This document shows positions 1-56,666 of a stretch of DNA of 56,666 nt, piece after piece. A program made the position numbers and the translations under genes. Numbering within the stretch: position 1 is the first letter of the stretch; the number at the start of each line of letters is the position of its first letter. The stretch lies in NCBI GenBank assembly GCA_020050685.1, contig JAGVKG010000030.1, forward strand, positions 1 to 56,666, in the 5' to 3' direction. The notes under the pieces are model-generated. The model did no database searches, was not told where the DNA came from, and worked only from the letters and a program-made list of their open reading frames with translations. The DNA comes from Candidatus Obscuribacterales bacterium. GTDB lineage: Bacteria; Cyanobacteriota; Vampirovibrionia; Obscuribacterales; Obscuribacteraceae.

Positions 1-100
1 ACAGGTTCACTCCTTTTGCTGCCTGACTGCACAATGGTTTAACGTGCTACGGTCATTTGGCTGGGCTTGACAAATCGGGCGCTTTCATGGAAGCGCTTAC

Positions 101-142
101 AAAAAGAAACGGGCGATGTATAGCACCGTCCGTTTCTCTTTT
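101..142 (-). terminator. Terminator of the rplM-rpsI end of the ribosomal operon
   Basis: Just downstream of the rpsI stop on the minus strand is a hairpin whose arms include GAAACGG and CCGTTTC around a partly paired inner stem, followed by a run of five T. This is a typical intrinsic terminator. A second short hairpin (GCGCTT/AAGCGC, about 79-96) lies directly after it. Positions 1-78 hold no gene that I can support. Confidence 0.7.
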
Positions 143-146
143 GATA

Positions 147-545
147 TTAGCGCTTGGAGAATTGGAAGCGCTTACGTGCCTTCTTGCGTCCATATTTCTT
201 ACGCTCTTTAGCACGTGCATCGCGAGTCAGAAGACCGTCGACACGCAACAAAGGACGATTTTGTGGTGATGCTTCGGCAAGTGCGCGAGCAATACCGTGT
301 CTGATTGCGCCAACTTGTCCGGCGATACCGCCACCACAAACTGTAGCAACTACATCGAAGCGACCGAGAGCATCGGCAGCATGGAAAGGAGCCATGATTT
401 CTTTTGGTAGAGCAGAGCGTCCACCAATGTAATCTTCCATCGTACGATTGTTGATGGTAACTGTTCCTGTACCAGGAACCAAACGCACACGTGCGGTAGC
501 TGTCTTTCTACGTCCTGTTCCACTGTACTGAATAACTGCGGTCAT
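147..545 (-). CDS. rpsI: 30S ribosomal protein S9
   Basis: S9 of the small subunit, 132 residues against a usual 127-130. The N-terminal part carries the family signature [12 protein letters not shown]. The C-terminus ends in the conserved basic tail with FSKR, which reaches towards the P-site tRNA in known ribosomes. The start is ATG with an AAGGAAC ribosome-binding site. It is the last gene of the long minus-strand operon, 57 nt after rplM, and is followed by an intrinsic terminator. Identity is certain. Confidence 0.98.
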
Positions 546-602
546 TTACTGTTCCTTTTTGATTTGTCTTTGTTGATGTTGATATCGAAACTATTTTTGC
601 AA

Positions 603-1046
603 TTACGCCAATTTTGATTCGAGCTTTAGAGCAACTGGATTTTGAGCTTCATGTGGATGCTCGGTACCAGCGTAAACTTTCAGCTTGGTGAATTGGTGAT
701 CGCCTAAGCGTGTGTGAGGCAACATGCCACGGACGGCTTTCTCAATTACAGCTTCCGGACGACGATTGCGCAAAGATCCCAAAGTCTCTTCCTTGAAGCC
801 ACCTGGATAACCAGAGTGGTGGCGGTAAAGCTTTTGGGTTTCTTTATTGCCGGTGACTTTGATCTTCTCGGCATTGATGATAATGACGAAATCGCCACAG
901 TCTACGTGTGGGGTAAAAATTGCTTTGTTCTTACCGCGCAATATATTAGCTACGGTCGTTGACAGCCGACCCAATGTTTGTCCTTCAGCATCGATCAAAT
1001 GCCATTGGCTTTCTATGTCATTTTTATTGGGGCAAAACGTTTTCAC
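603..1046 (-). CDS. rplM: 50S ribosomal protein L13
   Basis: L13 of the large subunit, 147 residues, the usual bacterial size. The N-terminus shows [16 protein letters not shown] and the central region [11 protein letters not shown], both family signatures. The start codon is GTG, supported by an AGGAG ribosome-binding site about 9 nt upstream. It lies 34 nt after truA and is paired with rpsI, an order shared by many bacteria (truA-rplM-rpsI). Confidence 0.98.
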
Positions 1047-1080
1047 GACTTCTCTCTCCTGGGCTGACTAACTTCGATTA

Positions 1081-1935
1081 TTATCTGGCGCTATGACTTA
1101 ACGGTTGGCTCTCTTGCTTGCCCGTAAACAGCCTGTACGCTTCGGGATATTCTACTGACTCCAAACTTAGACCCCACGAAGGGGCAGTTGGTCCAGTGAG
1201 TGCACGATTAGGCTCATTCAGAGCTTGGATAATACACTCAGGCTGACTCTTGCCGACGCCGATTTCTACTAGGGTCCCGACAATAATCCGCACCATATTG
1301 TACACGAAATGATTAGCTCTTATCCAGAATTCAAGCCTACCTTCAGGTAATTTCAATATTTCAGCCCGCATTACCTGGCAAATTGTCGTCGTCGTATCAG
1401 AATTTCTAGATTTAAAAGATTTAAAATCATGGCTACCGACCAGGTAAGCGGCCGCTTGCTGCATTTTTTCCAGATCTAGCTCGTAGGAAATGAAATAATG
1501 AGTGTCCCTTAATAAGGCAGATCTCTGCGGCCGGTTCAAAATTCGGTAGACGTATTGGCGGGCCTCGGCCGAAAATCTGGCGTGAAAAGTCTTTGGCACG
1601 ATTTGTGCTTGCGCAATTGATATGGCTTGCGGCAATATGCCATTGAGAGACCAAATTATGCGCCAAAGATCAATTTGATCTTCCCTATCAGGCCAATCGC
1701 AATGGACAACTTGTCCACTTGAGTGTACACCACTGTCCGTGCGTCCAGAAAATATGCAAGTTACCTGCCGGCGTGCTAGCGTGGAAACGGCCTTTTCCAT
1801 TTCAGACTGTATTGTAGCCACACCTAGTTGAAATTGCGAACCGCAAAATTGCTTACCGTTGTATTCCACACGCATGGCGATACGTGTCGTGTTTTCATGA
1901 TCATTTGACTGGCAAATTTGCTCTGTGTCGCTCAT
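1081..1935 (-). CDS. truA: tRNA pseudouridine(38-40) synthase TruA
   Basis: TruA isomerises uridines 38-40 in the tRNA anticodon arm. The catalytic aspartate sits in FSGRTDSGVHSSGQ. The N-terminal AMRVEYNGKQFCGSQ and the later NHFVYNMVRIIVGTLVEIG are typical family blocks. I chose the ATG at 1935 (284 residues) because GGA precedes it at reasonable spacing. An in-frame TTG at 1998 would add 21 residues with no clear ribosome-binding site, and the conserved domain begins only near residue 20 of the chosen start. It sits between rplQ and rplM in the operon. Confidence 0.95.
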   Translation of the reverse strand: MSDTEQICQSNDHENTTRIAMRVEYNGKQFCGSQFQLGVATIQSEMEKAVSTLARRQVTCIFSGRTDSGVHSSGQVVHCDWPDREDQIDLWRIIWSLNGILPQAISIAQAQIVPKTFHARFSAEARQYVYRILNRPQRSALLRDTHYFISYELDLEKMQQAAAYLVGSHDFKSFKSRNSDTTTTICQVMRAEILKLPEGRLEFWIRANHFVYNMVRIIVGTLVEIGVGKSQPECIIQALNEPNRALTGPTAPSWGLSLESVEYPEAYRLFTGKQESQPLSHSAR

Positions 1936-2019
1936 ATAGTTCCAAGCAAAAGGGGCAGTTGATCTTGCGATCCAACCGCCCCCAGAGAAGTCTCCCAAGG
2001 AGATCTCAAAAATCGTTGA

Positions 2020-2445
2020 TTACACTAACTGGATGATGGCCATCGGAGCTGCATCTCCGCGACGGAATCCGGCGCGAACAATACGGGTATAGCCACCCTT
2101 GCGATCCACATAACGAGGGGCAGTCTCGTCAAACACTTTGGTCACTACTTCATCATCATAGATGAAGGCAGCAACTTGTCTGCGAAGGTGCAAAGCGCGA
2201 GCCACTTTCTTAGCAGCATCGGCATCGCCTTCTTTGGCTTTCTTGGCTAATGTCTTATAGTCACCAAATTGAGCATGTTTTGCTTTGGTGATGATTTTTT
2301 CGGCTTCCGAACGTACTGCCTTTGCCTTAGCCACGGTGGTGATTATTTCATCGTGTCTAAGCAGCTCCGTCGCCAATGCTCTAAGCGTAGCTTTGCGCTG
2401 ATCGGCTGGAAGTCCTAATTGATGTTTCGGTACACGGTGACGCAT
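2020..2445 (-). CDS. rplQ: 50S ribosomal protein L17
   Basis: L17 of the large subunit. The N-terminus MRHRVPKHQLGLPADQRKA is diagnostic. At 141 residues it is longer than many homologues (about 116-127), with the extra length around residues 65-85 in an Ala/Lys-rich stretch. The C-terminus has GGYTRIVRAGFRRGDAAPMA. It follows rpoA by 48 nt, the standard alpha-operon order. Confidence 0.98.
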   Translation of the reverse strand: MRHRVPKHQLGLPADQRKATLRALATELLRHDEIITTVAKAKAVRSEAEKIITKAKHAQFGDYKTLAKKAKEGDADAAKKVARALHLRRQVAAFIYDDEVVTKVFDETAPRYVDRKGGYTRIVRAGFRRGDAAPMAIIQLV

Positions 2446-2493
2446 TGTCTTGGTCCTTGTATGGTGGTCTGGTCTTTAGTGATCTGGTCTACT

Positions 2494-3441
2494 TTAGAGT
2501 ACGGGCGGGCCATCAGAGAGGGCTAACCCAAATTGCCGAAGACGTTCGATGACTTCGTCGGCTGACTTCTTACCGAAGTTCTTGATGTTCATCAAGTCAT
2601 CATAGGAAAGCTTCAAGAGCTCGCCCAAGGAATTGATGTTGGCACGCTTCAAGCAATTGTAAGCGCGGACAGAAAGCTCGAGCTCTTCAATGGAAATTTG
2701 ATGGTGCTTGCTATCTGTTTGCTGAGGAGCAGCAGCAACTGGCACCATTGGCTTGCCGGAAAGTTCGGCAATTGGCACCAAGTGCTCAATCAGTTGTCTG
2801 GCAGCTTGGCTGACAGCTTCAGTAGCATCAATCGAACCATTGGTCCAAACTTCAATTGTCAGTTTGTCAAAATTGGTTGACTCACCAACACGAGTTGGCT
2901 CGACGTTGTAGCTTACGCGACGCACTGGCATGTACACAGCGTCAATCGGCAGAACGTCGACAGCTTGCTTGTAGTGACTGTGCGCATCAGCAGCAACATA
3001 ACCGCGACCACGCTCAACTGTAATTTCAGCGCGCAAGCGTCCACCATCGGCGACGGTGGCAATCTGCCAATCCGGATTGATGATCGAAACATCTGCTGGG
3101 CAGATGATGTCATGGCCGGTTACTGGTCCAGAGCGTTGTACATCTAAGCGCAAGTATTGCGGATCGTTGGAGAACGATTTCACGACCAAGCCTTTGAGGT
3201 TGAGCATGATGTCGATAACATCTTCCACAACACCATTGACGGTGGTGAATTCATGCGTAACACCTTCGATACGAACGGCTGTTACGGCAGCGCCATCTAA
3301 GGAGGAAAGCAAAACCCGTCTGAGGGAGTTGCCTAAAGTAGTGCCATATCCTCTTTCCAGAGGCTCAATGACAAACTTTCCGTAGATAGAGCCATCGACG
3401 CCTGTTTTGTTTTCTAAACATTTGATCTTCAGAGGTTCCAT
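2494..3441 (-). CDS. rpoA: DNA-directed RNA polymerase subunit alpha
   Basis: RNA polymerase alpha subunit. The N-terminal domain that dimerises and assembles the core carries EPLERGYGTTLGNSLRRVLL. The C-terminal domain, which contacts UP elements and activators, has ELSVRAYNCLKRANI and NIKNFGKKSADEVIERL. The ATG at 3441 (315 residues) has a GGAG site about 7 nt upstream and matches the usual family N-terminus. An in-frame ATG at 3525 would add 28 residues without a ribosome-binding site. The 128-nt gap to rpsD could hold an internal promoter, but I do not see a convincing one. Confidence 0.97.
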   Translation of the reverse strand: MEPLKIKCLENKTGVDGSIYGKFVIEPLERGYGTTLGNSLRRVLLSSLDGAAVTAVRIEGVTHEFTTVNGVVEDVIDIMLNLKGLVVKSFSNDPQYLRLDVQRSGPVTGHDIICPADVSIINPDWQIATVADGGRLRAEITVERGRGYVAADAHSHYKQAVDVLPIDAVYMPVRRVSYNVEPTRVGESTNFDKLTIEVWTNGSIDATEAVSQAARQLIEHLVPIAELSGKPMVPVAAAPQQTDSKHHQISIEELELSVRAYNCLKRANINSLGELLKLSYDDLMNIKNFGKKSADEVIERLRQFGLALSDGPPVL

Positions 3442-3569
3442 GATTTCTCCGTCAGGCAAATTGTAATTATGCTGCGATACTGTGCGGGGTTGAATAATAT
3501 TGTTCACGTTTGAATCGAGTTCCATATTTAGTGAGTGAGAATGCGCTTGCGCTGCTCCACCCTCTACGC

Positions 3570-4193
3570 TTAGCGTGAGTAGTGTTCAACGATAAGAGCT
3601 TCTTTGATGCTTTGATCAAGATCTTCTCTTACCGGCAGGCTAGAAATACTGGCTGAGAGCGCATCCATATCGCGACTCATCCAAGGTGGGCAAGTTGCGG
3701 TTGGATTTGCTTCTACGATGGCTTTGATCAGCTTCTTGCTGTTATCACGCACTGATACCACTTGTCCCAGCTTCAATTGGTAGGAACCAACTGTTACCTT
3801 CTTGCCGTCCACGTTGATGTGTCCGTGCAGAATAAGCTGACGAGCTTGAGCTCTTGATGGAGCCAAACCGGCGCGGTAGACGATATTGTCCAAGCGCGAC
3901 TCGAGCAATTGCAAAAGTCTCAAACCAGTTGGAACTTTCTTTTGACGGGCGGCTTTTTCAAAGTAGCTTGAGAATTGGCCTTCGAGCATGCCGAAGGTGC
4001 GACGAAGTTTTTGCTTCTCGCGCAATTGCACGGCAAATTCCGACTGCTTCTTGCGGTCTTGTCCGTGTTGACCACTGCCATAGCGTCTGCGCTCAATGGC
4101 ACACTTGGTAGTGAAACAACGCGAGCCTTTCAAGAAAAGCTTTTCGCCTTCGTTGCGGCAGAGTTTGCAAACTGAATCCGTATATCTGGCCAA
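3570..4193 (-). CDS. rpsD: 30S ribosomal protein S4, zinc-binding form
   Basis: S4 of the small subunit, 207 residues. Four cysteines (9, 12, 26, 31) form the CX2C...CX4C zinc site of the cysteine-containing S4 type. The S4 RNA-binding domain is clear in [20 protein letters not shown] and [11 protein letters not shown]. In many bacteria S4 represses its own operon; nothing in the sequence here proves that. The gene sits between rpsK and rpoA, as in many Firmicutes and Proteobacteria. Confidence 0.98.
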
Positions 4194-4254
4194 GGCCTAA
4201 TCTCCTATCAATCGGGTGAGGTCAATCTTCGTAGAATGATTTCACCCCTACAAG

Positions 4255-4647
4255 TTATACGCGACGGCGCTTGGGTGGCCGACAACCGTTGTGGGGAATT
4301 GGTGTTACGTCTTTGATCAACGTGATTTCCAAGCCTGCGGCTTGCAAGGCACGGATTGCTGTCTCACGACCGGCACCAGGACCTTTGACTAAAACTTCTA
4401 CTTGGCGCATGCCTTGGTCCATCGAACGACGTGCCACCATTTCTGCAGCTTGTTGTGCAGCAAATGGAGTGCCCTTCTTGGCGCCCTTAAAACCGACAGT
4501 GCCGGCAGATGACCAAGCAATTACTTGCCCTTGTGGATCTGTCGACGAGACGATTGTGTTGTTGAACGTCGATTGAATGTGAACGACGCCTTGGAGCACA
4601 TGGCGGCGCTCTTTCTTCTTAGTTCTTGCTTTCGGTGCTTTGGCCAT
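4255..4647 (-). CDS. rpsK: 30S ribosomal protein S11
   Basis: S11 of the small-subunit platform, 130 residues. Signatures are [18 protein letters not shown] and the C-terminal block [15 protein letters not shown]. It is 11 nt downstream of rpsM, so the two are surely co-transcribed. Length and sequence are ordinary. Confidence 0.98.
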
Positions 4648-4658
4648 TATCCTGTTCC

Positions 4659-5045
4659 TTAACCCTTAGATGGTGCTATTTTCTTGCCGGCAACGGTGGC
4701 GCGCTTGCGTCCACGACGTGTACGAGCATTAGTTTTGGTACGTTGACCACGAGTCGGCAATCCTTTGCGGTGACGCTGGCCACGGAAACAATTGATTTCG
4801 ATCAATCGCTTAACGTTGAGACCTTCCATACGACGGAGGTCGCCTTCTACTTGCCAGTTCTTATCAATCTCTTCGCGAATTCGATTGACTTCGTCTTCTG
4901 TTAGATCTTGCACACGTCTCTCGTCAGAGATACCGATTTTTTCGCAAATCTGATCGGCAGCAGAACGTCCTATCCCAAAAATATAGGTAAGGGCGATTGG
5001 TGCTCTTTTATTTCGTGGCAGGTCTACACCCGCAATTCGTGCCAT
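4659..5045 (-). CDS. rpsM: 30S ribosomal protein S13
   Basis: S13 of the small-subunit head, 128 residues. The N-terminus [19 protein letters not shown], the helix-hairpin-helix region with YIFGIGRS, and the basic tail with [17 protein letters not shown] are all characteristic. A GGAGG ribosome-binding site lies 5 nt before the ATG. It follows rpmJ by 89 nt. Confidence 0.98.
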
Positions 5046-5134
5046 TTATCCTCCATGCCTCTTTCGCATTTGATCAATTGATACCTTATTTCAACGCTCC
5101 GGTTTTTAGCTTTCAGATCGAAGCTAAATAGTTA

Positions 5135-5248
5135 CTAACCTTGACGTTGTTTGTGTTTAGGATTTTCACAGATGATGGCAACGCGCCCTTTGCGGCGAAT
5201 TACCTTACACTTCTCACATATTTTTTTTACTGAGGCTCTAACCTTCAT
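5135..5248 (-). CDS. rpmJ: 50S ribosomal protein L36, zinc-binding form
   Basis: L36, 37 residues, starting [14 protein letters not shown]. Cysteines at 11, 14 and 27 and a histidine at 32 form the zinc-ribbon site of the cysteine-containing L36 type. The reading frame is open upstream for 32 more codons, but the ATG at 5248 has a GGAAG site at good spacing and matches the universal family start, so the longer version is rejected. It lies between infA and rpsM as in most bacteria. Confidence 0.96.
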
Positions 5249-5359
5249 AACTACACTTCCATGGGCGTTTTGGGCTTCTAGAACAAGAGACTTTGCCCTC
5301 TCCGTTTCCTTCAGACTTGTCCTAGAGAATACGGATTTAGACAAAAAGAGTATTGTACA

Positions 5360-5581
5360 TCAATCTTTGATTCTATAGGTAATTCTTCCGCGTGTTAAAT
5401 CATATGGCGTAAGTTCAACACGTACTCGATCACCCGGTAAAATCTTAATAAAGTTCTTGCGAATCTTTCCAGAGATGTGGGCTAGCACCTTGTGACCGTT
5501 ATCAAGTTCCACACGAAACATAGCATTCGGTAACGATTCCCGAATGGTTCCCTCAAACTCGATTACCCCTTGCTTGGTCAT
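5360..5581 (-). CDS. infA: Translation initiation factor IF-1
   Basis: IF-1, a single OB-fold domain of 73 residues that binds the ribosomal A site during initiation. The sequence shows [20 protein letters not shown] and [18 protein letters not shown]. Its ATG overlaps the map stop codon in an ATGA arrangement, indicating translational coupling. A gap of about 110 nt separates it from rpmJ. Confidence 0.98.
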
Positions 5582-6363
5582 TTAATTACCTCATTAGGAC
5601 GCTTGGTCAAGATTTCCACACCATCGTCTGTTATCAAAAGTGAATGTTCAAAATGCGCCGATGGTTTGTAATCCTTCGTCACAACTGTCCAACCATCTTG
5701 CTTCAATCGCACGTGATCGCCACCCTGGTTAAACATTGGCTCAATTGCAATTACCATACCAGCTTTCAACTTCGTCTTGCTACCGGAACGATAGTTGAGG
5801 ATGAAAGGATCTTCATGATACTGATAGCCTATGCCATGTCCGCCGTACTCGCGCACGATGCCATAACCACCAGCTTTAGCAATGTCTTCGATGGCACCGC
5901 CAATATCGTCAAGCGTGGCACCAGCCTTGCAGACACTAATGGCGGCATACAAAGATGCTTTAGTATCAGCCAAAAGTTTCTCTAAGCGCGGCGAAATTTG
6001 CCCACATGCCACCGTGATGGCAGTATCCCCAATGAAGTCGAAATGCTTGCCATTTTCGGTCTTGCGCACGGTGGCCCCAAGATCGAGAGAAACGATGTCC
6101 CCTTCTTTGAGAATCTTGTTTTTGTTGGGAATGCCGTGCACTACTTCTTCATTGACAGAACTGCACACCGTGGCAGGAAAGCCACGGTAGCCTTTAAATG
6201 TTGGTGTTGCACCAGCCTCACGAATTAGCTTTTCGGCTAGTTCATCCAATTCCCAGGTAGAAATTCCAGGTTGCACCATCTGCGAAATGGCCTCAAGCGT
6301 GGAGCCGGCAATTTGACCAGCTTTACGAATCAGCTCAATATCGGGAACAGCAGTAACAATCAT
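5578..6363 (-). CDS. map: Type I methionine aminopeptidase
   Basis: Removes the initiator methionine from nascent proteins. It has 261 residues with the pita-bread fold and the dimetal ligands: aspartates in SLDLGA and FIGDTAI, the histidine in [12 protein letters not shown], and glutamates in AIEPMF and near the C-terminus (HFEHSLLI). A small insertion (around [10 protein letters not shown]) sits between the two aspartates. It overlaps adk upstream and infA downstream by 4 nt each, so adk-map-infA is tightly coupled. Confidence 0.96.
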
Positions 6364-7016
6364 ACTAATACCTTTATTGTGCGCAGAATGTCGGAGAAAA
6401 TTTCATCCACGTCACCCTGACCATCAATCGTACGCAAAATCAATCGTGCATCGTAGTATTCAATTAACGGCTCAGTTTCCTTCTCGTAAACTTTGAGGCG
6501 ATTACGCACAACTTCTTCATTATCATCCGAACGCTTGGTCAAGGCTGATCCACAGACATCACAAATGTCATCTTTCTTTGGTGGCATGAACTTGATGTGA
6601 TAAGTCGAACCGCATTCTTTATTGCCGCAAGTCCGTCTGCCGCAAATGCGTTCGGTGAGCAAATTAAAGTCAACTTGCATATTGATCACAACGGTCAATT
6701 GCTTGTTCAATTTTTCCAAAAGCTGATCCAAACTGCCGGCTTGAGCTAAATTGCGCGGGAAGCCATCGAGAATGAAACCCTTGGCGCATTCAGGACGGGC
6801 AAGTTTTTCTTCGAACATGGCAATCAAAACTTCATCCGGCACCAGAACGCCTTTGTCCATATAGGACTTTGCTTTCAAACCGGTTGGTGTACCTTCCTTG
6901 ACTGCTTCGCGCAAAAGATCACCAGAGGACAAATGAGCCAGATCCAAGTGCTTGGACAAGCGTTTGCACTGCGTGCCTTTACCAGCCCCTGGCGCACCAA
7001 GAAATAGAATTTGCAT
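6360..7016 (-). CDS. adk: Adenylate kinase
   Basis: Catalyses ATP + AMP = 2 ADP. The P-loop is GAPGAGKGTQ at residues 7-16, and DGFPRNLAQA marks the AMP-binding region. The LID domain is of the long type with four cysteines (CGNKEC and CDVC), a probable structural zinc site. The first pair is spaced CX4C instead of the usual CX2C. It has 218 residues and starts 3 nt after secY. Confidence 0.97.
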   Translation of the reverse strand: MQILFLGAPGAGKGTQCKRLSKHLDLAHLSSGDLLREAVKEGTPTGLKAKSYMDKGVLVPDEVLIAMFEEKLARPECAKGFILDGFPRNLAQAGSLDQLLEKLNKQLTVVINMQVDFNLLTERICGRRTCGNKECGSTYHIKFMPPKKDDICDVCGSALTKRSDDNEEVVRNRLKVYEKETEPLIEYYDARLILRTIDGQGDVDEIFSDILRTIKVLV

Positions 7017-7019
7017 CGC

Positions 7020-8483
7020 TTATATTTCCTTTTTCTCGCCCGGGCCTTTAAACAAGCCGCGAGCCTGATAACGAGCCGACAAAGCATGAGTCAAGATTTG
7101 TCTTTGCGTATCAATTGCCACACCAACCAAGATGATCAATGATGTCGAACCCAAACCTTGCAAGGTTTGCACATAAGTTGCTTGCTCAACGTGAATTGGC
7201 AAAATGGCGACGATACCGATGGCACTGGCACCAATGAAGATCAAACGATTCAATGTCTGCTCAAGGAATTCTGCTGTCGGTCTACCCGGACGAATGCCTT
7301 GAATGGCGCGACCAGATCGTCTGAGGTTTTCTGCCATATCGCGCACCGGTAAAACAATTGATGCGTAGAAGAAAGCAAAAAAGACAATCAGTAAGAAGTA
7401 CAAAAGTGAATGTTCCCAGTGGTAGTAGGACAAAGTGTTGGTGAATTCCGTCGAGATGAAATCCCAAACTGCTAACACGGTCGGTTGCTTGGAAAAACTT
7501 TCAAAGGCAGGACCGATGCCACCACCAAGACTAGTCAGACCGGCATAAAGGCCGCCCAAAGGATTTGTATGCCTTTGGCCCAAAAACGACATGACGGTAG
7601 ATGGGAACATCAAAAGTGAAGAAGCAAAAATGATTGCCATAACGCCCGATGGGTTTACCGGCAAATACATGTAATCGTCCGGAGCAGCAAATACTTGCCG
7701 ACCGACATTGCGCCTTGCACCAAGCACCATGATTTTCCTCACTCCTTGCTGCAAGGCAACAATCATTGCCACAAGCGCCAGAAAGACGAGAACCAGAATT
7801 ACCACACCCCAAACTGGAGACTGTCCGGTTTGTACAGCTTCATATGTATTTTTGACCATCACAGGTAAGCGCGAAGCAATACCGAGGAAGATCAAAAGTG
7901 AGGCACCATTACCGACACCGCGTGCCGTAATCAGCTCCCCAAGCCACATGATCAAAACAGCCGATGCCGTCAAAATCACAGTGGTATTAATCATGAAGCC
8001 GATGCCCGGTGTAAGCACCACATCCGGACTATGAATTTGGGTAAGCAACTTTGCCAGCATGAAGCTTTGGAAGCCGCCCAATAAAACAGTGGCATAACGT
8101 GTGTATTGCTGCAGTTGTTTGCGACCAGCTTCGCCTGAGTGCTTTTGCAGCTCCTCAAGTTTAGGCACAACCACAGTCATCAATTGCATGATGATTGAAG
8201 CTGTGATGTATGGTCCGATACCCATGGAAAAAATTGAAAGCTTGTTCAAGGCGCCGCCTGTGAACAAGTCGATCATGCCAAGCAAGTTTTGTGCAAGTTC
8301 CGGGTGGCGGAGAAATGCTGAGGGATCGACCCCAGGAATTGGAATATGCACGCCAATTCTATAGATGGCAATTACCATGAGCGTAAACAAAATGCGCTCC
8401 TTCAGCCCGGCGGCCGATAGGAGCTTCATCATGTCTTCTGGTGCGCCTATTTTGCCACCACGCCTTGCTACACTTTGCGACAT
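7020..8483 (-). CDS. secY: Protein translocase subunit SecY
   Basis: Central channel of the Sec translocon in the inner membrane. It has 487 residues with about ten hydrophobic helices. Family signatures are YRIGVHIPIPGVDPSAF near the N-terminus, FTGGALNKLSIFSMGIGPYI in the plug region and RYQARGLFKG at the C-terminus. It is slightly longer than the common length of about 430, with extra residues spread over periplasmic and cytoplasmic loops. Normal position in the spc operon, except that an extra small ORF precedes it. Confidence 0.97.
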   Translation of the reverse strand: MSQSVARRGGKIGAPEDMMKLLSAAGLKERILFTLMVIAIYRIGVHIPIPGVDPSAFLRHPELAQNLLGMIDLFTGGALNKLSIFSMGIGPYITASIIMQLMTVVVPKLEELQKHSGEAGRKQLQQYTRYATVLLGGFQSFMLAKLLTQIHSPDVVLTPGIGFMINTTVILTASAVLIMWLGELITARGVGNGASLLIFLGIASRLPVMVKNTYEAVQTGQSPVWGVVILVLVFLALVAMIVALQQGVRKIMVLGARRNVGRQVFAAPDDYMYLPVNPSGVMAIIFASSLLMFPSTVMSFLGQRHTNPLGGLYAGLTSLGGGIGPAFESFSKQPTVLAVWDFISTEFTNTLSYYHWEHSLLYFLLIVFFAFFYASIVLPVRDMAENLRRSGRAIQGIRPGRPTAEFLEQTLNRLIFIGASAIGIVAILPIHVEQATYVQTLQGLGSTSLIILVGVAIDTQRQILTHALSARYQARGLFKGPGEKKEI

Positions 8484-8511
8484 TTGCTGCCTCGTATTTC
8501 AGTTAGTTACT

Positions 8512-8796
8512 TTAGGTAGGGATTAGCTCTCGGCTATGATCCGCTCTACGGCGTACCGGACGATCTTCGGACATGATGCCCGACTCGTGACGGCGATGAT
8601 GCTGCCGATTTGGTTTTTGTCTCTGGCCGAGAGAATGTTGTCTGGCTGGTATCAGCTCGAGCTCGTCAATTTCAATTTCCTCAAGACCTGGCTCGGCAAT
8701 CAGGCCGGCATAAAGTCTTTCAGCAATTATTGAATAGTAGCCGCGAGCGACAGAACTTTCCGATTCCATATAATGGGAATAATCGAGTTTTAGCAT
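8512..8796 (-). CDS. Hypothetical protein between rplO and secY
   Basis: A 94-residue ORF, starting at an ATG with an AAGGG site about 10 nt upstream (a frame-open ATG at 8835 is less well supported). I do not recognise the family. The first half is acidic, with an EEIEIDELELIP stretch. The second half is basic and rich in Arg, His and Gln (RQKPNRQHHRRHESG). It fills the gap between rplO and secY on the operon strand, where most bacteria have no gene. The gap itself is real; whether it is translated needs homologues or proteomics. Confidence 0.55.
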   Translation of the reverse strand: MLKLDYSHYMESESSVARGYYSIIAERLYAGLIAEPGLEEIEIDELELIPARQHSLGQRQKPNRQHHRRHESGIMSEDRPVRRRADHSRELIPT

Positions 8797-8838
8797 GGAG
8801 CTTGGTTCCCTTAGTTGTTTGAATGATTGTGGCAATTT

Positions 8839-9318
8839 CTAAGCTTGTTCGCCGCCGATAATTTCGACAGAGCCACCAGCTTTTTCAATTTTTTCGCGAG
8901 CACCGGCAGACACGTGATGAGCACGTACCTTTAATGCTACTTTCAATTCGCCATTGCCCAAAATGCGCAATGAATCACTGACTTTACGCAAAAGTTTTGC
9001 TTCAACCAAGGCTTCCGGATTGACTTCGCTACCAGAGGCCAAAATATTTAAAGCACCAACGTTTACTTCAATCCATTTGCGGGTGTTCACTGCATCAAAG
9101 TTGTGAATTTTTGGTAGACGACGGAAAAGTGGAGTCTGACCACCTTCAAAGCCGAAGCGGAAGGAATAACCCGAACGCTGACCTTGACCGTTGTGCCCAC
9201 GAGTGGATGTCTTACCATGACCGGATGCGCGGCCGCGGCCAACACGCTTGCGGGCTCTGGTTGCACCTTCATCTGGTCTCAAATCAGCAAGTGTGATTTT
9301 TGTAGTTGTTGAACTCAT
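8839..9318 (-). CDS. rplO: 50S ribosomal protein L15
   Basis: L15 of the large subunit, 159 residues. The glycine- and arginine-rich N-terminus (KRVGRGRASGHGKTSTRGHN) and GFEGGQTPLFRRLPK are diagnostic. The C-terminus includes VRAHHVSAGAREKIEKAGG. It follows rpmD and precedes a small unknown ORF before secY. Confidence 0.98.
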   Translation of the reverse strand: MSSTTTKITLADLRPDEGATRARKRVGRGRASGHGKTSTRGHNGQGQRSGYSFRFGFEGGQTPLFRRLPKIHNFDAVNTRKWIEVNVGALNILASGSEVNPEALVEAKLLRKVSDSLRILGNGELKVALKVRAHHVSAGAREKIEKAGGSVEIIGGEQA

Positions 9319-9381
9319 TGTTTCTCCTTTGCCTTGCGCCTTGCATGCAATACATGCTTGACTCGGCTATCTATTGATTGA

Positions 9382-9618
9382 TTAAGCTTCAACCTTTTTT
9401 GCTTTGGTTGCTTTTTTGACTTTATTGTCTTTGCCACCATCTTCTTCATGAGCACAAACAGTAACAAGGTGATGAACCTTGTTGACCATGCCGCGAATAG
9501 TTGGTGAATCGGCTCTGACTACAGAAGAGCCGAATTTGCCCAAGCCTAAAGCCCGGACAACACGACGTTGAACTTCTGTTTTGGCAGTCAAACCTCTGGT
9601 TAGTGTGATCTTCAACAT
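9382..9618 (-). CDS. rpmD: 50S ribosomal protein L30
   Basis: L30 of the large subunit. The core [20 protein letters not shown] and the [19 protein letters not shown] region are clear. At 78 residues it is longer than the usual 58-61 because of a charged C-terminal tail rich in Lys and Ala (about the last 18 residues). It sits between rpsE and rplO. Confidence 0.96.
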
Positions 9619-9637
9619 GACAAAAATCCCTTATGAC

Positions 9638-10255
9638 TTACGCTAACATTTGGCGCAGAGTGATACCACGCAGACGTGCTGCTTCTTCGAAAGTACGCAT
9701 GCTACCTAGTCCATCGATGGTGGCACGAGCAACGTTTAGTGGTGCACGTGAACCCAAGGACTTAGCCAACACATCACCAACTCCGGAAAGTTCCAGGATG
9801 GCACGAGCAGCACCACCGGCGATGATACCAGTACCTTTGGCAGCTGGCTTAAGCATAATGCGACTTGAGCCTTGCTTACCGACAACTTGGTGTGGCAATG
9901 TGGTGCCAACCAAGTTGACATTGATCAAACTCTTTTTGGCATCGACAACGCCCTTTTGAATCGCACCGATAACTTCGGCAGCTTTGCCGACACCGATACC
10001 GACTTGACCCTTGCCATTGCCGACGGCGACAACTGCGCGGAAAGAAAGCTTCTTACCACCCTTAACAACTTTGGTCACACGACGAACTTGAATGATTTTT
10101 TCTTCCCATTCTGATTCAACGCGCTGGCTTCTGTCTTCGTCCTTACGACGACCATCGCCGCGTTGTCCGCGACGTCCACGACGTTGGCCTTCGCCACCAC
10201 GTCCGGCTTCACTACCGGCATCGTCTGGAGTACTGAGTTTATCTTCCTTGTTCAT
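9638..10255 (-). CDS. rpsE: 30S ribosomal protein S5 with basic N-terminal extension
   Basis: S5 of the small subunit, 205 residues against about 165 in common models. The conserved body begins near residue 50 (EEKIIQVRRVTKVVKGG) and includes GNGKGQVGIGVGKA and VVGKQGSSRIMLKPA. The first 45 or so residues are an extension rich in Gly, Arg and Glu that looks disordered. The body is normal, so function is not in doubt. Confidence 0.97.
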   Translation of the reverse strand: MNKEDKLSTPDDAGSEAGRGGEGQRRGRRGQRGDGRRKDEDRSQRVESEWEEKIIQVRRVTKVVKGGKKLSFRAVVAVGNGKGQVGIGVGKAAEVIGAIQKGVVDAKKSLINVNLVGTTLPHQVVGKQGSSRIMLKPAAKGTGIIAGGAARAILELSGVGDVLAKSLGSRAPLNVARATIDGLGSMRTFEEAARLRGITLRQMLA

Positions 10256-10288
10256 TGATTGACCTATATCCTCTTCGTTTATATGAGC

Positions 10289-10657
10289 TTAGAACTGCAA
10301 ACCGGCTTCACGAGCAGCTTCTGCCACGGCAGCTACGCGGCCGTGAAAAATGTAACCGCCCCGATCAAACACGACAGCTTCAATGCCTTTTTGTTTAGCA
10401 CGTGATGCCACCAATTCCCCGACAGCTTTTGCACCGTCGCGGCCCCAAGTCTTTGTTACTTTGCCTTTCAAATCTGGATCCAAAGTTGAAGCGGCCACCA
10501 AGGTGGCACATGTCACATCGTCAACGATTTGGCAATAAATATGCTTATTCGATCTGTATACGCAAAGGCGTGGGCGCTCACTAGTACCAGCCAAGCGATG
10601 GCGAATACGCATGTGACGCTTGACGCGCGATATCTTTCTATTTTCCTTCTGAATCAT
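10289..10657 (-). CDS. rplR: 50S ribosomal protein L18
   Basis: L18, a 5S rRNA-binding protein of the central protuberance, 122 residues. [20 protein letters not shown] and the C-terminal [20 protein letters not shown] are family signatures. It lies between rplF and rpsE in the normal spc order. Confidence 0.98.
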
Positions 10658-10713
10658 TTTTCAACCTCTAAATCGGGTAAGTCTTTGCTTAGCCCTGGAA
10701 ACGAATTAGCGTC

Positions 10714-11271
10714 CTACTTCTTCTTAGCAGCAGCCTTACCAGCCTTACGACGGATGTACTCTCCTTCGTACTTAACGCCTTTGCCTTTGTAAACTTCAGG
10801 CAGACGCTTGGAACGAATGAATGCAGCTAAATCACCAACTGCTTGCTTGTCTGCACCTTTGACCGAAATCTTGGTGTTGGCGGTTACAGCAATTTCCACG
10901 CCCGTCGGTGGATCGATTTCCACTGGGTGCGAATAGCCAAGTTGCATAATCAACTTTTTGCCTTCCATTGCGGCACGATAACCGACGCCGACAATTTCCA
11001 GCTTGGTTTCGAAACCTTCCGAAACGCCCTTGACCATATTGGCGACCAACGTGCGAGAAAGACCGTGCAAACTGCGCACGAAACGATCTTCTGAAGCTCT
11101 GGTGACTGTCAGATTACCGTCTTCTTGCTTGATGACAATTTCTGGACGCAAGTTGCGCTTTAATTCGCCCTTTGGTCCTTTTACCGATACTTCCGCGCCG
11201 GAATCAGATGGCTTGATTGCCACTTGCACTCCCGATGGAACTGAAATCGGTAGTTTGCCGATACGAGACAT
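10714..11271 (-). CDS. rplF: 50S ribosomal protein L6
   Basis: L6 of the large subunit, 185 residues. The sequence starts [15 protein letters not shown] and contains the C-terminal signature [20 protein letters not shown]. It ends in a Lys/Ala tail. It sits between rpsH and rplR. Confidence 0.98.
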
Positions 11272-11306
11272 GATTGAACCCTCTTCTGGTCTTTACTTAA
11301 CTACTT

Positions 11307-11708
11307 CTACCATACGTAACCTAGGACCTCGCCACCAATGTTGCCCTTGCGAGCTTGGCGGTCGGTCATAAGTCCGCGACTTGTACTGATGATGGCTACA
11401 CCCAAACCACCGTATACACGGGGAGTTTGTTTGGCCACGCGATAGGTTCTTAAACCTGGACGCGAAATGCGTTTGATACCTTGGATGACTTTCTCACCCT
11501 TCGGACCATACTTGAGGACAATCCGCATTTTTTGTTGCGGAGAACCCAAAGCTTTGGTCTCGAACGACGAGATGAATCCCTCATTACGCAAAAGCTCAGC
11601 CAAGGCTACCTTCTGCTTAGAGGCAGGCATCTCCACCGCAGGTTGCTGCATGCGCACTGCGTTCCGGATTTGACAAAACATATCGGATATTGGATCTGTA
11701 ACGGGCAT
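11307..11708 (-). CDS. rpsH: 30S ribosomal protein S8
   Basis: S8, a primary 16S rRNA-binding protein, 133 residues. The N-terminus [16 protein letters not shown] and the C-terminal [17 protein letters not shown] are characteristic. In E. coli S8 represses the spc operon; no regulatory target can be identified here by eye. It follows rpsN by 13 nt. Confidence 0.98.
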
Positions 11709-11721
11709 GTACTTTCTTCTC

Positions 11722-11928
11722 CTACCAGCTGGACTTTGTAACGCCAGGAATTAAACCTTCATGTGCCATTTTGCGTAAGCAACAACGGCATAGACCAAAG
11801 TCTCGATAATAACCGCGTGGTCTGCCGCAAATTCGACAGCGGTTATGCAAGCGTACCGTCTTATACTTGCCTTTTGCCGCAAGTTCACGACGCTTCATCT
11901 CTTTATCAATCATCGATGTTTTGGCCAC
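11722..11928 (-). CDS. rpsN: 30S ribosomal protein S14, zinc-binding type
   Basis: S14 of the short, zinc-binding (type Z) kind, 68 residues. Cysteines at 31, 34, 47 and 50 form the zinc ribbon in [20 protein letters not shown], with one additional cysteine at 49. The end IPGVTKSSW is the classic S14 C-terminus. It is slightly longer at the N-terminus than the 61-residue standard. It lies between rplE and rpsH. Confidence 0.97.
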
Positions 11929-11968
11929 TTTTTCTTTTCCTCTTTTTCCTCGTAAATGAGCTGTGATG

Positions 11969-12505
11969 CTATTTTCTGAATGGCATCCCTAAATTTTGTA
12001 GCAAAGCTTTTCCTTCTTGATCAGATGGAGCCGTTGTGACGATGGCGATGTCCATGCCGCGTACGGAGTCCACTTGCTCGTAGTTGATCTCTGGGAATAT
12101 CAATTGCTCTTTGACGCCGAGCGAATAGTTGCCACGTCCGTCAAATGCTTTCCCGGATACTCCGCGGAAGTCACGAATTCTTGGCAAAGCGACGTTAATT
12201 AGCTTGGACAAGAAATCGAACATGCGCTCGCCGCGCAAAGTAACTGAACAACCAACCGGCATACCCTTACGGACTTTGAAGGTAGCAATTGATTTGCGTG
12301 AACGATTGATTACAGGCTTTTGCCCGCAAATTGTCACCAAATCCTTGATGCCACCATCAATGGCTTTTGCATTGGCAGTTGCTTCGCCAATCCCCATGTT
12401 GATCACAACCTTTTCCAGGCGTGGAACTTGGAGATCGTTTGTGTAACCGAATTGTTTTTTCAACGCGGGTACTACTTCTTTGCGGTAACGTTCCTTGAGA
12501 TTCAT
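11969..12505 (-). CDS. rplE: 50S ribosomal protein L5
   Basis: L5, a 5S rRNA-binding protein of the central protuberance, 178 residues. Signatures are [12 protein letters not shown] near residue 30, [15 protein letters not shown] in the middle and [20 protein letters not shown] towards the C-terminus. Normal size and place. Confidence 0.98.
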
Positions 12506-12582
12506 AATTTCCTTGTTGTCCTCTTATCTTCTTTTAGAAGCTTCTTGAGACGGTTCTTGCCGTCATCACATTTGGGAGTGTA

Positions 12583-13035
12583 TTAACCGTCAAAAGATTC
12601 ACTGCAATGCTTGCAGACGCGCACTTTCTTGTCCTTGTCGACAGTCTTGTGCTTGATGCGAGTCGGCTTCTTGCATGATGTACAATAAAGCATGACGCGT
12701 GAGGCAAATATTGGTCCTTCCTTCTTAATCAGTCCGGCTTGACCAGAAACTGAACGACCGCGCGTGGCACGGGTAATCACGTTAACTCCTTCGACCACGA
12801 CTTTGCCGGTCTTGGGGAATACGTTGATTACTTTGCCGGTTTGCCCACGGCCAACTTCTTTCGAGCCGGTCACCAAAATCACCATGTCGCCACGCTTAAC
12901 GTGGAGCTTGGGAATGAGGTTGGTGGAACCTGGCTTAATCAAAGCCTCGGAAACAACTTTCACGCCACCGAGCTTGATCTTTTTAGCGACCGCTCTTTTG
13001 GTGTAGCGAATTTCTTTTATTTGTGGGTAAGCCAT
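12583..13035 (-). CDS. rplX: 50S ribosomal protein L24 with N-terminal extension
   Basis: L24, an assembly-initiator protein of the large subunit. I take the ATG at 13035 (150 residues), 1 nt beyond the rplN stop. The open frame continues into rplN, but that part is a shadow. The family core starts only near residue 45 (HVKRGDMVILVTGSKEVGRG), so about 45 residues precede it, more than in common L24 proteins (about 105 residues in total). Near the C-terminus CTSCKKPTRI and VRVCKHC give a four-cysteine zinc ribbon. Confidence 0.95.
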   Translation of the reverse strand: MAYPQIKEIRYTKRAVAKKIKLGGVKVVSEALIKPGSTNLIPKLHVKRGDMVILVTGSKEVGRGQTGKVINVFPKTGKVVVEGVNVITRATRGRSVSGQAGLIKKEGPIFASRVMLYCTSCKKPTRIKHKTVDKDKKVRVCKHCSESFDG

Positions 13036-13036
13036 G

Positions 13037-13405
13037 TTAAATAACCTCCGGCGCCAAGGACAAGATCTTGCTGAAGTTCTTGTCACGCAGTTCACGAGCA
13101 ATTGGTCCAAAGACACGTGTACCCTTTGGGTTATTGTCCTTTTGAACAATTACTGCTGCATTGTCATCAAAACGAATTGTGGTTCCATCCTTGCGACGAA
13201 CGTTGTTCGTGACACGGACAATTACGGCACGCACCACTTCCGATTTCTTCACCGGCATGTTTGGCTGTGCGTCTTTGACCACGCCAATAATCACATCGCC
13301 GACGGTGGCATAACGCCGATTCGATCCACCAAGCACGCGAATACACATGAGTTCGCGGGCGCCGGTGTTGTCGGCTACTGATAATCGTGTTTGTGCTTGA
13401 ATCAT
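13037..13405 (-). CDS. rplN: 50S ribosomal protein L14
   Basis: L14 of the large subunit, exactly the standard 122 residues. It starts [19 protein letters not shown] and ends ILSLAPEVI, both textbook. It is followed after 1 nt by the rplX start, implying coupled translation. Confidence 0.98.
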
Positions 13406-13447
13406 TTTCCTCTACCTATTTAGATCTGCTTTGGCTCTTTTTTTTTC

Positions 13448-13717
13448 TTAGACATCTTCCGATACGAAAGCTGATGCTTCCTTACCAGTAATCTCGATCA
13501 CGAGCCATCTTTTCTCAGCGGACAACGGACGGCACTCTTGAATGCGTACGCGATCGCCAATTTGGCACTTGTTCTCGGCATCATGAGCCTTGAACTTGCG
13601 TGTGCGGAGGATTTGCTTTTCCAATCTTCCGTGCGGAACGCGCTGCTCTACCGAGACAACGACAGTCTTGTCCATCTTATTGGACACAACCTTTCCGACA
13701 ATTTCCTTTCTGGGCAT
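13448..13717 (-). CDS. rpsQ: 30S ribosomal protein S17
   Basis: S17, a primary 16S rRNA-binding OB-fold protein, 89 residues. The N-terminus [19 protein letters not shown] and the middle block [18 protein letters not shown] identify it. It lies between rpmC and rplN, the normal S10/spc junction. Confidence 0.98.
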
Positions 13718-13742
13718 TTTCTATTTCCTTGCAGTATTTGTA

Positions 13743-13934
13743 CTACTTTTTTGCCTTCTCAGCACCAATCGTCAATAAACGGGCCAATTGTCTGCGAGCA
13801 GTTTTCAGCTTGGCTGGAGATTCCAACTTGCGAGCTGCATGCTGGAAACGCAACTCGAGAATTTCCTTGCGAGTCTTATCAACGCGCTCGGCAATTTCCT
13901 CTTTCGAAAGTTCGTTTATTTCGCGAGTTCTCAT
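13743..13934 (-). CDS. rpmC: 50S ribosomal protein L29
   Basis: L29, a small helical protein near the exit tunnel, 63 residues, starting [16 protein letters not shown]. The ATG at 13934 has a perfect AGGAGG site 6-7 nt upstream and overlaps the rplP stop in an ATGA. A longer in-frame start at 13970 lies inside rplP and is rejected. [18 protein letters not shown] is the family core. Confidence 0.97.
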
Positions 13935-14353
13935 TGCTGACCTCCTGGATGTCTTTCGACGATACGGCATTTAATTGGCAATTTTTGTGCAGCCAATCTC
14001 AATGCTTCGTGAGCTTCCTTATGTCCAATACCGGACATTTCGAACATGACCCGACCTGGCTTAACTACAGCAATCCAAAATTCCGGATTGCCTTTGCCGG
14101 ATCCCATACGAGTTTCAGCCGGCTTCTTGGTCACTGGTTTGTCTGGAAATACTCTGATCCAGAGTTGTCCACCACGACGTACCGAGCGAGTCATCGCCTT
14201 ACGTGCGGCTTCGATTTGTCTGGAAGTGATCCAAGCTGGTTCCATGGCTTGCAAGCCAAAATCACCGAACTGGACAGCCACGCCACGTGACTCACAGCCA
14301 TTCATTCTGCCGCGTTGGTGCTTGCGGAATTTTGTTCGCTTGGGCATCAACAT
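13931..14353 (-). CDS. rplP: 50S ribosomal protein L16
   Basis: L16 of the large subunit, 140 residues. Signatures include [37 protein letters not shown] and [15 protein letters not shown]. Two close ATG codons (14353 and 14347) are possible starts; the second matches the usual N-terminus. Coupled to rpmC by a 4-nt overlap. Confidence 0.97.
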
Positions 14354-14359
14354 AGTACT

Positions 14360-15118
14360 TTAACCTGCCTTCCTGGATTTCTTTCCAGCGCGACCTTGCG
14401 TGCGCTCACGCTCAGGGCGAGCCTGCCCCTCTTGCTGCGAACGCTCTGTTTGCAATTTGATGTTTGGTGGTGACCATTGACCGCGATCTAATTCACCGCG
14501 GAAGATCCACACCTTGACGCCAATCAAACCCATCATTGTATGGGCTTCGGTACGACCGTAATCGACGTCGGCTCTTAGAGTTTGCAGAGGAATGCGGCCT
14601 TCTTTTGCCCATTCTGTACGAGCAATTTCAGCACCACCTAAACGGCCTGCCACCATGATTTTCACACCATGGGCTCCCGATCTCATGCAACGTTGAATAG
14701 CTTGTTTCATAGCCCGACGGAAAGCAACGCGCTTTTCCAATTGTTGGGCAATTGATTCAGAAACCAGTTTTGCTTCCAAATCGACTTTGGCAATTTCCAA
14801 AACATTGATACGAATGTCCAAGCCTTGGCGATTCAAAAGTCCACGAACCTTTTGACTGAGAGTCTCGAGACCAGAGCCACCCTTACCGACAACTACACCC
14901 GGTCTAGCGGTATATAGGTCGATAGTGATTTGATCGGATTTGCGGCCGATTTCAATTTTGGAAATTCCGGAATTAGCCAGTTCCTTTGTAATGAACCGAC
15001 GAATGCGGTGGTCTTCCTCAACCAATGCCGGCAAATCTTTTGCGGGCGCAATCCAATTTGATTGCCATCCTTTGTGGATGCCGATGCGAAAACCATTCGG
15101 ATTTACTTTCTGACCCAA
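14360..15118 (-). CDS. rpsC: 30S ribosomal protein S3
   Basis: S3 of the mRNA entry region of the small subunit, 252 residues. It begins [18 protein letters not shown]. The KH domain ([18 protein letters not shown]) and the C-terminal domain ([18 protein letters not shown]) are clear. A basic tail of about 35 residues rich in Arg, Gln and Lys extends the C-terminus. It lies between rplV and rplP. Confidence 0.98.
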
Positions 15119-15129
15119 GGTACTCTCCT

Positions 15130-15477
15130 TTATACGTCTGACAAGGCAATTGTAATGTGGCTGGAACGCTTCAAAATTGGGAAGGCGCGTCCACGTGATC
15201 TTGGTTGGCTGCGCTTCAGTGTCGGCCCTTGATCAGCAAAGGCTTCTACTACTTTCATTTCGCCAACTTCTTCTTCAGCCACAGGTGATTTGCCGTGGTT
15301 GATAATGTTGTACATAGCCGACTTGAGGACTTTCTCCACCTCGCGTGCTGCCGAATATGGCATGAACTTGAGAATGGTTACAGCCTCGCTGGCCGATTTA
15401 CCGCGAATTTCATTAACAACGCGGCGCACCTTGCGTGGTGACATTCTTATCCATTTTGCTTGCGCTTTTGCATACAT
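15130..15477 (-). CDS. rplV: 50S ribosomal protein L22
   Basis: L22, whose beta-hairpin lines the exit tunnel, 115 residues. AKWIRMSPRKVRRVVNEIRG and the hairpin tip with KRSQPRSRGRAFPILKRSSH are characteristic. It starts 2 nt after the rpsS stop, so translation is probably coupled. Confidence 0.97.
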   Translation of the reverse strand: MYAKAQAKWIRMSPRKVRRVVNEIRGKSASEAVTILKFMPYSAAREVEKVLKSAMYNIINHGKSPVAEEEVGEMKVVEAFADQGPTLKRSQPRSRGRAFPILKRSSHITIALSDV

Positions 15478-15479
15478 GA

Positions 15480-15770
15480 TTACGCTGGTGTCCTCTTTGC
15501 TGTCTTGTCTGATGCGCCGGAGTGTCCTTTGAACAATCTGGTCGGAGCAAACTCTCCTAATCTGTGACCAATCATTTGCTCGGTTATGTAGACCGGCACA
15601 TGCTTGCGTCCGTTGTATATGGCAATTGTGTGTCCAATCATGTCAGGCACAATCATTGATGCCCTTGCCCATACCTTTATGACTTTCTTTTCACCCTTGC
15701 GATTCATCTCCTCAATTTTCTTGGTGAGAGATGGATGCACATATGGTCCTTTTTTGAGCGAACGTGACAC
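15480..15770 (-). CDS. rpsS: 30S ribosomal protein S19
   Basis: S19 of the small-subunit head, 96 residues. It begins [15 protein letters not shown] and contains [19 protein letters not shown], both diagnostic. Normal position between rplB and rplV, with short spacers. Confidence 0.98.
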
Positions 15771-15781
15771 GCGATTTCCTC

Positions 15782-16621
15782 CTAGCCTTTCTTAGATGTG
15801 CGACGCTTCACAATGTAGCGATCGGAAATGTAGTGCTTACCACGACGGGTCTTGTAACCCATAGCCGGCTTGCCCCAAGGTGTTTGTGGCTTGCCACCAA
15901 TTGGTGATTTGCCTTCGCCACCACCGTGTGGGTGGTCGACTGGGTTCATCACAACACCGCGGTTGGCTGGCTTGATGCCCATCCAACGTGAACGTCCGGC
16001 TTTACCGATGCTGATATTCTTCGCATCAGTATTACCAAGCTGTCCAACTGTTGCCATACAATCAACATGCACCATGCGCATTTCGCCCGATGGCAAACGC
16101 AATGTACACATCTTGCCTTCTTTAGCCAGAACTTGGATTTGGCTACCAGCAGAACGGCCGAGCTGACCACCCTTGCCTGGTGTCATTTCCACGTTGTGAA
16201 CAAAAGTACCCAATGGTATCGAACGTAGTGGCAGGGCATTGCCGGTTTTGATTTCGGCAGCCTGACCGCTCATCAGCTCTTCGCCAACTTGAATACCAAG
16301 TGGTGCCAAGATATAACGCTTCTCGCCATCGGCATATTGCAATAAGCAAATGCGGCAGTTGCGGTTTGGATCGTATTCAATAGTTTTGACAATAGCCGGA
16401 ATATGTACTTTGTCCCGCTTAAAATCAATCAGACGGTAATTGCGCTTATGACCGCCGCCTTTATGGCGCACGGTAATGCGGCCGGTATTATTACGGCCAG
16501 CTGTTTGCCTTAATGGCTTCACCAATGACTTTACTGGACGCGATGCAGTTAACTCGGAGAAGTCATTTAGCATCATGCCACGTCTGCCTGGCGACGTTGG
16601 ATTTACTTTACGGGGAGGCAT
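15782..16621 (-). CDS. rplB: 50S ribosomal protein L2
   Basis: L2, close to the peptidyl-transferase centre, 279 residues. Signatures are [20 protein letters not shown] and the conserved [18 protein letters not shown], which contains the histidine known to matter for peptidyl transfer. Ordinary size; 11 nt before rpsS. Confidence 0.98.
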
Positions 16622-16682
16622 TTTTTCCTTTTTCCTTTTCCGCTTACGCGATAGCTGGAATTAAGAGAGGGGAGACTAACGG

Positions 16683-16988
16683 TTAAGCGCTGAACAACTC
16701 AAGTTGATCGCCGGAAACCGTGACGATGGCTTTTTTGCCATCCTTTGGATGTGTACCATGACGCTTAGAGCGACGAATACGACCACGAATTGGTGCTGTG
16801 TTTACAGCCACAACTTTGGACTTATTCTTTGGGTACATCTCTTTGATCAATTCCGAAATTGCATGAGCAATTTCAATTTTGTTGGCATCTTTTGCCACTT
16901 CAAAAACATATTGATTCAAGGAAGCCATTTGCGTGGTCTTCTCATTGATGATTGGGCGATAAATAATTTGGGTTTGACGCGGATTCAT
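16683..16988 (-). CDS. rplW: 50S ribosomal protein L23
   Basis: L23 at the exit tunnel, docking site for trigger factor and SRP, 101 residues. IIYRPIINEKTTQMASLNQY and GTHPKDGKKAIVTVSGD are family blocks. Its ATG overlaps the rplD stop by one base (TAATG), implying re-initiation. Confidence 0.97.
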   Translation of the reverse strand: MNPRQTQIIYRPIINEKTTQMASLNQYVFEVAKDANKIEIAHAISELIKEMYPKNKSKVVAVNTAPIRGRIRRSKRHGTHPKDGKKAIVTVSGDQLELFSA

Positions 16989-17701
16989 TACTTATCTCCT
17001 TCAACTTCTTTGGTGCTCGCTTTGCGCGTTGTCTTTGCTTTGGCAGGAGCTTGCTCAGCCTTTGCACCGACTTGCTTGAAGCGATTGTTGATTGCTTCCA
17101 CTGTGCGCTCGGTAGTCAAAATCTTGTCGCAATCAATAATGTCTTTGGTATTCAGGTTGTGAATGGAAATAACCTTTACACCTTTGATATTGCGTGCGGC
17201 ACGCTCAACTTCTTTGCACTTGTCACAAGCAAAATCGAGAATCAACAATACCTTTTGATCGGCAAGACCAATCTCTTCGATCACAGCTGCCATTTGCTTG
17301 GTCTTAGCACCCAATTGATTGAAGTCTTTCACGACAACCAATTCATTGGCACGAGCAGCTAAAGCTGACTTCAAGGCTAGTTCGCGCACTTTCTTTGGCA
17401 ACGAAGATGAATAGTCACGTGGTCTTGGACCAAATGTGACACCACCACCGGCCCACAATGGTGAGCGGATAGAACCAGCACGGGCACGACCGGTACCTTT
17501 TTGGCGCCAAGGCTTGCGACCACCGCCACGAACTTCCGAGCGGGTCTTAGCACAAGCAGTACCAACGCGAGCATTAGCTAATTGGCGCACCACAGCTGTA
17601 TGCATGACACCGATGTTTGGCTCGATGGCAAATACGTGCTCGGCGAGTGCTACCTCACCAACCTTCTTCCCTTTTAAATCTATTACTTGAGCAGATGTCA
17701 T
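16988..17701 (-). CDS. rplD: 50S ribosomal protein L4
   Basis: L4 of the large subunit, 237 residues. The tunnel-lining loop is visible as TRSEVRGGGRKPWRQKGTGR followed by SIRSPLWAGGGVTFGPRPRD. The last 30 residues are a Lys/Ala-rich tail beyond the usual length of about 205. In E. coli L4 represses the S10 operon through its leader; whether that holds here is unknown. Confidence 0.98.
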   Translation of the reverse strand: MTSAQVIDLKGKKVGEVALAEHVFAIEPNIGVMHTAVVRQLANARVGTACAKTRSEVRGGGRKPWRQKGTGRARAGSIRSPLWAGGGVTFGPRPRDYSSSLPKKVRELALKSALAARANELVVVKDFNQLGAKTKQMAAVIEEIGLADQKVLLILDFACDKCKEVERAARNIKGVKVISIHNLNTKDIIDCDKILTTERTVEAINNRFKQVGAKAEQAPAKAKTTRKASTKEVEGDK

Positions 17702-17721
17702 TTTCCGTTCTCTTTATTATT

Positions 17722-17740
17722 GGGCGGGGCAACCCCGCCC
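17722..17740. repeat. GC-rich palindromic element between rplC and rplD
   Basis: A perfect inverted repeat, GGGCGGGG / CCCCGCCC with a 3-nt loop, lies in the 65-nt spacer between rplD and rplC. It is flanked by AT-rich sequence (ATTATT and TACAATA). It resembles the dispersed GC palindromes seen in many bacterial genomes more than a terminator, because no T run follows on the operon strand. Only one copy is in this window. Confidence 0.7.
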
Positions 17741-17766
17741 CTACAATACCTATTTAACGTTTTTGT

Positions 17767-18408
17767 TTATGCGTTCCATTTGGTCTTGGATGGATTGACG
17801 ACAACAATTTGTCCTTCCACACCAGGCACTGAGCCACGTATGAGAAGAACGCCTTTTGCTGTATCAATTTCCACAACCTTGAGGTGACGAATGCACTTGT
17901 TTTGATCACCCATGTGACCTGGCATGATTACGCCTTTGTAGACGCGACCTGGAGTGGTACCAGCACCAATCGATCCCATGGAGCGATGGAACTTAGAACC
18001 GTGACTCATTGGTCCGCGACCAGCATGAAAACGCTTAATCGTGCCTTGGAAGCCTTTACCGATTGAGCGACCACGCACATCAACCAGCATGCCTTCCTTC
18101 AATATGTCTTCTACTTTCAAAGGTTCGCCAACCTTATATATAGAAGAGTCTTCTACACGAAATTCTTTCAGTGGCTTGCAAGGCGGAAGTTCGCGCTTCT
18201 TGAAAGCACCCATTGCCGGCTTGGTCAGTTTGCGCTCCAAAGTCTTGAAGCCGCCAACTTGCACTGCTGAGTAACCGTTCTTTTCCTTGGTCATGCATTC
18301 GGTGACAATGTTGTCGCCAAGTTTGACGACAGTGACTGGTACCACAAGACCTTCCTTATCGAAGATCTGTGTCATGCCAATTTTGCGTCCTAGAAGTCCT
18401 ACTGTCAT
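17767..18408 (-). CDS. rplC: 50S ribosomal protein L3
   Basis: L3 of the large subunit, 213 residues. It begins TVGLLGRKIGMTQIFDKEGL and contains GKGFQGTIKRFHAGRGPMSH, the loop near the peptidyl-transferase centre. GSVPGVEGQIVVV is near the C-terminus. It follows rpsJ by 43 nt. Confidence 0.98.
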   Translation of the reverse strand: MTVGLLGRKIGMTQIFDKEGLVVPVTVVKLGDNIVTECMTKEKNGYSAVQVGGFKTLERKLTKPAMGAFKKRELPPCKPLKEFRVEDSSIYKVGEPLKVEDILKEGMLVDVRGRSIGKGFQGTIKRFHAGRGPMSHGSKFHRSMGSIGAGTTPGRVYKGVIMPGHMGDQNKCIRHLKVVEIDTAKGVLLIRGSVPGVEGQIVVVNPSKTKWNA

Positions 18409-18451
18409 TTTTCCTGTACCTATATATGATTCTGGTTTATATCAGTCCGGT

Positions 18452-18805
18452 TTAGAGCTTTACCTCGATGTCCACACCAGCCGGGAGGTCGAGACGCATC
18501 AAAGCATCTGCTGTGGTTGGGGTTGGATCGTTGATATCAATTAAGCGTTTGTGTATGCGAATTTCAAAATGCTCACGCGACTTTTTGTCGACGTGTGGTG
18601 AACGCAATACACAATACACACGCTTGCGTGTAGGCAATGGGATCGGACCGAGAACTGCAGCACCAGTTCGTTTAGCTGTATCAACAATCTGATCGGCTGA
18701 CTTATCGAGCAAACGATGATCGTATGACTTCAAGCGAATACGAATACGCGGTGCGCGGGCCATTTGTCCGGCGGTTTCTGTTTTTTGTGCTTTGGGTCGC
18801 ACCAT
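18452..18805 (-). CDS. rpsJ: 30S ribosomal protein S10, first gene of the S10 operon
   Basis: S10 of the small subunit, also the NusG/NusE-type antitermination partner in bacteria. [20 protein letters not shown] and the C-terminal [14 protein letters not shown] are diagnostic. The ATG at 18805 (117 residues) has a GGGAGA site 8 nt upstream, so I keep it. It gives a 14-residue polar extension before the usual start ([10 protein letters not shown] at 18763), which has no comparable site. Confidence 0.97.
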
Positions 18806-18831
18806 TTACCTATCTCCCTTTTTTTGCGCTC

Positions 18832-18848
18832 CGGAGAAACCTTCTCCG
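18832..18848 (-). promoter_or_regulatory. Hairpin in the rpsJ leader
   Basis: A 7-bp inverted repeat (CGGAGAA / TTCTCCG, 3-nt loop) sits about 27 nt upstream of the rpsJ start codon on the transcribed strand. It could be part of an S10-operon leader structure. There is no T run after it in the direction of transcription, so it is not a classic terminator. Regulatory role is a guess from position only. Confidence 0.4.
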
Positions 18849-19283
18849 AGATTTTGGTTTTGCCTTTTTTGCACTACGCATCTAGGCAGCACCCGGCTTC
18901 TCTTGCCTTGTGACGATGAGCTTTTCAATCCGCCAGATTAGCTGGCTCTTATAATTGAATTGGTCACGCAGTCATAGTTCTAGACAATGAGTTAATAATT
19001 CTACCGTTATATATGCTATTGAAATGCGAAAATTTATCTCACCATAACAATTCAATTTATTGCCCTGCAGACCAAGACATTTCGGGTGAAAGGCTCATCA
19101 GCTGACCATCACAGATCAAAATCGAGGGCTGCGTCTGTCGGTACAACGATCAATCATTCCTAAATCCTCTTTCATAGAGACAAAATTCTTCGTCGTCATA
19201 TATCGTTTGGAGCATATTGAGGCAATCCGACTGAGTGCTTGGCAAAGCAAAAACCAAATCAGAGAAATTCGATATCGCTGCAA
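18849..19283. other. Intergenic region upstream of the S10 operon
   Basis: About 435 nt between the end of the phosphoesterase gene and the S10 leader. I find no coding frame with plausible start and composition, no tRNA and no convincing terminator. It is AT-rich around 18950-19060. It probably carries the S10 promoter and leader. Confidence 0.5.
18948..18976 (-). promoter_or_regulatory. Candidate promoter of the S10 operon
   Basis: On the minus strand TATGAC and TATAAG are separated by 17 nt, a weak sigma70-like pair. The implied start near 18940 would give a leader of about 135 nt containing the hairpin at 18832-18848. Weak match, offered only because the operon needs a promoter here. Confidence 0.3.
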
Positions 19284-20600
19284 TTACTGAAGAGTCAAAG
19301 CATTTGTGATGTTGTTGGCCTTAGCGTCAACTTCAGTTAGCGGCTTCAAGTTCCAACGAGATTCGATGAACTTTAGAATGGATGTGCTGTCATATTCGGT
19401 GTGATCAACAAAATGCTTCTTGGCAAAGGGACCAAGAATTAGTGTCGGCACGCGAGTACCCGGTCCGAAGAAGTCGCGCTTCGGTGGTGGCACATGATCC
19501 CAGCGGCCACCATTTTCATCGTAAGTGATGATGATCAAACTGTCCTGCCAATATTTACTTGCCTTAATTGCCTGCAAATATTTTTCCGTCACTGCCTCGC
19601 AAGGAAGTGGTGCATAAAGACCGGGATGCTCATCGAAGTCCACCTGATGAATAAAAGATACTTGCGGCAATTTGCCTTGCTTCAAGTCTGAAAGCAATTC
19701 CGCATCATCTTTGCGAATGGATTTATGGGCCTTCGTTCCTTCAGCATATTTTTTTGTATAGTCCAAACACAATACTGTGTAGTCACCATACCAAGCCCAA
19801 GTAATTCCCTTCGCATCGAGACGATCGCAAATGGTGGCATGGTTAGTTAGTGGCACTGGACCAATAGGTGCAGGTGGTGGCGGATTGTTGACGATGAAGC
19901 CGTCTTCCGATACCACGTGTTTATGTTCAATCCGTCCATATTCCCAAGGCTTATGCACATATTGCTCAGGCGCGTTTTCCCATCGAAGTGGAGCGGCCGA
20001 AAGCAAATAACAATTGTTGAGCCAAGAGCCACCAAAGGCTGCATGAAAAAAATGATCGCAAAGCGTATATTCGGATGCCCATTTACCGAGTGGCAATTTG
20101 TGCGCATCGTAGTAACTCATTGGCAATGAGCCAGCCAAGCTCAAGGCAATGAACTTATCCATCTTGCCACCATTGATTTGTTCTTTCTGATTGTAGAAGC
20201 GGTGCATCATGTCACCGGTCTTCTCATTCAAACCAATGTAAGGCAATAAATCATATGGCTTTGGTGGCAGTCCGAGAGGAATACGCGCATCAACAACTGG
20301 TGGCTTAACCATATTGTTCAACGCATGCGGCCACTGTTTGTATGGTTTGCCTTTTTTGCTCAACTGATCAACATGATTGATGCCGGCAATTCCATCTGCA
20401 CCTTCAAACAAACCATAGAGACCATCGAAGCTCCAGTTCTCCATATAAAAGACGATCACATGTTTGATCTTGTTTAGACCTTGGGGGACTTCGCCGCGAG
20501 CACCAGAAGACTTGGTGGCAAACGCTGCGAGAGAAAATATCTGTGCCAGACAAAGACAAAAAACAATTGCTGCAAAACGTCCAATCAATTTCTCAAACAT
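19284..20600 (-). CDS. Secreted phosphoesterase-family protein (PF04185-like)
   Basis: Related to bacterial acid phosphatases and phospholipase C enzymes of the phosphoesterase family. The ATG at 20600 has a strong AGGAAG site 6 nt upstream and is followed by a signal peptide ending about AFA (438 residues in total). Earlier in-frame starts to 20630 lack such a site. Family blocks are VIVFYMENWSFDGLYG (usually ENRSFD; here W replaces R), HAAFGGSWLNN, FIHQVDFDEHPG, IITYDENGGRWDHVPPP and GTRVPTLILGPFA. It lies between tuf and rpsJ on the same strand, an unusual place, separated from tuf by a terminator. Substrate cannot be read from the sequence. Confidence 0.85.
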   Translation of the reverse strand: MFEKLIGRFAAIVFCLCLAQIFSLAAFATKSSGARGEVPQGLNKIKHVIVFYMENWSFDGLYGLFEGADGIAGINHVDQLSKKGKPYKQWPHALNNMVKPPVVDARIPLGLPPKPYDLLPYIGLNEKTGDMMHRFYNQKEQINGGKMDKFIALSLAGSLPMSYYDAHKLPLGKWASEYTLCDHFFHAAFGGSWLNNCYLLSAAPLRWENAPEQYVHKPWEYGRIEHKHVVSEDGFIVNNPPPPAPIGPVPLTNHATICDRLDAKGITWAWYGDYTVLCLDYTKKYAEGTKAHKSIRKDDAELLSDLKQGKLPQVSFIHQVDFDEHPGLYAPLPCEAVTEKYLQAIKASKYWQDSLIIITYDENGGRWDHVPPPKRDFFGPGTRVPTLILGPFAKKHFVDHTEYDSTSILKFIESRWNLKPLTEVDAKANNITNALTLQ

Positions 20601-20634
20601 GTTCAGCTTCCTCATCAAAAACATTTTCAAAGAG

Positions 20635-20659
20635 AAAGGACGACCGATGGCCGTCCTTT
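20635..20659 (-). terminator. Intrinsic terminator after tuf
   Basis: On the minus strand AAAGGACG and CGTCCTTT pair around a short GC-containing loop, followed by CTCTTTG. It lies about 27 nt after the tuf stop and just before the phosphoesterase gene, so tuf transcription probably ends here in part or in full. Confidence 0.7.
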
Positions 20660-20685
20660 ACTCGTTTGCTTATCGTTTACCTAGC

Positions 20686-21870
20686 TTAGGCAATGATGGA
20701 TGCAACCACTCCGGAGCCGACTGTACGGCCGCCTTCGCGGATAGCGAAACGCATTCCTTGCTCAACGGCTACTGGTTGAATCAATTCAACTTCCATAGCA
20801 ACGTTATCACCAGGCATAACCATTTCAACGCCATCTGGCAATTTGATTGAGCCAGTTACGTCAGTTGTACGGATGTAGAACTGTGGTCTGTAACCTGGGA
20901 AGAATGGAGTGTGACGTCCACCTTCTTCTTTGGACAGAACGTAAACTTCTGCTTTGAACTTGGTGTGTGGTTTGATTGAACCTGGCTTAGCGATAACTTG
21001 ACCGCGCTCAATCATGTGCTTTTCTACACCGCGCAAAAGAAGTCCAACGTTGTCACCGGCGATACCAGAATCCAATGTCTTCTGATACATTTCCACACCG
21101 GTTACGGTTGTCTTGCGAGTTTCTTGCAAGCCGATGATTTCGACTTCTTCGCCTACTTTGATTTGTCCACGCTCAATACGACCTGTGGCAACGGTACCAC
21201 GGCCTGTAATGGTGAAGACGTCTTCTACTGCGAGCAAGAACGGTTTGTCGATTTCACGTTCCGGTGTTGGAACATAATCATCAACTGCCTTCATCAGCTC
21301 AGTAATCTTAGCTTCCATGGCAGCATCGCCTTCCAAAGCTTTGAGAGCCGAACCGCGAATGAACGGTGTCTTATCGCCTGGGAAATCGTACTTATTGAGA
21401 AGCTCACGTGCTTCCATTTCAACCAGGTCGAGCAATTCTGGATCGTCAACCATGTCGCACTTGTTCAAGAAAACTACGATGTAAGGAACACCTACCTGAC
21501 GGGCAAGCAGAATGTGCTCACGTGTCTGAGGCATTGGACCATCGGATGCAGAGATGACGAGGATTGCTCCGTCCATCTGAGCGGCACCGGTGATCATGTT
21601 CTTGATGTAGTCAGCGTGACCAGGGCAGTCAACGTGGCTGTAGTGACGAGCATCAGTTTCATACTCGACGTGGGCTGTGTTAATCGTGATACCACGGGCT
21701 TTTTCTTCCGGAGCAGCGTCGATTTCGTCATATTTCTTGAACTTGGCTTTGCCCAGTTTGGACAGTGCCAAAGTAATTGCGGCCGTGAGTGTTGTCTTAC
21801 CGTGGTCGACGTGACCAATGGTGCCGACATTCACGTTAGGTTTGTTTCTTTCGTACTTTTGGCGAGCCAT
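20686..21870 (-). CDS. tuf: Elongation factor Tu
   Basis: GTPase that delivers aminoacyl-tRNA to the ribosome, 394 residues, the standard length. G motifs are GHVDHGKT (P-loop), DCPGHADY and NKCD. Domain 2 has [16 protein letters not shown]. An AAGGAG site precedes the ATG. It is the distal gene of a tRNA-Thr/Tyr/Thr-tuf unit, like tufB in E. coli, instead of following fusA; no rpsL, rpsG or fusA is in the window. Confidence 0.98.
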
Positions 21871-22001
21871 CCTTCTTCTTCTCCTTGGTTAACTCTTTGA
21901 CTATAACAATAGTGCTTTTGGGATCTTAAATTAAAGAAAGCACTATATTGGTGCAAGCCACTAGATCTCTTTATATTTATGGCATTGCTGGCTTTGTAAA
22001 G

Positions 22002-22076
22002 TGGAGCCCATGACGAGGTTCGAACTCGTGACCTCCCCCTTACCAAGGGGGTGCACTACCACTGTGCTACATGGGC
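22002..22076 (-). tRNA. tRNA-Thr(GGT)
   Basis: A full cloverleaf: acceptor GCCCATG/CATGGGC, D stem GCAC/GTGC, anticodon stem CCCCC/GGGGG with loop TTGGTAA (anticodon GGT), and T arm ACGAG-TTCGAAC-CTCGT. Discriminator T and an encoded CCA complete it at 75 nt. It is the tRNA nearest to tuf. Confidence 0.95.
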
Positions 22077-22165
22077 ACACCTCTTGTTTGTCATCGCAAT
22101 CAATCCCTTTCAGGCTTAGCCATCTTGTCAGCCGGCAAAGCCTTCTGCATCTTGATTACGAAGTT

Positions 22166-22248
22166 TGGGCGGAGCTGGATTCGAACCAGCGTAGGCTTGC
22201 GCCAACGAGTTTACAGCCCGTCTCCTTTAGCCACTCGGACATCCGCCC
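22166..22248 (-). tRNA. tRNA-Tyr(GTA)
   Basis: Class II tRNA with acceptor GGGCGGA/TCCGCCC, anticodon loop CTGTAAA (anticodon GTA), a long variable arm (TGGCGCAAGCC) and a T arm with GGTTCGAATCC. Discriminator A; CCA is not encoded. It lies between the two tRNA-Thr genes. Confidence 0.95.
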
Positions 22249-22252
22249 CAAA

Positions 22253-22324
22253 AGCCGGTGATGGGATTCGAACCCGCAACCTACGGTTTACAAAACCGTT
22301 GCTCTGCCGTTGAGCTACACCGGC
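22253..22324 (-). tRNA. tRNA-Thr(TGT)
   Basis: Acceptor GCCGGTG/CACCGGC, D stem GCTC/GAGC, anticodon stem ACGGT/ACCGT with loop TTTGTAA (anticodon TGT), T loop TTCGAAT. The T stem shows a C-A mismatch and a G-T pair at its base. CCA is not encoded. It is the first gene of the tRNA-tuf unit and starts 4 nt before tRNA-Tyr. Confidence 0.93.
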
Positions 22325-22344
22325 CCACTTTGAGTGAGTGTGAA

Positions 22345-22374
22345 ATTCTACAAGCTTGAATTAAACACTGTCAA
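22345..22374 (-). promoter_or_regulatory. Promoter of the tRNA-Thr/Tyr/Thr-tuf unit
   Basis: On the minus strand a perfect TTGACA is followed after 18 nt by TAGAAT, about 20 nt upstream of the first tRNA. This is the best sigma70-type promoter that I see in the window and fits a highly expressed stable-RNA operon. Confidence 0.75.
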
Positions 22375-22464
22375 ATTGACATCGCGCCAAGCGATACAGG
22401 AGATATTCCATCTTGTCTAAAAAAATATAAGAAGTCCAAAATTGCCGGGCTTTATTGCGAATTA

Positions 22465-23391
22465 TTACTTAGCGCCCGACTGCCTGACTACTTCATAGAA
22501 GAAAATCGAGGCAGCAACGGAAGCATTCAAAGATTCCGTATGACCAGGCATAGGAATCTTGACGAGAAAGTCGCAAAGCTTTTGTGACAATTGACCCATG
22601 CCTGCACCTTCACCACCAATAATCACGCAAAGCTGCCGCTTGAGATCTGATTCAAACAAATTCTCTTTCGCATCAATATCCAAACCCCAAACCCAAAAGC
22701 CATTTTCCTTCAAGGTCTCAATTGTCTGAGCCAAATTGACGACTCGCACAACCGGCAAGTTGGCCAAGGCACCGGCACTAACTTTGGCCACAGTACCAGT
22801 TACTTGAGCAGAACGTCTCTGAGGCAAAAACAAGGCTTTCACTCCCATGGCTTCGGCTGAGCGAATAATCGCCCCAAGATTGTGCGGATCTTCGATGCCA
22901 TCAGCAATGGCAACACAATAGCCATCCATGGTCAGTCCTTGTCGCTCGCGCAATGTTTTGTCTAATTTCAATTTGAGCAAGAATGTTTCCATGCTCCAAA
23001 GTTCTGCTTGGCTGACATAGGCCATCACGCCTTGGTGATGCGCATCCTCCGGGCAAGAATTATCTAGCTTGTGCTTATCGACTTGTTGCACCGGAATCTT
23101 CAATTGGCGAGCCAACTGCCAAATTTGATCAATGCGCTTATCCGGTCGCATTCCTTGTGACACCATAATCTTGTTCACTTTAATAGTCGGCAAGTGAGAG
23201 AGCTTAGCAAGATCTTTTAAATCCGAGGCAGTCAGCGCTTCTTCGCCTAACTGCAAACGCAGCTTAGCCACTGCATCAGTAATTTCTCTTTCTTGATCTT
23301 TGCCACCATCGAGGGGCAAAGCACCTTCTTGCGTTTGTGCTTCCAAAAAAGAAAGCACTGCATTTCTACCAAAAATAATTTCGTCGTTCAT
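22465..23391 (-). CDS. rlmB: SpoU/TrmH-family 23S rRNA 2'-O-methyltransferase, RlmB-like
   Basis: SAM-dependent knotted (SPOUT) methyltransferase; RlmB methylates G2251 of 23S rRNA. Motifs are NLGAIIRSAEAMGV, IIGGEGAGMGQLSQ and MPGHTESLNASVAASIF. The N-terminal substrate-binding domain starts EIIFGRNAVLSFLEA, but about 50 extra polar residues follow before INKIMVSQGMR-like sequence resumes. I take the ATG at 23391 (308 residues), since the upstream 39 codons are not family-like. Subfamily assignment (RlmB against TrmH) is likely, not proven. Confidence 0.9.
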   Translation of the reverse strand: MNDEIIFGRNAVLSFLEAQTQEGALPLDGGKDQEREITDAVAKLRLQLGEEALTASDLKDLAKLSHLPTIKVNKIMVSQGMRPDKRIDQIWQLARQLKIPVQQVDKHKLDNSCPEDAHHQGVMAYVSQAELWSMETFLLKLKLDKTLRERQGLTMDGYCVAIADGIEDPHNLGAIIRSAEAMGVKALFLPQRRSAQVTGTVAKVSAGALANLPVVRVVNLAQTIETLKENGFWVWGLDIDAKENLFESDLKRQLCVIIGGEGAGMGQLSQKLCDFLVKIPMPGHTESLNASVAASIFFYEVVRQSGAK

Positions 23392-23512
23392 AAAATCAGA
23401 CTCTGCAATTTTTACCGATTGGTGCCACAAGTGCACATTGTGGGAAGACCCCCATAGACATTTAAGTGGACATTGCCTAGTGTTTAATAATCCCTTGGAG
23501 TAAGTCACTCAC

Positions 23513-23728
23513 ATGTTTTTCGACCTTTGTTTTTTTGGCCTACCGATGGCCGCTGCCATCTTACTAGGGACCAATGCCTGGCGCAATCATAACGTGCGCC
23601 TCTGGCGTGCATGTGGCTGCTTTACTTGCTACTGCCTCTTTTATTTAGCCGGAGGGCGTGAAGCTATCGCTTACGTGACTTGCTTAGCAATGATGGGCGG
23701 CATACCAATGCTGGGCGGTAATATCTAG
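23513..23728 (+). CDS. Possible small membrane protein
   Basis: A 71-residue ORF with two hydrophobic stretches (around residues 5-20 and 38-65) and six cysteines. I do not recognise it. A GGAG lies 12 nt before the ATG, which is rather far. It stands alone between two minus-strand genes. It may be real or chance. Confidence 0.3.
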   Translation: MFFDLCFFGLPMAAAILLGTNAWRNHNVRLWRACGCFTCYCLFYLAGGREAIAYVTCLAMMGGIPMLGGNI

Positions 23729-23744
23729 ACTTAAGCCGAAGGCT

Positions 23745-23966
23745 CTAAGTACCTGAATGTCTTAACTGCTGCGCCTCAGCCAGAGAGCGCATAGATATCT
23801 TGTGTTTCTTCAGCCAGCGCGAAATAGTGTTCGGATCACACCACTGCTTTTCTTCTTCCCGATAAATTCGGGCAATTTCCACAGTGCTGAGCTTTTCTTT
23901 CACGTATTTTTGGTAAAGCCAGTCCCTGTCTTGATAAATGGTTGTCGTTCTTAAGCTTTTACCCAT
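23745..23966 (-). CDS. Small helix-turn-helix-like protein
   Basis: A 73-residue protein with a probable HTH: LSTVEIARIYREEEKQW followed by TISRWLKKHKISMRS, the pattern of short DNA-binding domains found alone or joined to homing endonucleases and transposases. An AAGGTGG site lies 8 nt before the ATG. No nuclease or integrase part is present. Role (regulator or a leftover of a mobile gene) cannot be told. It lies between rlmB and selA on the minus strand. Confidence 0.65.
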   Translation of the reverse strand: MGKSLRTTTIYQDRDWLYQKYVKEKLSTVEIARIYREEEKQWCDPNTISRWLKKHKISMRSLAEAQQLRHSGT

Positions 23967-24134
23967 AAAATAACCACCTTATTGACCGGGAATTATTGGT
24001 CTAGCAAAATTTAGATTCTATATGAGCCCGACCGATTGGGTCGTCTAGCCATTATCGCTATACCCAATTTTCCATGTTAAACAATTATCTGGCAACTCGG
24101 TAATTACGTTTTTTATCGCTAAAATAAGTCAGCT

Positions 24135-25532
24135 ATGTCCACACCGCTTTCCAGCCAATATTTGCCCCAGGTAGATAAACTGCTCAGGCATCCAGAAATA
24201 GTAGCCAACACAGGCAAACTGCGCCGCGAGGTTCTGGTTGAACTGATTCGCAAGCGTTTAGCCTTGTATCGCCAAGGCTTTCAGTCTTGCCCTGAGGATA
24301 TCGATGAAATTGCCAGGCAAATAGTCAAGGATGTAAAAGCCCTGCTCAAGCCGCACCTTTCTCGTGTAATTAATGGTACAGGCGTAATCCTCAGTACAAA
24401 CCTTGGACGGGCGCCACTACCAGCCAAAGCGATTGCCAACTTGGTGGAAGTTGCGAGTCACTACTCAAATTTGGAAACCGACTTAGACTCAGGCAAGCGC
24501 GGCGAACGTACTACATATATAGAAGAACTGCTTAGCCTATTGGTGGGCAGCCAAGCAGCTTGTGTGGTCAATAACAATGCAGCTGCAGTACTTCTGGCAG
24601 TCAAAGCCTTGTCCTCTGACAAAGAAGTGATTGTTTCCCGCGGCGAGCTGGTGGAAATTGGCGGCAGCTTTCGTTTGCCGGAAGTAATTGTGGCCGGTGG
24701 CGGAAAGCTAAAAGAGGTGGGGACAACAAACAAGACCAGAGTTGCCGATTACCGCCAAGCCATGTCCAAAGAAACGGGAATCTTGCTCAAGTGTCACAAA
24801 TCCAACTATCAGATTTCTGGATTTACCGAGGAGGCAAGCCTGACTGAATTGGTCTTGCTCACAGAAGAGTTTGATCTGCCCCTGGTTTACGATCTCGGCT
24901 CCGGTGTTTTAGACCGGCTGCCGCTTGCCGCAGGCATGACTAAAGAAAGTACCGCACTGATCGCAGACGAACCGACGGTGGCTGATACCATTGGCGGTGG
25001 CGCTTGTTTAGTGACGTTTTCCGGCGACAAACTTTTGGGTGGCATACAAGCCGGGATTATTTGCGGCAAGCGCGAACTAGTTGCAAAACTTAGACACAAT
25101 CCACTTTATCGCGCCTTACGTCCAGACAAAGTAATTATTTCACTTCTAGAATCTGTCCTTGCCCAATACACTTTGGCAGACGCGGAGGCAGAAATTCCCA
25201 CGCTCAAGATGCTAAAACTATCGGAAGAAACGCTCAAAAAGCGCGTCGAGCGTTTTATCCAGAAGACAAGCTCGGCGCTCAGTCAATTGCATTTAGAACT
25301 CATAGCCTGCAATTCCACCACCGGTGGTGGCACACTTCCCGGCTTGCAAATTCCCAGCTACGGTCTTTCAATCCGTTCTGATTATCCAGCGAATAAACTT
25401 GCCGCACTTTTGCGCCAATCAATAATTCCCATAGTCACAATTGTGCAAAACGACACAGTGATTATCGACTTTCGTACACTTTTTGAAGAAGACGAAGAAG
25501 TATTGTTCGAGGCACTCAAAGCTGTTTCTTAA
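24135..25532 (+). CDS. selA: L-seryl-tRNA(Sec) selenium transferase
   Basis: PLP enzyme that converts seryl-tRNA(Sec) to selenocysteinyl-tRNA(Sec) using selenophosphate. It has 465 residues, the usual length. INGTGVILSTNLGRAPLP and NNNAAAVLLAVKAL are family blocks. The PLP lysine is in SGDKLLGGIQAG at residue 299, matching Lys295 of E. coli. selB, selD and tRNA-Sec are not in the window, and I saw no obvious selenoprotein here. Related SelA-like aminotransferases exist, but the conserved N-terminal RKLRREVLVELIRKRL-type region favours true SelA. Confidence 0.92.
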   Translation: MSTPLSSQYLPQVDKLLRHPEIVANTGKLRREVLVELIRKRLALYRQGFQSCPEDIDEIARQIVKDVKALLKPHLSRVINGTGVILSTNLGRAPLPAKAIANLVEVASHYSNLETDLDSGKRGERTTYIEELLSLLVGSQAACVVNNNAAAVLLAVKALSSDKEVIVSRGELVEIGGSFRLPEVIVAGGGKLKEVGTTNKTRVADYRQAMSKETGILLKCHKSNYQISGFTEEASLTELVLLTEEFDLPLVYDLGSGVLDRLPLAAGMTKESTALIADEPTVADTIGGGACLVTFSGDKLLGGIQAGIICGKRELVAKLRHNPLYRALRPDKVIISLLESVLAQYTLADAEAEIPTLKMLKLSEETLKKRVERFIQKTSSALSQLHLELIACNSTTGGGTLPGLQIPSYGLSIRSDYPANKLAALLRQSIIPIVTIVQNDTVIIDFRTLFEEDEEVLFEALKAVS

Positions 25533-25572
25533 AAGATACTCCCAGACCAATTACTGTTTTGACTATCGGGTT

Positions 25573-25995
25573 TTACTTGTCTCCCGACTTGTCTTGCAGC
25601 AAAGAATCGAAACGTTGATCCATATCTTCATCGGAAATTTCGCCTAAGCGCATTTTGTCACGCGGTACTTTATTGTCCGGCAAACTTTCTCCGGACATGA
25701 CCGGTCTTGCTTTCAACTCCTCGATTTTGGCAGCAATCTCGTCTTTCAAGGCAGACAAACGTTGTTCGGCTACTTTGTATTCTTCGATTAGTTTATCAGT
25801 CGTACCTAAAATATTTGAACGTACATTGCCAAGCCGATCTTCCATGGCAAAAAGCTTTCCGACCTGACTTTCAACATCGGACATCAATTCTCGTATGTCT
25901 TTGTTTTCCTGTCGTGGCAAATTTTGCTTAGCCTTTTTTGCGCCTGTATTTTCGTTTTCTGAATTACTGTCTTGTTCTTTTTTAGTCACGCTCAT
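25573..25995 (-). CDS. Hypothetical coiled-coil protein
   Basis: A soluble, highly charged protein of 140 residues with no recognised domain. The first 30 residues are Asn/Glu/Lys-rich and look disordered. Residues about 35-95 form a probable coiled coil (for example EEYKVAEQRLSALKDEIAAK). The tail is acidic. It sits convergent to selA, and a divergent small membrane protein gene starts 183 nt away. Function unknown. Confidence 0.7.
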   Translation of the reverse strand: MSVTKKEQDSNSENENTGAKKAKQNLPRQENKDIRELMSDVESQVGKLFAMEDRLGNVRSNILGTTDKLIEEYKVAEQRLSALKDEIAAKIEELKARPVMSGESLPDNKVPRDKMRLGEISDEDMDQRFDSLLQDKSGDK

Positions 25996-26178
25996 ATCTC
26001 CAAGCAGACTCTTACTTCATTTTATCTGCTTCAGTAAAAAAACTTTGCATTCATTCAGCCATTATCAGCCACCCGCTCATACATCTACTAAATATAATAG
26101 ACTTGAATAGATTATAATTTTGGCTGGTGTATGAGCGGGATAAACGAAGAAATTTACTAACCTAAGGAGTAGGGAATT

Positions 26179-26421
26179 ATGGGAGAAGATGTAAACGCTA
26201 AAGTTGCAGAGTTGGAGAAGAAGCTTGCTGAACAAGCTAGATTCACCCGTACAGTAGTGGTTGCTTGCACTTGCGCCATTCTCGGTGTGCAATTCTACAC
26301 AACTACTGAAACATTTTCTGGCATAGTCGCCATCAACAACTTGATGGGCAGCATGCAGTCTTTGGCAGCTCAACGCTCCTGCGCTCAAGCTCAGGATAAA
26401 GCTCAAGCTCCAGCCAAATAG
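26179..26421 (+). CDS. Small single-span membrane protein
   Basis: An 80-residue protein with a short heptad-like N-terminus (VNAKVAELEKKLAEQ), one hydrophobic segment (about residues 24-42, VVVACTCAILGVQFY) and an Ala/Gln/Lys tail. AAGGAG lies 9 nt before the ATG, so translation is well supported. No family recognised. It is convergent with the coiled-coil protein that follows, with a bidirectional terminator between them. Confidence 0.7.
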   Translation: MGEDVNAKVAELEKKLAEQARFTRTVVVACTCAILGVQFYTTTETFSGIVAINNLMGSMQSLAAQRSCAQAQDKAQAPAK

Positions 26422-26443
26422 TTGATCTCAATCGGCATTTGAT

Positions 26444-26478
26444 CACAGGGCGCTAGCTTAGCGTCCTGTGTTTGCTTG
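26444..26478. terminator. Bidirectional terminator between convergent genes
   Basis: CACAGGGCGCTA and TAGCGTCCTGTG pair almost perfectly around a 3-nt loop, followed on the plus strand by TTTGCTTGTTT. It separates the small membrane protein gene from the convergent 786-residue gene whose stop is at 26480. Confidence 0.8.
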
Positions 26479-26479
26479 T

Positions 26480-28840
26480 TTATTTGTTCAGCATGTCTTG
26501 CCGGCGTTTAACTTCCGCCTCAACTTCTTCCGGAGAAATGTTGTTGACCTGCATCGGTCCGGCGCAAATTTCACGCCAAGGAGCGCCAGCTAAGGCTTGA
26601 CGAACAATTACTTCAAATACTTGCGCACGCACACCAGATCCATAACTGCCGGCTCCCGAACCAAAAGCTTGCTTGCCTCCGGCCGGTTTTGCAGCAGAAG
26701 TATCGAGAGTAGTTTGCGGAGCTGGTTGCGCTGGCTGGGCTGGTTGAGTTTGAGCCTGAACTGGTGCCGGTACGGGTGCTGCCATTGGCGCCGGGGCTGG
26801 CGCAGGGGCAGGAGCTGCAACCGGGGGTTGAACAACCGGCTCGGGCATAGGAGCGGGGGCTGGCATTTCCGGTTGAGCATTGGCAGGTGCTTCAGCTTCT
26901 TCATCATTATCGGAAACAAAGGTTGTTGTCGTCTCCGGTGTCACTTCCAGAGACGGGCTTTTTGGTCTTGCCGGAGCCGTATCAAAGAAACTGGCATAAC
27001 CTGCTGGTTTACTTGGGGCAGGCTCTGCGCCTTGCGCCTTAGCTTCCTCAGTTGCTTTGCGAATTTCTGATCGCTGCTGCTGAGTCATCTTGGCTAGCTC
27101 TTCAAACTGCAAGCGTAGTTCTTCGATTTGTCCACGTAAAAGACTGGCTTCCGATTCTTTTTCCGAAAGTTTCATTTCTTTGTTTTGCAAGAGTGCATGA
27201 TATTCACCCTCGCGCATGGCCAATTCTTCCGTCAGTTCTTTATAGCGCTCATTCAATTCTTCATAGCGAACAGCATGGGCCTCATGCACTTCCTCAAGTT
27301 CTTGTTCTTTAGCAGCTAGCAATTGCTCGTATTCATCTTCGCCTTCTTCTTTAGCCTGACGCAATTCCTCATTGGCTTTATGCAAGGCTTCCAATTGCGC
27401 TCGCAACTCTTCATCATAATTGCCGCCTTGCAAATATCCGGCCTCATCTGATGAAAGACCGCCGCGTGGTTGTCTGAGCGACTGCAAATAGGACGGTGGT
27501 GGCGTTGCGGCTTGCACCGCTTCGTAAGCGGCTCGGAACAAATCGCCAGAAAGTCTTTGCGTACCCAAGAGTTCCACCAAGCGCCTGAGCAAATCAGCCG
27601 GATGGTCTTCCGGGAAAATCGCCATGTAAGCACATTTAAATGTCCATGGATCAATTGCACCACAAGCCAATTGATCAGCCAAATTCATCACTAACTGATC
27701 GGCAGTCAGATCATCTGCCCGACCAGCTTCGCGGGCCTCAATTGCTGCCACCAATTGATCAATTACTGGCACTAATTCACCCACTGCCTTCATCGGCTCA
27801 ATGGCTGTAGACATTGATTCGGTCAAGACATTGAGGTTCATGCCAATTTCGCGCAGTGTCTGATTCTTGACGGTATCATTTAAGTTCTTGAGCAAATCAA
27901 CCTGTTCGCTAGCCACTTTCTGCAATGCAGCCAAATTGGTGGCACAAGCATTCATCACCTGATCGATATCATTAAGCAAGCTAATTGCCTTTTCCGGCTT
28001 TTGTGCCTTGATTACGTTGGTACAAGCAGTCACCGATTTTTCAATGTCTGAAAGCTTTTCCATTGCATCTTTGGTATCCAGACCTTGAAGCGTTTTGGCA
28101 AAACTACCCAGTGTGCCATTGATTTTGTTCAAGAGCCCGACGACTTCTTCGCTTTGAAAAGATTCCAGATTCTCGGCAATGGTCGCTTCAATCTTAGCCA
28201 GAAGCGTGACTGTCTTATCCGATTCGCGCGACTGCAAATTATCGTTGCATTGACTCAGGCTTTGATCGATATTTTCCAAAAGACCGACAGTCTTATCAGA
28301 CTGAATTGTGCTCAAACTCTCGTCAATCTTTTCCAATAGCTCCAAAGTTTTGTCAGACTGGAGATGACCAACGCTATCGGCAAGACTGGCCAAAGAGCCT
28401 TGGATATTCGTCAAAAGTTCTTCAATTAGGGCAGGCGTTATTTGCACTTGTGGTGCTGCTTCAGCCTTGCTCTTTTCTTGCCCCTGAGGGATAAAAGGCG
28501 GCGGCAATTCTGGTCGTGAGCCAGAAGGTGTGGAACGTGGCAAAGCAGACGACAAAGATGGCGACGCCTCGCGTGTCTCGACGTCTGCTTCGCTACTTGC
28601 TGTCACCTGTTCTTCATCGGCAACGGCTGGGTTCGGTTGAGAGGCAGGCTCACTTGCCGGAGCTTGTGCGAAATCATCAATTTCAGGAAACGGCACAGCA
28701 TGCCCGCCTGTCTTAGAAAGTGTTCCGCGCAAGCGTGCCCGTCTTTGGGCGAGCGATCCAGAATCTGGCTGATTGCCAGATCCTGAGGCATCTTGCTCTT
28801 CATACGAACTCATGGAGGTTTCTTTGTCCTTGCTAGCCAT
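26480..28840 (-). CDS. Large repeat and coiled-coil protein with proline-rich linker
   Basis: A 786-residue cytoplasmic-looking protein that I do not recognise. Parts in order: a disordered, Pro/Ser-rich N-terminus (1-140); about six degenerate repeats of roughly 28-35 residues (140-305) with the pattern SDKTVxLLxxIDxSL; a helical domain (about 375-440, with ACGAIDPWTFKCAYMAIF); a long coiled coil (480-600); a Pro/Ala linker (620-715); and a small conserved-looking C-terminal domain (VFEVIVRQALAGAPWREICA). There is no signal peptide. It is divergent from the VirD4-like ATPase gene with a shared 233-nt upstream region, which suggests common regulation. A scaffold or tether is a reasonable guess only. 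Confidence 0.8.
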   Translation of the reverse strand: MASKDKETSMSSYEEQDASGSGNQPDSGSLAQRRARLRGTLSKTGGHAVPFPEIDDFAQAPASEPASQPNPAVADEEQVTASSEADVETREASPSLSSALPRSTPSGSRPELPPPFIPQGQEKSKAEAAPQVQITPALIEELLTNIQGSLASLADSVGHLQSDKTLELLEKIDESLSTIQSDKTVGLLENIDQSLSQCNDNLQSRESDKTVTLLAKIEATIAENLESFQSEEVVGLLNKINGTLGSFAKTLQGLDTKDAMEKLSDIEKSVTACTNVIKAQKPEKAISLLNDIDQVMNACATNLAALQKVASEQVDLLKNLNDTVKNQTLREIGMNLNVLTESMSTAIEPMKAVGELVPVIDQLVAAIEAREAGRADDLTADQLVMNLADQLACGAIDPWTFKCAYMAIFPEDHPADLLRRLVELLGTQRLSGDLFRAAYEAVQAATPPPSYLQSLRQPRGGLSSDEAGYLQGGNYDEELRAQLEALHKANEELRQAKEEGEDEYEQLLAAKEQELEEVHEAHAVRYEELNERYKELTEELAMREGEYHALLQNKEMKLSEKESEASLLRGQIEELRLQFEELAKMTQQQRSEIRKATEEAKAQGAEPAPSKPAGYASFFDTAPARPKSPSLEVTPETTTTFVSDNDEEAEAPANAQPEMPAPAPMPEPVVQPPVAAPAPAPAPAPMAAPVPAPVQAQTQPAQPAQPAPQTTLDTSAAKPAGGKQAFGSGAGSYGSGVRAQVFEVIVRQALAGAPWREICAGPMQVNNISPEEVEAEVKRRQDMLNK

Positions 28841-29073
28841 CAGGCCATGCCTTTCAAATACTAATTACTAGTCTAGTAAATGCTTGCCCAGAAAACTTGG
28901 AACTTAATCTCAATTATTAACTGCATGCGGGGGTGACTAAAGTATATATCCGACTTTGACTTAATGGACGATTATCAGGCATACGAGCTCGTCTGATTTA
29001 TCTACCCCTACTAGAAATATCAGTTTTTCGCTATTATCGAAGCAGGAAGAGGAATTTCTTCCTGGGGAGTAGC

Positions 29074-32000
29074 TTGGACATTCTCATTTGCCACAGTTGC
29101 GGCTCAATAATTCGGGGTAAGAGCAAATTCTGCACTGGTTGCGGGACTCATACTCTAGCGACCGCTGCGCAAAATCTCTCCGTCTTAACCCAAGCCTCAC
29201 TACCACTGGCTTGCACAATTAATCCGGACCCAATGGTTTTAGAAGCAGCCATTTTGCAGCATGAGTTTGGCAGCAACGGTGGCAATGGCCATGCTGGTGC
29301 ATCCGAAATTGCCGTGGGTGAAGATAGTGGTGCAATAACTTTTGAGGCTGTGCTGCCGGAAAAACCAAGCGGACCTCAGCCAGCTTCGGTGCTTTCTGTA
29401 ATCTTGGGCAAAGCCAATACACCCCAACCTGCTCAAAGTCCGTCTGGTTCAGTATCCGATCTCTTGTCCATGATGCAATCAATGGAGGAAAAGCCGGACG
29501 CCAGTGATGATATTTCCCAGTCTGATCAAAGACCGCAAGACGAATTCGGCCAGTATGAGCCTGATGTCGAGAGCGATACCAATCAAAGCCAGGAGAATTA
29601 TCAGCCACAGGAGCCAATTCCCTCTGGGCTTTCGCATATTCCTGAATGGAACACCGATCCTCTAGAGTTTGATGTTCACACAGAGGCAGAACTTCCACCA
29701 AGCGCAAGCGAGCCTCCGGATCAACAATTCACAGACAAACAAGCCTTGCCCCAAGCAGAAGCAAGTGAAGAAAGGAGCGCTCTGATCAATCAATTATTTG
29801 GTAGCGGCGAAGATTCCACAAATGCGCAAACATCATTTGACGCTCCAGCTTCCGAAAGTCCTCTCGATTCTCCGGCAATTACACCAGCAGACCAAGGCAA
29901 AAGAGAGGCATTCGATTTCTTTGCTCCTGGCGAGAGTACAAACCGACAGGCAACTTCTTTTGATCCGGCATCGCCGTTTTCACAAGCCAAACCACTGCCA
30001 CCAGATCAAAATTCAGCAAGCCTCAAACCTCAAGCTTTGGACTTTTTTGCCCAAGCACCGCTGCCGCAACCGGCAGTATCAGATAACTTAGTTGACGATA
30101 AAGAACTGATTGCTCAATTTGAAGCTGAGGCCCGAGCTCAAGAAAAGGTAACCGGACAAGCGCCAAGCGAAATTTCATCATTACCATCAAGCAATCAAAA
30201 GTCCGATGCCTCTAATATTCCTGGAGGGATAAGCGGGCTAGGAGAATTGCCCAGTGAGCCACCGCCTGCCAAATCAAAAGGCCCAATTACCAGTGAGAAA
30301 TCCCGCCACGACGAGATTGGCATTTTAGCTCGGCGCGCTCGCAATAAGGCCACAGAACAAGGCGATCCAGCACCGAAACCAGCCGAAGGACCATTCGGTT
30401 TTCTTGCCGGAAATTTGGAACTTGGTGGTCAAACAGTGCCGAAAAAGGCTCTCGTCGGTGGACTATTAGCCATAGCTTTGATTGTCATTCCCATATTTTT
30501 TATGATTGTCGGATCGGTCGGCTCGGCAGTTTCGGATCTGGTTGCCGGTCAACAAGCCCAGCAAGTGCCACCATTAACCGGAAAATGGGAGTTTGCTTTT
30601 CAGACAGGCGAAAAAGTGCACCGAGGCACACTTGCGATGCATCAAAACGGATCGGAAGTGCATGGCAATGGACGCGATCAGGAATATTTTGAGTTTGCCG
30701 GAAAGTTGGATGGTCATCATATTTCCTTCAAGAAACAATATGTGATTCAAGGTCAACCAGTTGGCAAATCTGTTTTGTGGGAAGGCACTATCAAACTCAA
30801 GCCGGATGCGCCGCCCTTTATATCCGGCGTTTATAAGCAGCAAATTGCCACCGGCGTTTTTCGCTTACGTAAGGTTATCGAAGTAACTGGACGTTGGGAA
30901 GCACGGCTTACCATGCCCATTTCCGAAAAATCGTTGCCAATGCAAAAGTCCACACAAATATCTGATTTCAAATCAGGCGACGAAAAGATCAAAGAAACTC
31001 AAGACATGTTCTTAAAAATTGCCATTGGCATAGTAGTCGTTTGTGTGCTTTTGGCGATGGGCTCCCTGAAGCTTTTCGGACCATCGGGATTGATCAACAT
31101 TTGGGCAAAGAAAGAATACATTCCCTCACAGTTCCGTTCACAACACAACAAGATGTTAAACGAGCTGGGCAAGCCACCGCGTCCTGGTGGCATGCCACTT
31201 GGGCCGCGCCAAGACTGGGGATTCCATCAAGCTTTCAGTCCCAAAAAACTTGCTCTCACCCCTGAGATGAGAGAGGCTAACCCGCACATGTTGGTACTTG
31301 GTGCTGGTGCGAAAGGTAAGAGCCGCTTGATTGCCTCGATGATCTGCCATGACATTATTAGTGCAGACCGAGCAGTAATTGTAATTGACTCCGATGGCGG
31401 TTTAGCCGACTTGCTAGTTGACTGGATTGCATCGCATCCTAAAGGACGCGAAATTAGCCAACGTGTGATTTTGCTTGATCCGACTCACAAAGGCAATTGT
31501 CCATCCTACAACCCGCTAGAACAACCGGAAGACGGTGATTTGCAATCAGCTGCATCGGCCGTTGTTTACGGTTTCAAGGCCATTTATACGGAGCCACCAG
31601 GTTCTCAGTCGCAATGGAATCAACAAACAGCAAATATCTTACGTAATTCGGCCTTGCTCTTGATGGCCAATAATCGAACCCTAATCGATTTGCCGACGCT
31701 TTTGTCTGATAATGATTTCCGCGACGTGATGTTGGAAAAGATCGAGCGTCTGAAAGCAGAAAAAGTTGAATACATCACTTTGTTAGAAACATGGGGTCAA
31801 TACAAGCGTCTGGCTCGTACCGATCAATGGATCAACTGGGTCGAACCAATTCTCAACCGCGTGTCACCCATGCTTTCTGATCCGCGCATCAGACCGATTC
31901 TTACCAAGCCGCAAGGAGGGTTGAATTTGCGCAAAATTATCAAGGAAGAAAAAATCTTGATTTGCAAAATTCCCCAAGGAGAACTTGATCAAAATGCCAA

Positions 32001-32571
32001 CTTGCTTGGCAGTTTGATTGTCACAGGCATCAAGCAAGCCGGACTTTCACTCAGCCAAGGCAAAGCAACCTCCAGTCCTTGTTCTTTGTATTTGGATGAA
32101 TTTGACAGCTTCATTGAAAAAGAAACCATTGATGCCATCACCTCCGATACCAAGAAATTACAAATTGGTTTAATTGCCGCTTGCAAGTCCATGCAACATT
32201 TGCCGGAAGATTTTCGCAACCAGCTGATAATACATATCGGTACCCTCTTTGCATTTTCTCTAGCCAAGAAAGATGCCGACATGCTCGGTCCGCAGATGTT
32301 CCGCGTGGATGGGCGCAAGATTAAGCACCAGACTATCCAAAACATTTTCAACAAAGTAAATTCCACTCCCCAGTTTGAGCTTATCTCTGACGAGGAAAAA
32401 TTAAACATAGACCGCTTGGTCGGACAGGAGGAAAGGACATTTTTCTGTTATCGGGTAGGCACCGTAGCTGGTGTGTTCCATATGAAGTCACCCGACTTCA
32501 AGGATATCCCGGACAACCAAATCAACTGGTCCTTAGTTGAGCAAATGTACTCAACGCCAGCGGTAGACTGA
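29074..32571 (+). CDS. Membrane VirD4/TraG-like ATPase with N-terminal zinc ribbon
   Basis: A 1165-residue protein. The TTG start has GGGGAG just upstream. Order: zinc ribbon (CHSC at 7-10 and CTGC near 21-24); about 420 disordered residues; TM helix (457-480); an outside loop of about 165 residues with two TGxWE-type beta units; a second TM helix (645-666); then a P-loop ATPase with Walker A GAGAKGKS at about 743 and Walker B LYLDEFDSF with Asp at about 1008. This topology and ATPase resemble type IV coupling proteins (VirD4/TraG/TraM-recognition families). It lies 7 nt upstream of a HerA/VirB4-like ATPase, so the two almost surely act together. The substrate (DNA or protein) is unknown. Confidence 0.82.
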   Translation: MDILICHSCGSIIRGKSKFCTGCGTHTLATAAQNLSVLTQASLPLACTINPDPMVLEAAILQHEFGSNGGNGHAGASEIAVGEDSGAITFEAVLPEKPSGPQPASVLSVILGKANTPQPAQSPSGSVSDLLSMMQSMEEKPDASDDISQSDQRPQDEFGQYEPDVESDTNQSQENYQPQEPIPSGLSHIPEWNTDPLEFDVHTEAELPPSASEPPDQQFTDKQALPQAEASEERSALINQLFGSGEDSTNAQTSFDAPASESPLDSPAITPADQGKREAFDFFAPGESTNRQATSFDPASPFSQAKPLPPDQNSASLKPQALDFFAQAPLPQPAVSDNLVDDKELIAQFEAEARAQEKVTGQAPSEISSLPSSNQKSDASNIPGGISGLGELPSEPPPAKSKGPITSEKSRHDEIGILARRARNKATEQGDPAPKPAEGPFGFLAGNLELGGQTVPKKALVGGLLAIALIVIPIFFMIVGSVGSAVSDLVAGQQAQQVPPLTGKWEFAFQTGEKVHRGTLAMHQNGSEVHGNGRDQEYFEFAGKLDGHHISFKKQYVIQGQPVGKSVLWEGTIKLKPDAPPFISGVYKQQIATGVFRLRKVIEVTGRWEARLTMPISEKSLPMQKSTQISDFKSGDEKIKETQDMFLKIAIGIVVVCVLLAMGSLKLFGPSGLINIWAKKEYIPSQFRSQHNKMLNELGKPPRPGGMPLGPRQDWGFHQAFSPKKLALTPEMREANPHMLVLGAGAKGKSRLIASMICHDIISADRAVIVIDSDGGLADLLVDWIASHPKGREISQRVILLDPTHKGNCPSYNPLEQPEDGDLQSAASAVVYGFKAIYTEPPGSQSQWNQQTANILRNSALLLMANNRTLIDLPTLLSDNDFRDVMLEKIERLKAEKVEYITLLETWGQYKRLARTDQWINWVEPILNRVSPMLSDPRIRPILTKPQGGLNLRKIIKEEKILICKIPQGELDQNANLLGSLIVTGIKQAGLSLSQGKATSSPCSLYLDEFDSFIEKETIDAITSDTKKLQIGLIAACKSMQHLPEDFRNQLIIHIGTLFAFSLAKKDADMLGPQMFRVDGRKIKHQTIQNIFNKVNSTPQFELISDEEKLNIDRLVGQEERTFFCYRVGTVAGVFHMKSPDFKDIPDNQINWSLVEQMYSTPAVD

Positions 32572-32578
32572 GGAGCTC

Positions 32579-35500
32579 ATGGTTCAAGCAGCAAGCAATC
32601 GCAATATTTGGGAAGAGCGCATCGCAGAGCTTCGGCGATACGATCTCGATTTGCTTGAATCAGAGCCAATCAACCCAATGACGATTGAAAGCTGGGCCAT
32701 TCCTGGGCTTTCCTTTGTACGAATTGATGGCATCTTGCGTTCATGGGATATTGAGCGAGAGAAACAATCACAATCGCAACAAAATCAACCAAAACAAGAT
32801 CCCAATCAAGTGCCTCAGCGCATGTACTTGATGGAAGACGCTCTAACCGGACTGCACAGTCAAAAGGCGCATCTAGCCTTTCTCATTCTTGGCTCAAAGA
32901 CCGGTGTCAGTTATTACATGGGCATGTCGTTACCTGGCATATCGGATGTGCCAGAGCCGGATGGTCAAGCCACCAATATTTGCTACAGCACGCTCAAGTC
33001 CATATTGCACTCGGTCTATAACGGCGTAGACATTTATCAAAATGCTTTCTCAAGCGATCAAATGAAAGCCATGATTGCACCGATGACCGGGAACGTTGGC
33101 ATTGTCACTGGCATTCCAGCGCTTAAGTCCACCGGCTCCGACACGATGGAATCCGAGCAAATTGAAAGACTCGCAAATGGCTTGCAAGGTCATGAATTCG
33201 GTATGTTGGTTTTAGCAGTACCAATTCCCAATCAGTTCATTAGCCGCGAAGAATTCTCTATCGTTGATCAAATTCAGCGGGCGCAAGAAAACGAAGACCC
33301 AGAGAAGAAGCGCAGAATTAAATACTATCTCGAATTGCAAGATGCTTATCTCAGGCACATTCAGCTGGGCACGGCCATTGGCAGCTGGCAAGTCGGCACC
33401 TACTTTTTTGCACCGGATCGTTCAGTCTTTGTCCGCCTGCAATCCTTAATCCGCGCTACTTATGTTGATGAATCATCCAGACCAACACCTTTGAGAACGC
33501 ACGAATTCCCTGGTCTGAAACCACATCTTGAACAGTTTGGTTTATTGAAGAACACTCGCACGGGAGAAAACGCCTCACAATTGCTTGGTTATCGTTTTCT
33601 TTCGCCTTTGAACTCGCGTATGTTGTCCTCATACATTCACTTACCAAAACGAGAAATGCCAGGCTTCCGCGTCAGGCGTTCAGCCGAATTTTCTCTCGCC
33701 TCTATTCCACCGAGAGACCCGAATCGGGTTATTGCCATCGGCAACATTTTGGACCGTGGCGTTGATACCGGAAACCTTTATTACATTGACGTTGACGCCA
33801 TGCAAAAGCACACAATTATTTGTGGTGTCACCGGCGGTGGTAAAACCAATACCTCATTTTATTTGTTGAATCAGCTTTGGCGTTACAAAATTCCATTTAT
33901 GGTTATTGAGCCAGCCAAGTCTGAATATCGGCACATGATGCTGATGTCGGAAACCTTCAAGGGTGTCGGGCAAGCATTTTCACTTGGTGATGAGACCGTC
34001 TCGCCATTTCGTCTCAATCCCTTTGAGATCATGAAGGGCGTTAAGGTACAAACCCACTTGGACGCTCTCAAGTCTGTCTTCAATGCCTCTTTTGAGATGT
34101 ATTCGCCAATGCCGCAGGTTTTGGAAAAGGCTTTGAATTCTATTTATGGCGTGCGTGGTTGGGACTTAGTGCAAAACAAAAATCGCCGCCTGCCACCAGG
34201 CATGGAGCCTGGCGATCCGGATTGCCCGCCCGAAATTTACCCAACCATGAAAGACCTGTTTGAAATTATCGATCCGACTGTCGAATCATTTGGTTATTCC
34301 GAAAGAATTGGACCGGACGTACAAGCAGCGCTTAAGGCTCGTATTGGCTCGCTTCTGATTGGTGGCAAAGGCCAAATGCTCAACACCAGGCGTTCAATTC
34401 CGCCAGAAATTCTTTTTGGCAGACCAACCGTGGTTGAGCTGAAGATGGTCTCGGAAGACAGCGAAAAGTCGTTCCTCATGGGTATGTTGCTCGTCTTCCT
34501 TTATGAATATCGAGAGTCACTTGGCCCAAAAGATAATTTGCAACACATCATGCTTGTCGAAGAAGCACACAGACTTTTGAAAAATGTGCCGACATCACAA
34601 TCGTCAGAATCAGCCAATCCGGCTGGTAAAGCTGTTGAATTCTTCACCAACATGTTGGCTGAAATTCGTTCCTATGGTCAAGGATTTATCATTGCCGACC
34701 AAATTCCCAACAAGTTGGCGCCCGAGGCACTGAAAAATACCAATTTGAAAATAATGCATCGTATTGTTGCCACCGATGACCGTGATTCCATGGGTGGTGC
34801 CATGAATTTAGACGATGTGCAAAAGCGCCACGTCACAGCGCTTGGCACAGGACGAGCCATCGTTTATGCCGAAAAAATGGAATCACCCTATCATTTGGCA
34901 ATCATGTACGACAAGACTGCCGCCGTGCCTCCACCGGATACACCGGAAGAGTCGGACGCAATTGTGCGCGAAGCCATGAAGGGTCTGAATGTTGTTCAAT
35001 CGTTTGACAAATATTTGGGCTGCCAATTTTGCTTGCATAGATGCGATTCACAAATTCTGGATACAGCCACACCGGTGGCTGACGATCCGCAGTTTCGTCA
35101 GATTTACAACCGTTATCTGCTTTCGACAATCAAAGACTTAACCCAGCTTGTGCAATTCCGTCCGAAGATTATCAATGAAATTCAGCGGGTAATTGGCGGA
35201 CGCGCTCGTACAGGCAATTTGGCCGGTATCACCTGGTGTGCCCTCACTCAAGCTACCGAGCGTTATTTTGAACGCAAGGGTGAAGAAAATTACTGGTATT
35301 ACGATCAAGTGCGCGAGCAACACATGCGTTGGTTGAATTTGCTCAGACCGGCTTTCCAACCGACAGAAGTGAATCGCAGAATTGATTTGGCCGTACTGAG
35401 ACAATGGCGCGAAGACTTTCTTGAACTGCATCGCCGCGATCAAGGCCCACTGCCAACTTGTGGTCCATGCACATCGAAATGTCTTTATCGTTTTGAAGTA

Positions 35501-35872
35501 TCGGAAGTGGTGCGCGATCCTAAAATCAAATATGACTTCAACACTTCAATTAATCGCAAAGACACACCAGCATCCGATGCTGCTGCCTGGTTCTGCCGAC
35601 TCTTATCAGAAAGATTGATTGGGCAGCTCGACGTTGATTTAGCCTTTTGCTTGGCTGTGCATTTGATCAAAGATCAACAACTTTCCACCGATGCTCAAGT
35701 TGTTCTCTTGCATAAAGTTCGCCAGGCCCTGGAAGGCTTTGCCAATGAAGAAGCAATGGAACTTGCCGAATACGAAAAAGAAGCACAAGCCGAAGCCAGT
35801 GGCGAATCAGAAGTCGAGTCAGAAGCCGAACCAGAATCTGAATCCGAATCAGAATCGGAAGAAGACTACTAA
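32579..35872 (+). CDS. HerA/VirB4-like ATPase with paired CX2CX3C motifs
   Basis: A 1097-residue ATPase of the HerA/FtsK superfamily (DUF87, VirB4-like). Walker A is GVTGGGKTNTSFYLL near residue 420 and Walker B is HIMLVEEAHRLL near 660. EIRSYGQGFIIADQIPNKLA and NTNLKIMHRIVATDDRDSMG are typical of this group. About 400 residues precede the motor, and a 270-residue C-terminal region carries C815-X2-C-X3-C822 and C961-X2-C-X3-C968, a possible metal or Fe-S site. The tail is a run of Glu and Ser. GAGGAG precedes the ATG. It is coupled with the VirD4-like gene. Hexameric pumping at the membrane is inferred from the family. Confidence 0.85.
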   Translation: MVQAASNRNIWEERIAELRRYDLDLLESEPINPMTIESWAIPGLSFVRIDGILRSWDIEREKQSQSQQNQPKQDPNQVPQRMYLMEDALTGLHSQKAHLAFLILGSKTGVSYYMGMSLPGISDVPEPDGQATNICYSTLKSILHSVYNGVDIYQNAFSSDQMKAMIAPMTGNVGIVTGIPALKSTGSDTMESEQIERLANGLQGHEFGMLVLAVPIPNQFISREEFSIVDQIQRAQENEDPEKKRRIKYYLELQDAYLRHIQLGTAIGSWQVGTYFFAPDRSVFVRLQSLIRATYVDESSRPTPLRTHEFPGLKPHLEQFGLLKNTRTGENASQLLGYRFLSPLNSRMLSSYIHLPKREMPGFRVRRSAEFSLASIPPRDPNRVIAIGNILDRGVDTGNLYYIDVDAMQKHTIICGVTGGGKTNTSFYLLNQLWRYKIPFMVIEPAKSEYRHMMLMSETFKGVGQAFSLGDETVSPFRLNPFEIMKGVKVQTHLDALKSVFNASFEMYSPMPQVLEKALNSIYGVRGWDLVQNKNRRLPPGMEPGDPDCPPEIYPTMKDLFEIIDPTVESFGYSERIGPDVQAALKARIGSLLIGGKGQMLNTRRSIPPEILFGRPTVVELKMVSEDSEKSFLMGMLLVFLYEYRESLGPKDNLQHIMLVEEAHRLLKNVPTSQSSESANPAGKAVEFFTNMLAEIRSYGQGFIIADQIPNKLAPEALKNTNLKIMHRIVATDDRDSMGGAMNLDDVQKRHVTALGTGRAIVYAEKMESPYHLAIMYDKTAAVPPPDTPEESDAIVREAMKGLNVVQSFDKYLGCQFCLHRCDSQILDTATPVADDPQFRQIYNRYLLSTIKDLTQLVQFRPKIINEIQRVIGGRARTGNLAGITWCALTQATERYFERKGEENYWYYDQVREQHMRWLNLLRPAFQPTEVNRRIDLAVLRQWREDFLELHRRDQGPLPTCGPCTSKCLYRFEVSEVVRDPKIKYDFNTSINRKDTPASDAAAWFCRLLSERLIGQLDVDLAFCLAVHLIKDQQLSTDAQVVLLHKVRQALEGFANEEAMELAEYEKEAQAEASGESEVESEAEPESESESESEEDY

Positions 35873-35896
35873 AGCTTACCGAGAGGAATCAGCATC

Positions 35897-36394
35897 TTGC
35901 CTGCCGATGAAACCAAGCCGCCCAATCAACATTCTGACGATGAATCGTTGGCTGATCAATTGGAAGTGAAGGGATTGTGGCAAAGACGAGCAGCATTTAA
36001 AGGCCGCCTCTTTGATGCAGCCGGCAGAGAATCTCCGGTTGCCGAGTTCCAAAAAGATTCACTAATTTTACATCCACCAAACAAGCCTCTATTTGATGAA
36101 GGGGCAATCGAAGAAATCACCGTGCATGTTAACGAGCAAGGCATTTTGCTTGACGAATTCGGTGCACCGAAAAAAATTCCCGCAGCAAAATATCATGGCA
36201 AACCAATTTTTTGTTTGGGCGAACATAAGCCAGGCACACTAAAGAACCTTGTCGTTTGGTTTGATGACAATGGTCAGGTCAACAAATTGTTTTTAGATGG
36301 TGAAGCAGTGACTGCCGATCAGGTCTTGCGCATGCGCAATCGAACTCATGATGGTGAAATTTCCAACTTCTTTGCCCCTGGTGCTAATGAATAA
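35897..36394 (+). CDS. Hypothetical partner protein of the two ATPases
   Basis: A soluble protein of 165 residues, starting at a TTG with AGAGGA about 10 nt upstream, 24 nt after the HerA-like gene. No signal peptide, no TM segment and no family recognised. It appears to contain two beta-rich units (LILHPPNKPLFDEGAIEEIT and NLVVWFDDNGQVNKLFLDG). Position and spacing place it in the ATPase operon. It overlaps the next gene by 8 nt. Confidence 0.7.
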   Translation: MPADETKPPNQHSDDESLADQLEVKGLWQRRAAFKGRLFDAAGRESPVAEFQKDSLILHPPNKPLFDEGAIEEITVHVNEQGILLDEFGAPKKIPAAKYHGKPIFCLGEHKPGTLKNLVVWFDDNGQVNKLFLDGEAVTADQVLRMRNRTHDGEISNFFAPGANE

Positions 36395-37427
36395 ACCGTT
36401 CACCTCAATCAGACCTTTATTGGCGCTCTTATTTTTGCTATCAATACAAGTAGCAATTGCCCAAACATCAAATACGGCCAGCCAAGTAGATCTGCTTTTC
36501 AAAGAGTCTTATGAGCTGATGAACAATCACCGATTCTTTGAGGCTAAGACACTCTTAGAAAAGGCATGTGCCCTTGATCCTCAATCAGCATCCGTTCATT
36601 ACAATTTGGCTGCTTGCTATGAAAAGTTAGGCAATACTGCCAAAGCAATTTCCGAGTATCTCAATGCCCTTGAGCGCAATCCTCACATGCCGCAGGCAAT
36701 GCTGAACTTAGCTGCCTGTTACCAAAACGAAGAAAACAATACGCTTGCCTTGTCTTACTATCAAAAGTTCTTGCAAGAAACTCCCAACGCCAAAGACAGG
36801 CCCTTCGTACAAGCCCTGATCGCAAGGCTGACAAAGGAAAAATTACCCAAGACTCCAATTTCCAGCCAAGGCGCAAGCTCAGATCAAGATTACTTCGAAA
36901 TAGTCACGAAAGGCACATCTCAAGCCCGTTGGCAAACTCACCCGATCAAGGTTTATATTTTTCAGACACTAGCCAATCAAAAACAATCGTCAGGCAACTA
37001 CGAAATAATTGTCGCTGCATTCAAAGAATGGTCAGATGCCACTAAGCTTTCCTTTTCATTTGTGCAAGACAAATCCAAAGCCGATATTACTTTTCATCTT
37101 ACTGATTCTCCTCTGAAAGACGCTGCCAATTTAGGAAAAGGAAGACCAGAAGAATTCAAAAGAGGGCTAACCGACATCACAATCAAAGGACGAACTATCA
37201 CGCACGGCACTATCACCATATCCAGCAAATCATTGAGCAATCAATCACTCGTAGCTGAGGATGAATTGAAAAAATCTTGTTTGCACGAAATTGGTCATGT
37301 TCTCGGGCTTTCAGGTCATTCACCGAATAATCATGATGTGCTGTTTGCCATTCCTGATTCACCAACCGTTTGGCCCGTACTTTCCAAGCGTGACAAAGCC
37401 ACTATCAACAGACTCTATGCAGATTAG
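36387..37427 (+). CDS. Secreted TPR protein with metzincin-type protease domain
   Basis: I take the ATG at 36387 (346 residues), since it begins a good signal peptide (cleavage after about AIAQ). An open frame from 36348 lies mostly in the previous gene. Residues 35-145 hold about three TPR units (VHYNLAACYEKLGNTAKAI and following). The C-terminal part has HEIGHVLGLSGHS, a metzincin zinc site of the matrixin-like kind with the third histidine displaced by one residue. The usual Met-turn DVMY appears as DVLF, so its methionine is missing. It is probably a periplasmic or exported zinc protease; target unknown. Confidence 0.8.
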   Translation: MNKPFTSIRPLLALLFLLSIQVAIAQTSNTASQVDLLFKESYELMNNHRFFEAKTLLEKACALDPQSASVHYNLAACYEKLGNTAKAISEYLNALERNPHMPQAMLNLAACYQNEENNTLALSYYQKFLQETPNAKDRPFVQALIARLTKEKLPKTPISSQGASSDQDYFEIVTKGTSQARWQTHPIKVYIFQTLANQKQSSGNYEIIVAAFKEWSDATKLSFSFVQDKSKADITFHLTDSPLKDAANLGKGRPEEFKRGLTDITIKGRTITHGTITISSKSLSNQSLVAEDELKKSCLHEIGHVLGLSGHSPNNHDVLFAIPDSPTVWPVLSKRDKATINRLYAD

Positions 37428-37554
37428 AATCTCATTCTGGCAAGCCCATTCAAGTAAACTCATTTCAGTCCTTTTCAAGCGCAAGATATAACTTTAATTG
37501 CCTTCCTTTCTCAGCTATATTTGTCCTGGCTGAAGAGCCCTAGATTTGCTGCCG

Positions 37555-38772
37555 ATGAAAAGACAAATTGTTCTTGCCTCAATGCTTCCCTTGATGGCTT
37601 CCTTGAATCTTTCGCTGCCCGAAGCGCAAGCATGGCCATTTCATAGGTCGCCCCCGCAGGACAATCTCCGTCATGTGCTTACGGTTGGCACAAATGATCA
37701 GGTTGCACATCCGGTTAATAATGCCGATGCTTTAGACACGGCAGTAGCAAGCAGTAACATCGTCAAGATCAATCAGGATTTCAGCGATGGCAAGACACCG
37801 CTTTTAAAAGGTCAAGTCACTTATGTGGTGCCTTCAGGCACGCCAATCAAATTAAAACTGGCCACTGTGCCAACTTCCGGCTTGCACTTATTTGACCGCG
37901 ACATGGACGGCAATCTGCCACCAGCCCAGCTTGGTCAAATAATTACAGCCAAAACCACAGAAGATATTTATGTCGCCAGCAATAAAGTCATTCCTGAAGG
38001 CACAGTCTTTGAAGGCAAGGTCAGTCATATTTATGAACCCAAACGTTTAGGTCGTCCTGGCGCACTGGCTCTTTCCTTCGATAAGTTCACCACGCCGGAC
38101 GGCAGATCATTTGCCTTCCATGCAGAGGCAGATAATGTTCGCGAATCAAATTGGAAATCAAAAGCCAAAGGTTTAGGTATGATTGCCGCACACGCAGCCG
38201 GTGGTGCCGCAGCTGGTGTTTTGGTGGCATATCAACTTTTCGGCATGGAGCAAACTGTCGCCATGAATGGATACAATATCGCCGGTGGTGCTGCCGGTGG
38301 AGCGTTGGCTGGAATTGCTTATGCCATGTTGCGTAAAGGTACTCGGGCCGTTTTAGAGCCCGGCGATGACTTGAATTTATCAATCGACATGGACATGATC
38401 ATGCCTGTTGCCAGCGCGCCCAAGCCACATCAAACTGATCCGCACTTAGAAGGCTTCATGCTGCAAATTCTTCAATCCAAAGTTGTAAAAGACGGATTAG
38501 ACGGACACATGCTGAGAGTTGACGCCATCATTACCAACGATTCTTCCAAGAGACTGAACTCGATTGATTTATTTCTCGAGGATGATAACGGCACACGTTT
38601 TCCAGTCGCTGCCGGATTGGATGACGTATCAGAATACCTTTTCCGCATTGATCCACATACGCGACAGGCCATTCGCATCAATTTCCAAATGGAATATCCA
38701 AAATTACGCCGCAAACTTGTCTGGTTGGATCATGAAAGCCGCAATGTTTTGATGAAAGAACGTTTGCCCTAA
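37555..38772 (+). CDS. Secreted TrbI/VirB10 C-terminal-like protein (paralogue A)
   Basis: A 405-residue protein starting MKRQIVLASMLPLMASL with a signal peptide ending near AQA. The centre has VPSGTPIKL, then ITAKTTEDIYVASNKVIPEG, then GRPGALALSFDKFTTPDGRS. This ordering (threshold value, default value, stable storage) resembles the beta-barrel domain of TrbI/VirB10 proteins. A glycine-zipper stretch (GGAAAGVLVAYQ and GGAAGGALAG) follows, and the last 120 residues form a further beta-rich domain. It is paralogous to the gene at 39371-40408. The VirB10 relation is by pattern and unproven. It follows the protease gene in the same direction. Confidence 0.7.
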   Translation: MKRQIVLASMLPLMASLNLSLPEAQAWPFHRSPPQDNLRHVLTVGTNDQVAHPVNNADALDTAVASSNIVKINQDFSDGKTPLLKGQVTYVVPSGTPIKLKLATVPTSGLHLFDRDMDGNLPPAQLGQIITAKTTEDIYVASNKVIPEGTVFEGKVSHIYEPKRLGRPGALALSFDKFTTPDGRSFAFHAEADNVRESNWKSKAKGLGMIAAHAAGGAAAGVLVAYQLFGMEQTVAMNGYNIAGGAAGGALAGIAYAMLRKGTRAVLEPGDDLNLSIDMDMIMPVASAPKPHQTDPHLEGFMLQILQSKVVKDGLDGHMLRVDAIITNDSSKRLNSIDLFLEDDNGTRFPVAAGLDDVSEYLFRIDPHTRQAIRINFQMEYPKLRRKLVWLDHESRNVLMKERLP

Positions 38773-38791
38773 GAAATTTCGCCCTAAAATC

Positions 38792-38819
38792 AAAAACCCC
38801 CCAATGAAGGGAGGCTTTT
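38792..38819. terminator. Terminator between convergent genes
   Basis: On the minus strand CCTCCC pairs with GGGGGG (one wobble) around a 6-nt loop, followed by TTTTTG. On the plus strand a shorter CTTTTG follows. It serves the two convergent genes ending at 38772 and 38848. Confidence 0.65.
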
Positions 38820-38847
38820 GACAGGAGGAAGGGCGGGGAAAAACTGT

Positions 38848-39084
38848 TTAAGCGGTTTGCAATTGAACGTCGTAAGTCAGACGTACAACATCGTATTCAA
38901 CGCGAATGGAAACTGTGCTTGAGGTTGAAAATTCGAGACGCACTCTACCTAATGTGCCTGTAGAGTATTCTTTCCAGTGAAGTGGTACCGAAACAATTAC
39001 GTTCTCTGGTCCCCATTCTTCAACATATGCTTTAAGAACTTGGCATAATCTTTCTTCGTCTTGTGGATCTCTAAATATACTCAT
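38848..39084 (-). CDS. Small hypothetical protein
   Basis: A 78-residue soluble protein, not recognised. It begins MSIFRDPQDEERLCQVLKAY and continues with a probable beta-sheet part (VRLEFSTSSTVSIRVEY). A GGGAGGAAG site lies 7 nt before the ATG, so translation is very likely. It is preceded by a 286-nt intergenic stretch full of inverted repeats. Confidence 0.7.
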   Translation of the reverse strand: MSIFRDPQDEERLCQVLKAYVEEWGPENVIVSVPLHWKEYSTGTLGRVRLEFSTSSTVSIRVEYDVVRLTYDVQLQTA

Positions 39085-39142
39085 TTGCGCTTCCTCCCGG
39101 ATATAGCCCGCTTTTGATGGGATAAGCTTACGAAAACGTGCA

Positions 39143-39373
39143 CCTCATGACAATTGGTGGTTTTCCCACCTCAGTGGGGGAAATACGAATTTGTCATGGG
39201 GGCTCATTCAGCAGGCAACGTGGAGCCCTATAAGAGGAATCCAGACGACAGATCAATGAGATCCAATAGATAGACATTTACGAGAGGTCCATAGCGGTGG
39301 TCTACGAAGAGATCTCAGAGAGATCCTTCGCTCGTGAGGCTCGCTCAGGATGAATGTGGCAAAGCCACATTCA
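39143..39373. repeat. Cluster of inverted repeats in an intergenic region
   Basis: Four separate inverted repeats lie between the two minus-strand genes. CCTCATGACAA (39143) pairs with TTGTCATGGGG (39191), enclosing CCCACC/GGTGGG-type arms. GGGCTC at 39200 pairs with GAGCCC at 39223. ATCCT/AGGAT arms near 39323 and 39347 flank a TCGCTC-rich core. TGAATGTGGC (39351) pairs perfectly with GCCACATTCA (39364), and this last hairpin includes the stop codon of the upstream gene. It may act as a terminator plus a decayed palindromic element, or as a structured RNA. Confidence 0.65.
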
Positions 39374-40408
39374 CATAGGCATGCGCAGGTCTTCGGCTAG
39401 CTCAATTTTGAGCTCATCGCCTGGACGCACATCAACCTTCTTACCTTTTTTAATTGCCAAAATCGCTACACCAACGGCAGCACCAACCGCAACCCCGATA
39501 GCCATGGCAGCACCTTGGCTGATTCCATCAGATGAGGTCGTGCCGGCAGTAGTCGTCGTGGTTGTGGTACTTGAGCCACCTGCCAAAAGACCAATTCCCA
39601 AACCAGCTGCTGTCGGCAAAGCAAATGTTGTCGTATCAATTGCCACGTCCTTGAGACCGCGGCGGGCGTGAACAACACCACCATGAGCGACCAGATTAGC
39701 CACAATTGGAATCTGTCTGTTATCTGGCGTGGTCACCGTGTCAAATTTGAGTGCCACTGAGCCTGACCGTCCCATATGTTTCGGCGGCTCAATGCGAGCA
39801 ATACGACCCTTGATTACGGAGCCGGCTGGCAATGCAGTATTACCATCAATCATCAAATCCTCAGCTGTACGAGCAGTAAACTCGTCGCCTTCCTGGGATG
39901 TATCGCTATCAACCGGTGTATCAATAATGATTGGAATCTTTGTACCGGAAGGAACTACGCGAATGTAGCCCTGCAAAACTTTGGCTGCAACCTGGGTCTT
40001 ATCCGGGACACCACCGCTTGCTTCTTGAGCAGAGTCCACTGCCTTGTCGGAAACCTTTTCGGGCTCGGTCTGCGCGGCATCTGCAGCACCTGCCTCTTTC
40101 ACGGTTTGGTCGGCATCAGCTGGCTTGGTTTCTTGTTGACTGAGGGGCGGAGCAACGGTCGAAGTAGATGTGGCTTGTCCTGGCTCGGCAAAATCATTAG
40201 CACTAAATTCGCCATTCTCTTGCCCGCCTGCCTCAGGGGCTGCTGACGCAGCGCCACCAGCTGAATCTGCCGGGCTGGCAGCAGGCTTTGTCTGCGGCAG
40301 CGGAGTGTAGAACTTAAAACGCAATTCTTGGTCACCATCAGCGGCGAAAGCATATTGAGCGCTAACAAAGGTAAGGCTCAGCAAGAATGAAAAAATGCGA
40401 CGTCTCAT
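39371..40408 (-). CDS. Secreted TrbI/VirB10 C-terminal-like protein (paralogue B)
   Basis: A 345-residue protein with a signal peptide (MRRRIFSFLLSLTFVSAQ, cleavage near AFA). Residues 30-145 are a Pro/Ala/Gln-rich linker. Then VVPSGTKIPIIIDTPVDSDT, FTARTAEDLMIDGNTALPAG, KHMGRSGSVALKFDTVTTPD and a glycine zipper (AIGVAVGAAVGVAIL) end in a VRPGDELKIELAEDLRMP block. It shares this order with the gene at 37555 but lacks its extra C-terminal domain. GGAG lies 7 nt before the ATG. Similarity to VirB10/TrbI is at the level of the SGTxI, default-value and VALKFD pattern only. Confidence 0.72.
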   Translation of the reverse strand: MRRRIFSFLLSLTFVSAQYAFAADGDQELRFKFYTPLPQTKPAASPADSAGGAASAAPEAGGQENGEFSANDFAEPGQATSTSTVAPPLSQQETKPADADQTVKEAGAADAAQTEPEKVSDKAVDSAQEASGGVPDKTQVAAKVLQGYIRVVPSGTKIPIIIDTPVDSDTSQEGDEFTARTAEDLMIDGNTALPAGSVIKGRIARIEPPKHMGRSGSVALKFDTVTTPDNRQIPIVANLVAHGGVVHARRGLKDVAIDTTTFALPTAAGLGIGLLAGGSSTTTTTTTAGTTSSDGISQGAAMAIGVAVGAAVGVAILAIKKGKKVDVRPGDELKIELAEDLRMPM

Positions 40409-40767
40409 TAAGGATCTCCACCCAGGTCTGTCCCGGTTATTTCAAACACTGCAGGTCCGGAAAAAGCTTAGCAAAGACCTAAAACATGCAGCAGTTGGCA
40501 AGTTTAACATGATGCCTATTGGCAAGCAAATTATCCATATTTAGCAAATAAGCATATCGAATTATCAAGTGGCATCTGGCATAGAGCTGATTTGGTAAAT
40601 GCCTGGCCCTGTCTAATCTGCATTTGGCTTAACAATCATGTAAACCTTTTCTAAGTAGTTGTTTCATTTTGAGAATTAGGAACTTTCATGAAACACAAAA
40701 CAAGATTAAACTAGAGATAGAAGTGTCCGAACAAATTGCTTCGAAGGAAGTCTGGAAGGAAAAGCCC
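40409..40767. other. Divergent upstream region
   Basis: About 360 nt between the starts of two divergent genes. It is AT-rich around 40500-40570. An in-frame TTG at 40669 could start the plus-strand gene earlier, but it has no ribosome-binding site. Otherwise I see nothing specific. Confidence 0.45.
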
Positions 40768-42339
40768 GTGATTGAATGTTCTATTTGTCATGTGTTGAAT
40801 GAAGATTCAGCACGCTTTTGTGCAGAATGCGGCCAAAGAATCGCTCTGGCGGCCCAAGATAGCGCAACGGAAGAGAATCTCCAGGCAGAAGCAAATGTTT
40901 TACCGGAACAGCCGGGCAGTCAAGATGTCCTGCCAGTACCTCCGCCTTCGTCAGTACTTGATTCACCAATGGCTCAGCCAGCCGCATCAGATGCGAATCA
41001 GCCGCCGGCAAATCAGCCTGCCTCACCCGAATTCAAACCAGCCCAAGAAATGCCACCACCTGCACCAACAATTGCCCATGAACCGACTCCTGGGCAAACA
41101 TTTGGACAATCGCCAGATCTCGCGCCCGAGCCGCAAGCACCACAACCATTTCCTTCTGCACCAAAGCCAACTCCACCAAAGCTGCATTCACCTCTTTTGC
41201 AAGGTGATGATATTTTGGAAGAAGACTTTGGTTTTGTAGATTATTCATCATTGCGAAAAGATCGCACACCATTTCCTCATCGCAGTCATATAGAACTGCC
41301 AGAATCAAAACCAGAGCCAGAAGTTCCTGGTACACCAAAAGATACGGGCAAACCGGGACTGCATTTGCGTTCGCCACTTTTAGGTGGTGGCGATGAGCCG
41401 GACTTTCCGCCACCACCAACGACGAAACCAAGTCGCCCTGGGCATTTGCGCTCACCACTTTTAGGTGGGGACTTCGAAGACGAAGATGAATACTTACCAG
41501 AAGATGAATCGACACCAAGCACCCCTGGTGCATTGCGTTCGCCTTTATTGCAAAGCAAATCACCAAGATCTGCTGCACCGCAACCGAGAGGAGAAAGTGA
41601 TTTTGGTAGTGCCAGTCCACCCATTTCTCCAGACAAAGCAAGAATTTTGAAAAAATTGGAGAAGTCGAAATATGGACAAGAAGAAACGACAAGTCCGCCA
41701 CAGCCGATTGCGCAACAGCCAATCGCGCCACCGCCAGAGGCCTTCCCGAACAGCACTATGGGCAGCCCAGCCGCCTCGATGCCACCTAATTTTGCTGCCA
41801 GTCCAATCTTGGAACCGAGCCAACCGCTCACGCCTCCACAGGCTTCTTTTGAGCCGCCAGTTCCACCACCGAACGCGGCTCAGCCATATTTGACTCAAAC
41901 TCCTACGTCGTTACCGGTTCAACAACCAACACCACCCACATCACCGCCACCCGCGCCATCATCGAGTTGGAATTTGGAACCAGCTAAATTCCCAGAGACA
42001 AGTGGATCTTTTGGGCGAACACCAGAGACACCACCAGAAGCGCCACGCTTACGTTCAAAGATGCTTTCCGGCGGCGATTACATGGAGCCTTCGGCTAATG
42101 AGCCGATCTCGCGGCGAGTCGGCACAAGCGACATTCCGAAAGAATCGGAAAATGCTGGAGCAATTCGCTTTTTCGTCATGCTCCTTTATGCATCAGTTCT
42201 AATGAAGCTTTGGCTGATGTTTGACTACATCAAAGCCGGATATGCAACGCCATCCTTTATTGCCGATCAAGTTGGTCAATTAGCTGTAATCTTTTTCCTG
42301 ATTTTTATTGGCTCGATTTACAGCAAACCATCATCTTGA
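40768..42339 (+). CDS. Zinc-ribbon, proline-rich membrane protein
   Basis: A 523-residue protein. I take the GTG at 40768, which has AAGGA 7-8 nt upstream and puts the zinc ribbon (CSIC and CAEC) at the N-terminus, as in the VirD4-like protein. About 400 residues of Pro/Ser/Gln-rich disordered sequence follow. They contain five copies of a short motif of the type LRSPLLGGDD (first near LHSPLLQGDD, later RLRSKMLSGGD). Two hydrophobic helices (the last about 60 residues) close the protein. No catalytic domain is seen. A membrane-anchored docking protein is a guess. Confidence 0.7.
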   Translation: MIECSICHVLNEDSARFCAECGQRIALAAQDSATEENLQAEANVLPEQPGSQDVLPVPPPSSVLDSPMAQPAASDANQPPANQPASPEFKPAQEMPPPAPTIAHEPTPGQTFGQSPDLAPEPQAPQPFPSAPKPTPPKLHSPLLQGDDILEEDFGFVDYSSLRKDRTPFPHRSHIELPESKPEPEVPGTPKDTGKPGLHLRSPLLGGGDEPDFPPPPTTKPSRPGHLRSPLLGGDFEDEDEYLPEDESTPSTPGALRSPLLQSKSPRSAAPQPRGESDFGSASPPISPDKARILKKLEKSKYGQEETTSPPQPIAQQPIAPPPEAFPNSTMGSPAASMPPNFAASPILEPSQPLTPPQASFEPPVPPPNAAQPYLTQTPTSLPVQQPTPPTSPPPAPSSSWNLEPAKFPETSGSFGRTPETPPEAPRLRSKMLSGGDYMEPSANEPISRRVGTSDIPKESENAGAIRFFVMLLYASVLMKLWLMFDYIKAGYATPSFIADQVGQLAVIFFLIFIGSIYSKPSS

Positions 42340-42539
42340 CATTTTTAAAAGGTAACTTGCAAAGGGGCGACAGCTATCATATAGTTTGTCTTTGAGTTTC
42401 GTTTTGTTTGTATTCCTTAGAAAGTCTTCTCTCAAGGGATCTTCTGATGTATAGTTGCACAAGATCCGGGTAACTATTCTCAAGAATTAAGTGTAAATTT
42501 TTCGGGCAATTTTTGGATCGAATTCAAGAACTAATCACA

Positions 42540-43769
42540 ATGATTTCCAAGCAAACCAAACAGAATAAAGTGGTGGCAACGAGAATGATTTCTTTGTTGT
42601 CGGTTACAGTTTTACTGGCGGCAAATTGTGGACCGGGAGCTTTAGCATTTGCCAAACGTCCTGCATTCCAAATGCCATCATTGGGCAAGCTGGATAACAG
42701 CACACCGGATGATTCATCTAACGGCAACACGTCAAACAATCAAAAGAAAATTGATCTTTCGCCAGTCACTCTTTCAACAGATCAGAAACCAGGCACTACA
42801 GGTGATGGCACTCCAACAGTGACAAATTCTGGTGAAACACTCCTTAAATCAACAGTTACGACTAATCAGTTTTTGCCTAAGATACAAGATGCAACACCAA
42901 CTCAAAATGCTGCCGAGTCGATAATAGAGCCTGGCAAAAGAGATGCTCTCAAGCAGGCACGACAAGTTAACGCTATGCCTTTGTCTCTGATGGAATCAGC
43001 AGACGAAACCGGTCAAAAAATTGATGCGGAAAATGGTGCGGAGAAAGTTCAACTTGCCGATCTCTGGGAATCCACTTTGGCAAAATCACCAGATATCCAG
43101 TTCGTTATTCAGAAGCTGGTCCCGACATCAGATCCGGGACATGCATCGGGCGTGATGATGCATATGCTTGGTACCGCGTTGTATAGCGCAATGGGAATCG
43201 GAACGATGATGGCGCCGGGAATGGGCACGTATGCCCTCAACTCTGCTGGTGCATCCATGATCATGAACGTCATGAACATGACCGATTCTAAGCGAGCCAA
43301 GAGAGCCAAAATTACCCAAGAAGAAGCAATCATGCTTTATAACATGGTGCGCGCAACTGCCGACCGCTTGACGGAAAGCTATCGCAACTACAAGAAACAA
43401 TTTAGTGCTTTGAATAGGGCGTATCTAGATAAGCAAGAATTACAGAAAATGGTGGCGGAAGGTCGTGCCGGACAAGATGCAGCCAAGCAATTAGAAATGG
43501 ACTACGTTCTACGCAAAGCCGATCGTGATATGGAAATGATTGGCTCAGACGTCAAACATTTCCGCCAGAGTCTGGTTGATTTGGCTGGCCCTGAAGCCGT
43601 TGTTAAATTGGACACTCAGATGGATGCCCAGCTTGCTCTCCAGAATGGTCAAGCTCCTAATCAGACGGATGGTCAACTGTTAGCCAGTCCGACCGAACAA
43701 ATTAATGCCACACCGGAAACGCCCAATCCGAAAACAGCATCGTCACTAAAACCAGACAAGCAAATGTAG
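42540..43769 (+). CDS. Secreted helical protein of unknown function
   Basis: About 409 residues from the ATG at 42540; a TTG at 42513 and an ATG at 42585 are alternatives, none with a good ribosome-binding site. A signal sequence (MISLLSVTVLLAANCGPGAL) is followed by a Thr/Ser-rich linker. Then comes a Met/Gly/Ala-rich hydrophobic patch (about 210-250, GIGTMMAPGMGTYALNSAG) and a long helical region (about 265-370) that looks like a coiled coil. The C-terminus is Gln/Pro-rich. No family recognised. Confidence 0.68.
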   Translation: MISKQTKQNKVVATRMISLLSVTVLLAANCGPGALAFAKRPAFQMPSLGKLDNSTPDDSSNGNTSNNQKKIDLSPVTLSTDQKPGTTGDGTPTVTNSGETLLKSTVTTNQFLPKIQDATPTQNAAESIIEPGKRDALKQARQVNAMPLSLMESADETGQKIDAENGAEKVQLADLWESTLAKSPDIQFVIQKLVPTSDPGHASGVMMHMLGTALYSAMGIGTMMAPGMGTYALNSAGASMIMNVMNMTDSKRAKRAKITQEEAIMLYNMVRATADRLTESYRNYKKQFSALNRAYLDKQELQKMVAEGRAGQDAAKQLEMDYVLRKADRDMEMIGSDVKHFRQSLVDLAGPEAVVKLDTQMDAQLALQNGQAPNQTDGQLLASPTEQINATPETPNPKTASSLKPDKQM

Positions 43770-43824
43770 ATTGAAAGGCAGATCAAGTTTTTTCTGATTT
43801 GTCGATCAATCGAATTCTCATCAA

Positions 43825-44784
43825 ATGAAACAAGACTCCCGACCAATAGTGATTGCTATCGTTGGTCCGACTGCTTCTGGCAAAACGGATCTTAGTTTAG
43901 CTATTGCCGACAAGCTCAATGCTGAGATTGTCGCTTGTGATTCACGTACAGTTTATCGTTACATGGACATTGGCACGGCCAAGCCAAGTGCGGATGAACA
44001 AAAGCGTGTACGCCACTTTATGCTCGACGTCGTCAATCCGGATCAAACTTATACTGTCTCCGATTACAAAAAAGATGCTGCAATTGCCATAGAGGATATT
44101 GTCTCTCGCAAGCACCTGCCAATTGTTTGTGGTGGCACGGGCTTTTATGCGCGTGCGCTCTTGCAAGGTATGAGCATGCCAGATGTCTCTCCCGATCAAG
44201 CATTACGTGAACAGTTTACTGATTTTGCCAATGTAAGAGGCAATTCGGCATTGCATGGAAAGCTGGAAGAAGTTGACCCCAAAACGGCAGCCAAAGTCAA
44301 CGTCAATGACAGATTTCGCATTATTCGTGCCCTGGAAGTCTTTCATATTGCCGGCAAACCAATGTCAGAACTAGTGGGACAAGAAGAGCCTCCCTATCGC
44401 ACAATTTGGGTAGGCGTTTGTCCCAATGATCGAAATATTCTTCGCCAGGCTATTGCTCAACGTATGGAAAAGCTGCTCGAGCAAGGTCTGATCAACGAAG
44501 TAGACACTCTCTTGAAAAAATATGGTGCCTGCCAAACACTAACCAATACGGTCAATTACAAAGAATTCCTCGCCTATCTTGCCGGAACAACCACTCTGGA
44601 ACAAGCAACTTACGACTGCATCATCGCCAGCTCACAATTGGCACGCCGCCAATTGATTTGGTATCGAGCCAATCGCGAGATCACCTGGTTTGCTAGCGAT
44701 GAGCTAGATAAAGCCGCATTGCAGAAAGCCGCATTGGAACACATTCAGAACACAATCGAAAGCCTCGATAAAACTCCGCGCTAA
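43825..44784 (+). CDS. miaA: tRNA dimethylallyltransferase
   Basis: Transfers a dimethylallyl group to A37 of tRNAs reading codons that start with U. It has 319 residues, the usual size. The P-loop is GPTASGKTDLSLAIA near residue 14. Further signatures are ACDSRTVYRYMDIGTAKPS, GGTGFYARALLQG and QLARRQLIWYR. It stands alone between two lineage-specific genes. Confidence 0.96.
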   Translation: MKQDSRPIVIAIVGPTASGKTDLSLAIADKLNAEIVACDSRTVYRYMDIGTAKPSADEQKRVRHFMLDVVNPDQTYTVSDYKKDAAIAIEDIVSRKHLPIVCGGTGFYARALLQGMSMPDVSPDQALREQFTDFANVRGNSALHGKLEEVDPKTAAKVNVNDRFRIIRALEVFHIAGKPMSELVGQEEPPYRTIWVGVCPNDRNILRQAIAQRMEKLLEQGLINEVDTLLKKYGACQTLTNTVNYKEFLAYLAGTTTLEQATYDCIIASSQLARRQLIWYRANREITWFASDELDKAALQKAALEHIQNTIESLDKTPR

Positions 44785-44891
44785 GAATTAGTCTCTGCTA
44801 AAACTACGTAGTAAGCCTGGACTTGAGGAAATAAAGAGGTATACTAATCCTGACTTATGGCACCACGAGTAACGTAGGCAGCCAAGGCGAG

Positions 44892-45224
44892 TTGGCGAGA
44901 ATTATAGTGAAGACTGAGGAAGTAGCCTTACCTTTTAGCAATGGAACGCTTTCAGCCCGCATGTGGAAGTCCGGCAGCCGCATTGTTGTCGGTGTACCAG
45001 AACTTGGTTTGCACTGCTACGGCAAGTCCAAATCGGAAGTTGTATTTCGCTTGTTCACGAGCTTGATCAAATACTATCGTCAACTATCGCAATTTCCCGA
45101 CAGACTGACGGATCGTGGACTAGAGCACCTGGCACTCTTGCGTATTTGGATCAAGGGTATTGAGGCAAGACTGACTGAACCAAAGGTCCAAGCACCTGGT
45201 CAGGTCGTTTATCTGGACGTCTAA
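44892..45224 (+). CDS. Hypothetical protein
   Basis: A protein of 110 residues from a TTG start with AAGGCGAG just upstream; a GTG at 44907 is an alternative start. The first half looks like a small beta-rich domain (SARMWKSGSRIVVGVPELGL), the second half like helices (VVFRLFTSLIKYYRQL). It vaguely resembles HicB-type antitoxin folds, but no toxin gene is next to it, so I do not claim that. Confidence 0.55.
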   Translation: MARIIVKTEEVALPFSNGTLSARMWKSGSRIVVGVPELGLHCYGKSKSEVVFRLFTSLIKYYRQLSQFPDRLTDRGLEHLALLRIWIKGIEARLTEPKVQAPGQVVYLDV

Positions 45225-45297
45225 GCTCAGCTCATTGCCAACCTAAAATTTTTGCCAAAAATTTGAACTATTTACCACCCTCAAACGTCTTATATAT

Positions 45298-45702
45298 ATG
45301 AAGACTTTGACGAGCGCGCTAATCATCGCAAGCCTAATTGCAGCCTACCTCGGCCTTCCGGTCGAGGCGCACGAACAGGACTCAGTGCCTGAATTGCCTT
45401 ACAAATATGTGGGCAATATGGATAGCGGCAAGTTCCATCGACCCAGTTGCCCTTATGCCAAAGTAATGAACAGGATTCGCAAACGCTTCTTTCACTTCCG
45501 CCACGAGGCAACAGATTTAGGACAGGTCCCTTGTCGCTATTGCTTGCCGCCAATAGTGCGAAGTGTCCGGGCTTCTATACGTCCAGAACAAGATGACCAA
45601 CCAGATTCAAAGGCCAATAAATCTTCGCCACGCCCAACATTTCATCAAGAGACAGAAGCTGAAGAAAGACAAAGCCCGAACACTAGCGCTCTCGACGATT
45701 GA
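45298..45702 (+). CDS. Secreted Ada-like metal-binding domain protein
   Basis: A 134-residue protein with a signal peptide (MKTLTSALIIASLIAAYLG, cleavage near VEA). The core YVGNMDSGKFHRPSCPYAK and, later, PCRYCLPP match the Ada-type zinc-binding domain found at the C-terminus of some secreted nucleases; here no nuclease part is present. The last 40 residues are polar and disordered. Its stop and the clpS stop on the other strand form the palindrome TGATCA with no gap. Confidence 0.8.
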   Translation: MKTLTSALIIASLIAAYLGLPVEAHEQDSVPELPYKYVGNMDSGKFHRPSCPYAKVMNRIRKRFFHFRHEATDLGQVPCRYCLPPIVRSVRASIRPEQDDQPDSKANKSSPRPTFHQETEAEERQSPNTSALDD

Positions 45703-45984
45703 TCAGGCGTCCGGCTCAAGCGACATGGTTAGACCTTCACCTTTGAGCAGCTCATAATACATTTCTGCCACTTCTTTTGGTCCAACCCAAACCACGGCCG
45801 AGCCTGCACTATGCACACGGCGAGTCAACTTCCAGGCGCGTTCTTCCGTCATACCAGGGATATGTTTCATCAAGCAATGCGCCACATGTTCAAATGTGTT
45901 GTGCTCATCATTAATGAGAACAACCCGGTAATTAGGGTAGGGTTGCGTTTCACCAGGTGCTTTTTCAATTAGCTCTTGCGCCAT
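45703..45984 (-). CDS. clpS: ATP-dependent Clp protease adaptor ClpS
   Basis: Adaptor that delivers N-degron substrates to ClpAP or ClpCP. It has 93 residues. VVLINDEHNTFEHVAHCLMK, then RAWKLTRRVHSAGSAVVWVG and EVAEMYYELL are the family blocks. The usual NDD of the substrate pocket reads NDE here. No Clp ATPase is in the window. It ends back-to-back with the secreted Ada-like gene. Confidence 0.93.
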   Translation of the reverse strand: MAQELIEKAPGETQPYPNYRVVLINDEHNTFEHVAHCLMKHIPGMTEERAWKLTRRVHSAGSAVVWVGPKEVAEMYYELLKGEGLTMSLEPDA

Positions 45985-46104
45985 TTATCGTTCTACCAGG
46001 TCCATTAGTAAATATGACGAAATCCGTTTACACTAGAGATTGTAGCGTCAGATTATTTAGTATATACCCCGTGGTATAAGGGATTTTGAAAACACTAAGT
46101 TTAG

Positions 46105-48708
46105 TTGATTGGAAATACTTTGGTAGCTGATAAATTGTTGCAATCGGTTAAGGATTCTTTGGGTCTCGTATATGACCGCACATGCGAGCCAGAGAAGGTT
46201 TTGGCACAAGTATGTTTGGTGTCGAAGTCACGAGTCTCCACCACGGCTACTACCCTTTTCAATTATGTGGATTTTCCCTGGGCATTGTCCGTCAAATTCC
46301 CCCATACCGGATGCATCCTCGGTGTGAGATCGTTAGCTCTCCATCCGAATTTCGACAAGCAGCTAGCGCTCAAACAGTATCAAGCTCAAGCCAATTCTCT
46401 CTTTGAGACAAATATTGTCACAGATTACGATTTAGCTAGCTGTCTTCTGGAAGAAACCATGTCGGAATTGAATCCGCAGGCTGTGCAAGAGCTAAATGCC
46501 TCCTTAGCGATTCCACTGGTCACATCGCCATCCGATTTTATTGGTGAGTTGCCTCCGGGCATGCTGCCTCAAGTGTTACAACAAGCATGTGGTCAGGGCA
46601 CCGACGGACTTTTGACAATCTTAGACAACCGCAACTGCCCAGTAGCGCGCCTCAGCATTTCCCAAGGACAAATCAAACGAGTCAGCTACGGTAACTTGGT
46701 TGGCGAAATGGCTGTATTTGAGCTGGTTTACCGCAAGCCTGTCGGCAAGTTTCTCTTTCAAACACCAGATCCATTTACCTGGCCGCAAACACCAGAACTG
46801 AATGTGCCAACCGACAGATTGGTTGCCGAAGCACAAAGACGTGCTTCTCAATTACCTAGTTTGATCAATGCACTAGGTGGATCATTGGCTTGTTATCAAA
46901 GAGCAGCGCAAGAATTCGATGCAAGTCGCGCTAATCCGCAGCTTGCTTGGGTGGAAGAAATTGTCTGGTCGTGGCTCGATGGTTATTTGAGTTTGGATAA
47001 TTTGTCAAAGCGAGTTGGTGCTGATTCTTTTACGGTAATTTGTGCCGTGCAAGAAATGATCAACAATGGACTGATCCAAATGGTGACTACAAGCCCGTTC
47101 AAGAGCACAAAGCGTTTAGGTTTTCCACTCATGCCGAGACCAGACTTGAATGTTTGGGATAACTTGGTTGGCGCTTATCTCGATCCTCTGTCCGGAAAGT
47201 TGATTGGCGAAGAAGGAAACTTTTTTGGTGCTGCTCGTCCAAAAGATCCAAAGATTTTGCTGCATACAGTTAGCATGCCTAACGACGCCAAAGGCGCACC
47301 ATTGCTTAAGGACAATTTGCTGGTCGGTATCCACAGCGGAATTTTTGTCCCTGGTCCGGAGCAAGCAGAATTGCCTGGCCAACTTTATCAAATGATGTGG
47401 GTTGGAGCGATTCAAGACATTAGCTCAGGTCGAATGAAATCTCTGGGAGAAACATCGGAAGAATATATCGGGCAGGAATTCGAGGCAACTGCCGAAGGCG
47501 AAGCACAGCCGAGAAGAGCCGAGCGTCCTAAACGCGTCGGCGCTTTGATTTGTCCAAATTGCAAAACAGCTAATTACGACCCAGGGAAATGTATCAATTG
47601 CGGCACTCTAATTGACGCAACCGACGAATCCACAGTCGAACGCAAAGAAGCAGCCAAGCAACTAAGCGACTTGCGTTCAGCCACACCTTTTACCGGGTTC
47701 ACGCGCAAACAAATTTTAATTGCCGGAGCAGTATTGTTGGTAGTTTCTATTGTACTAATGTATTTTGGTAGCCTCAAGCCAGCTCCCGAGGCTCAAGCGC
47801 CAAAACAAGCAAGTCCAACGCCACAAGCTTCGCAAGGCACACAAGCTCCACAAACACCGACAGAAAAAACCGACTCACCTTTAGCTGTCAGTGTGGCTCG
47901 CGATGATGCCGGTTTCAAGGGTCCGCATCCACCCGGCTACTGGCTGGAAGATACTTCTGCTCTCACAAATGGCATGCCATCTTTTGGAATATATTCGGAT
48001 CAACACAACCAGAAGATCCTGGTAGTAATTTGGGATAACGATACACCAGCTCAGAATCTGGATATATTGTTGCACAAAGTACCATACACAGATTTTAAGG
48101 ATGTACAGCTGCTTACCGATGTAAAAGTCGAGCGTGGAGAAACATCTGTTGGTGGACGACCAATGAGCTGGTTTGTTGGACGTTATGCCAGACCAGATGA
48201 AGAACAGAAAGAGATGGCTCTCATCGGTGCCGTGCCTTTGCCTGGCACTGGCAAAAAGCGATCAATCGTTGTCATCGCCAGACCGTATAATCCAACCACA
48301 AAGATTTTTGACTATACGACCACTCTTTATTTGTTAGACACAATGGCTTCGGCACCGACTACCGCGAAAGTAGAAGAAGTTGCCCCGGAAGAATCCACCG
48401 AAGAGAAAAAGCCGGTCACCCCACAAGAGCTTACCGAATATCGCAAACTGGTGGAAACATCAATCAAAGGTCAATACACAGCACCGGAAGACAGTAAAAA
48501 ATTGAAAGCCGTGATCAACTTTGGTCTCACCAAGGAAGGCATGTTGAGCAAGATGGAAATTATTACTCCATCCACCAATGAACCATTCGACAAAGCCGTG
48601 ATTAAAGCGCTGACTGCCGGTCAACCATATCCATTGCCACCACAAGGCAATCCAATTAATCTGAAACTAACAGTGGCTGGTGCCACCGTCACAGTCGGCA
48701 GCGAATAG
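46105..48708 (+). CDS. DUF4388 / zinc-ribbon / TM / TonB-C-like fusion protein
   Basis: An 867-residue protein; a second TTG at 46120 has a better GGA site and may be the true start. Order: N-terminal domain (1-140); DUF4388-like domain (about 145-245, ELPPGMLPQVLQQACG and LTILDNRNCPVARLSI); a winged-helix-like part (280-330); a middle domain; a zinc ribbon (CPNC and CINC, about 482-500); a TM helix (535-556); a Pro/Gln linker; an outside domain; and a C-terminal TonB/TolA-like domain (about 775-867, with VINFGLTKEGMLSKMEII and FDKAVIKAL). It may pass a signal or force from cytoplasm to envelope. No TonB receptor or ExbBD is nearby. Confidence 0.78.
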   Translation: MIGNTLVADKLLQSVKDSLGLVYDRTCEPEKVLAQVCLVSKSRVSTTATTLFNYVDFPWALSVKFPHTGCILGVRSLALHPNFDKQLALKQYQAQANSLFETNIVTDYDLASCLLEETMSELNPQAVQELNASLAIPLVTSPSDFIGELPPGMLPQVLQQACGQGTDGLLTILDNRNCPVARLSISQGQIKRVSYGNLVGEMAVFELVYRKPVGKFLFQTPDPFTWPQTPELNVPTDRLVAEAQRRASQLPSLINALGGSLACYQRAAQEFDASRANPQLAWVEEIVWSWLDGYLSLDNLSKRVGADSFTVICAVQEMINNGLIQMVTTSPFKSTKRLGFPLMPRPDLNVWDNLVGAYLDPLSGKLIGEEGNFFGAARPKDPKILLHTVSMPNDAKGAPLLKDNLLVGIHSGIFVPGPEQAELPGQLYQMMWVGAIQDISSGRMKSLGETSEEYIGQEFEATAEGEAQPRRAERPKRVGALICPNCKTANYDPGKCINCGTLIDATDESTVERKEAAKQLSDLRSATPFTGFTRKQILIAGAVLLVVSIVLMYFGSLKPAPEAQAPKQASPTPQASQGTQAPQTPTEKTDSPLAVSVARDDAGFKGPHPPGYWLEDTSALTNGMPSFGIYSDQHNQKILVVIWDNDTPAQNLDILLHKVPYTDFKDVQLLTDVKVERGETSVGGRPMSWFVGRYARPDEEQKEMALIGAVPLPGTGKKRSIVVIARPYNPTTKIFDYTTTLYLLDTMASAPTTAKVEEVAPEESTEEKKPVTPQELTEYRKLVETSIKGQYTAPEDSKKLKAVINFGLTKEGMLSKMEIITPSTNEPFDKAVIKALTAGQPYPLPPQGNPINLKLTVAGATVTVGSE

Positions 48709-48719
48709 TCCAGAGGCAA

Positions 48720-49715
48720 CTAATTTTTCTCGGGTACAAGTTCCAAAATCACTTTGCCGAAGTTTTTGCCGTCTTGTACATGTGAATGTGCCTTAGCAAC
48801 ATCAGCAAATGGCATGACCACATCAATAACCGGCTTAAGTCTGCCACTAGCAACATGTGGCAATAAGTGCCTGATAAATGTTTGATGCACGGCAATTTTT
48901 TCCTCTAATGGTCGTGAGCGCAAAACCGTGCCCATTATATGCAAGCGTTTCTGCAATAACGTTGCTAAACTCAATTCGGTTTGTGCGCCATCCAAAAGCC
49001 CAACCAGGACTAGCCTACTTCGCTTAGCCATACATTTAAAATCTTCAGCTACGTATCCGCCACCGACCAACTCAAGTACGCAATCCACACCTGCACCACC
49101 GGTGATTTTCATTACCGCATCACTCCAAGACTTTCCTTTCGCCAATACAGGATGCTCAAGTCCAAGCGCGCGTGCTCGTTGCAATTTATCTTCAGTGCGA
49201 GCCGTGCCAATTGCTCTTGCACCAATCAGATTGGCAATTTGAATTGCCGCTGTGCCGACGCCAGAGCCGCAAGCGCTAATTAAAAGCCATTCTCCGGTGC
49301 CTAGGCCGGCTTGTGTGACGATTGCATCGTATGCCGTAACGTATGCCTCGGGAATTGCTGCAGCCTGCACAAAAGAAAGATTATCAGGTACTCGTGCCAA
49401 TGCCCGTACATTTGTCACTACATAGTCCGCATATGAACCAGAGCCGACTAGGCCAAAGACCCGCTCACCAACTTTAAATTCGCCATTTTGATCACCAATT
49501 TGATCAACATATCCGGCAAATTCTAATCCGGGAATATCCGCCGGGCTGTCTGCCGGTGCCGGATAAAGGCCGGAGCGTTGCAAAATATCCGCGCGGTTAA
49601 CAGCAGTTGCGCAGACGCGGACACGTACTTGCCCAGGACCGGCTTGCGGTTCAGCAATTTGTTTCAATGCTAATACTTCTGGACCACCTGGTTTTGTGAT
49701 GACGCAAGCTAACAT
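48720..49715 (-). CDS. NAD(P)H-dependent quinone oxidoreductase, zeta-crystallin/PIG3 type
   Basis: Zinc-free medium-chain dehydrogenase, 331 residues. The N-terminal GroES-like domain has VNRADILQRSGLYPAPA and the Rossmann domain has ISACGSGVGTAAIQIANLIG. It reduces quinones or enals with NADPH in characterised members; the exact substrate here is unknown. It starts 12 nt downstream of the SpoIID gene, so both may be co-transcribed, and ends 11 nt from the convergent fusion gene. Confidence 0.9.
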   Translation of the reverse strand: MLACVITKPGGPEVLALKQIAEPQAGPGQVRVRVCATAVNRADILQRSGLYPAPADSPADIPGLEFAGYVDQIGDQNGEFKVGERVFGLVGSGSYADYVVTNVRALARVPDNLSFVQAAAIPEAYVTAYDAIVTQAGLGTGEWLLISACGSGVGTAAIQIANLIGARAIGTARTEDKLQRARALGLEHPVLAKGKSWSDAVMKITGGAGVDCVLELVGGGYVAEDFKCMAKRSRLVLVGLLDGAQTELSLATLLQKRLHIMGTVLRSRPLEEKIAVHQTFIRHLLPHVASGRLKPVIDVVMPFADVAKAHSHVQDGKNFGKVILELVPEKN

Positions 49716-49727
49716 TCGATTTCCTTT

Positions 49728-51053
49728 TTAGAGGGTAGCAATTTGTGCACCGGTGAAGTAATGGGCCAAAATTTGTTTGTAGTTTTTATGCAAAAGCGCT
49801 AAACCCTGAGCGCCATGCTGTTGCATTCCGACTCCGTGTCCCCAACCAAAACCATAGACTTTTAAATTAGACAAAAGACCAAGTTTGTCATATTCGTGAT
49901 CGAAGAAAAGGCGCGCGCTCTTCAAGCGTGTCAATTTTATTTCGGGATTGGCAAAAGCGGAGCGGATGACCAATTCTTTCTTGATTGTCCAAATACCGGT
50001 TGATGTATGAACATTCAAAGTAATGGCTGTGCCAGCCACGCCTCTTTGAGGCACCGCAAATTTCTCAATATGGCCAAACTTTCCCGATGAAGCTGGCAGA
50101 ATGAAAGGTTTGGTATCTGCTTCACCTAACATTTTTTCGACAACATGATGCATGTGTCCTTCCAACTGATTGGCAGAAAGGCTCACATGCCAACGAAACA
50201 TGGAGGACCAACCGTCGCATGTATCCGGATTTTTGATTTGGTACAACTGGCGCAAAGCCTTTTCGCTCGGGTAAGTTTGAGGCAAGACTCCTTCCGCTAC
50301 ACCTTTGAGATATGGCAAAGGCGCGGGTGGAAATTGATTTGTCACCGGGTCAGAAAAACAATTTTCATAACTCTCAGTATGTCCGCCAGCACAAGCACTA
50401 AATAAAGCGAGAATTGGTTTGCTATTCCAGGTGAGAATTTGCCTTCTGGTTTCCTCAATTGCTTGCTTGTGTTTTGGACTGATACTACAGGTGGTGCCAG
50501 CAAAATATTGACAGCACAGCCAAGAATCGCAAACATTGAAACCCTCAGGCTCGTGATTAATACGTGGTCTCAAGCCATAAGTTCGCGCGGCTACTGCCTG
50601 AGCCTTAATCGCCTCAAGGGCATAACTGGCAGGAATTTCCGAGCCAAGCACGCCGTGAATATAATCTTCCAAATCACATTCAAGAATTATTTGAATGCGC
50701 TTGTTCTTGGTCGAAAGTTCAATTTGCCCAACGTATCCCGGTGCAATTTTAGCGCCGCCATGATCTCGTCCAATACTCGTCACCGTTATTGGAGAATTTC
50801 CATCCGGTTTGACTTTCAAAACGTTGGCCGAACGCACTTTCAAACTACCAGCAGTCAGCACCAAACCATCACCATCTGCCGTTGACTCTACTAAAATACG
50901 TGTCGAGCCAGGTATTTCCCAACTCTTAAGTGGAGACGCGCTCGTGCTCGCTTGCCATTCGCTAAGCACGAGCTTGCTTTGTGCATGCAAGGCAACCTGC
51001 TTGTGCACTCGTGCAACCAGGTCTGATGCTGTAATGCCAACGCGAATTTGCAT
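49728..51053 (-). CDS. SpoIID/LytB-domain protein
   Basis: A 441-residue protein starting MQIRVGITASDLV at 51053; an open frame to 51098 runs into a tRNA gene and is rejected. Blocks are DLEDYIHGVLGSEIP, EAIKAQAVAARTYGL, ACAGGHTESYENCF and GFGWGHGVGMQQHGAQGLAL, all typical of SpoIID. Known SpoIID is a lytic transglycosylase acting on peptidoglycan stripped of stem peptides; homologues are common in non-sporulating bacteria including cyanobacteria. No clear signal peptide is seen, which is odd for a wall enzyme. Confidence 0.9.
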   Translation of the reverse strand: MQIRVGITASDLVARVHKQVALHAQSKLVLSEWQASTSASPLKSWEIPGSTRILVESTADGDGLVLTAGSLKVRSANVLKVKPDGNSPITVTSIGRDHGGAKIAPGYVGQIELSTKNKRIQIILECDLEDYIHGVLGSEIPASYALEAIKAQAVAARTYGLRPRINHEPEGFNVCDSWLCCQYFAGTTCSISPKHKQAIEETRRQILTWNSKPILALFSACAGGHTESYENCFSDPVTNQFPPAPLPYLKGVAEGVLPQTYPSEKALRQLYQIKNPDTCDGWSSMFRWHVSLSANQLEGHMHHVVEKMLGEADTKPFILPASSGKFGHIEKFAVPQRGVAGTAITLNVHTSTGIWTIKKELVIRSAFANPEIKLTRLKSARLFFDHEYDKLGLLSNLKVYGFGWGHGVGMQQHGAQGLALLHKNYKQILAHYFTGAQIATL

Positions 51054-51068
51054 ATTTTGGACTAAAAG

Positions 51069-51152
51069 TGGCGGAGCAGGAGGGACTCGAACCCCCAACC
51101 CTTTCGGGCAGCCGCTTTCAAGGCGGTGTCTTCATCCAGCCAGGTCTGCTCC
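51069..51152 (-). tRNA. tRNA-Ser(TGA) with unusual D arm
   Basis: Acceptor GGAGCAG/CTGCTCC, anticodon loop CTTGAAA (anticodon TGA) on a 4-bp GC stem, long variable arm (CCC-GAAA-GGG), T arm GGGGG-TTCGAGT-CCCTC, discriminator G and an encoded CCA. Total 84 nt. The D arm (about 18 nt, from ACCTGG to AAGAC) does not form the normal 3-4 bp stem and seems to lack about 4-5 nt compared with other tRNA-Ser. Anticodon and variable arm rule out tRNA-Sec. Confidence 0.8.
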
Positions 51153-51384
51153 TTAGGCATTTCGAAAATGAAGTTATGAATGCTTTTACGAGGCAATTTT
51201 ACCAAATAAATTGCCTGTTCTGGTTTCCAAGCCTAAGAATCCGGACTAGCCATGCCACTGACAAGTACCCAGCCGTCGCTTATATCTTGGCAGCAGGGAG
51301 GTAATCCAACAATCAGCTGGCATAATGTTAGACAGGAAATTTCCAGCCTGTTTTTCTTCAAGCGCCAGCAGGAATCTATTTTTC

Positions 51385-52215
51385 ATGCCCAAAGGTCAGA
51401 GGTTAGATCAAAAGCTTATAGAACTGGGCTTGTTTGCCTCCAGGCAGCAAGCGCAAGCTGCCATCATGGATGGTGGCATACTCGTTAATGGGGAAAAGGT
51501 GACCAAGGCTGGCACACCGGTGGCACCGGATGCAAAAGTAGAAGTGACAACAAGCTGGCAGCCACAAAAATATGTTGGCCGAGGCGGATTGAAATTAGAG
51601 AAAGCCATATCGCAATTTAGCATTAACGTAAAAGATCGCGTTTGTCTGGATATTGGTGCATCGACTGGTGGCTTTACCGACTGTCTATTGCAAGCTGGCG
51701 CCAAAACAATTTATGCCATTGATGTCGGTCACGGACAAATTGTTGGCTCCTTGAGACAAGACCCGCGCGTTATCGTCATGGAAAAAACCAATGTCCGCGA
51801 ATTAAGTCCGGCGGATCTCTATCAGGCCTTGCAAAACGATCAAAGTAAGTGGGCCAACTTTGCTTGTATCGATGTTTCTTTTATCTCTCTCAGCAAAGTT
51901 CTCCCTGCCGTCCTCAATCTTTTGCAGAAGCCAGACTTCGAAATTATTGCCTTGATCAAACCTCAATTTGAAGCCGAGAAACATCTAGTCGGCAAAGGTG
52001 GGGTGATCAAATCAAAGGAACTGCATATCCAAATCATCAAAAACGTTCTTTCATTTGCCCAAACACAAGGACTAGCAAACCAAGCCTTAACTTATTCACC
52101 AATCAAAGGACCTTCCGGCAATATTGAATTTCTTGTCCACTGGCTGCCTGATGGTCGCGAAGCAATTGCAATCGACATAAATGCCATTGTCGAAGAAGCT
52201 CACAGCAAACTTTAG
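51385..52215 (+). CDS. tlyA: TlyA-family rRNA 2'-O-methyltransferase
   Basis: S4-domain plus FtsJ-like methyltransferase; TlyA methylates 16S and/or 23S rRNA riboses. I take the ATG at 51385 (276 residues) because the S4 domain begins there (RLDQKLIELGLFASRQQAQA). The SAM site is VCLDIGASTGGFTDCLLQAG, after YVGRGGLKLEKA. Catalytic-type residues appear in FACIDVSFISL and LIKPQFEAEK. It is convergent to the DUF2063 gene. Confidence 0.94.
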   Translation: MPKGQRLDQKLIELGLFASRQQAQAAIMDGGILVNGEKVTKAGTPVAPDAKVEVTTSWQPQKYVGRGGLKLEKAISQFSINVKDRVCLDIGASTGGFTDCLLQAGAKTIYAIDVGHGQIVGSLRQDPRVIVMEKTNVRELSPADLYQALQNDQSKWANFACIDVSFISLSKVLPAVLNLLQKPDFEIIALIKPQFEAEKHLVGKGGVIKSKELHIQIIKNVLSFAQTQGLANQALTYSPIKGPSGNIEFLVHWLPDGREAIAIDINAIVEEAHSKL

Positions 52216-52252
52216 GGCGAATTCTATCATCGAACTGTATTATTTTTGAATA

Positions 52253-53077
52253 CTAGATCTTACGAGTGCCAACAAATAAGCCCAAGTCTTGCAGTTTCTC
52301 GGTCAGTTCGAGAAATTTCACAACTGCGTCTTGAGCGTCAGAACCGGAATTTGGCATAACGGCTTTCTCAAGCAAGTCTTTGAAAGATGATTTATGCATT
52401 TGAGCCTGGGCAATAACCTGATAAGCAAGGTGACTGAGCTCGAGAAATTTACAAAAATGTGTTTCGGGATGCCTGTAAATTGCAACTTTGGTTTTGTCCT
52501 CATCTGCCTGGTAGACAAACAATTCATCAGCTTCCAAATGATCAACGATTTTCGGGATCGGATAAGCATATTGGCGAATAACTAGAGTTTGGTTCACAAC
52601 CGGTCCATACTTGGCAAAAGCCTCGGCAGAATCTAGTGTGCATGCATCTGTACAAACTATTTGAATATCCTTTTCCATTAGCTCAAGTTCGAGCCACTCA
52701 TAATCGGCAAGCTCAGCCAGAAAAGGGAATTGTTCAAGCCATGTGCCACCGTGCTTGGTGACATATTGGGGAAAACGGCTGGCGATCATATTTAAGCGCC
52801 AATGGTTAGGTGGATATTTTTGCAAGTAATCATCGACAACTTCATCCCACTTCTCGCCAATTAGTTTGGCGCAACCAGGATAAATGGAATCAATTGCATC
52901 GTGATGCCCATAACCAATCAGCTCGGAATAAAGTTCAATTGCTTCGTTATCCAATGCGTGAGCCTCGGACTTAGACTTGCTCTTCTTGCCGGAGAAAAAT
53001 TGTTGACGGGCTTTGCCGTCAACCACGATTGTGCAAAATGACTTTTCAATCTCAGATAGAGACGGCTTGGACATCAC
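52253..53077 (-). CDS. DUF2063 (BufC/HvfC-like) partner of the MNIO enzyme
   Basis: A 274-residue protein of the DUF2063 family, the usual partner of DUF692 enzymes (BufC, HvfC). The N-terminal half has the helical DUF2063 core (IELYSELIGYGHHDAIDSIY and HWRLNMIASRFPQYV). The C-terminal half probably holds the peptide-recognition domain that binds the precursor leader in characterised systems. It overlaps the MNIO gene by 26 nt, so translation is coupled. The gene order precursor-MNIO-DUF2063 matches bufferin-type operons; no DoxX-type fourth gene follows. Confidence 0.85.
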   Translation of the reverse strand: MMSKPSLSEIEKSFCTIVVDGKARQQFFSGKKSKSKSEAHALDNEAIELYSELIGYGHHDAIDSIYPGCAKLIGEKWDEVVDDYLQKYPPNHWRLNMIASRFPQYVTKHGGTWLEQFPFLAELADYEWLELELMEKDIQIVCTDACTLDSAEAFAKYGPVVNQTLVIRQYAYPIPKIVDHLEADELFVYQADEDKTKVAIYRHPETHFCKFLELSHLAYQVIAQAQMHKSSFKDLLEKAVMPNSGSDAQDAVVKFLELTEKLQDLGLFVGTRKI

Positions 53078-53969
53078 TTTTCGCCTTCTTGCTTGTACCG
53101 CACTTCTTCAAGTCCATTTTTGAACCAGGATTTGAATCGCAGATATTGCGTATTTTTTCCAGCTCAACAATAATTTCGTCAAAGTTGGGGAAATTCTGAT
53201 CACGCTCAAGCATGACACCCTTTACGTCAACCCGGCCGATTGTATATTCGAGCAAGTCGTAAACTGCTTGCACCACCGGAGCGCCATGCGTATCAATAAT
53301 GGTTTTTTTGGATTTCTTGTGTCCGGCAATGTGAATTTGCACGACGCGCTCAAGCGGGATTTGATCAACAAACCTCTCGGGATCAAAACCATGATTGACC
53401 GAGTTCACATAAACGTTGTTTACGTCCAGAAGCAAACCACAATCCGCTTTCTCCAAAATCTCGGAAATAAACTGCCATTCATTCATTTCCGCGCCAGGCA
53501 GACTTGTATAGTAGGAAATGTTTTCCAAAAGAAATGGGCGTTCAATATAGTCTTGAACAGTCTTGATGCGTTTAACCACATGCTCAATTGCTTCTTTGGA
53601 AAATGGCAGCGGCAAAAGATCTTGCACATACACGCCATTGAAAGATGCAAAACACAAGTGATCAGATGCCCAGGCACAATTAGCTTGATCAAGAGTTTTT
53701 TTCAGGGCTTTCAAATAGTCATTGTTTAAGTCATCAGTAGATCCAATGGATAAACAAAGACCATGTGAAATAAGAGGAAACGCCTCGGCGGCTCTTTCGA
53801 GCAATGCCTTAGCGTTTCCCCCGACTTCCATATAATTTTCCGGAGCAAACTCCAGAAAATCGATCTTGTCTTTTGCCTCGAAAGTTTCGTCAGCGATTTC
53901 TCGTCTCAAGCCAAACCCGATGCCGAGATCAGGCAATTTGTTCTTCAAAGTGAGAAATTGGTTTGACAA
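53052..53969 (-). CDS. MNIO (DUF692) family peptide-modifying enzyme
   Basis: A TIM-barrel multinuclear non-haem iron oxidase, 305 residues. Metal-ligand blocks are all present: SHGLCLSIGS, ASDHLCF, LENISYY, LLLDVNNVYVNS, HIAGHKK, DTHGAPV and ERDQNFP. Characterised relatives oxidise cysteines in RiPP precursors (MbnB, BufB, HvfB). It follows the precursor gene by 31 nt with no terminator between. About 30 extra residues rich in Lys end the protein. Chemistry on this precursor is inferred from the family. Confidence 0.92.
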   Translation of the reverse strand: MSNQFLTLKNKLPDLGIGFGLRREIADETFEAKDKIDFLEFAPENYMEVGGNAKALLERAAEAFPLISHGLCLSIGSTDDLNNDYLKALKKTLDQANCAWASDHLCFASFNGVYVQDLLPLPFSKEAIEHVVKRIKTVQDYIERPFLLENISYYTSLPGAEMNEWQFISEILEKADCGLLLDVNNVYVNSVNHGFDPERFVDQIPLERVVQIHIAGHKKSKKTIIDTHGAPVVQAVYDLLEYTIGRVDVKGVMLERDQNFPNFDEIIVELEKIRNICDSNPGSKMDLKKCGTSKKAKSDVQAVSI

Positions 53970-54000
53970 AGTCTTTCAAGCAACTCGTTCTAGTTCGGAA

Positions 54001-54315
54001 TTACTTGCTTTCGCCGCCCTTGCAGGAGCCTTCTTTACCCTTGCAAGAACCTTCCTTGCCTTTGCAAGAACCTTCACTACCTTTGTCTGCCTTCTTTTCT
54101 TTTTTCTCTTTCTTTTCTTTCTTTGCTTTCTTTTCCTTCTTTTCCTTCTTTGGAGCTTCGGTCTTTTCGCCGCTAGCTGCATCAGCTTGGGCAATCTTTG
54201 AAGGTGATTGCTTTTCAGTTACGGTATTATCAGCTGCATTAACAGCACCAGCGGTGCAGAAACCAAATGTAGCAACAAGCGCGGCGGCGAGTTGAACCTT
54301 ATTCAATGTGCTCAT
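54001..54315 (-). CDS. Secreted cysteine-repeat precursor peptide (bufferin/HvfA-like)
   Basis: A 104-residue peptide with a perfect AAGGAG site 8 nt before the ATG. A Sec signal peptide (cleavage after AVNA at about 27) is followed by a polar linker, a Lys/Glu-rich stretch (55-77) and three tandem 7-residue repeats of EGSCKGK with cysteines at 84, 91 and 98. Secreted precursors with EGxCG-type repeats, an MNIO and a DUF2063 protein define the bufferin and Hvf families, whose modified cysteines bind copper in studied cases. Here the order is SCKG, not KCG. Copper binding is inference. Confidence 0.82.
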   Translation of the reverse strand: MSTLNKVQLAAALVATFGFCTAGAVNAADNTVTEKQSPSKIAQADAASGEKTEAPKKEKKEKKAKKEKKEKKEKKADKGSEGSCKGKEGSCKGKEGSCKGGESK

Positions 54316-54346
54316 TAGTAATTCTCCTTAGCATTTCCAAATCAGA

Positions 54347-54374
54347 TTTATACATCAATCAACGCACTTGATAA
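54347..54374 (-). promoter_or_regulatory. Candidate promoter of the precursor-MNIO-DUF2063 operon
   Basis: On the minus strand TTATCA and TATAAA are 16 nt apart and would start transcription about 25 nt before the precursor start codon. The -10 is good and the -35 mediocre. I see no clear metal-regulator operator by eye. Confidence 0.35.
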
Positions 54375-54566
54375 CAAGTTAGTCATCGAGGCATGATGAT
54401 GACGACAAGCTAATGGTAAGGCTTCTCATCTCCATGCCCAATGAGTTGTTACGACATTGTAAATTCATCTGCAAGTTATCAGACGCTTATTGCCTCAAAC
54501 AACTAATTCGGCTGATTTTGTTTCCATATATAAGGAATAAGCGCGCAGTTGCCAAGAAAAATGTGC

Positions 54567-54601
54567 AAAAAAAATGAGAGCCCCAGAAACCTGGAGCTCT
54601 C
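54567..54601 (-). terminator. Terminator of the histone H1-like gene
   Basis: GAGAGCTCCAG and CTGGGGCTCTC form an 11-bp stem with a 4-nt loop, followed on the minus strand by ATTTTTTTT. A textbook intrinsic terminator, isolating the H1-like gene from the RiPP-type operon. The rest of 54316-54653 holds no gene that I can see. Confidence 0.9.
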
Positions 54602-54653
54602 AAATTGAACCGATTAACCGAACTAAGTTAGTTGACCAATAAGTCAACCAACC

Positions 54654-54959
54654 TTATTTAGCTCTTTTCTTTGCTACTTTACGCTTGGCAGCCCGTCTTG
54701 GAGCAGCCTTAGGAGCAGCCTTCTTGGCTACTTTGCGCTTTGGAGCGGCCTTTTTAGGAGCTGGCTTTTTAGCAGCTACTTTCTTTTTGGCCTTTCTCTT
54801 TGGAGCAGCTTTTTTTACTGTCTTCTTAGCAGCAGCCTTTTTTGGAGCTGCTTTTTTTACTGCTTTCTTTTTGGTTGCTCTTTTTTTAGCAGCCGGAGCA
54901 GCATTGATTCCAGCAAGCGACAAGGTACCTGCCACTACTGGTTTTTTCTTTGTGACCAT
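54654..54959 (-). CDS. Histone H1-like Lys/Ala-rich DNA-binding protein
   Basis: A 101-residue protein. After about 25 residues (with TLSLAGINAAP) it is made of KKAAPKK, KRKAKKK and similar repeats, about two thirds Lys, Arg and Ala. This is the composition of bacterial histone H1-like proteins (for example Hc1/Hc2 of chlamydiae) and of HU C-terminal tails. It probably binds DNA or RNA non-specifically by charge. AAGGAGG lies 7 nt before the ATG, and a strong terminator follows, so it seems highly expressed. Confidence 0.8.
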   Translation of the reverse strand: MVTKKKPVVAGTLSLAGINAAPAAKKRATKKKAVKKAAPKKAAAKKTVKKAAPKRKAKKKVAAKKPAPKKAAPKRKVAKKAAPKAAPRRAAKRKVAKKRAK

Positions 54960-55370
54960 TTTATCCTCCTTAAGGTAGATAAAGTAGCATGGACAAATTC
55001 TTCAGTTTTGATTCCGAAAAACGCTTTACTCTTTGGAGTATCGCTAAAGCCCTAGCCACCATTTCTATTGAAAGTATCAATTGATACCTTCATTAACACA
55101 CCACACAGTAAATAGATTACTTGCAAGTCCAATAAATTGCAATAGTTTTACACAATCAAATCTTCTCCTGAGTCATCAAAATCGAAAAAACAATGAGCGT
55201 CTGAAAGAAGGTTCACGATATTGAAGTTGGCTTATCATGCGATTTTCAGCAATCTCCAATTTGAAATTCTTTCCATCCAAATCACCAAAAAAATATTTTT
55301 TGTTTTCTGTCAAAAATTCCTCCAAATTTGCAAATCAGACACTGTTTTTTGAAATCGAAGCGCCTCTTTT
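54960..55370. other. Intergenic region with a 22-bp palindrome
   Basis: About 410 nt without a supported gene. At 55070-55091 a near-perfect palindrome has the core GTATCAATTGATAC (perfect, 55074-55087), flanked by GAA and TTC arms. It could be an operator or a small hairpin. The stretch 55250-55350 is T/A-rich with poly-A and poly-T runs. A short plus-strand ORF here has poor composition and is not accepted. Confidence 0.5.
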
Positions 55371-55384
55371 TCATAATCGAGGCG
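55361..55384 (-). terminator. Weak terminator-like hairpin at the end of the deaminase gene
   Basis: CGCCTC and GAGGCG pair around a 12-nt loop that includes the stop codon of the deaminase-family gene. A T-rich run follows only after several bases on the minus strand. It is weak as a terminator. Confidence 0.35.
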
Positions 55385-56360
55385 TGCCAACGAAACCAAA
55401 AGCCGAGCGAAAGGCCTCATTTTGAATTTCTTTGAGCTCGGAAAAATCAATTACGTCATGATCAATCAACCGTTCATACTCACCAGGCAACGTACACGGG
55501 GATGGATTACGCCCTGGATTGTCGGTGCAAACTGCAATTGCCACTCCGGCTTCACGGCAACGACTAAAAACCACCTTCAATTGCGACAAATCTTTCAACA
55601 CTCCGGTTTGACGATAACTTGTTGGGCAAACTTCCAAGGTGATTTGTCGTTTGGCTAATTCCTTAAGCATTTCTTGTCGCATCAACGGTATATGAATGCC
55701 GTGACCAATGCGATCGAGAACCGGAAAGTATTGCACATGAACATTCTCGATTCCCGTTTCACCCAAATGCGCAGTCGTTTTTAAACCGCTTGCACGTGCT
55801 TTGCCCATGAGTTTTACCCAAATGTCCCATTTACCAGGATCAATTTCCGGGCCAGCCAAATCGATTCCTACAACAGGACCAATGTTCTTTTTGGCAACGC
55901 GTAGAATTTCTTCGTTGATATGTTTAGGCAAACGTCTGTCCAAACAAAGAATTTGCTTGACGGTAATCGGATAATCCGCCGGACGAACGTTGGCTCCAAT
56001 CACTTCAACAATTGAATCCATCTGACCAATTCGCTGTGCAACCGGAAGGTTATGATCAGTACGGAAGTATGGGTTGTAGCGAATTTCCATGTACTGCAAA
56101 TTCTCAAATGTGTACGCGCCGCGACACAATCTCAAACAGAAATATGGCAGGTGATCAACGCTCTGCAATTCTTCAACCAAAGTGTGGATTTTGACAAATT
56201 CTTCCAGGGTGCGACATGGTCTGGTAAACCAGTTATAGAACCCTTCGTAATCTGGGAAATAGGAAAGAACGGAATGATCGAAGCGTTGCAGGAATTTGTA
56301 AATGATGCGCGGATGAAGTGCACCACCTAAATGTCGATGAAGATCTGCGTAAAGTGCCAT
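55371..56360 (-). CDS. Adenosine deaminase-family metal-dependent hydrolase
   Basis: About 329 residues from the ATG at 56360; an ATG at 56366 is also possible. Zinc-ligand and catalytic blocks of the family are present: ADLHRHLGGAL near the N-terminus, TTAHLGETGIE, RIGHGIHIP and VCTDNPG. In classic adenosine deaminase the last block is TDDP; here Asn replaces the second Asp and a Gly follows the Pro. The general fold is clear, but the substrate (adenosine, a modified nucleoside or another amine) is open. It stands alone between an H1-like gene and an IS end. Confidence 0.8.
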   Translation of the reverse strand: MALYADLHRHLGGALHPRIIYKFLQRFDHSVLSYFPDYEGFYNWFTRPCRTLEEFVKIHTLVEELQSVDHLPYFCLRLCRGAYTFENLQYMEIRYNPYFRTDHNLPVAQRIGQMDSIVEVIGANVRPADYPITVKQILCLDRRLPKHINEEILRVAKKNIGPVVGIDLAGPEIDPGKWDIWVKLMGKARASGLKTTAHLGETGIENVHVQYFPVLDRIGHGIHIPLMRQEMLKELAKRQITLEVCPTSYRQTGVLKDLSQLKVVFSRCREAGVAIAVCTDNPGRNPSPCTLPGEYERLIDHDVIDFSELKEIQNEAFRSAFGFVGTPRL

Positions 56361-56417
56361 GAGCATTCTGCCTATGCCATCTTTTTACCCAAATTTGACA
56401 TTTATTAGTAGATTTGA

Positions 56418-56445
56418 CGCTTAGAATTGCGCAATTTAATGTCAA
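56418..56445 (-). promoter_or_regulatory. Candidate promoter with internal palindrome upstream of the deaminase gene
   Basis: On the minus strand a perfect TTGACA is followed after 16 nt by TAAGCG, a poor -10. Between them lies the perfect palindrome AATTGCGCAATT (56425-56436), a place typical for repressor operators. Suggestive only. Confidence 0.35.
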
Positions 56446-56567
56446 GATAGAGATTATCTGACAGGATCTCGCAGATCAATCTTGTCAAGAAATGCGTTTT
56501 TGAGCAGAAATTTTGATTTGGATGAGTTGAAAAATCATCCCGAATACATCGATGTACAACGCTAGCT

Positions 56568-56592
56568 TGAGGTGTCCCCCAATTCGTGGACA
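56568..56592. repeat. Terminal inverted repeat of an IS3-family element (one end)
   Basis: The 25 bases starting TGAGGTGTCCCCC and ending GTGGACA lie just outside the transposase stop codon. They have the TG start and general pattern of IS3-family ends. The other end is beyond the window, so pairing cannot be checked. Between 56367 and 56567 I see only the candidate promoter of the deaminase gene. Confidence 0.6.
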
Positions 56593-56601
56593 AATGATTT
56601 T

Positions 56602-56666
56602 CTACGAAGCTGCTTTGCGTGACCAATATTGTTTTTCCACCTCCTCTGGTGATTTAAACCCGATTG
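56602..56666 (-). mobile_element. IS3-family transposase, C-terminal fragment at the window edge
   Basis: The minus strand entering from the right edge encodes the last 21 codons of an ORF, reading GFKSPEEVEKQYWSRKAAS before a TAG stop. SPEEVEKQY is the standard end of the IS3-type DDE transposase (OrfB). A TIR-like sequence follows about 10 nt after the stop. The gene is cut by the window, so whether it is intact is unknown. Confidence 0.75.

Follow-up and report, generated by a model that had tools for sequence, protein, structure and literature searches.

Few RiPPs are as numerous as the captophorins, and how their enzymes choose the Cys residues of a substrate is only starting to be understood, from proteobacterial examples. 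A short operon of a Candidatus Obscuribacterales bacterium, located in the 56,666-nucleotide stretch of DNA analysed here (the window), raises the question whether a pathway of this type is present in a separate lineage and which motif its enzyme reads. The operon combines a hybrid motif (an EGKCG-like Glu-Gly with a Buf2-like Cys-Lys) with a hybrid enzyme pocket, and thus the published rule of substrate choice becomes directly testable by single-residue swaps.

Organization and distribution of the operon

Three co-directional genes on the minus strand (54315–52253) encode a peptide, an MNIO (DUF692) and a DUF2063 protein, in agreement with the positions given in a first-pass annotation made from the sequence. 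This is the canonical order precursor–MNIO–partner, and it is kept in synteny among the relatives. The features are:

54575–54602, minus strand: terminator-like hairpin (12 bp stem, then a T run) separating the histone-like gene upstream from the operon
54001–54315, minus strand: ORF of the precursor peptide, 104 aa, with Sec signal peptide, Lys/Glu-rich spacer and three EGSCKG units
54235–54315, minus strand: signal peptide and presumed leader, MSTLNKVQLAAALVATFGFCTAGAVNA, from its sequence and near-invariance across genera
54076–54234, minus strand: spacer of 53 residues with 18 Lys and 8 Glu
54016–54075, minus strand: core EGSCKGK-EGSCKGK-EGSCKG with three presumed modification sites
53052–53969, minus strand: MNIO (DUF692, PF05114), 305 aa, TTG start, beginning 31 nt after the precursor stop
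53901–53906, minus strand: Arg22-Arg23 of the MNIO, equivalent to FonB Arg15-Arg16, by alignment to 3bww and relatives
53196–53201, minus strand: Asp257-Gln258 of the MNIO, by the same alignment
52253–53077, minus strand: DUF2063 and RRE-type partner (PME-type 1/HvfC-like), 274 aa, GTG start, PF09836

The previously noted overlap of 26 nt between the partner and MNIO genes applies to the GTG start; it shortens to 23 nt with the ATG at 53074, an equally possible start codon. The hairpin is weak evidence, because about 2.7 such sites are expected by chance in the scanned region, and a scan for sigma-70 promoters yielded no excess over shuffled sequences. Upstream of the operon, 54654–54959 (minus strand) encodes a Lys/Ala-rich histone H1-like protein of 101 residues, which scores under the curated cut-offs. 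Antisense ORFs across the repeats (53963–54295, plus strand) were rejected as shadows of the codon pattern.

The host had been suspected to be non-proteobacterial. Indeed, the named genomes that resemble it best are those of Candidatus Obscuribacterales, and the phylum is Candidatus Melainabacteria (NCBI taxonomy), non-photosynthetic relatives of cyanobacteria. An MNIO is present in 46 of 60 related genomes. An EGSCKG-type peptide adjoins a member of the MNIO clade of the window in 28 loci (27 relatives plus the window itself), either upstream of the enzyme or, in a single locus, divergently beside it. Tandem EGSCKG was found in 23 of 29 family genomes with the MNIO clade versus none of seven without it (Fisher p = 2e-4). 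As to the six apparent exceptions, degenerate repeat forms adjoin the enzyme in G012, G030 and G034, the locus is interrupted by a contig end in G028 and G031, and G013 has a different peptide. In nearly all relatives whose upstream sequence is intact, the survey of gene neighbourhoods places the precursor next to the enzyme. Adenosine deaminase-like genes upstream in 16 loci and TlyA downstream in 14 loci indicate one syntenic locus that is inherited within the family.

With a strict pattern, tandem EGSCKG was found in none of a sample of 385 other Cyanobacteriota genomes; since no other family member was drawn, this absence applies to the rest of the phylum and to the strict pattern. A plasmid search with the repeat, in which the repeats were largely masked, gave no matches. 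The operon represents a putative metal-peptide pathway that is conserved and apparently inherited vertically in the sister group of cyanobacteria that lacks photosynthesis, and our literature search found no earlier description of such a pathway in that group. Locus L034 (SBAT01000129.1) is titled Chloroflexi and carries the same enzyme as the Obscuribacteraceae contig G031:C204, so that the record seems to be wrongly assigned.

The precursor peptide

The peptide had been described as a secreted protein of 104 residues with a Lys/Glu-rich spacer in front of three exact EGSCKGK repeats. The ORF and the spacer were confirmed, and the signal peptide was recognised by eye and by its conservation. 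However, only two EGSCKGK units are exact, the third being EGSCKGG, whereas the hexamer EGSCKG does occur exactly three times, at residues 81, 88 and 95 with a 7-residue period. The third hexamer is followed by GESK. A triple repeat of this kind is not due to chance, as none of 200,000 shuffles of the precursor protein contained a Cys-containing 6-mer three times. Across the relatives, 75 neighbouring EGSCKGK units of identical sequence were compared, and 67 of them differ in their DNA, by silent changes only, which argues for selection on the peptide sequence rather than on the DNA.

The family comprises 43–46 distinct precursor relatives with 2 to 14 Cys-Lys sites each, the highest numbers being found in stand-alone relatives. 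Lys follows the core Cys at position +1 in 233 of 240 cases, and position –3 is acidic at 222 of 226 SCK sites. Short low-complexity matches of precursors to Pfam and NCBIfam models (e.g. TigB in a stand-alone relative) were rejected as composition matches.

Cleavage of the signal is expected after residue 27, as judged by eye. While the spacers diverge, the N-termini are near-invariant across genera (K-x-QLAAALVA-x-x-G). Ordinary signal peptides are not known to be so strongly conserved. In oxazolin and bufferin, according to published work, the signal peptide doubles as leader. On the strength of this precedent and of the near-invariance, the signal peptide of the precursor probably serves as the leader recognised by the modifying enzymes.

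The DUF2063 partner

The assignment of the partner to DUF2063 was substantiated by a match to PF09836 (E = 2.8e-10). On the HvfC model the protein reaches 83 bits, below the cut-off of 142. An AlphaFold2 model, calculated with 22 relatives, has a pLDDT of 87.6, and a fold search with it returned as the two best PDB matches TglI in both cases (E = 2e-7); TglI is the partner of the MNIO TglH. A lasso-peptide RRE with its leader follows as fourth match, which is weak (E = 0.32, probability 0.96).

The MNIO and its substrate pocket

The enzyme matches the DUF692 model PF05114 (E = 8.8e-103) as well as PDB entry 3bww (E = 3.2e-63), an MNIO from Histophilus somni whose gene has been placed in a RiPP locus that also encodes a DUF2063 partner (PMC13097082). 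All ligand blocks had been reported to be present, and the presumed metal-site residues (E40, H69, D103, H104, E149, D182, H213, H217, D226, H228, E255 and D257) are in fact invariant in 28 of 28 loci.

Published work on FonB provides the framework for the substrate pocket. Arg15-Arg16 adjoin the Glu that opens the EGKCG motif, and Phe250, located beside the catalytic Asp249, contacts the residues flanking the Cys (PMC13097082). Enzymes of the Buf2 type have an Asp at the Phe250 site and have lost the second Arg, and FonBC does not act on substrates in which the Cys is followed by a charged residue (PMC13097082). In our enzyme, Asp257 corresponds to the catalytic base Asp249 and Gln258 to the site of FonB Phe250 and BufB2 Asp251. 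The combination Arg-Arg/Asp/Gln is present in 27 of the 28 EGSCKG loci and Arg-Lys/Asp/Gln in the remaining one. Three EGKCG-like relatives of the same class have Arg-Arg/Phe, and in two of these loci a peptide of the CGEGQCG or CGEETCG type precedes the enzyme. Buf2-like paralogs from Obscuribacteraceae lack the second Arg and have Ala, Asp, Asn or Ser at the Gln258 site; among Buf2 plasmid references, this site is Asp in four of five and Gly in one, and the second Arg is missing in four of five.

It is attractive to assume that the hybrid motif, Glu-Gly plus Cys-Lys, fits the hybrid pocket, Arg-Arg plus Gln, a correspondence drawn from essentially a single clade. A reading of the Lys by Gln258 alone became less likely, because Gln258 is also found in Obscuribacteraceae paralogs without EGSCKG neighbours (L040, L042, L045, L046, L048, L049, L055, L058, L059 and L062). 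Gln is thus a trait of the lineage, and we regard it as permissive, not as a residue proven to read the Lys. Elsewhere in the class, KCG-type peptides accompany Ser, Leu, Thr or Gly at the specificity site, and the published Phe rule is therefore not universal outside Pseudomonadota.

In Holophagaceae (Geothrix; L035–L039, at about 3600–3960), SCGKGSCG peptides are found with an enzyme carrying Arg-Arg/Asn. These operons are possibly another sub-type.

Relation to known captophorins

An MNIO with the metal-site residues, a DUF2063 partner directly downstream and a Cys-containing precursor with Sec signal directly upstream are the traits of a captophorin locus, and judged by this gene content the operon falls into that broad class (bufferin/oxazolin) and probably works like a captophorin-type system. 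The assignment to a known branch is a different matter. On NCBIfam models, the MNIO of the window scores 318 bits for HvfB (cut-off 360) and 304 bits for BufB (cut-off 310). The MNIOs of four relatives score 302–316 bits on these two models, one of them slightly above the BufB cut-off, and scores on the ApyH, ChrH and MbnB models are far below those for HvfB and BufB. In the enzyme tree, calculated by a quick method and midpoint-rooted, this MNIO groups within an Obscuribacterales clade (43 rows, SH-aLRT 88) apart from the clade of Buf2 and DUF2282 enzymes (SH-aLRT 100). None of the NCBIfam metallophore models recognises the precursor, whereas controls of the EGKCG and Buf2 types are matched by theirs. 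Of the models proposed earlier for a check, those for DUF692 and DUF2063 matched and those for HvfA and DUF2282 did not. Since the precursor is outside all models and the pocket is Arg-Arg/Gln, the system is not a member of Buf1, Buf2 or the EGKCG/oxazolin branch.

Oxazolin (HvfABCX, Haemophilus) and fontiphorin (FonABC), which are among the known systems most similar to ours, belong to the Buf_EGKCG/oxazolin captophorin branch (PMC13097082, PMC13419390, PMC12452194). Common to these systems and ours are a signal-peptide precursor, short Cys repeats opening with Glu-Gly, MNIO and DUF2063 genes in the same order and the Arg pair. In contrast, the repeat is EGSCKG(K) with a 7-residue period here and EGKCG there, Gln instead of Phe stands beside the catalytic Asp, and there is no DoxX gene; an EGKCG control from L071 is recognised by the HvfA model (NF050137), while our precursor is matched by no HvfA model. 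The absence of a DoxX-type fourth gene had been regarded as a peculiarity. It is real, the only DoxX match of the genome being on another contig, but it is not unusual, because the core genes occur in various combinations (PMC12452194). Bulbicupramide (MmrABC, Microbulbifer) is likewise a stand-alone A-B-C operon with repeated Cys cassettes (PMC12538549), without DoxX or protease; unlike the present operon, it is proteobacterial and has EGKCG cassettes.

With Buf2 (BufA2B2C2, Buf_6/12Cys; the Cys-Lys group) the operon shares a Cys followed by Lys-Gly, the Sec signal and the pair of MNIO and DUF2063 genes. It differs in that a 6-Cys or 12-Cys domain is missing (the BufA2 model gives 104 bits on a Buf2 control and nothing here), the second Arg is kept, Gln replaces Asp and the enzyme falls outside the Buf2 and DUF2282 clade. 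Similarity to the Buf1 bufferins (DUF2282) extends to the operon logic and the enzyme class; however, the Pfam scan gave no DUF2282 match, a folded 4-Cys domain is missing and the enzyme belongs to another clade.

The SCKG motif, pointed out earlier as a deviation from KCG, is real and has its counterpart in a changed residue of the enzyme pocket. Its novelty has to be qualified: the EGxCK hybrid is new, but Cys-Lys itself is already known from Buf2. The proposal of an undescribed variant stands, inasmuch as EGSCKG repeat and pocket define a sub-type for which we found no description in the literature. A full-text search for EGSCK retrieved no paper; the motifs in Table S2 of PMC13097082, which lay outside this search, may include it. 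Of the papers covered, only one contained both DUF692 and Melainabacteria, and it named the latter just once. Hundreds of unclassified signal-peptide precursors adjoin MNIOs of a large cluster (PMC12452194), and the EGSCKG family may be among them.

Proposed mechanism and alternatives

We consider it probable that the three genes form a captophorin-type RiPP operon for a substrate sub-type of its own, in which the Cys residues of the EGSCKG units are modified and the peptide buffers copper. The genes with their order and linkage, their conservation, synteny and co-occurrence, the residue pattern and the fold of the partner come directly from the sequence analysis, and from there we infer the modification, its chemistry, the leader role, export, the metal and the function. 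The precursor would carry a Sec signal peptide doubling as the leader. The DUF2063/RRE protein would bind this leader and present the C-terminal repeats to the MNIO, which, using iron and O2, would catalyse a four-electron oxidation of each EGSCKG Cys, most likely to a 5-thiooxazole. Arg22-Arg23 probably hold the Glu of the motif as in the EGKCG enzymes, and Gln in place of Phe at position 258 may free the pocket for the Lys after the Cys. Subsequently, the modified peptide would be exported and its signal cleaved, and with its multiple sites it could bind and buffer excess copper outside the cytoplasm.

The assumed role is the part most exposed to an alternative. Three haem-copper oxidases are encoded in the host genome, and copper and, by implication, O2 are probably in use. 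These oxidases need copper, so that the peptide of a Cys-modifying MNIO pathway might scavenge it for them, or might act on zinc, gold, mercury or oxidative stress. Among the neighbouring genes of the loci, no copper regulator, copper gene or DoxX gene is linked to the operon. Published authors also suggest functions beyond copper excess and doubt protection in one EGKCG system. On the other hand, the characterised products of DUF2063-partnered MNIOs generally bind copper (PMC13097082), and the neighbourhood of the operon has no conserved transporter or receptor that could take up a metal-peptide complex. We regard such another role as a minor but serious alternative, about as probable as one chance in a handful. 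Neither the oxidases nor the missing linked copper genes tell protection against copper apart from a role with other metals.

The notion that the host needs the peptide for want of copper efflux was set aside. The whole window genome has no match to the HMA heavy-metal domain at E = 1e-3 (present in 39 of 50 family genomes), but a P1B-ATPase with CPC motif is present (L147).

Less probable, yet worth considering, is that the MNIO installs a group other than 5-thiooxazole on EGSCKG, e.g. by chemistry involving the neighbouring Ser or Lys. Several reactions are known across the MNIO superfamily, Ser precedes and Lys follows the Cys, and the pocket residue is unlike that of all characterised captophorin enzymes. 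Nevertheless, all characterised pairs of MNIO and DUF2063 (PME-type 1) give 5-thiooxazoles (PMC13097082), and the enzyme is borderline (300–318 bits) on HvfB and BufB and far lower on ApyH, ChrH and MbnB. We therefore consider this possibility rather unlikely.

Stand-alone EGSCKG genes away from any MNIO and a second Cys peptide upstream in at least nine relatives might suggest that the EGSCKG peptide is an unmodified, basic, Cys-bearing secreted bystander and that the enzyme modifies another peptide, e.g. of the DSxCGxGxCG type, but this is very improbable given the missing tandem motif in family genomes without the MNIO clade, the conserved order and synteny, and a window genome that has no second peptide at the operon and no related one elsewhere by pattern search.

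Further peptides and MNIO paralogs in the relatives

The second small secreted peptide lies upstream of the EGSCKG gene and has the motif [DE]SxCGxGxCGxDxKGAxAA. Examples are found in L007 (352–657), L012 (304–624), L013 (553–918), L018 (511–801), L021 (633–941), L026 (525–905) and L028 (574–930); others exist. The leader of some of these peptides resembles that of the EGSCKG peptide, and in G014 and G032 a single matched MNIO stands against the two peptides. A distinct leader, MQDKxKxxLAAA, is found in the stand-alone EGSCKG-type precursors L125, L126, L127, L106 and L109, which contain 7–14 repeats and in three cases are located on contigs without a matched MNIO. We tentatively suggest, as a speculation that has more against it than for it, that the Obscuribacterales MNIOs with Arg-Arg and Gln are a third substrate-reading class. 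Enzymes of this class would accept Cys-Lys (EGSCKG) as well as Cys-Gly (DSxCGxGxCG) sites, so that one enzyme would mature two different metal peptides whose leaders are of the same type, and would also serve stand-alone precursors with up to 14 repeats.

In L050 (3603–3926), a single precursor has both a CGKGSCG-type stretch and SCK sites; the MNIO beside it is of the Arg-Arg/Asp type. Finally, long repeat proteins are encoded upstream of other MNIO paralogs in L062 (2817–3941), L055 (3091–3951) and L058 (3451–3990). They have a Cys every 13–20 residues, e.g. PSDLVKCVAMLPHEELLPPELAKCSPRFPHQ, and no obvious signal peptide, and are possibly unusual protein substrates of these MNIOs. The MNIO frames of the three loci, with 634–839 aa, suggest a fusion to another domain.
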